Assembly (NCBI RefSeq): GCF_910592395.1 | Contig: NC_088311.1 | Span: 22,354,646-22,418,645, forward strand | Length of the DNA stretch: 64,000 bases | Origin: Lineus longissimus | Taxonomy: Eukaryota; Nemertea; Pilidiophora; Heteronemertea; Lineidae | Direction of reading: 5' to 3' | Part shown: positions 1 through 64,000 of the stretch, in pieces | Position numbering within the stretch: position 1 is the stretch's first letter | Layout of the letters: the number at the start of each line of letters is the position of its first letter | Translations under genes and position numbers: made by a program | Notes under the pieces: model-generated | What the model was told of the DNA's origin: nothing | Seen by the model: only the letters and a program-made list of their open reading frames with translations | The model's database searches: none

Positions 1-805
1 TGGACAGCCAAATGTAGCTTAGTCCCTCTAGTCTGTGCATGGAGGCATTAGTTCCCAGTGTGTGACTAAATTGCTGGTTTGATAGTGTTTGAGTCTCAAT
101 ACAAAATTGAACAAGCCATTGACAAAGTGAGAAAAAAATTGCTATGGTCCTATTGAAAAATTATTTGATTACTATTTAACTTTTGAGGGATTAGCTTTTT
201 TCTCTTTTATTCAAATCTTGCCTGGCTGTAGTCTGGGAAGCCAATTTGAGGTCACTGCCTTCTGTTGGGTTTACATAGCTAGCATTCAGCATTGCTGATC
301 CAATATTCTGTTGAGGCCTTTGAATCAACACCGTGGTCTGCAGGATTTTGAATAAAGATTTCCAGATTTTGTATCTCTTCACACATTTGCATGAATCAGT
401 TCAGTTTCTATTAATGACATAATGTGCCTGCATATAAGCCGGATACAAAATCAGGAAATTTTGCTCCAATTTCTGCTGATCACGGCTTCGATTCAAAGTC
501 CACACTCAAAGGAGGGAACTTGTCAGCATTGCTAAACTATGATTATTGGTTGCAGGGATGCTGGTGTATTGCTTGGTCTTCTGTTTGTAGTCTACGGTTT
601 TCTTGATAAACTGCAACTATTTTGGTTGTAATGCTCTTTCTTTGTGATGAAAAGAAATCAAATTTCCTCGGTAAAAAATCATAAAATGAAGTCCATGGAT
701 ACATGTACGACGTATCTGTCGCGCCAAAACCATTCTTTGGTGGTTTCCATTAAGTTAATAAAGAGTCTTGCCTTCTAATCTAACCTTTTCTCTTCACTCT
801 TGCAG
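1..805. other. Intron sequence upstream of the first visible L3MBTL exon
   Basis: No exon is supported here. The first visible L3MBTL exon starts at 806 after a good pyrimidine tract and tgcag, and needs one base from an upstream exon, so this stretch is intron. The first MBT repeat expected in the family is not found in any frame. Short ORFs at 191-382 (-) and 424-606 (+) show no recognisable domain. Confidence 0.6.
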
Positions 806-3800
806 GGTTCTCGCCTGAAAGATTCAGCTGGCAAAGCTACTTGAAGCTCTCCAAGTCGCAGGCTGCACCCAGGCATCTCTTTCAGAGTCAACAAGCTGCA
901 GTAAGTGGCCATGACCCTTTTAAAGGCTATTTATACTCCCATTCGAATCTTCCACAAAGTGCATTTTGGTGGGCTGTGAAAATGTAACAAATTCTACTTC
1001 CTGCAACAATAAGTACAATAGCCATAATGGAGAGATCTAACAAGTCATCCTCATCATTGCTGTGTTGCACGGAAAGAGATTCCATGCTATTTAATTATAA
1101 TTTCCATTTGTTCCAAATTGGTCATGTGTGAACAAAGTCACAACCAGAATGCCTGGATTAGTTCACTCTAAACACTATGAAGGGCTATTTTGAGGATGAT
1201 GTGGAAAATTTAAGATTTTCAGACATGATTTATGCTCTATCTTGTAGACATCTGATCTGAACCTTGTAACTTTCTTTGCAGTCAGTTACTCCTCATGGAT
1301 TCAGGGTTGGGATGAAGTTGGAAGCGATCGACAAAAAGAACACTGTCCTCATTTGTGTTGCTACTGTGGTGGACATTATCGGTGATCGAATCTTGATCCA
1401 CTTTGATGGTTGGGAGGATAGCTATGATTATTGGGCTGACCCGACGTCGCCTTATATCAAACCTGTGGGTTATTGTCAGGAAACGGAGAAGGCACTGTCT
1501 CCTCCTAATGGTAGGTGCTGTAGACATTTCATTTTTTGCCATACAGGAGCAAATTGTAATGTTTTTATTTAAATATCCATGTTTTAATTCAATATCGTCC
1601 ACTTCCTAAAATTTCCTCAATCTATCTTTATAATTTTAGATTGTGAAGATATACAGAATTTCACGTGGGAGAGCTATCTGAAACAAACAAAATCCCAGCC
1701 TGTCCCTGCAAGGGCATTCAAACCGGTGAGTAAAGGCAAGTCTCCATTGCGATAAGTTTCCAGTGCAGGAAACACCTGGAAAACAGCGGAGCCTCATAGT
1801 CAAGTGGTTAACACTGCTGGTTGCCGAGCAATCAGGCCCAGGTTTGATTCTGGGGAGAACCCAGGATTGTATTTCAAGATGAACAGGTGTGACTTTTAAG
1901 GAACAGCTTTTTCTGGGGAACTACCTTTTATGAGCAAAATCTTTGAACATAAAACTGCCCCGAAATTTGTTTTAACGGTACTACAGATTTATAGTAAAGT
2001 TCCTGTTCCCATTCCAGCGTGGACCACACCAATTCGAAATCTATCAGAAGTTAGAAGTTGTTGACAAGCGGAACCCAATACTGATACGAGTGGCGAGCAT
2101 AGTAGACATTGAAGAGTTCCGGATCAAGATTCACTTTGATGGATGGTCAGATGTTTTTGATGATTGGCTTGATGATGACTGTCCTGATTTCCATCCACCA
2201 GGGTGGTGTGCCAAAACCGGTCATCCGCTGCAGCCACCAATTAGTAAGTTGATACCTTGAGCTTTTGGTTGAAACATTTTCAATGGAATTATTTTGCATT
2301 CATCTGTATCATAGCAGTTTATCTTCCAGTGCTAATATTTTGGCTTTCCCATAGGTCCACAGGATTTGGTTGTATCGCCGACTCAGGGCGGCTGCCCCAC
2401 ACCTGGCTGTAAGGGTATTGGCCATATCAAGGGAGCAAAATACACTGGACACCACAGGTAAGAGATTGTAAATTTTACAGTTGAAAGTGTTTTTTAGGGA
2501 ACAGTACTGTTTACTGCCCAATTTTTGCGATTTTTATTATGATTGTTGAATATTGTATCTGTCTTTCAGTGCCTTTGGTTGTCCTTACTCATCTGTCAAT
2601 ATGAACAAGGGGAATGCAATACAAGACCGACTAGGTTCTTCAAAGTCCGATGAGATCTCTCCCCCAGCTAAATTTCATTCACCTGATGCCAAGTAAGTGA
2701 ATTTCAGTTCTTGTTTATTCCATCTGAAGGGCTCCAATGCCAAGGCCACTACTGCCATGACTAGTGACGACGACATGACTGCAGTCAAAAAGTCCTCGTG
2801 TCTTTCAAATGAGTGGTTTTGTATAGATACACTGCGTACATTGGAGCATTGTAGTTTTTGGTAGTGTACCTCGGGATAGAAAATGCCAAGCTTTGTGACA
2901 TAACCGCCAAAACATTATTAGTACACAGTTGTGGGAAAAATTTGCCAGTTTCCTCTTTCAGTCAGCATGCTTATTTTGAAAAACCTGTGCTTGCAGGAGA
3001 TTAATTCACTTTGTGCAGCCATTGAGAGGGTTTTGGCGATCCTTTGTGTTGAGCCTACAGCTCTTAAACTAATGCATGTGTTACAACTCGAAGAAATTTA
3101 TCATTCAGATTGAATCCATTAGCGGAGAAAAGGTTCTATGGCGCTAGTAAATACAAGGAGATGGCTAATGGGGACCACAGACCTCGCGTTGGTCCTGGAC
3201 GTCCTGCGAGGAAGAAGTAAGTTTGGTTGTTTGGGAGATATTTTTGGATATTAAAGGTCTCCTGCGTTTGTTAAAAAATTTGGGAGGTAAACTTGAAATT
3301 TGAAAGTTTCCAAACACACAGATGGTCATGCCATTCAAATTTACCTCTGTAATCATGGCCTGCCTACGAGTGAGAGAACTTTTTAAACTCAAGATGTTCT
3401 CTAATAGAGAGATTCAAATGTATGTGTTTTACTGTTTATATGCCTGAACTTAGTGGTGATACTAAACTTCAATTCCTTGCGCTTCAGGCATAAATTTATG
3501 GGGCGGGTGAAAGAGGAAAAAGACGAAGAGGATGACGAGGATCAAGAGAATTTCCTTCACAATGGCATTCATCAATCAGTCTTCATGTCAGCAATGGTGC
3601 TCAATCCTGTCAAAGACTTCCCACTCTGCTGGGAGCAACACTCCAAACTGCTGCCTGGGGTCGACAAAATCAGGGGGACTGCTGTGGCCAAATGGTCCAT
3701 CGAGGAGGTGGCTGATTTTGTCAACACACTGCCTGGTTGTGATGAGCAGGGGCAGATTTTTCAAGATGAGGTGAGATTTTATTACGATTTGTAAATATTT

Positions 3801-4092
3801 GATTTGAGATGAATGTGATTTGTCACAAACTCGTGTGTAGTCTCCCAATGTTAAATTTCATAATCTGGTGAAATTTTATGTTTTAATTTTGTTTGGCAAC
3901 TTCATTTTATAGTAGGTCCCCCTTTGACCTGGCTGACTTCAAATCTATTCTCTTCTGTTTCAGCAAATCGATGGTGAGGCCTTCCTACTTTTGAACCAAA
4001 CGGACATCGTCAAGATCATGAACATAAAGCTAGGACCAGCTCTAAAAATCTACAACAGCATTCTAATGTTTAAAAACACTGCTGAATCATAG
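806..4092 (+). CDS. L3MBTL: L(3)MBT-like chromatin reader (MBT2-MBT3-zinc finger-SAM), 5'-partial
   Basis: Polycomb-related nuclear protein; family members bind mono- and dimethyl-lysine on histones and compact chromatin. Exons with GT-AG borders and consistent phases: 806-900, 1282-1510, 1640-1725, 2018-2243, 2355-2457, 2570-2692, 3109-3216, 3488-3770, 3964-4092, giving 459 residues. In order: an MBT repeat (about residues 5-107) with the F-x2-W-x3-Y reader cage in HFDGWEDSYDYW; a second MBT (112-211) with HFDGWSDVFDDW; an FCS/C2HC finger (222-255) starting CPTPGC; an acidic stretch near 333-343; and a C-terminal SAM domain (about 390-455) containing DGEAFLLL and KLGPALKIYN. By comparison with L3MBTL1/3/4 these are MBT2 and MBT3, so MBT1 and the N-terminus lie left of the window. 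Stop TAG is at 4090-4092. I cannot say which vertebrate paralogue it matches; a single pro-orthologue is likely. Confidence 0.93.
1113..1160 (+). repeat. Short dispersed repeat, copy 1 (CACAACCAG family)
   Basis: Contains CCAAATTGGT, then a variable spacer, then ACAAAGTCACAACCAGA and TGCCTGGATTA. The same order of blocks recurs at 35197-35240 and 42271-42310. Lies in an L3MBTL intron. The family is not recognised. Confidence 0.45.
1787..1870 (+). repeat. tRNA-derived SINE or tRNA-like relic in L3MBTL intron
   Basis: A box-A-like TAGTCAAGTGG (1797-1807) is followed by a box-B-like GGTTTGATTCT (1841-1851) at tRNA-like spacing, as in the pol III promoter of a tRNA-derived SINE. No clean cloverleaf with paired acceptor ends is visible, so a working tRNA gene is unlikely. 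Inserted between L3MBTL exons 1640-1725 and 2018-2243. Confidence 0.5.
3330..3416 (+). repeat. MITE-like dispersed repeat, decayed copy in L3MBTL intron
   Basis: Shares TGCCATTCAA, ACCTCT and a terminal block TAATAGAGAG-TTC with the fuller element at 4524-4679, in the same order and orientation, but is partly degraded. It lies between L3MBTL exons 3109-3216 and 3488-3770. Confidence 0.5.
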
Positions 4093-4232
4093 TGCTGGAT
4101 ATCACGATTCCTCTAGACTGTAAATAATTTCTGTTGCTCAAGTTATGACTGTGAATATCAACTGTCATGTTTGAAAGATTGTTCGTGGATGCAGAATTTT
4201 GCACCGTGGTTGGCGGAGTTTTCGGATTGAAC

Positions 4233-4238
4233 AATAAA
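4233..4238 (+). terminator. Polyadenylation signal of L3MBTL
   Basis: AATAAA lies about 140 bases after the L3MBTL stop codon, in sequence without other genes. The most likely 3' end signal; the cleavage site is not determined. Confidence 0.6.
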
Positions 4239-4523
4239 CAACTTATAAAAGAGAACCCTCTGTTCATGCAAGCTGGATGGAAAGTGATTTGTAGTTGTAG
4301 TGTAAAGCCATAAAAATTCAGTTTTAAGTTTTCACCAATGTTTTATATTCCCAAGAATGCCCTGTCAAATGCAAACTTAAGAAATTGCGATGTTTAGTCT
4401 GCCACCAAATCAATTTGAATGAATTCTTTCGGATGGGAGTGGGGTAAAGAATGCAAGAACCTCAAGTAATCATGCAGAAGGACACACTTTTATCGAAACG
4501 ATTGTTTTATTGCCTAAGAAATA

Positions 4524-4679
4524 AGTGGAACCTCCCTTAGCGGACACCTCTCTATTAAGAACACTAGTTTTGGTCCCAAGTTGGTTGTTGCCATTCAATT
4601 TGACCTCTAATGAGGACACCTCTCTATCAAGGACAGTACTTTTCAGTCCCGAGGGTGTCCTTAATAGAGAGGTTCTACT
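4524..4679 (+). mobile_element. MITE-like inverted-repeat element, best copy
   Basis: About 155 bp with terminal inverted repeats: the left end reads AGTGGAACCTCCCTTA and the right end, reverse-complemented, AGTAGAACCTCTCTATTA. Inside, a GGACACCTCTCTAT-AAG block is repeated directly and then inverted. Related copies lie at 3330-3416, 14420-14585 and 27101-27172. There is no coding capacity, as expected of a non-autonomous DNA element. The superfamily and target-site duplication are not clear. Confidence 0.6.
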
Positions 4680-6565
4680 GTACATTGACGTGGTGCTAAT
4701 CTTTTATCGAGGTAAATTCTAAATGTGACGCATGCGTCGTTGCTTGAAATCGAACTTTGTTGTATTGTATAAAGTGGTTTATCAAGCCGTTGACCTTTCA
4801 GGTTGATACATCTTGTACAAATATAATGTGTATGTATGTGTTCTGTTCACTCCTCCCTTCTCAAGCTAATAGAGGTTATTTGTCAGCCACTTGGTGAAAT
4901 CTTGTTGTATCCATACAGAATCGCTGTAATGAGACATAGGATGTCGTAGGAGTCCAATCGGGGGTCATACGTTAAGTACATGTATGTACAGAGGGGGTTC
5001 ATTTGTGTACACTGTACATTTTTACAATTTTTGGGTACTGGGGCCGGGTCCTGAAAATCGGAAAATGTGCGTAATGGACTTTAAGTATAGCGCCTGATAT
5101 GTTTTAGACATGTCTGTAATGATGACTTGGACTCTGATTAACATCTTGACATGTCAGAAAGGGGGTAGGAAAATAGAAATGCAGGCAGACTATTACAGCT
5201 CTGGCTCGGGAGCAAGAGGGTTAAAACTGGTCAGGTGCCATTCTCAACATAGAATTGAAGTCGGTGAAATTCATTAGTTGCTTGTGAAAATGTATGCTAA
5301 TATTTGATTTGAAATACATTGAAATGATGTATAAGAGAGTATTTTGTCGCCTTTATTAGGGACCATCTAAAAATACTTTAAAGCTGATGAAGCGGATGGA
5401 AAGACAATGAAAACATGTGTCCAATGCAGTCTATTTGGTCATCCTGATCGTCCTTCCTCTACCCGGCAACAAGACAAGCAGGTCCACTGTGTGTGGAGTG
5501 TAGTCTAATGACGCCCAGAGGCATCTGATTCTAAGACTTTTGGTTGGAGTCACAACCAATGAAGACAAAAGTTGATTTCGTTTAGTTTATATTTTCGTCA
5601 CCAGATGTCACTGAGAAAAGTTGCATACTTATAGGAATTTCATGACGTCATCAAAATATGGGCACAAATGAAAACATGGAGACGGTAAGGTTCTGAAAAA
5701 AAAAAGTGATAAAAGTGCTAGTTTTACGAAAGTCTGAGAGTTTCAGACGTTCATAACTATTTCATTCAGTGAACCACTTATATTCCTACATAGTTGTCAA
5801 GTACTATGGTAATACACGCCTTATCTTTGGAGAAATCGGTCCCGTTATTCGGCGAATCTGAGATTTTTGACAGTGTTTATGTTGTCAACCATCCAGCCCT
5901 GTACATTCGTGTACATTGATGTACAGTAGAATAAAATCATACACTTCACTGTACATAAAAGTTGGGAGGGGGGGGGGGGGTGTTATTGTGCCTTCCATTC
6001 GGCATGTATTTATACTATGCGAGGATTTAGGCCGAGACCTATATGATACTGATAGGCGTAGGCGTAGGCCTACCCATTTTTTGTGAGCTTCAAACAATTA
6101 TTCATACCCCCAGACCTTATTGACACTGACAAGGATTGAAGGAAGGATGAAGGCGCAGCAGGGGCTGGGGCAGGGCACAGGCTACAGCAAATACGCACAC
6201 TTGGAACAGCAGAAGGCCTAGGCAAACTTCGGGCTTCCATAAGCCACTGGCACTGGGACAGTCACTTCAGTGAGAAGCCAATGAAAAGCAGAATGAATAG
6301 AGAAAACATATCTATTGCCTAGTTCACTCAGGGTAGTAATTTGTGAGATTTCCTTGAACCTGTGAATGTAATCAATCTTCTTTCTTTTCCAGATTTACAG
6401 ATGGCGGACTAGATAATGACGAAATTCATTATAGGCAAAATGTTCCAAAGAACTTCGTCAATTGTGTTATGATGGGTCCATCTATCTATTCTATATGGAT
6501 TAAAAAGTGAAATAGGAATATTTGAATAAAAGGAAATTTACTTTTTATAATTCTTTGCTACTTAG
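4680..6565. other. Intergenic region between L3MBTL and the MAK/CILK1 kinase
   Basis: About 1.9 kb with no recognisable exon. It contains a run of 13 G at 5968-5980, an A-run near 5695, and a perfect CRE-type octamer TGACGTCA at 5643-5650. The kinase promoter and any further 5' non-coding exon should lie here. No TATA box or clear X-box (RFX site), as might be expected for a ciliary gene, could be picked out by eye. Confidence 0.5.
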
Positions 6566-6637
6566 GATATTCATAGTGCCGCCAGGACTATCCTGTGTGT
6601 GGGTCAGCCGAGAAAAAGGAGAAAAAAATCCAGCCTG
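6566..6637 (+). other. Probable 5' UTR part of the first kinase coding exon
   Basis: A pyrimidine-rich acceptor ending ctttgctacttag precedes 6566, and 72 bases later comes the kinase ATG at 6638. This suggests that the coding exon starts with spliced leader UTR and that a non-coding exon lies upstream. The frame is open back to about 6599 but has no upstream ATG, and the family starts at M-x-R-Y, so ATG 6638 is preferred. Confidence 0.4.
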
Positions 6638-9600
6638 ATGGATCGCTATAACGTGTCAAAGCAACTTGGCGATGGGACATACGGAAGTGTGCTGTTGGCC
6701 ATCACCATTGCTGGTGGGGAGAAAGTGGCAATAAAAAGGTTAATATCACAGAGGAGTATGAGTCGTGTGTTGGTTGATCCAGGGATTATTTGTGGTGCGA
6801 TCTAGAAGAGAGATTGGTACCGGTAGAGAAAATGGAGGAAGAGTCCTCAGGTCCTCAGGTTTTTCTGATATTAACTTGAATTTCTACTGCACGGTACATG
6901 AGCCTGCAGCATCTGGTTAAATATTAACCAAGTTTTTGGTGTATCAGTCAATGGATTTGAAGGAGAGTGGTGAAAGCTTACTAGTACATGTAGATGTAAA
7001 GTGTCATGAATTTCATTCAGGTCCTAAGCAGCGTCCACTGGGGGGATCCACTAAGGTTTAAAATCATCAAAGTGGAGTTGTGTAACATAATTTTGTCTTC
7101 AAACTTTCAGAATGAAAAAGAAATATTACAGATGGGAGGACTGTCTAAGTCTGAGAGAAGTTAAGGTAAGCAAGTGTGCTGTTTTGATACCTAAAGGCAA
7201 AATGCATGAAAGGCACAATGTACAAAGGAGGCCTTTTATAAATTCGACAGACACTGCTCATGCTGTTCCTGACATGACATGAGGAAAATGTAGTAAGATG
7301 TTTACCTTACAGTTTAACTGTGTTAAAATGTGTCAATGTCAGGGTGTCGGGGTGTTTGGTGTCTGTCAAATAAGATTTGGTGTATGTCAGTGACAGGCAC
7401 TGAGGGGGTCAAAATGGAATCTTACATGTACATGTGACTATGATGACATGAACACTATACTATGTACAAGGTACATCTCCTAACAATTTGTAGCCATGAC
7501 AACTTACCAGAAAATGAACTACGTACATGTACCAACTATAGTGAGATGATCAGATTACTTCTTGTCATGATTTTCTTTGGACATACATGTAGGAGTTTTC
7601 AATTGCTCAATTTGTCCGTGATGTGGCAATCATCTTGATGTGGTCAGTGCTTTTAACTTGCAACAGGCATAAGAGACAGCAGGGCATGGATTGATAGATG
7701 ACAGCAGGGAATGGGTACTTATATTTAATCTGCCAACCATGTGAACATCTTTTGCTCCATTGAACTATGTCAAGAATAGCGGCTTCTTGTGTTTGTGGAT
7801 AGAAAGCCATTGTCTATGAAGATTCCTTCAGACAGCACCAGGTTCTGCTATTGCTGGCTTGGACTGGCCTGCATCACCACCAATTGGCTTGAGCAACTAC
7901 TTCAAAACTCTAGCCCACTAAGAGGAATGCATCACATTCATTTTCTGTTTGTTGGATTGGGCGAAAGCGCATGACTTTTGTGTTTTGTTTAGTATAAGGT
8001 CTAAAGATGTATCATTCGTACTCATGTGAATGATTCAGAATCAGAAGCACAACCCATCACACTAATAAAAGTATACTGCTGACCATGAATCTTTTATCCA
8101 CCATTAAAAAGCAAATGTTGTTAGCAACTGTCCAGCAGTGGTTGAAAAATCAATGCTGGTACTGAGAGCTACATTTGTAGTGCACGCTACAATGTGGTTG
8201 TACAGAATGTTCCATTGATTGGCTTGGTTTTCTTATTGGCTGTTTGCGGCAAGGGAGACCAAATGAAGTACAGTTATTATGTCTTATGCATGTATTGCTA
8301 TGGCCATGTTGTTTGCTGTGTAAACGTATGTCTTACAATGTACTTTATAACATTGTTTTCATGTGGACAACACAAGATTCTTGTGTAGAATATAAAACCT
8401 AATTAGCCCTTTTTACATCATATACCACTGTACAATGTAGAGACATTTCATGGACCAAAGAATACCACAAAAAATTGGCTCCCAAATGCCCTACATGTAA
8501 TTGAAAATACCAGGTCAAAACCCAAAACTTTATGTTACCATGGGCTTGGAACTAATGTTGCTGCTGAAAAATATCAGAATGACTGGCAAAGCACAATGGT
8601 ATTTTTCAAACGTTACTTTAGCTTTAGTAAGACTATGCCTACCCTGAGTCAGTAAAAGCCTACAGCAAATAATTGGCCGGTAGATATGTAGACCATTCAA
8701 TGATATGTTTGATTTGAAGGCATATAACTTTCAGAATGTTTTTATAAAGAAATATGCTTTTGGCTAGATGTTAGGCAGTGAATTTGCCTGGTAAGACTCT
8801 GCTCATATAACTCTTGTATAATTTCAAGCAATATTTGTTCAAATGCCATTTCCTTCTGTGTGCCAAAAAAGGCAAATTGGCTCGACTTCATAAAAGTATG
8901 TCGATCTCATGTGTGTCTCGGGAGTGAACTCTGTGGCTTTATGTAAAAAAGTTAGGCAGTTTTAAACTCTTTATAATTGAGTTAAAGGTGCCAATACAAC
9001 AGAAAAACAAAGTTATAAAATTTCCTAAGGTCAGGCACAAAAAGGCGATGTTTTTTCCAGACACTGTAAAAATGTCCTTTACAGTGTCAGGAAAAACATC
9101 GCCACGGATGTCATAGGGCATCAACATCAACATCAAGGATAACACATCCTCCCGTTGCTGTAGCAACTGCAAGACGAGGTTCCGGTACCGCCAATGTGAC
9201 AAAAGAAAAGCCTATAGATCATCCATGTTGAAAAGTCGATACCGAGCACAGTATAGGCTTTATGTCTATGTGAAGCCAACATATCGAAGGATTATTGATA
9301 TTTCAAGGCCAGGAGAGAGGGCCCTGGTTTAGCATTAGTCATTATGGCTTAAATAAGCCTAAATTGAAAGTTACAATACATTGACAAAATGTGGACAGAA
9401 AAATATGCAGGAGCACAGCCTTAGAGTTTTTCCACCCAGCCTAAAAATTTAATGGAAAAACACCTGTGTAAGCAAAGACAGCTTAATTCTAATTTCTGAA
9501 AAGTTCCTGACTATTTCTCATGAATACTGATTGTTACATATTGTCTTTGTTTGCAATTACCATGGCAACGAAATTAATGGGATAATTGGTCAAGATGTAC

Positions 9601-12600
9601 CCTACTTCAACATGCAGAATTTCCAGGGTTTTAACAAAATGATTTACTGCTCTTGAAATGAAACGGTTTGCTCTTGATTGATGAGATTGGCGGTGTAGTA
9701 CAGAATAAAATGATTTTAAAGAATCTCTTTGTTTAGATTTGTATGGGTAGTGCAGAGGTGCTTGGCAACTGTTGCTGTTAGTCTATGGTCGGAAATTGGC
9801 TGTAAAATTAATAATGACGTATCTGTAATGACAATGCATGCACATTTATTTGCAAGAATTCATGACTTTGTCTCTCAGTTTGACTGAGATGATCACTTAC
9901 CTGTTTTGCTTGATGCAATAAGCCCAAATCACGGAAAGCCGGCTGGGTCCAAATGTTGTGATTGAGAGGCCTGCCTAGGCATAAACGAATCCTTATATCA
10001 AAATTTACTAATCGTTTCATTTCGTTTCTTTCTTTTCAGTCGCTTCGGAAACTTAAACATGCCAACATAGTCCAGCTCAAAGAGGTCATACGAGAAAATG
10101 ACCAGTTATATTTTGTGTTTGAATTCATGAAGGAAAATCTTTATCAAATGATGAAGGGACGGTGAGTGTTATTTGGAAAATCAAGTCTCACAGGCCTCGG
10201 GGCTATAAAAAAACCCTCAAAGTTATACATTGAGCCGAGTTCTCCATTTTTTAAAGAGAATTGTGTGAGGAATCATCCAACTCTTTGAACATTTTTGCAT
10301 GTGTGGCCTTTAATAAGCCAGTGCCGTCACAAATGTGCATGAAATAAAGAAATGATAGGTAAATATTGCAGGTCAGCCTATTACATTCTGTCCAGCTAAA
10401 TTTGAAAGTAAAAGCAAAAACTTTCAGATGAAATGCATCAATGGAATCGTGAGCTTATTCTTTTCGCTATCCTTGGCCTACCCCAAGGTAAACAGTTGTA
10501 CTCTGGGCTTATTGGAATTCTCTGTGATATTTGACGGGAGTAAACAAAGAATATGGACAATAGCATTGGTTGAATAGTGCCTGTCTTGGGTGACATGACC
10601 TGTGGCAGAAATGCCAACATGATGGGTATTTTGATCGATTATTCCATAGTATACTGTAAACTTCATTTTCTTGTCGAGTTTTTAACTTAAAAAGCTACAT
10701 CTCTCTATCTCTCTATCTATCAATGTATCTCTAAACCACATATTTATAGCGCCCTCATCACTCCTATATTGGGCCGTTCAAAGGCGCTTCACAATAATTC
10801 TAATGCTCGTAATGTTCGTGGAAGAGGTGGGCCTTGAGTAGTGCCTTAAATGCTGTGATAGAGTTCTTTGAAATAATTTTCTCTTTTCTCTTTCAGGGAT
10901 AAGTTATTTCCGGAGTCGACGATTAGAAATATAACCTACCAAGTATTACAAGGGCTAGCGTATATGCACAAGCACGGTACGTAGCATGTTGCCCTTTATC
11001 TTCCTGGTTGTTTAAAATGGGTCAGTTGTTGTGTTAGGTACATCAACTTCCCTTTAAATGTTTTCACTGGAACATTCTGTAAATCAGCCAGGAGCTGTCG
11101 GGGCTCTCCAGATAGGTAATGGTTATTGGTATGACATTGACAATACGCTACCAAGATCCATTGATTGGCTCCTTATCAAGTTTGGAAGTGCCTTACAATC
11201 AAAAACAAAGTGCAACTGGAAAAAAAGAAGTGATAGCTATGTATAATGGTTTTCCAGAAGTCTGTTATTCCTGAATTCTACTGGGGGAAGGGTTAACTGT
11301 TGTACTGTTCACATCATGCATATGTACTTATAATCATGTACATGTATCAGATCAGATGTATGCAAACTCTCATTCAACTATGGATATAAATGCTTCATTG
11401 TTTAAACTCTGCTAATCAATTTTCAGAGTCATTTAATGATTTATTGATAGTCTGCATGTTATCACGCTGATCGAACATGAGCCACTGGTCTCTGCGTCTG
11501 CTGTAATACTTGTGGCGATTCATTGATTTATTGAGAGTTTGCACTCTCTTCGAACATGGTCCAGTGGTTTCTGCAAGTCTTTGAGTCCTTGTGTTTTGTT
11601 CAAGTGCATGCATTGCATTGATTTCTTGTCATCACCGTCAACATCGCCTGATCGAATATAAAAGGAACTGGCGAAACTACCGCTGTGTAGCTCTGACTAC
11701 AATATGATTACATTGTACATACAGATAGTTTTCCTAATGATAAATGGGATTTTGAATAATGTAATGACTGGTAAAGCTCTGGTGACGATATTGAGGGGTG
11801 ACCTTCATTAACAAGGGTACCACCATTTGCCTTGAACTTGTTTGAAGTGAATACCTGTCTGCTCATCAAACTTTTTTTGTAGGATACTTCCACAGAGATT
11901 TGAAACCAGAAAATCTCCTTTGCTCTGGCGTAGAACTCGTAAAAATCGCGGACTTCGGTCTTGCACGAGAAATTCGCTCACAGCCTCCGTTTACAGATTA
12001 TGTATCGACCAGATGGTTAGTGAAGGCGTTTGCGTATTCAAACAGACATGATCTCATCCTGTAGGGGGCGCAGCAGAATACTTTGCATATAGTCATAGTG
12101 GAACTAGCAAGTCACTCTTTCTCTATGTATACTGCTTTTGGTCCAAAATTCGTCATAGAATCTTTGTGGCTTTCGAAATGTTTTCCTAGGAATTGTGCTG
12201 CGCTCTCTATGGGTCTGAGATGTATCTGTAGCATGCTTTAAATGCTTTGGGAATGTTACCAACATTTTCACCTCGACGTTGCCCCCCCCTTGTTGTTTTC
12301 TCTAACATGATTTCGGTGTTGAATTACACTAACCATAACAATGCTTATTTGATTGTAGGCTATTTTCATCGAGACATGAAGCCGGAAAACTTATTATGCA
12401 GCGGCCAGGAACTGGTGAAAATAGCCGACTTTGGTCTCGCACGAGAGATCAGGTCCCGGCCGCCATTCACAGACTATGTCTCTACAAGATGGTTAGTGTT
12501 TTGTATTGATAACTCACTGCAACTGGGTTCTGCCAGTTCTCCACATCATCAAGCATTGACCAACTATCGCATTTTTACACAATGCTTCCTCACCTGACAT

Positions 12601-15600
12601 AACAATGCTCATTCCTCTTGACTAGACTCGCTCATTATTTTAACCGATACTAACCAATGTTCACGTATTGACTTAGATTATCTAACTTTAATGTTTAATT
12701 TTGCTACAAAGTACAAGTCTACTTGTATATTTCTGACGACAGTGTTTTCGTGCATGTGCATGCTTGTCACAAACTCTTCAACGTTTCAGAAATTTTCTGG
12801 TTAACTTTAATAATGTCTGCTGCCTCTTGAAAAATATACATTCAGAGGTAATGGGGACGGGGAGTGCAGAAAACTAACTCCTGATGAAAGAATGGCCTTT
12901 CGGAGAGGTAAATCTACCTCATTTTGACGAGATATGCTGTCAGCACATTTTTTTCAATGAAGTTAAGTTTTATTGAAAACTTTCAATTTTAAAAAGAGAG
13001 TTTTGTTAATTTTGTGTTTCTTCATCTTGTCTAGGTACAGAGCACCCGAAGTTCTCCTCCGATCAACGAGTTACAACTCACCGATTGATCTGTGGGCATT
13101 GGGAGCAATCATGGCTGAGTTGTATACGTTACGTCCCCTCTTTCCTGGAAGTAGTGAAATCGATGAGATATTCAAGATATGTAGCATTCTGGGTACTCCA
13201 AGTCGGGTGAGTGGGATCTGAAATTCAATTTTGTTCTTTTCAAAGTTTCTATTTTAGTCGTGTCAATTCATGACGTCAGTGGTGCCAGTGCAACACATAA
13301 GATCAAATACTTGAGCATGTGCTCCAGAATTGCACAATCAGGGACCCAGAGAGACTGGTCACATAACCTTTGTGGCTGCTATGAAACTGAAAGAATAAAG
13401 ATGGCCTAAATTGAGCACAGAAGAAAAAGAAAAAGTAACACTAAAAACTCTGGATTTCAGTTCAGGTTTAATCAACATTTTCTAAAGTCAATTTCATTTT
13501 GCAGGCCGATTGGAATGAAGGTCACCAATTAGCTGCTGCGATGAACTTCAAGTGGCCCCAATGTGTTGCAACGAATCTTAAGTCAATTATACCGAATGCT
13601 AGTAACGATGGTATACAATACTTGAAGGACTCCATGGCGTGGGATCCCAAGAAGAGGCCCACTGCAGCGCAGGTAGGTGGAGTGTTGCTTGGTGAGGGAG
13701 TGAACCCCCCTGTCAGGATAGGCCTATATAGAGGGTCAAATGCATTCTCAGATGTTCTCAGGATAGAGGTGTGAAAGTCTTGGGTGAAGTCCCCAAGAGT
13801 ATTCAGGAAAACTGTTCTTGTATCATGTCACTGGAGATCACGAGGGCAAGTAAAATAAAAACTTGTTTCTCAATCCTGCCCACCCTGATTTTGAATGTCG
13901 CCCCAAAAAGATTTATTTCTTTACATCTTGCCACCACATAACGATTCTTTGTGCTTATTGTCAAACTGGCTCAAATAAGTCTCAAAATACTTCCTACAAA
14001 AAAGTGGATGGAGTATTTTTAGAACCCGGTTCTTATCTGAGTCTAATCTGATAAACTGTTCAAACCTTGGTTTCAATTCTCCCAGGGGAGAATTAAATGA
14101 ATGGTCTACAATTATCTTAATCCGCTTTTCAACAAGGTATTATTGGTGGTTGTATGCCTACATGTTGGAGTGTCTACATGTAGGCACAACAGTGATTCTT
14201 CTTTCTTGTTTTGAAAACCTTCCAATTGTAACACTTTAAGATTTCTTAAGCTTAGCTTATCTCTACACTGTATAAGTAAGTACTGGGTGATTATGAGATT
14301 TTGAAAAAAGGAATGAGAGATGAGATAATTTTATAAGAACTTGAAATACAAGAGATGTATCAATGTCACTGTTAAGGGAAGTCAGGTGACTGGTAGAGAT
14401 AGAGGTTCCTGCGAAAAATACCGTAGAATCTCTCCTTGGGACTGACAAGTGCTGTCCTCGATAGAAAGGTGTTCTGATTACAGTGGTTTAATTGAATAGA
14501 AATGACCAATTCAGAAAGAAAACAAATGTCCCTGATAGAGTGGGTGTACTGCTTACAGTAGTGTCGGCTAAGTTTGTTCCATTAGTGAATATTGAAAAAA
14601 TCTTCCGATTCATCTTTCCAGTCCTTGAAATATCCCTTCTTCCAAGTTGGCCAGGGCCTGTTTCCGTCCCAACCACAGCGACCTCAACAACAACAACAAC
14701 AACAACAACAGCAACAACAACAGCAGCAGCAAAAGCAGCAGCAGCAGCAACATCAAGCACAGTCCATGACGCAACGACAACCACTGACACAGAAAGCACC
14801 GGTGATTCCGATTGATTCGTCACCGGCTCGAGCATCACCAGTTGTCGCAAAGGAACCGGTGCAACCTCAACGACAGGCGCATAATCTGGAGAACAAGAAT
14901 CCTCTCTTGCCGTCAATACAGAGTAAACAGACGGGCGCAAATAAACAGCAGACGGTAAGATGGCTTTGCAAACAAACAACAACAAGATACGTGTTTAGGA
15001 GCAAAAAAGTGCAATTGCTGTTACACACAATAGAAATGAAAAATGCCGTGTGATGAACAAAAGAAATTGACCTGTCTTAACTCCCTGAACCAAGGAAAAA
15101 TCACTAATCTTAATATTTTGACACGTATAAAACATCTTTCAGGATTCGTATGGGTACCCAGTGGCGGGCAAGAAGTCCGCTCCAAGAAAACGATGGGGGG
15201 CATCCGAGAGCTGGGACGATTGGGACGACTTCGATGCCAATCAATCGATGAACAAATCAAAGAGGAATGCAGCAGTGGCGAAAAAGAAAGATGAAGATGA
15301 TATCTTTGCTGGGTGAGTTTGTGTTTTTTGGCGGAGGTGTGTGTCGACGAATCACTTGATTAGTGTTGATGTTCCCTTCAGGTTTCTGTACCCACTATCT
15401 CCCATTTCTGATCAATAACATTTGTATTTTTCTTCTTAGTCTTGATCTGGTTCGAAAGTTCTATTGATCCTCTCAATTCACATCTGGTTGTGAAAAGAGG
15501 CAAGGAATAGAATGTCTTGCCGATCGTAAGGACAAGTATTATGGGTTGTTGTTTCCAATTGGGATGTTAAAAAGTGTGTTTCTGTGCTAGCCGTCTAAAG

Positions 15601-18600
15601 CTTTCTGTTTTGACATCATTGAGTTATTCGTGAGATCGTTTGGTTGGGAGGGGGGAGGGGAGGAGGGGCAGTGAATACGCGCCATATTAAACATTCAACT
15701 TCCATTATTGCCAATTGTAGACGATCAGCAAGGAGACTGTCGTTTGATTGGTAAGGTGTTCCTATTGTTTCCTATATTTGTGTGTTTGGAATTTGCTTTT
15801 TGGTGGGTCAGGTTGGGCCATGTTAAACCTGTCGTATGAGCGTAAAGGTGGCTGGTCAGATGTCTTGGTAGAAGCTTCGAATTTAGGGGCATTTGTGCTT
15901 TCCAGTTAAGTGTGATTAGTAGGAATTGACAAAAACTAGGATGTAGTATGTGCATTTCTCCTCAGTTTGTGCTTCTCTAATCTGCTTCATAGCATTGAGT
16001 CAGATCGGGTTGACCATGTTGTATCGGTGCACATGCATGGGTAGTAGGCAAGGAGGATGCCCGTAGTGCACAGCAGTGGATTTCATTTCAGGGTAAAAAA
16101 CAGTTTTTTGGGGTAAACACGATTCATCATCATCAACATTGACTTGTTTTCATCAGAAACTTCAAAAAATCTTCTTCTCTGATTAAGCTAATCATCTTTT
16201 ACACTAATTCTTTATTCTCATTATTATTTCAAGTAACCATAACCACGGAAACTTTCTCCCCAACCCCTGTGTATAACATTTAGTTTGTCTGTCTTTTCTG
16301 TGTGTCTAACTGTATGGTAACCTTCCATTTCAAGCTTTAACAAGCCAAAGAGACACTCCATCACCAAGAAAGATGAAGATGACATCTGGGGGTAAGATTT
16401 GTTACTGTTTCATCCCAAAATGTGCTATCAACACTAACATCTGCATTATTGATAGGATATTTCCATTACCGGTAGTCAATAACTGGTGTGGCCTGTTGTT
16501 GATAAAACTGTTTTGCTTACTGTTAAAGTAAGTTTTTGCACATAGAATTAGAAATGTCGTATTGGCAGAAACTCGGCTCCCATAGGCAGCACTGACTATC
16601 AAGTAGGGTAAAACGATGACTGCAATGTCGTCTTTGAAGATCTCATTCAGGATCACACCGTCATTTGAGGTCAGCATGACCTAACATCGCTGATGGCTCT
16701 TTTCTGGGACCAAAATTCATTCAGTTTATCAATCAAAAAGCATGCTCTAAATTGATTTTGCTGTGAGAGATGTAAGTATTTACTCTCTGTGACACTGACA
16801 GTGATTGAAAATTTGATAATGTATCAACATTTTTTGATATTTCTGTCATTGAAGCTGGACACATTTTGAAAACTGACTGGAAATTAATGTTGACTTTATC
16901 TGAAACGTTGTCATACCCTAGTTGATAGAAGATTTGCCAGCATAACAAAAGAGCTATTTATGCTTGTACCAAAGTGTGTGCTTTCTTTTCCAAAAGTTTT
17001 AGCCAAAAGCCTCGGAATCAGAATAAGGTACCTGCTGATTATCATTTCCCTGGGTAAGATCATGTTCATTGTATAAAGCATGTTCGGCATGACGCTTGTT
17101 GTAAATTCATCTTTGCTCACATCTGCATTTTATCAATGCTTGCATCTATGTTATATCTACCCTCGCATCTTCACCGCCACGAATCTTCTTGATAATTTTA
17201 TTGCTCAGGGTCAAGCCCACCATTGCTCAGGGTCAAGCCCACCAATTCTCCAGGAAGTTTTTCTTACTGCACACGGACCCAATATCCCTGTCTTTCTGAG
17301 TTGTACCTCTCCCCTGCTTTTAGATTACATTGTCATTTCTTTTTATTTTTGTTGTATGTTCAGTTACTCTTATTCATACAAAATGCCACAAACGTGAGTC
17401 AAAAAATATCTTATGCCCAGTTTGTTAACTAATATTAAACTGTGCAAAATCAATCTTTGCCTCTATCGGAGTAACAGTTGCATATGTTGCGGTCCATTTC
17501 TGTAACCTAAATGGTCTGTGTGTTGACCCTTTATATTTCAAGATGTGCTAAAAGAAGGAAGCAGAGAAACATGTTAACATATATTGGCCTAACTGCAAAA
17601 TAGCCGGGACAGTAGTAGCTCTGTACATTATGTACACTCTGTCCCTCTGTTCATTATGTACCGGGTACACATTCCTATCATTTGGCACAGAGTGTCCCGG
17701 GTATTCTGCAGTTGCTCCGCGTTATTTGGGGCAATGATGCCATGCACGGTGTCATGAAACTGGTTCTTTGTCATATCAATTTTCATGCATCATAATGACG
17801 CACTGGACAGAGATATCAGTCCACTGTTGCAAACAGTACGTTGCTTTTGGTTTAGCTAGTTTGTGCAGTTCCAAGTTGTTGTAAATGTACAATGTAATTA
17901 TGTAGCGGTAACAATTGGATTTCTGTTTTAAATGGAAATAAATATATGTATGGAATTATCAACTCAACTACTCTTTTATCATCAAATAAAAATCCTGCAT
18001 GGAGTGTTTATTTCACTCTTCTTTCCTAATCTTAAGAGTGTTTTGGTTGATAAATGTTTGACAAAAGTAACGAGTAATCATCATCGATTTGACAACTTTT
18101 AAACATTAACTGTTTTCTTACAGCGTCTGCCCGTCCTGGCACAGACCTGTTGGGACCTTCCCAGGTTACGCCAGGACAAGCTACGATCATGTTATCCCTA
18201 AATTCTTGGCTAGGTAACAACTTGGATCAATTGATACTGTTATTTTATGCCAACATTTTATCAAATTTTTCTTATGAAAATTTTGCCATTTTCTAAAGGT
18301 TAGCTTTTGTTATTTCAGAGAAATTATTTTTCCCTTGTGTTTAGTGCCTCGGGGAGTTTGAAGGGGGAGGGACATAGTCTAGATTGTAGGAGATCAGTAG
18401 TTATGAGAGGGATGTCCACGACACAAACACACTCATTTGATTATGCAGACATTTAATAGCAAGCTTATGTTTTGAGATTTAGCATTTCTGGATGTCGTGA
18501 TGACGCACCTGGTTGCAGAAAGAGACAATGTAGTGCATATGGCTCATCTAGCGTAAGGTCGTCCTTTGCTGTGCGGCTGCCTGTTGACCTGAAAATGTTT

Positions 18601-21600
18601 CAAATGTATATCAAAATTCCTACATTTAGGTTCTGAAGAAAAGCAAAATCAAAATATAAACCATAAGCTTGCAAAAACCTTACGTTGTTTTCAAATATTT
18701 TCAAATATTTTCAAATATTTTCATCTTTCTTCATGTATTGTATGGTCATTTTCATACTTTTATAAAATAATTGCCACCGTGACCGTTTGAACTTTTGCGT
18801 CATATGTATTATTTCTAGCAGTGACAACCGAATGTCATATCAATTGTCTTTAATGAAAGTTATATAAATCACGAAAGTAGCACTAATAGGGCGAGACATT
18901 ATCTAGAACTCCAGGACCAGCCATAACAGAGAGTGTCCTCCTGACCATTGTGAGTTCATGAAATGATTCATAATTCATAACACTTCTGATATTTTGTTTT
19001 CAAGCTATAATAAGCCAAAGCGGCCGTCAATAACCAAAATAGGGAACGATGACGACGATGATATATGGGGGTAAGGTGGACGCTTCACCTAAATTTACAT
19101 CGCTTATCTCGCAAGATAGCTTAACCTCACTTCTATTTTTGCTTTTGCCTCTCATACTATTTGTGGTATGCACATAAAGCTTACATATCAGTCAGAACTT
19201 TACTGCACGTGATATTTTGCTATGTCGGGGGTGATCAACAAATTCTGTTTTATTTGTGCTTAGGGCCATGCTGGTGCTGGATATTCACATGTAAGGTGGT
19301 AGCTTAACCAAAATTTACTTCGCTTACCCACATTATTATAGCTCTACCTCTCTTGTTTCGAAATTCCTGAAGTCCTTTAAAATTGCCTAAGCCCGCTAGC
19401 TTCATGCAGTCATATACTTAATACCCAGCTTTGCTGTTCAACTTTGTGGCCAGACACTGGATGGTTGCATGATGTACATAAAGGTGGATGCCTCATCAAC
19501 ACTTACATTGCTTACCCTGCCGTATCGTATCTTTAGTTTTTGCTATAATTCTAGCATTATTAGCCAGGAAACCCTCGAGATTGTTTTGATCATAATACAT
19601 CTTTTAGTTTACTTAATTGGTCTGGCTTTGCTTTGCAGCTGACAATGCTTCATGTTGTACATTTTGTACTATTTCACCTCAGTAACCAGGACACCTATCT
19701 TTTTGTCAGTCCCAGGGATATCCTTGGTGGAGATCAAGGTGCTACTGTGATGTTGACCTGTGAATAGAAAGACCATGTCATGACCGTGTCATCTTTCTGT
19801 TTTCTCTAGGTTTGCTAACGAGAAGAAATCGTCCACGAAGAATCAGCCAGGTCGGGTGAATTCTGGTCGGTCATCTGGGAACTCCTCCGCTAAAGCACAC
19901 TATATGAACAAGGCTCGTTATCTCCCAGGTAGGTAGAGGGGCTGATGAAGCCATTTCGATTGTGAGGTGAGGGAGGGGGCTTCTCGACATAGGTCAGGTC
20001 TCGTGGGTGTTGGACTCATTATGAGTGCCACAGCAAACGTAAGAACCCATCCTAAAGAAAATATGCCATCAAAAAAGTTGGGGATTTCACGCTTACAGAC
20101 AATTGAGAAAAAATCGAATTGAAAGGACTGTTGAAAGGATTGACACAGATGCTTAATCAAGAGCACTGAACCATAAAGTTGCAATTTTTCATTTCCACGA
20201 AATAGCAAATAATTCCAAATTAACAGAATTTGCTTTAATCTATTCCCAATTGTTGTCGTCTTGCAGGTATCAATGCACGGGGTAGTGGCCACAAGGATAA
20301 CTCACCTAACTCGTGGGGTTCACCCATGGGCAAGCAGACGGGCATAGGAGGCATATCGTCATATCGGGGTAACAACCAAGGTATGTGGTGGCACCTAGTG
20401 GCAGTATGGGTCAACAAGAGCTGATAGGCATCTGAAGGACTAGTTCAAAATTTCCAAACGAGTCACAAAACCTGTCTTACAATTGCAATGAAATTACTAA
20501 TCAATCTTAACAGACAAAAATATCAGCTCTGATGACCCTGGTGACTATTCTGTTGTATTTTGTGCCTCTTGTGCAATATCTGTTATAGGTGTGTACTGTT
20601 CTTGAATCTGTTGTTGACACCTGCTCATACTGATCCTGCTTAAAGTAACAGTCACTGTCACATCTGCACATTGTACAGAAGACCAAATCTATAACTGAGC
20701 AATGATTGTATCATTAGATCAGTAATCTTCTCACCATTTTGTGTTCACGTTTTGACTCTGTTTTTCCTCGAACTGAGAAAAATAAAAGAGTTTGCAGTTG
20801 CTCTGTAATCACTGATATTGTATGTGAAACATGTTCACCTGTTTCTTTTATCTTTTTTTTTTTTTTGTTGTATTTTGTTTTGTTTGGTTTTTTGTAGGTG
20901 TCTCAAATTACGGTCAGAGTTCAAACGCTGGTTATGTCCCCTCCTTCCTTAGTAATGCCAACACTAATAAGACTACTTCAAGTAAGTATGGTCAGCATAC
21001 AAATGTATGATCTTAAAAGTGCTTTGAATACCCCCTGAATTGTCCTGAAAGTATATCATCATTTCTTGGTTATTGTGTTCACATTCTGTCGTTCTTTCAC
21101 GCACATTGTTTTTGATGTCCAAATTTCATGAATCAGCATTGTCGACTGCCATAGTTTATCATTTCGAAGCTAAGGTGCGCTAAACCAAGAGGGATGTTTT
21201 ATGAAAGGGATGTTTCCTTGTTGCAGATTACAACCCGGGCAGTTGGAAGCGCGCGCAGCCGGCGCCCATGTCATTGAACAAGAACTCCGCCAACGTGAGC
21301 AAGCCCATCGGCGCATCGACACAGGTGGCTGGACGCACAGACTGGGCTGCCAAGTAAGTACTTCTGCTCAGTGCTGAGTGCCGGTTCCATAACTCAATGA
21401 GGATACAAATTGAATGGTGGTATTCTCAGTCCATTGGGGAATAGGAAGTGAAATATATGCCATTCTACTTTGGACGAATGGGGGAAAGTCGTGGTCTTCA
21501 TTTTAATCACTGTAGCCTCAGAAACCCTTAATCAAATGAGACTATGCAGAATTCATTCTCATCTTTCGAGAGCCTGATTTAATCAATTTTGATGACTGAT

Positions 21601-24052
21601 TTATTTTGCATATATAAAAAAAACAATTGAAAAATCGTATGAAAATATTTTCAATCTGCCTATTTAACCAGGGGTTTGGATCATCAGAAAAGACGACAAT
21701 CTAACCTGGGAACTAAAACCAGTAAAGGGTACACATTCTTGTTATCTATTTTTCAACATTTAGTTTATGTTGTTTACAATTACATTTTCAATTTGGCTGT
21801 TACAAATTCGGGCTTTACAAGACACTTCATGAATCCTGATTGCAAAAGTTGAGTTGCTGTTATGGTTGTAGTCTAATTTTCAAAAAGGGCAGTGCATGCA
21901 GATGTATTGGTTATGTAAAGGTCCTTGCATGCTATGAGTTTAGATCAACCGTTGTACACAAAATGTGTTGACACCAAATTAGTTGTCAGTAACTCAATCA
22001 CAGAACTTATCATGAAAACCAGACTCACATACATTCATTGTCTCAGCATGCATCATGTGGTACTAGTATTATACACGGTGCACTTTCAAAATGTTCACTT
22101 GGTGACTGCAGACTGTCATTTGAATGCTGGTATCTTTTAATACAATCTTTAGTTGATTTTCGTAGTAATAACATCTTGGACGAAGTGTGCTGTGTGATAT
22201 TCTTACCTTTTAGATATGCATGAGTGCTCTTTCTCGACTTGAATTCCAAGAACTGAAAAGAAATCTATAGTTTTCCTTATTTAATGCTTCTTTTAGTGTT
22301 CAGTTTCAAACTCGTTTCGAAGAACTCCGATTTTTCTATGATGTTCAATTCATAAACAATATCGCAAGCCTGAGCACAATACCTTTATCATGCCTCAACA
22401 TGTGTTAGGTGCTGACCACATGAAGAGGTTTTCCACTAAAATGAGTATTATAATAGAGTGCCTCCCTGCCAGGCTTCTGGACAAGGTGCAGTTCTTGGCT
22501 GCCCCTGAATGGTTCACAGACATTCTATATTTATAAACTGTCTGTGTACACTTGCGGTGCATGCTGTGCCCTTTGCAAAGGAACTATGCAGGTGTATCTA
22601 TGAAGCTCACCCCCCCCCCCCCCCCTCCTGGCTTGTTTAAAGAATCATCATTAGTCTGCTTTTTGGTCAAATTCAGATTGATCACGAAGCCATCTGCTAA
22701 CAATTGGATGAACTTTTAAAAGACGTTGAACGATGTCTTCAGCACTTAAAGAGTTAAGTCTCGAACTTTGTGCAAACGGCTTTGTTGTGACTTTGGTGTG
22801 AATCACTGAATGCATAGAAGCCTCACATTTGTATTTTTGCATTTGATACTCGTTTTGATTTGTATTCCAATCACCATTAACCGATTCCTGCCCTTCCTTC
22901 CCCAGAGGCCACCTAACAGCAGTTGGACGCACTAACTGGGCGTCGAAGTAAGTCCGCACATCTCGCACTTGATCAAGGATTCGTGCATGATTGATTTATT
23001 CACTGAAATATCGACTCACGTTTGTAGTGTTCATTTCTTTAGGGTGTCTCATGGAAAAAAGTCAATGATTTCAAAGTTTGTTATACTGCCGCTAATGTGT
23101 ATTAAGTTGAGAAGCTTGACCCTGTTTTCAGATATTATTCGCATTTGGAGTGTTTATTCTTTGTGTTACTTGAAAGTGCAGCTTGATTACCTGATACATA
23201 ATCATATTTTCATGATTACCCTATCCTATGGTGTTAAAAAATACATTCATTTGTGTTATAAGACACACATAAAGTACCGGTTATACTATGAGATCGGTTG
23301 GGAGCCATTGCAGATTTCAAGATGGCTGCACCTACCTTACTAGTTGGGAAATTTCCCTGGCGTTTGTGAAATCCTGATTTACAGTGCAGTATAATGAATT
23401 TGCAACAGCTCCTAGAGTATCCATCTGTCTTGAGTTCTTCACTTAAACTCTGTCCCTAATACACATCATTCTGTAAAAACGAGGTAGCCTTGCTCCCTCG
23501 TGTCACACTTCACCAGAACCACAGTACTTGTAGATGCAATTGATGGGGTCTCTGCCCCACTTTTGACCCTGTACTATTAGCATGAAATAGCAACTATACC
23601 TTGGTAAGAGGTGCTGTCTTCCAAGCACAAACACGTATCCAGAAAGTTTGATCACAGTAGGAAAAGTTTCACTCACCCTGTTATTTTCAGCTAATCAACA
23701 GCAAGGACTAGTCTTTTTCCCCACCCATGGAGTAGACTCATGTCGAAAGCGTGAACTACTTACCCTATCCTAATTGTACCACTATAAGTTCCACAGAAAA
23801 AAGCAGTTGTTACAATCTTCCATCAGCCTGTACTGTGCAAGTGATAGTGCACTTGGTGCTACAATACAATAACAGTGCAGTTTGTCTTATCTTTTTTTCT
23901 CTCGCTTTTTTTGCAAATTTTGCTTCAAGGTGTTGGCTTTCATAACTGATAGTTTTTCTCCAGCATTTTAATCAGACTTTGATGTATCACTATAACTGTT
24001 ACTCATTCTAACCCCTCTATCGGATTCTCTTTACAGGTACCTAAAGTCTTGA
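6638..24052 (+). CDS. MAK/CILK1: MAK/CILK1 (ICK)-family ciliary protein kinase
   Basis: Serine/threonine kinase of the RCK group, which controls ciliary length and intraflagellar transport turnaround. Exons: 6638-6738, 7111-7165, 10040-10161, 10897-10976, then 11883-12015 or 12359-12491, 13035-13206, 13505-13672, 14622-14954, 15143-15312, 16335-16391, 19005-19070, 19810-19928, 20267-20380, 20898-20981, 21227-21353, optional 22906-22947, 24037-24052. About 638 residues, close to human CILK1 and MAK. Kinase domain at 4-284: GDGTYG (11-16), K33, HRD (123-125), DFG (143-145), TDY dual-phosphorylation motif (157-159). Then poly-Q (299-322), the family block RKRWG followed by W/D-rich sequence, [11 protein letters not shown] (about 516-526), GYVPSFL, and the C-terminal signature GRTDWAAKY. 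All phases agree. The gene is unusual for several duplicated exons, listed separately. It is probably the single ancestor-like gene of vertebrate MAK and CILK1. Confidence 0.93.
7166..10039 (+). other. Long kinase intron (2.9 kb)
   Basis: Runs from the gtaagc donor after exon 7111-7165 to the tttcag acceptor of 10040. Apart from the 60-nt hairpin at 9044-9103 I see no exon or recognisable element. ATG- and palindrome-rich strings of the acatgta type recur. Confidence 0.55.
9044..9103. repeat. 60-nt near-perfect hairpin in kinase intron
   Basis: A 26-27 bp stem with one mismatch and one bulged T: left arm GGCGATG-T6-CCAGACACTGTAAA, right arm TTTACAGTGTCAGG-A5-CATCGCC, with a 7-base loop AATGTCC. 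The size fits a pre-miRNA, but the pairing is almost perfect and could be a snapback repeat. I do not recognise either arm as a known miRNA. Confidence 0.6.
10735..10800 (+). repeat. Dispersed repeat fragment with AGCGCC/GGCGCT inverted motif
   Basis: TATTTATAGCGCCCTCATC is followed 20-30 bases later by CAAAGGCGCTTCACAA. This arrangement resembles a repeat type I recall as common in marine invertebrate genomes. It follows a TCTCTATC microsatellite (about 10700-10730). Family not named. Confidence 0.35.
11883..12015 (+). CDS. MAK/CILK1: Kinase catalytic-core exon, version a (mutually exclusive)
   Basis: A 133-nt exon with acceptor ttttttgtag and donor GATG|gttagt, entering in phase 1 and leaving in phase 2. 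It encodes residues 121-163: the catalytic loop [11 protein letters not shown], and the activation loop up to VSTR (W164 is split to the next exon). Version-specific residues are L126, V136 and Q153. The next exon in the gene, 12359-12491, is an alternative copy of the same length and phase. Using both adds 266 nt and shifts the frame, so only one can be used in a functional mRNA. Confidence 0.85.
12359..12491 (+). CDS. MAK/CILK1: Kinase catalytic-core exon, version b (mutually exclusive)
   Basis: Same length, phases and donor (GATG|gttagt) as version a, 343 bases after it; acceptor gattgtag. Encodes [11 protein letters not shown] and TDY with M126, Q136 and R153. About 32 of 44 codons differ from version a but only three residues do, so both copies have long been under purifying selection. 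All catalytic residues are intact in both, so neither is a pseudo-exon by sequence. Confidence 0.85.
14420..14585 (-). repeat. MITE-like dispersed repeat, copy in kinase intron
   Basis: Aligns over most of its length, in reverse orientation, with 4524-4679: GTAGAATCTCTCCTT, GGGACTGACAAGTGCTGTCC, GATAGAAAGGTGTTCT, TTGAAT and ATAGAGTGGGTGT occur in the expected order. It ends about 35 bases before the acceptor of the glutamine-rich exon at 14622 and so may supply part of that splice region. Confidence 0.55.
14685..14756 (+). repeat. CAA/CAG tract encoding poly-glutamine in the kinase
   Basis: Mixed CAA/CAG codons give 16 Q, then K, five Q, H and Q, at kinase residues about 299-322, directly after the kinase domain. 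Mixing of codons makes it less prone to slippage than pure CAG. Vertebrate MAK and CILK1 have a proline/glutamine-containing linker here; the long Q run looks lineage-specific. Confidence 0.8.
15143..15312 (+). CDS. MAK/CILK1: Kinase tail exon with first copy of the NKxKR...DED-DI module
   Basis: Constitutive exon, 170 nt, leaving in phase 2. It holds the conserved basic-tryptophan block RKRWG, then W/D-rich sequence, and ends with [22 protein letters not shown]. This last part is homologous to the two following cassette exons, but its position equivalent to their serine (K-R-x-S) is alanine. Confidence 0.85.
15721..15750 (+). CDS. MAK/CILK1: Candidate 30-nt micro-exon of the kinase
   Basis: Bounded by ccaattgtag and gattg|gtaagg, 30 nt long, fits phase 2-to-2 without stop and would insert [10 protein letters not shown] after a glycine. 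It contains a basophilic R-R-x-S-hydrophobic site like the KRHS and KRPS sites of the next two cassettes. Short length makes chance possible; not required for the gene model. Confidence 0.35.
16335..16391 (+). CDS. MAK/CILK1: Kinase cassette exon 1 ([17 protein letters not shown])
   Basis: 57 nt, symmetric phase 2-2, acceptor atttcaag, donor TGGGG|gtaaga. Encodes [18 protein letters not shown] plus split glycines. Skipping or inclusion keeps the frame. Homologous to the end of exon 15143-15312 and to cassette 19005-19070; all three end in an acidic D-D-I-(F/W) motif. Confidence 0.75.
17591..17713. mobile_element. Small inverted-repeat (MITE-like) element in kinase intron
   Basis: Left end AACTGCAAAATAGCCGGGAC pairs with right end GTCCCGGGTATTCTGCAGTT (about 18 of 22 positions), enclosing about 80 bp that itself holds two CATTATGTAC blocks. 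No coding capacity. No clear target-site duplication. Confidence 0.5.
18691..18720 (+). repeat. 10-bp tandem repeat TCAAATATTT x3
   Basis: Three perfect copies of TCAAATATTT, flanked by partial copies, in the kinase intron before cassette 19005. Confidence 0.85.
19005..19070 (+). CDS. MAK/CILK1: Kinase cassette exon 2 ([18 protein letters not shown])
   Basis: 66 nt, symmetric phase 2-2, acceptor ttttcaag, donor TGGGG|gtaagg. Encodes [21 protein letters not shown]. Close relative of cassette 16335-16391, with the same ...caag|CT acceptor style. The K-R-P-S site fits a basophilic kinase such as PKA; this is inferred from the sequence motif alone. Confidence 0.75.
19071..19560 (+). repeat. Degenerate tandem copies of cassette 2's 3' flank
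   Basis: The sequence following the cassette donor, GTAAGGTGG..CTTCACC..AAATTTACATCGCTTA, recurs around 19290 (GTAAGGTGGTAGCTTAACC, TTTACTTCGCTTACC) and around 19480 (AAAGGTGGATGCCTCATC, CTTACATTGCTTACC), spaced about 220 and 190 bases. The bases before the second copy, GCTGGATATTCACAT, look like a decayed cassette end. Confidence 0.5.
21672..21728 (+). CDS. MAK/CILK1: Candidate 57-nt cassette exon of the kinase
   Basis: Acceptor tatttaaccag, phase 2-2, open, and would insert [19 protein letters not shown] between the GRTDWAAK exon and the last exon. It carries another basophilic K-R-R-Q-S site. The donor (AAAGG|gtacac) is weak, so this is only a candidate. Confidence 0.25.
22610..22625 (+). 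repeat. Run of 16 C
   Basis: Homopolymer of 16 cytosines in the kinase's last intron region; prone to length change and sequencing error. Confidence 0.9.
22906..22947 (+). CDS. MAK/CILK1: Kinase cassette duplicating the C-terminal GRTDW signature
   Basis: 42 nt, acceptor cttccttccccag, donor TCGAA|gtaagt. Read after exon 21227-21353 (phase 2) it inserts [13 protein letters not shown] and returns to the last exon in frame, giving a C-terminus with two GRT(D/N)W units. With a second acceptor two bases later it could instead replace exon 21227-21353 in frame after exon 20898-20981. The exon end (GGACGCAC..ACTGGGC..AAGTAAGT) is clearly copied from 21227-21353. Confidence 0.65.
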
Positions 24053-24106
24053 AGTCCAGTCCAATAAGAAGTCTGGTGCCGAGAATGCGGGATGGTCACA
24101 AATAAT

Positions 24107-24239
24107 AATAAAAATGATTGCCTGCAAAAAAAATTAGGAAAAAGAGACAATTTAAAAATAATATCCATGACAATAGGAGGAGCCAGGAGGTCACATGATA
24201 TGATTTACAAAGAAATAAATCCTTCCATGTAAAAATAAA
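24107..24239 (+). terminator. Cluster of polyadenylation signals after the kinase stop
   Basis: AATAAA occurs at 24107-24112, 24214-24219 and 24234-24239, 55 to 190 bases after the stop TGA at 24050-24052. A longer 3' UTR is possible. Confidence 0.5.
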
Positions 24240-27100
24240 TATTAAAGCCGTCCGGATGCTTTCTTGAATATGACTTGACAATGGATTGGTCATGCTGATA
24301 GAACTTTGACCAGATGCCTGATATATTCTTTGGCTTGAGTAGAGGACGTCTCAAGCAATGTTTGACAAATTGTAAAGAAATGATTCCGACTGATTTTGCT
24401 GTCCAATGTGTCAATGTGTGCAGTCTGTTTTTCAATCAGTTGGTATTATAGTGGTGTCACCTGTAAAAGCACCCATCAAGGTTAACATTCTCAAATTGTT
24501 CCGGCCATTTGTACTCTGTGGTGATGAGCACATCATAACTGTGTGAATTTGAATCCTTGTTGGAGGAGGAACTTAATGCGCCAATGTGAAATTTGTGAAT
24601 TTAGAAGATGGCTATTTTTGATAAATGATAAAACCTTGACGAGTGCAATTGGCTGCATTTAGGATTTCAAAGTGACTTTGAAATACCAGTAAAATCCGTC
24701 CTGAAGTTCGCAATTGTATGTATTTTTTAAGCCTTTCACTGTGTCAAGTTTAACTTGATAAGCCCGGGGCAAGAGTGATCCCTTCCTCGTGTGCTACTGT
24801 GTACCCACCGAATTTTCGTATGATATGCATTGTCGAATATGTCAAAATTCACAAGTGTCACATCACTAGCAAAACAAGTTATGGCTGTCTGCTTCAGAGA
24901 GCTTTAATAAGTTCACTTGCCTGCGCTAGTCTGCTGTTGGTTACCGTCACTGGTTTCCTCGGTCAAAGGACACCACTGTGATCAGCGAACTGTGGGGCTC
25001 TATGCCAGAACTCCCTAAGAGTAAAACAGCAAACGTCCTTACCTAAAAAGATTAGACTGTAGGTGCATCTCAAAAACTCTGAATGCTGAAGGTGAGTACA
25101 TGTAGCAGACGTCCTATTGTAAATATTGCTACAGCACTGTTCACGTATGTGTCGACATCAGACTGAAATGACAATTTTGTGATGTAGACGTCACATTTTT
25201 TGTGGATTTTATTGTGAGCTCAAATATGGCAGGAGTAAAATAGTGTCACATTGCTGTTGTTTTGAAACGAGGCCTATATTTTGATTCATGTTTTTTCAGG
25301 AAAATGTAAACATTTTTGTCCATTGCTTTTATGGTAGTGTAGTTCAGTTCTACCCATGCTGGAAAGCTCTTTTTCCATCGGGAAGTAACTATGCCTACTC
25401 AAAGGGAACTTAACAAGAAGGCCAAAGCTTATCCTGTACCCATTGATGGTGTTGACTTAAATTGAAACAGTGATTTTGTTCCAACTCTGAAGTTATAAAG
25501 TTAAATGTTCTGACTTCTTTCTGAATGTATGTTAAGTTCATCCATGAATCAACAGTGAGGGTACATTTCAAAGAGACAAGCATGACTTTGGTCTTCACAG
25601 GTTCAAGACTCCATTGAATAGGCATTGCATTTCCTGATGTATTTGTTATAGTTTCTCTCGTGGGATTCATTCAGGAGCTGTTTGTCATCTTGAAGTTGGC
25701 AGCATACATGTATGCTCATGTATGCTCTGTACATGTGATGGAAGGTGTCACTTCTAAAGCGGGGCAATTTTACACTTCAAGATCTTTGTTGATTCATTTT
25801 GCAGTGTGGGGAGAGGAAGGGGGGATAGTGTAGCTTTAAAACTGGCAGATTCTGCCACGTCTGAATTTGATCTTTTTCTTCTCAATTTGACATGTTTGAA
25901 TGTTTTCCCTTTATTTGTATATTATGTTAGATGGTGGTGGTTTTCAAATTTGAAGACTCCCATTTCGAGACTGTGATATTTATGTGGGTTCAGGCAGATG
26001 ATAATACTTTGGACCACAACTCCCTGCCAAAAAACATAAGAACATTCAAGCAGATTGATTGGCTGTGTATCTAACTTTGGGGCAGAGGGACGAATGTCGG
26101 ACTACTGTTCCATTCGGTTTCAAAATCAATTAAAGTAGTGCCTTCTGAATCACCAGAATATAAAAGGGAAAAAATTAGATTTTTTCCAAAAAAAACTTCC
26201 ATCTGCCTGGCCCAGTATGTTTATATATGTCAGTATGACAGACTTGTACATACATACTATGTAGATACATGTAAATGCACTGTACAGTAGATTTTAGTTC
26301 GAACAACTGGAAATTTATGAAGAACTCAATTATACAGTAAATGATTAAGATGGTGCACATTTTTGATTGATTGAATTTGCATGTTTAGGGCTGCAAAGAT
26401 GCTGTTCTACAGAGGAAAATTTGTCGCAGATGGTTCTGATGGCTTACTGATCACCAATGAAGATTTCACCGTGTTCATAGCTTTCGACAAAACTCTGAAG
26501 TGGGATTGTGCATGTACATGCTGTTGTGTGTCACCAAAGTCTTGGTTCATTTTTTCCCAATGAATGTCTCAGCAGCCCTCATGTTATCTGTTTTGGTGAA
26601 GGATGTATAATTATCAGAGGAGAAACTCATTTTTGATTAGTGCCAGATGAGTGAATATAGAAATCTCTCATCTTGTTTACACCCATTTGAAGTAAAGCTC
26701 ACTGGAAGCAATAATTATGAGTGCATAACATGAGAATTTTCAAATAAAAAAATTTTTTTCTCCAAAAACTGTTTTTGTTTAGAAAAATCGTAAGAAATTT
26801 GCAATCCACCACCGATTGCAGAGGTATTAAGAGGCGTGGTTAACAGAAATGGGTTCACATGGCTTGAAGTTGGTGTCAGATTGGTGACTCTGGGAAATTT
26901 CTTGACCTCCCTTGTCTTCTTAGGCTTATTTGGTCTCCATGTTCCCTGAATGCACTGGTAGATTTTCATTTTGACCATCGTTTATTTGTCTTTGATTGAA
27001 ATGTGCACCTGCTACTGGAGATTTGCTTCAGTTAATGGAACACAAGAAAGAGAAATAAAATGATATTTTATTTTGAAAAAAGACTTCATTGTTTGTGATA
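24240..27100. other. Intergenic or extended 3' UTR, no gene seen
   Basis: AT-rich unique-looking sequence, relatively free of recognisable repeats, with further AATAAA near 27054. It could be an extended kinase 3' UTR or plain intergenic DNA. ORFs of 60-90 codons here show no domain. Confidence 0.4.
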
Positions 27101-27172
27101 ACGGTAGAACTTCTCTAATAAGGACACCATAGGGACTAACAAATGCTCTCTAAAACGGATTTACTGTACCTT
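27101..27172 (-). repeat. MITE-like dispersed repeat, end fragment
   Basis: GGTAGAACTTCTCTAATAAGG followed by ACACCATAGGGACTAACAAATG matches the end of the 4524-4679 element in reverse orientation. Only about 70 bases are recognisable. Confidence 0.5.
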
Positions 27173-27284
27173 GAACAGAAGAAAGTTGAAGTTGAGGCTG
27201 GAAGAAGAGACAGAAAATGATTTTGAAAACAACTGACTCCCCTTTGGAAATCCTTGGGAAGCCCATAAATACCCTTTTTCAGAT

Positions 27285-27415
27285 ACATGGTACGCCCTGT
27301 TCGAACATGGTACACCCTGTAGCGAGATAGCACATCTAACAGAGACAAGGCACACACAATATAGCATGGTACACCATGTGGAGAGATGGCTCGTCCAGTA
27401 GATACCTGGTACACT
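27285..27415 (+). repeat. Degenerate minisatellite around CATGGTACACC
   Basis: Four related blocks: ACATGGTACGCCCTGT, ACATGGTACACCCTGT, CATGGTACACCATGT and CCTGGTACACTGT, with GAGAT-GC between some of them. Irregular spacing of 25-60 bases. Open in several frames for this reason, not because it is coding. Confidence 0.5.
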
Positions 27416-27852
27416 GTCACAACAATGCCATACAGACAGCCTCCGTGTATTCAAAAAGTTCTGTACCAAACCCATATCAAGAGACTATGGGCATGGACAA
27501 AACCAAGCCTAGGGACAGTCTCACCTCATACCAAAGCAGGGGACATTATAAATGATCCATCAACTTTTGTGTCTTCAACGAAATGCCCTGTATCTCCTTC
27601 ATCTTTAATAGGCAAGTGCTTCCTATTAAATTCTGAGTCGTTACTAATTCTTTAAGAAGACAATGTCACAACCAGACGGCCAATGTCCTAGGATAGAGTG
27701 TCCGGAGGACAAATATTTTATGATACACTCTTAGTTTCTGAGGTATTGACGGTCATGGTCTCTATTGACCCTTATATGCTGATCTGACTAGTCACCATGC
27801 AATAGAGACAGACACTTTTTGGAGGGGGACATGCATGCATTAACAACTAGAT

Positions 27853-28036
27853 CGGTGTAAAAGAAATGCAAGCCCCCCGGAATCGAAGTCCGGTCCTTTT
27901 GTTAAGGTGAATAGAGTCGCCGAGTTTCTTTGTTGAAGATTATGTAGCTAACCCTAACCATTAACCACATTCGTTGACAATACACAGCTATTGCATGGGG
28001 TCCTGCATTCCTGGGACGTCCATTCCTTTTACACCG
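27853..28036. mobile_element. MITE-like element, 184 bp, with 16-bp terminal inverted repeats
   Basis: Left end CGGTGTAAAAGAAATG (27853-27868) pairs with right end CATTCCTTTTACACCG (28021-28036), 15 of 16 positions, and the pairing continues more weakly inward. A TA dinucleotide flanks both sides at similar distance, which would suit a Tc1/mariner-type element. No coding capacity. Inside is a short telomere-like CTAACCCTAACC. Confidence 0.6.
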
Positions 28037-28314
28037 GCTAAGGTTTTAGTTTCGCTCTTTTAGTATAGATGGTGATAGCAACGTCACATGACGGAATGAA
28101 ACCTAACCGAGGGAGAAGTCCTTGGAAACAAATCTGACTCGTATGTACGATCGTTAAGGAACAACTGTAGGACTAAATCTATTCTCCTTCGTTTCTGGAG
28201 CAAAATGGTGACTTGGGAACTGACTCTTATTCTAAATCGAGATCTTATGACCTTGTGCGCAGTCCTCCCTCTTCTCGTCAATGCCTTTCGATAGTCCCTG
28301 AATCACTTATATAT

Positions 28315-28880
28315 CTTCTTCTTCTTCTTCTTAGCGTTCCGTTCTCTTATACAGAACCAGATCTTATGCCTCTAATAAACCTGGCTGCCATCTCTTACTC
28401 CTCCCTACTAGTTGACCCCCAGAGCTTGTCTCTGCACCGTACGGTCATGTGGCCAGTCTTTCGGTGTCCCAGAGTGGGCAGTTCTGGGAGCACATGTTCT
28501 GGTGGACTCCGCCATGTTCGCCCTCTTGAGGTGGGCTTCAAGTCTGCAGTGGCCTGTCCTAAGCCGAAAGATTGTAACTGCCCCTTTCTTGTTAATGTTG
28601 AGGAGAGTGTTGCAGCTGAGGTTCCCTCTTTCCTGTTGCAAGATGTTTTTGTGAGCTTGTTTCAGGAGCGTCTTTACTCATGTTACTTTTAGAGGTAGTA
28701 GATTCTTCCTGATGTGGTTGACTTCCATCTTAGGCGAGTAGATCAGCCCTGTTGTTTCCTGGGATGCCACGGGCAGGGGTCTGACGACTTTGTTGTTCTG
28801 GGAGAGTTTCATGAGGCTGACCTTGAGAGTGTCGATGGGCACTTAAACAGAATTCTCAGGAGTTGGGAATTCGTGCAATA
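28315..28880 (-). mobile_element. Decayed LINE 3' end: RNase H domain and (AAG)6 tail
   Basis: Read on the - strand with frameshifts. From about 28870 down: LMKLSQNNKVV, then ARGIPGNNRADLLA followed by a stop, which matches the HCGIPGNERAD.LA block of retrotransposon RNase H. Then TIFRLRTGHCRLEAHL, the typical LINE motif after RNase H, and in another frame QNCPLWDTERLA, matching its H-x-L-x-x-C-P-L continuation. The element ends in an (AAG)6 microsatellite (CTT on + strand, 28315-28332), a typical LINE tail. Stops and frame changes show it is dead. Reverse transcriptase and endonuclease are not recognisable to the right, so it is 5'-truncated or very decayed. The Jockey-like group is a guess. 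Confidence 0.7.
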
Positions 28881-29613
28881 TAATAAGGAGGTTGCGCGTC
28901 CATGACATGGAGACCGGGAGGGGGAAAGGAGTCCCGGCTGCTTTCAAAACCCAGTTAGAAGCCCCGCTCAGTTTCAACGTTTAGTGGCTGCACCAGTCGA
29001 AGAACCAGTCAGGAGTCGACTCCTATGCTGTCCATTTCGTCATCCCGATCGCCTTTGCGACAGGACGAAAAAAGAAATCTCTCGGCCATGTCCTACTGCG
29101 TCCGGAGCGTATAGTCTCAGGGGCCGCTCGCTTCCGAAGTTGCGACACTGTAAAGGAATGGTATTGTTGTGGGCCTTAGTATGACGGAAATGGTCGTCGT
29201 GCTGCTTTTCTGAAAGGCTCCTGGCGACTTTACAGTACAATATTGATCTAGAAATCAACGGACTGTTCGGAATGGGTTAGGATAGATAGCGAGCAAGCGT
29301 CAGCATTGATCTGGGCATGTCGGAACGACGCCTAGGGCACAATCTCGCGGATCGCTCGGGGGGAATCTTACCATTACTCCCCTGACAATATTTTGCACTA
29401 GATCGGACGAGTACAGGGCTGTTGTAATGGTGATTGAATTCGGGCATTTGGTGAATATTGATTTCATTTCGAGGAAGAGAGCGGGCCAGAGCAATTGTTA
29501 TTAATGGGTGGGTTTTGTTTTTGGTTCCACTCAAGTTATTGGGGTGAGACTTCAGCCTAAGTGGTCGGTCCTCACCGCGGCAAAAGAGCAGTCGTGGGGT
29601 ACAGTGATGGTTA

Positions 29614-29906
29614 ATGGAGATTCACGCGGCTATTGAGCCATTGTTTTATTCCATTGTTGTGCGCGTTTGGAACTTGTTTTTCAAGCTGCTCGAAGAAGTG
29701 GCGCAGTTTTCTCAGGTAATGTCGTTAATTCGGCCACTCTGGATTCGGATTATCCCATCTGGTCGCGAAATCAGCAAAAAGGCTACCATGGGAGGGATAG
29801 GGAGGCAAGTGGGGGTGTTCTAGTCGTGATCTGTAATGAATGCCTTGATTTGTTTTTGGGTATTCAGACGTGGAGAGGGAGGGGTGCGGAAAATAAGTGT
29901 CCTTGA
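29614..29906 (+). pseudogene. Possible relic of a retrotransposon endonuclease (weak)
   Basis: Reading frame 29667-29906 includes GYHGRDREASGGVLVVICNE, reminiscent of the F-R-x-D-R-x-x-G-G-G-V-L-I-A-V block of LINE endonucleases. No other endonuclease motif is seen, and the frame closes on both sides. It may be chance. Confidence 0.2.
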
Positions 29907-30799
29907 GTTTTGTCACAACCATCAGGACAAGTCATCACATATGGTGGGGCGTAATAGTAGAAAAGACAAATCGGGCCATATTCTCCTTGAGCTGAAAGGC
30001 AGCTACTGGAGGGACACTCAGGACGATAAATTTGAGTTGTAGAGTTTAGTGTTTCTTTGCATCCGTCGAAAGGGCTATAACCTGACCCTGGGGTTCGGGC
30101 CAGTGACCATGCAAGTGACCAAAGATACGAGTCTAGTTGGCATCCTTAGATTCAGTTTTCTTTACTCCTACGTCATACAAAAATGAGTATTAATAATATA
30201 CGTTTGTATTGAAAACTACTGGTTATGCCAGGATGCGTTGTTGGCCGCCTATTAATCATAATCGAGGTATATTTTTCGCATTTATTGGAATGCCCGAGTT
30301 GTGACTGTCACACCAAGCGGCGGATTACAACCTTTTATTACGAAGTGACAAAGACAAGTTTTATCAGCAGACGCAGGACTTGACACATAACGCCACCCAA
30401 GTCAATGAAACGAGCTAGCCAATTCATTTTTTTAAATCGATGATTTATATAAAATAGATGTCAGCCATGATAAGGTTGGCACCCAACTGGGACTAATTGT
30501 AGCAGGGTCGCCCCGTTTCGTGCACAACATTTGCCGCAAGAACTCAAAGGTGGAAGTTTTGAAAGGACGCAACAAAATGTCGTGATCCGGTAAACTGATG
30601 ATAATAGGGGCCCATTATTTGATTTGTAGAATATAATTTGGTAACTGACGGCCATTGTCTGTCAGTGTTGTCTGTAATCACGTGACACAATAGGAACTAT
30701 TGATTGATTGAAATAATCGTCTGTGAAAACTGCATCAAAACATGACCTGCGTGACTTGACTTTAAAGTTTTGCTCGGTATCTTGCCCTCAGAAGTAGGC

Positions 30800-33700
30800 A
30801 AACCAAACTATCACCACAGAGACATTGTCACAATACTTAACTTCCAGCGGTATTGCCGCCGTTACCTCCGCCCATACTAGACTCGCTACGTCTGTATAAA
30901 GTTTAGCAATGTCAATACATTGAGGGTCAAGATGAACTGACATGGAATTATTTCTTCCAAGACCCAACAGATCCACCGAAGACATTGTCACAACCGCCCT
31001 GGTCGTATCTAAAACAACCGAATGCACAGCAGGAATCAGTCACAATCGTCCAGGCTACGCGAAGGCTTCTTAACAACCTAACAAATAGCAGCGGGGCATC
31101 TCCACCACCCATTTCTTGGCCATTGTACTGTTACATCACAACTATAATCACACCGCAAAAAGACGACGACAGTGTCTCAAGAATCCAAGCCGTGAAAGGC
31201 CTTTGTCCTGATTCAAGTGATCGGATCGTAACTGGCAGAGAATTGGGAAACCGCTGTCAATTGTTTTCTCACTAAATACATAGCACAACAATAGACATGT
31301 GGATACTAAGACTAAATAGGTCATACAGGCGCAAGATTACAATTTCAATAATGTTTAGTGACCAGACCAGTCACACCAGTCTTTCTCATAAGGCATTGTA
31401 ACAACCGTACTCGCTATGGTCTTGCTGCTGTCACAATCCGACTGATTACACGAAGACATTACAAAAAATGTTGAACACAGGAAGGTCTTCACCAAGCTGA
31501 CAGTACAGCCTCGGAAGACAGGGACACAATCCTTCAGGCCAGATGAGTTGGCCAGTGTCATTACCCAACTGGTTGTACTGACGGCAGAATCACAATCATC
31601 CTGGCCAAGAGGAACTTACGCTCTTTCCTCTTGTCCGGGCTACAGGAGCCTGCAGTCACAACCAACAGACCGCCCTAAATGCATAGTTCATACTACACTG
31701 GAACCGGTAAACTCTAGAAATAGTAGATTTTGTAAACCTCAGGCTAGCGTCCTCAACCAGACTGTGTAAGAAGGACAGGATCACAATATTCCAGGCAGGG
31801 CAGGTGGAGAGGCTATTGCTATTACCCAAATGGCCGTATTGACGACAGAATCACAGTCGCCCAGGCCAAGAAAACATAATACTCTTTCTTCTTTAATTGT
31901 CCAACCGTACTCGCCATGGACATGCCACTGGGTGATATGAATAAAGTCTAGCAATTGCTTTTACTTCAGTTTTGTACAGAAAGGCCCAGTGTAAATGTAC
32001 ATGGAGTTTTAGATAAAAGCATTTGCTAGTTATTCATATCACCCCATGTCAAAAGCTGACTGATTACACGAGACAGCACCAAAAGATGTTGGCCACAGGA
32101 AGGTCATGGCCACGCCGAAGACATTGTCACAACCGTACCAACCATGTAATGCTTCTGTCGCAATCCGACAGATTACACGTAGACAATACCAAAGGTGTTA
32201 TCGTCATTACCCAACTACATGTAGTTGTAATAACAACAGAATCATAGGGCTGTTACAACACAATTGATGGCAGCGATGACAGCGTCTCAACAGTTATGAT
32301 CGAAGTGATCGCTCCGTGGAGACTTGGACAATTAATGTCAAGACTTATCTCTCAGTAGCCAACGCATAACCGAATAGATAGACAACAAGGCCGTTTCCAC
32401 GGTACCAAACTAAACCCAACCTGACCGGAACACCTCACCAAGACGTCATGAATGACATGAGTCTCAGAAGTATGTACATCGAACCAGACCACACACTCCA
32501 ACAAACCCCCGGGAAAAATCAATCACTCCGAAGACAGTGTCACATACAACCATATTCACCGTATAAAACAAAAGCCACTGTCTTCACTAATCGACTGATA
32601 TACACGAAGACAGTACAGTACCAAAGATGTTGGCCACACAAAGGTCATTGTCGTCTACCTGACTGTACATCAGATAGGGACACAATCTTCCAGGGCAGAT
32701 GGGTAGGCTGTTGCCATCACCCAACTAAATAGAAGCACAATCGCCTAGGCTATAGGAGGCTACAGTAACAACCAGCAGACAACTCTGGTTGGTCTCATCA
32801 ACCTGACTTTAAAAAAGACAGCGGCACAATCTTACAGGGAAGCTGATGGGTAGGATATGATCATTACCCAACTGGTTGTATTGACGACAGAATCACAATT
32901 GTCCAGACCACTTCTCCAGGCTGTAGGAATGTGCAGTCAACCAACGGACCACACTAAATGCTAAGTACATACTATACTGGAAGGTGAACTCCAGACGCAG
33001 TCTCATCCCATTTCCTAACAGAATCACAAGGATGACAAATGGTCTGCCTCGCGTCGGAGTCTATTGACCGGCGACTGCAACACTCTGAGAGTAAGTAAGT
33101 CGTAACATATCGTGGGAATGCAACTACTGTAAGCTGTAGACCCAACCGACCACACGATTGTCTCTTTTAAACCCATCTGATCGAACCGAAGACAGTATTG
33201 CACAAGCCGTTCGTAGGCTAATATCACAGAATCTGTACCAAGAACTGGTCACAATCGTACAGGCCATGGAAAGGCTACTTTCACAACCTATCACGTCACT
33301 GCGAAGACAACATATCAACCGTCCAGTTATTGGTTATGGTACAGGGTTCAACTAAATCATAGCAAAGACAGTGCCTCCAATGGCCAGGCCGTGGATGACC
33401 CTTGTCTTAATCCTAGTCTAGTTCACAACCTACCACGCAATAGCGAAACTTGGACCGCCAGTTATTGGATATGGTACATGATTCAACTGAGCTAGTGTCT
33501 CAACTGGCCAGACCGTGGGTGTTCCTTGTCATAATCCAAGTGATGGTCCCGTAAAGACTGGGAGAACTACATGTACTTTCAAAACAAATCTCACTGGTCA
33601 TGAGAATACTACTTTCACAGCCTATCGCGTCACAGCAAAGACATCATCTCGACCAGTTATTGGACGAGGTACAGGGTTCAACCTTAATAAACTGATCACA

Positions 33701-34060
33701 GCAAAGACAGTGTTTCAACAGGTCAGGTCTTGAAAGACCATTGCAATAACTCAAGCGATGCCCTTGTACCCTCGTAGAGGCTGGGGAACCTACTTTCAAA
33801 ACTTATCTTGACGCAGCCAAATAGGTAGACAATGGCACAACCATGTTGGCCATTGAAAACGTCTCGCCACAGGCCCGGCAATTGAGAGGCCACTCCAACA
33901 AATACCTGAGAACGAACCAATTACTCTAAAGATATTGACACAGCCATGCTAGACATGCTACTGTTACAATCCAGGTGATTGCTCGAGGACTAAGCCAAAA
34001 CCGAACTATCCATGGCCGGTAATTGTCACCAACCAGACTGTACAGAAGACAAGGACACAA
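30800..34060 (+). repeat. Degenerate higher-order repeat array, A/C-rich on the + strand
   Basis: Recurring blocks in similar order: GAAGACATTGTCACAACCGTAC, GACTGATTACACGAAGACA, GATGTTGGCCACAGGAAGGTC, GGGACACAATCTTCCAGG, ATTACCCAACTGGTTGTA, GACGACAGAATCACAATCG, CAGTCACAACCAACAGACC and CATACTA-ACTGGAA (examples near 31395, 31515, 31770, 32060, 32110, 32530, 32690, 32820). A second unit type, with CCAGTTATTGG-TA-GGTACAGGGTTCAAC and GCAAAGACAGTG, recurs near 33320, 33460 and 33640. Unit lengths vary (about 130-500 bp). No coding frame persists. Family unknown. Confidence 0.65.
31930..32045. mobile_element. Inverted-repeat (MITE-like) element inside the array
   Basis: About 116 bp with arms of about 34 bases: left GGGTGATATGAATAAAGTCT then AGCAATTGCTTTTA, right TAAAAGCATTTGCTAG then TTATTCATATCACCCC. 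It interrupts an array unit between the ACCGTACTCGCCATGG block and the GACTGATTACACGA block, so it entered after the array formed. Confidence 0.6.
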
Positions 34061-36730
34061 TCCAGGGAGATCCATATCCTGGGAGATCTTCAAAACTGTT
34101 ACACTGGACCAAACTTTACGATAATGGGCGTCAGATCACGTCATACCGGCGGTTTTATCTGACACTGCTACCCCTTTCCCAGTCTATCTAATTGATACTT
34201 TCTTCAATCTCGCAATAAAAGGTCGAAGACAATCGCCGGAGATTGTCCATTGTCTAAGATGGCGGTGTCTACCTGACCCCCCACAGAGACAATGATAGCC
34301 TATTAGATTGAGTAGCTCAGCTGAGAAGCCATTGATAGCGAGTGTATCAGATGGTAGCAAGACCATGCGACAACAGAATCCATTTGAAGATTCGCGAGGC
34401 CACCTGGAGGGCACCACCTTTTAAGATGTGGCCGGGAGATCTATTTTGAAACAACTTGGCTGCAATGTACGGTATATGCACATCAGTGTTTTGAAATCAA
34501 ATGCACTGATTAGACCCCATGGGCTGCGTTTCTCATGTAAGAGTGAAACGGTTGGCAAAATGTGAAACAAACAAAGTAAAATGTTTGGGGCGGCCATGTA
34601 CGTGAGGCAAACGATTTGACCAAAGGTGTTCATTGTGTCAACATCACGAGACAAAGACAAACTCCTTTCTCCTCGGACTGTCCATCTCGACACGAAATGA
34701 ACAAAACTGTCTCATCAAATGTGGTCAACGAAGCCATTAGTATTCTTGTCTGCCTGTGTCAACATCAGGGTAGGAAGACCATGGTCACTTGATAAATGGT
34801 CATCCTTGGCGCCCGGACAAAGGACCTAAGGGGGATAATGAGAAACGCGCCCGAGGCGAGGTATCATTGACGTTATAAAATTTGCTGAGTAAAAATTTGT
34901 GGCGTTCTTGACCACAAAGTGCTAAATGGATGCCGCACGTGAGACCTCGACTCCAACAGTCCTGTATCGAACACGACAGCACCAACAATGCTTATAAGAG
35001 TCTTGTAGGATCACGTTGTCTACGATACTGGTGAGGAACCACAGTTTGGACCTCATTAATCCAGCGAACGAAAAAAAGATGACCGTATTGATGCGACTTC
35101 CAGTTGACCCATGCAAATGATACAATCACGGACGTGTCTCTACAGTCTGTGATACATGGTGGTAAAACTCATTCTGTCCCTTCAAAAAGAATTCATATTG
35201 GTCTTAGGAGGACAAAGTCACAACCAGAAATGCTTGGATAAAATCTTTTTAAACACGAGTTCAGCCGTTGGAGCATTTCACAGCACCAAAGCAAATTCGT
35301 TGATGAAAAATGTAGTACGGCTGGCGTTGATAACTATCACGGTTGTTCCCGAAGCCCGAAGCGAAGAGCTCGAGGCCCAACCTGACGCATGCCTTCACGC
35401 GTGGACTCGCTCACGGTCAATTTGACCCGACCCAAGCTTGTCACAAGGTTTATTTTCGCGTGCCATACTTTTGACACATCCTCGGGGAAAAGACAAGTTT
35501 CCCTGAAGTGATTCTTTAAGAATCCATTCTTCTTTCTATTGCTTGAAGCCACACATTTTCCGCAGGGCTCAATCCCAGGCTTTGGGACAGTTCCTGGAGA
35601 CGTATTGCCGATAACCGAGGCATGTACTGGCAGCCAATGGATCGGTCTTCGTTTAAATGTATCGGAAAATTAGTCCCCAGGCGCAAATTAGATTCGTTGA
35701 ATATGATTTCAAGAAGCATTCGATTGTGCTACGAATGAGTGTGAGAATGAAACCAAAAATATAGAGACAATTATTCTATATGCGACGTAATTAGATAAAA
35801 TAGCGTGCAATTGGATACCAGGGATGGGCTTGTACTTTGATGCGAGGTGAGATCTATTTTTGTCCGTACAATGCCATTACAATCAGTGCCATCGTGAGGA
35901 TGATTATAAGTATTATGAGACCGAGTACACTTTCTCCCCCTCCGCCGAAAATGTCCTCTTTAACCACATCGTTTGCGACGAATAAGGTGGGAGGCGATCA
36001 ACATTATGTTACTACTTTTAGTTCGGTAGTGATCTCAGACCGAGTTGGTCTTCTGGTTGTGACTTTGTCCTCGAGAGACAAATTTGGGATGAAATGAAAC
36101 CAAACACCACGGACATGACGGACTCTATATTCGTGTATGCCAGTACATGTAATGTCATGTCCAGCGCAGCTTGATCAACTCCTCTGGCTGCGACTTTGAC
36201 AAAATACAATGAAATAGCCTAATCGACCCATCACCAGCCAATCTAAGATGCTTGCCTGACTGCTCAAGCCCATGTACCACAAACCAAAAACCCCGACAGT
36301 TAAAGTGGTAGATTCCCTGGATACCCATTTAATTTCCTTCATCACATCAATCGTTTGGCAAATTCCATGCTTAAGTAACCCAACCCAGATGCTTCTTCAC
36401 TGCTTTTTTCACATCACGCCGCGTTCCGCACAAACAATGTTGTAACCGTTAAATGCAATAAAATCAATGACGAGCGAGCATCACGGCGTTCTTGAGTACT
36501 AAGGTACTGTAGTGTTGGCGTTCTTCTAACGCAAGTCTCGCTGTAGAGGAATGCAATTAACACCCAATATTCGGTGCTTTAACCAAGCAAGCATCAGATT
36601 GTCGCTGTCTTTTACGAGCAATGGGTCTCGGTTCGTATGATTTCGGTTGGTTTGGTTTCTGCAACCTCCAAACATTACGGTCCTGAGCCGACTGTGTAGA
36701 CACCTCTCTTACAACTCATGCGCTCTCTGC
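34061..36730. other. Intergenic stretch without recognised gene
   Basis: No exon-like sequence seen. Contains one copy of the short CACAACCAG-type dispersed repeat (35197-35240). ORFs up to 97 codons lack domains. Confidence 0.45.
35197..35240 (+). repeat. Short dispersed repeat, copy 2 (CACAACCAG family)
   Basis: ATTGGTCTTAGGAGGACAAAG directly followed by TCACAACCAGAAATGCTTGG and ATA. Same block order as 1113-1160 and 42271-42310. Confidence 0.45.
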
Positions 36731-36734
36731 ATCG

Positions 36735-38075
36735 CCGGCTACAACATCCATCGAGCAGATGCAGTGGGATAGAAGTTCTACCGCAGGCAGAAAAGTTCTA
36801 TCTCTCAACCTGTTCAATCCGGCACATCTGCTACTATTGGCTACTTGAGTTGCCAAGTAGGGTTGTCTTCAAAGGCACAGTGGTACTGTCCCCACACTCA
36901 CAACAGCTCATCTACGGGCAGAACATTTCTCGCCCTGACCTGGCCGATGGACAGCTACCTGAGTTGCCAAGTACGGTACCTGGGCCTGTCTCAAAAAGCA
37001 CACTCGGATAGAAGCTCCAACACGTAAGGAGAAGTTCTTCTTACATTAACTACATGAGCTACTTCTATAATATTGTACTTGGGTCCGTCTTGAGCACATA
37101 CAGTGGGATAGAAGCTCTACTAATGCAGAAGCGTCCTGATTTTGGACAAGGTTCATTAGCTGCTACATATGAGTTGAGGCTTCTTGAGTTGCCAAGGGGT
37201 CTTGGGGTCTGTCTCCAACATCACAGTAAGATAGAAGCTGAACCAGAGGCAGAAGGGTTCTCATGTTGTTCCGGTTCAAGAGCTACTCCAAGTCATACTT
37301 GGATAGGGATCCCTAGTAAGGTGCTTAGGTCTGTCTTCAACATCACAGTGAGATAGAAGCTGAACCAGAGGCAGAAGGGTTCTCATGTTTTTCAAGGTTC
37401 ATGAGCTACTCCAAGTCTTACTTGGCTAGGGATCCCCAGTAAGGTGCTTAGGTCTGTCTTCAACATCACAGTGAGATAGAAGCTCCACTAGAGGCAGAAG
37501 GGTTCTCATGTTTTTCAAGGTACATGAGCTACTCCAAGTCATACTTGGAGAGGGATCCCTAGTAAGGGGCTTAGGTCTGTCTTCAAGTGTACAGTGAGAT
37601 AGAAGCTGAACCAGAGGCAGAAGGGATCTCATGTTGTTCCGGTTCAAGAGCTACTCCAAGTCTTACTTGGCTAGGGATCCCCAGTAAGGTGCTTAGGTCT
37701 GTCTTCAAGTGTACAGTGAGATAGAAGCTGAACCAGAGGCAGAAGGGATCTCATGTTGTTCCGGTTCAAGAGCTACTCCAAGTCTTACTTGGCTAGGGAT
37801 CCCCAGTAAGGTGCTTAGGTCTGTCTTCAAGCGTACAGAGAGATAGAAGCTGAACCAGAGGCAGAAGGGTTCTCATGTTGTTCCGGTTCAAGAGCTACTC
37901 CAAGTCTTACTTGGCTAGGGATCCCTAGTAAGGGGCTTAGGTCTGTCTTCAAGTGTACAGTGAGATAGAAGCTCCACTAGAGGCAGAAGAGTCCTGATGT
38001 TGTCTCAGATACATTAGCTGCTACAAGCATGTACTACATGTACGTCAAGTAGGCTATCTGAGTTTCCAAGTAGGC
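36735..38075 (+). repeat. Tandem array of about 11 copies of a 122-bp satellite
   Basis: The landmark AGCTACT(CC) starts at 37281, 37404, 37527, 37649, 37771 and 37893, i.e. 123, 123, 122, 122, 122. Each unit also has GATAGAAGCT-GAACCAGAGG, GCAGAAGGGTTCTCATGTTG, CTTGG-TAGGGATCC and GCTTAGGTCTGTCTTCAA. The central six units are nearly identical; about three on the left and one on the right are progressively diverged, the usual result of unequal exchange acting in the middle. The unit contains CCAAG...CTTGG and GGATCC palindromes. The 122-bp period is not a multiple of three, so repeated ORFs on either strand are not evidence of a protein. Confidence 0.9.
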
Positions 38076-38175
38076 GATCGAGCGGGCGTTTGTCAAGCTA
38101 AAAACTTGTAACAGCAGCGTAAAAAATTGAAAGAAATAGAACAGATTTGGAATTTCGTCACGTTTAATACAAAAC

Positions 38176-38181
38176 TTTATT
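38176..38181 (-). terminator. Candidate polyadenylation signal of the AP-2 gene
   Basis: TTTATT on the + strand (AATAAA on the - strand), about 1 kb after the AP-2 stop and just before the 122-bp satellite begins. Position is plausible; no other evidence. Confidence 0.35.
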
Positions 38182-39178
38182 TTTCCATGGGCACTGGGAT
38201 TAAGACTAAACTTTCTCCTAACGGCATGCACATACATTATTACACGTACAAAGTTTACTATGGTTCTAGAAATTCATATACTTTTTAATTAAAGAGAAGA
38301 ATATATACAACTGTTTAGGACAAACCCTGACTATTAATCTGTGTATTGCTTTGATTGTTTAAACGCCATTTTGATTACGTAACACGCCATTTTCGATTAC
38401 GTAATACGCCAGTTTTACGTATTTCTCAGTACGTTATAACCATCTCTACGTAGCGAAAGATTCAATGTCCATACAAAGTCACTTTAAAACAAATTGGAAT
38501 GATAAAATATTATGCGAAGTTCACAGTAGCAGCATAGCTACAATAGTTCATTATCCCTGCAAATCAGTCCTTAGAGATATATGATGCACTTAGAGTCTTT
38601 TCCCTCCATTTTCAAGAAAATCAGAAGATGACAATACTTATTCGACACCTCCCCAAGAAGTATCCCAGCTTGTGACAAAACGCACTTAGTGATTATGTGA
38701 AACAGTAGAAAATAATAAGAAGCTGTGATTTTTTTACGATTACCGCCAGGGGGAGTTGGCCTCGTTGATCGAAGAGCGTGTAATATCACGCGTTATTGCT
38801 GAGAATCCACGAGATCGTAATGTCACAACCAAACACCAACATATAAACACTGTCATCGTCACAATAAAATGCACGGTGTCTTCATGAAGACTTTGAATTA
38901 TATACAAGGTCGCTGCCATGTTTTGCAGTTACCTATTTTCGTCACGAGGTCGCACTTGCAGCAGACAATAATGACGTCACAAGAATCGCAGTTCCACAGC
39001 AAATATGGCGTAGCGTGACGAATCCCGTTTGTTTAGTCGTTCTATCTTTGGCAGCATCATTGACCGAACATTACCATTATTCGTAGTATGTTTGTTTTAT
39101 ATCCCGGTTTTATATGTGAAAGTGACTAAAAAGATCTGGCACCATTTAATGTATAAATAATCGAATGATTTCTCAGTG

Positions 39179-63467
<24,289 letters not shown>

Positions 63468-64000
63468 CTGAAACATAGACAAAGCCTGATCAGAAGGGAA
63501 ATGAACTTTCCCTTTATACTGAAAGAAATACTGTCCTGGTGAGGTGGTTAGGGAGGGAGGGAGGGAGAGAGAGAGAGAGAGGGAGAGAGAGAGAGAGAGG
63601 AAGAGCGGGATGCTAGGGGGAGAGAGGAAGCTAAGGAGGCAGGGAGTAGTTAGTAATATCACAACATCCAGCATGCAGTCATCTCTAAGAATAAGGAACA
63701 CTGAAAATAAGGGAAATTTGGTGTTACGGGAAGGATGGGAAGGTGACACGCTGTAAACACCACACAATACAAGTACTAATCCTACCAATGATGCTGAATG
63801 CATCATCATTCACGATTTCTCCAGGAGGTATGGCAGCTCATTAGTAATTGTATGAACGGTGGTTGAAAGAGAATGTGTGGGTTAAAAACAAAAAGTAACG
63901 GGGAAATAGTGATACGCTTCAACAAAACGTTTCTTTAGGATGCAAAGAGAAGTGACAACTTTCAGAGTGAATTTCAGGAGTTTTCCGGGAAACTTCGAAT
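63468..64000 (-). other. AP-2 intron at the right edge
   Basis: Upstream of the acceptor gtttcag for exon 63467-63266. No further AP-2 exon is visible before the window ends. Confidence 0.55.
63551..63604 (+). repeat. GGGA/GA microsatellite
   Basis: GGGAGGGAGGGA then long GA runs interrupted by GGG. It accounts for the S/L-rich and E/R-rich ORFs on the two strands. Confidence 0.9.

Follow-up and report, generated by a model that had tools for sequence, protein, structure and literature searches.

Exon pair in a MAK/CILK1-type kinase gene

Within the 64,000-nucleotide stretch of the Lineus longissimus genome analysed here (the window), a kinase gene carries two consecutive exons of equal length that each encode the catalytic loop and activation segment, raising the question of whether both copies are functional and spliced as alternatives to one another. 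The gene was delineated by translation and splice sites, which placed 11 exons besides the pair, the 3' end being incomplete (Table 1). The coordinates, 133-nt lengths, phases and identical donor junctions (AGATG/GTTAGTG) given for the pair in an earlier note on this DNA were all found as stated, and both exons read the HRD, DFG and TDY motifs that it had reported for each copy.

The kinase domain is completed by either exon, with a Pfam Pkinase score of 239.0 bits with exon 5A versus 239.5 bits with exon 5B. Over residues 1-290, the exon A form has 82% identity to proteins of Tubulanus, Lingula and Owenia among the best 120 of 7429 matches. Membership of the MAK/CILK1 family is indicated by the Pkinase domain, the TDY motif and best matches that are MAK/ICK proteins, and the Thr of TDY falls at position 157, as in the account of mouse Ick in PMC11412320. 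When 48 kinase domains with exon 5 excluded were placed in a FastTree tree, which carries no support values, the protein grouped with that of the nemertean Tubulanus polymorphus. The best explanation of the sequence is a MAK/CILK1-type ciliary kinase gene of a nemertean worm in which exon 5 has been tandemly duplicated.

Table 1. Features of the kinase gene and of the intron between the exon copies (positions in the window).
Feature	Positions	Strand	Basis
Exon 1, holds start codon	6638..6738	+	translation and splice sites
Exon 4, upstream neighbour common to both copies	10897..10976	+	donor at 10976 confirmed
Exon 5A, 133 nt, L126/V136/Q153, HRD-DFG-TDY	11883..12015	+	sequence, frame, codon comparison
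Intron separating exons 5A and 5B, 343 nt	12016..12358	+	folding, AG-gap and flank analyses
Exon A donor GTTAGTG, MFE-paired with 12327-12333	12016..12022	+	MFE fold
Read-through stretch past exon A, P0156 match 10/15 residues	12016..12059	+	first codon starts with donor
Predicted hairpin, 5' arm	12023..12083	+	MFE fold
Predicted hairpin, 3' arm	12188..12248	+	MFE fold
AG-free zone, 125 nt, ahead of exon 5B acceptor	12232..12356	+	AG-gap scan
CACTAAC, candidate exon B branch site	12327..12333	+	sequence, MFE fold
Exon 5B, 133 nt, M126/Q136/R153, HRD-DFG-TDY	12359..12491	+	sequence, frame, codon comparison
Exon B donor GTTAGTG, 7 bases identical with exon A donor	12492..12498	+	sequence
Exon 6, downstream neighbour common to both copies	13035..13206	+	acceptor at 13035 confirmed

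Divergence of the two copies

Exons 5A and 5B, with equal lengths and phases and 94 of 133 nucleotides identical, are adjacent homologous exons. Either one alone between exons 4 and 6 gives an open frame, whereas inclusion of both, in either order, or of neither shifts the frame and leads to stops after 225, 225 and 185 amino acids, respectively, bearing out the proposal that one copy is needed to keep the frame. The copies differ at 39 of the 133 nucleotides (29%), with 29 of these differences at third positions. The figure of about 32 differing codons among 44 given in the earlier note was correct for the differences, the total being 45 when the two split codons are counted, and the residue differences are exactly the three it had named, L/M126, V/Q136 and Q/R153.

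At fourfold degenerate sites, 12 of 17 differ, 8 of them by transversion, and maximum-likelihood estimates were dN 0.059 and dS 6.45 (the NG86 dS was not finite). When 39 random changes were placed on exon A in 20,000 trials, the mean number of residue changes was 24.1 and the minimum 16, and a stop codon was present in 77% of trials. There was no observed similarity between the flanks of the two copies past the splice sites (local alignment p 0.26 and 0.39). Judged by the 39 nucleotide differences with three residue differences, the apparently saturated fourfold sites and the dissimilar flanks, both copies have been under purifying selection as protein, and an old duplication of exon 5 is supported by the synonymous sites, in line with the earlier view that selection has kept both copies since an ancient duplication. 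A search of the genome with exon A DNA returned one place at E <= 0.001, at a sensitivity too low to report exon B, so that diverged paralogues may have escaped it.

The differing residues within the family

Relatives were represented by 121 distinct exons from 264 of the 293 retrieved proteins, the 29 without a readable 45-residue exon having been dropped. Ranked by variability among the 45 sites, position 136 was third, 153 fourth and 126 sixth. Both states seen in Lineus are common at site 126 (L in 71 and M in 44 of the 121) and at site 153 (R in 85, Q in 16), and both are rare at site 136 (V in 3, Q in 1). The argument for a difference in function between the isoforms is weakened by the placing of all three among the six most variable sites of 45. 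The combinations L-V-Q and M-Q-R were absent among the 120 full-length matches listed, and there were no exact copies of exon A or exon B among the 264 of 293 proteins with a readable exon.

Exons A and B mix states that are found in different relatives, and have in common Y121, S134 and F156, each of which is present in 18-31% of the relatives' distinct exons. F156 occurs in 22 of the 121, and the listed Tubulanus protein has Y at this position. This is a hint that exon 5 was duplicated within Nemertea, after the split from Tubulanus, though site 156 changes often. Of the three differences, Q/R153 would be the most plausible one to matter biochemically, given that residue 153 lies four before Thr157, the CCRK/CDK20 site. 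In mouse Ick, phosphorylation of Thr157 by Ccrk is described as necessary for action on Kif3a (PMC11412320). A structure model of the Tubulanus protein from a 19-row alignment had a mean pLDDT of 45 and was unusable, and in a solved-structure search with exon B the 60 best-ranked of 518 matches were all general kinases.

The intron between the copies

Three features of the intervening intron stand out, all found post hoc, such that the associated figures serve as guides. The AG-free zone at exon 5B is 125 nt long, whereas those at 11 other acceptors of the kinase gene span 15-59 nt, and AG-to-AG gaps of this length number 8 of 7445 across both strands of the window, itself included. Pairing between the first 60 nt past the exon 5A donor and the remaining intron is predicted at -56.9 kcal/mol, a value reached in 0 of 100 shuffles and at 0 of 638 window positions, and the equivalent donor-anchored pairing at the gene's 11 other donors gave Z from -2.2 to +1.9. 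The fold of the whole intron stands out only moderately (z -3.2; equalled by 1 of 100 shuffles), and among 1260 other windows 29 have an energy as low once G+C content is adjusted for, and 121 by raw energy. The exon A donor GTTAGTG is the exact complement of CACTAAC, with which it pairs directly below the hairpin in the minimum-free-energy fold. Since both motifs are near consensus, this complementarity is partly expected and may be due to chance.

CACTAAC lies 25-31 nt from the intron end, an ordinary branch position, so that no distant branch point need be invoked. Measured along the sequence, 216 nt separate the A donor from the start of the AG-free zone, a distance that becomes short only if the predicted hairpin forms. 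Steric interference between a donor and a branch point has a limit of about 50 nt, so an explanation of this kind for the Lineus pair requires the hairpin. The AG-free zone is also open in the exon 5B frame, as part of a 121-codon open stretch (12232-12594) that is probably due to chance. Apart from the hairpin itself, no match longer than 22 nt to the hairpin was present in the window, no known RNA element reached its gathering score in the window, and three matches to known elements within 10977-13034, with E values up to 5, were rejected as all far below gathering scores.

Sequence beyond the exon A donor

Relatives of the stretch directly past exon A were sought in a protein collection that includes short ORFs extending from genomic exons into introns, using as queries exon B (best 120 of 309 matches) and exon A with its read-through (best 120 of 701). 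The top match to the latter, with an E value of 1.5e-25, was P0156 (source jgi, 2629-base contig), which continues past the exon with LVMAFVYFNRQSLIL, aligned to the window's read-through of 15 residues followed by a stop. P0156 matches at 10 of the 15 residues, and the next best of 173 short ORFs, of which 69 have an extension of 15 residues or longer, matches at 5. At an assumed 7% per site, the binomial probability of such a match is 6e-9, rising to 5e-7 once the first two, donor-dictated residues are set aside; both values are per single ORF and uncorrected for the number of ORFs compared.

The exon portion of P0156 differs from exon A at 6 of 45 residues and carries Q136, as does exon B. 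The alignment suggests conservation of the stretch directly past exon A, as would suit a splicing signal. A coding extension is a possible alternative source of the match, P0156 being known as protein only. A further ORF, P0241 (source lgn, 3764-base contig), carries L126, V136, Q153 and F156, as exon A does, and LV past the donor; its flank matches at 3 of 15 residues in all, and it could be another A-type exon.

Proposed mechanism and alternative explanations

The likely reading of these observations is that two functional copies are used exclusively in Lineus longissimus. Mutually exclusive splicing of exons 5A and 5B would yield two kinases of almost the same sequence, transcripts with both copies or neither would stop early and probably be degraded, and, with less assurance, joining of A to B would be hindered by the structure of the intervening intron. 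The predicted hairpin would begin beside the A donor and place this donor close to the branch region of exon B, where CACTAAC, the candidate branch site, could pair with it. Given the long AG-free zone, a branch point near the hairpin would also be available to exon B. The A/B ratio could then be set by any factor that opens or stabilises this structure. Participation of the hairpin in enforcing the choice is proposed tentatively on the basis of the predicted folds, as somewhat less likely than not. Considerably more speculative, and on present evidence unlikely as a whole, is a scheme in which swapping the entire catalytic-loop/activation-segment exon tunes a ciliary kinase, the choice being enforced by a conserved donor-anchored hairpin, donor-branch pairing and AG-free zone, with the isoforms differing through residue 153 in activation by CCRK/CDK20, and cell types setting cilium length by splicing.

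A competing explanation, less probable than exclusive use of distinct copies yet a serious one, is that the pair has been kept mainly for control, the two proteins being interchangeable and splicing factors setting output through the balance between productive single inclusion and out-of-frame skipping or double inclusion. The small number of residue differences, their placing at highly variable sites, the early stops of the skipped and double products and the unusual intervening intron are all consistent with this. However, skipping of one exon would achieve the same end, the long-kept second copy suggests a separate role, and residue 153 adjoins the CCRK site. Should both copies be used, the pair would provide a natural experiment on whether it is the encoded protein or the control that preserves exclusive exons. 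That one copy alone is used in practice, with the other an intact-looking relic that is seldom spliced, is unlikely. The donor consensus is GTRAGT, from which the GTTAGT of both copies deviates at the third base, but 39 changes should have cost a relic its frame and residues, as in the random trials, and both copies have kept the catalytic motifs, phases and splice sites.

Origin of exon B (or A) from another MAK/CILK1 gene, or its conversion by one, in place of tandem duplication, is more improbable again. The mixture in A and B of states from different relatives would be compatible with such an origin, but the exon ends, length and donor bases are the same in both copies, as are residues Y121, S134 and F156. 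Least credible is an assembly artefact in which two haplotypes or a misjoin lie side by side, an outcome that the earlier note had named as grounds for rejecting its proposal. Comparison of the exons and flanking introns revealed no points in favour of it, the 29% divergence being nearly confined to silent sites and the flanking introns unrelated, and the source is described as a long-read assembly of one haplotype (Lineus longissimus tnLinLong1.1; PMC8593623).

Comparison with known systems

The gene is new to this class of event, the kind of event being already known. Exclusive exons of JNK and p38alpha are tandem copies covering later parts of the kinase domain. Tandem exon copies in FYN likewise give isoforms that vary within or beside the kinase domain, although the FYN pair spans the SH2-kinase linker and the ATP site (PMC9741552). 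Unlike in JNK, p38 and FYN, the copies in Lineus carry HRD, DFG and TDY and differ at only three residues, and they set the gene apart from the MAK/CILK1/DYF-5 family, as far as the papers searched show, by supplying the catalytic loop and activation segment in two alternative versions. No such pair in MAK, CILK1 or DYF-5 was found in a title and abstract search of open-licence literature that covered few subscription journals, which agrees, within that scope, with the earlier note's remark that it knew of none in this family. The interest of the pair lies in exon copies that carry catalytic residues and encode near-identical protein despite saturated silent sites, in a family of ciliary-transport regulators.

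For the means of enforcement, there is a likeness to OGDH, in which, according to PMC7969005, exclusivity is imposed by branch points far from their acceptors, associated with long AG-free zones, and exons 4a/4b have a short intervening intron, an extended AG-free zone ahead of exon 4b and predicted hairpins. In OGDH the distance from the first donor to the branch points is 25-41 nt (PMC7969005), whereas in Lineus the hairpin would be needed to close the distance and the branch site is a candidate only. Dscam-type docking/selector clusters also use RNA pairing to admit one exon only (PMC6071210), but no shared docking site stood out here, and the pairing found is a hairpin within the intervening intron. 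For introns beside exclusive exons, conservation is reported to exceed that of the remaining introns in those genes (PMC6071210). In human clusters of exclusive exons, steric interference is possible in 57 (9%), and exon lengths are not divisible by three in 377 (60%) (PMC5740500), and the steric and frame layers proposed here are accordingly ordinary in kind. With its predicted hairpin, long AG-free zone and possible pairing of donor with branch site, the intron presents a compact and testable arrangement.

Other features of the locus

Exons 10 (16335-16391) and 11 (19005-19070) of the same kinase gene resemble another tandem exon duplication. Both are multiples of three in length and phase-symmetric, such that free inclusion would be possible, and the Tubulanus protein has a single DDDDDDLFG motif. 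A possible extra phase-matching exon was noted by eye between them, at about 17000-17054 on the forward strand. Directly past the kinase domain, exon 8 contains a long CAA/CAG (polyglutamine) run at 14685-14750. The upstream neighbour gene, at about 800-4092 on the forward strand, may encode an MBT-repeat and SAM-type protein, as suggested by eye from its exons.
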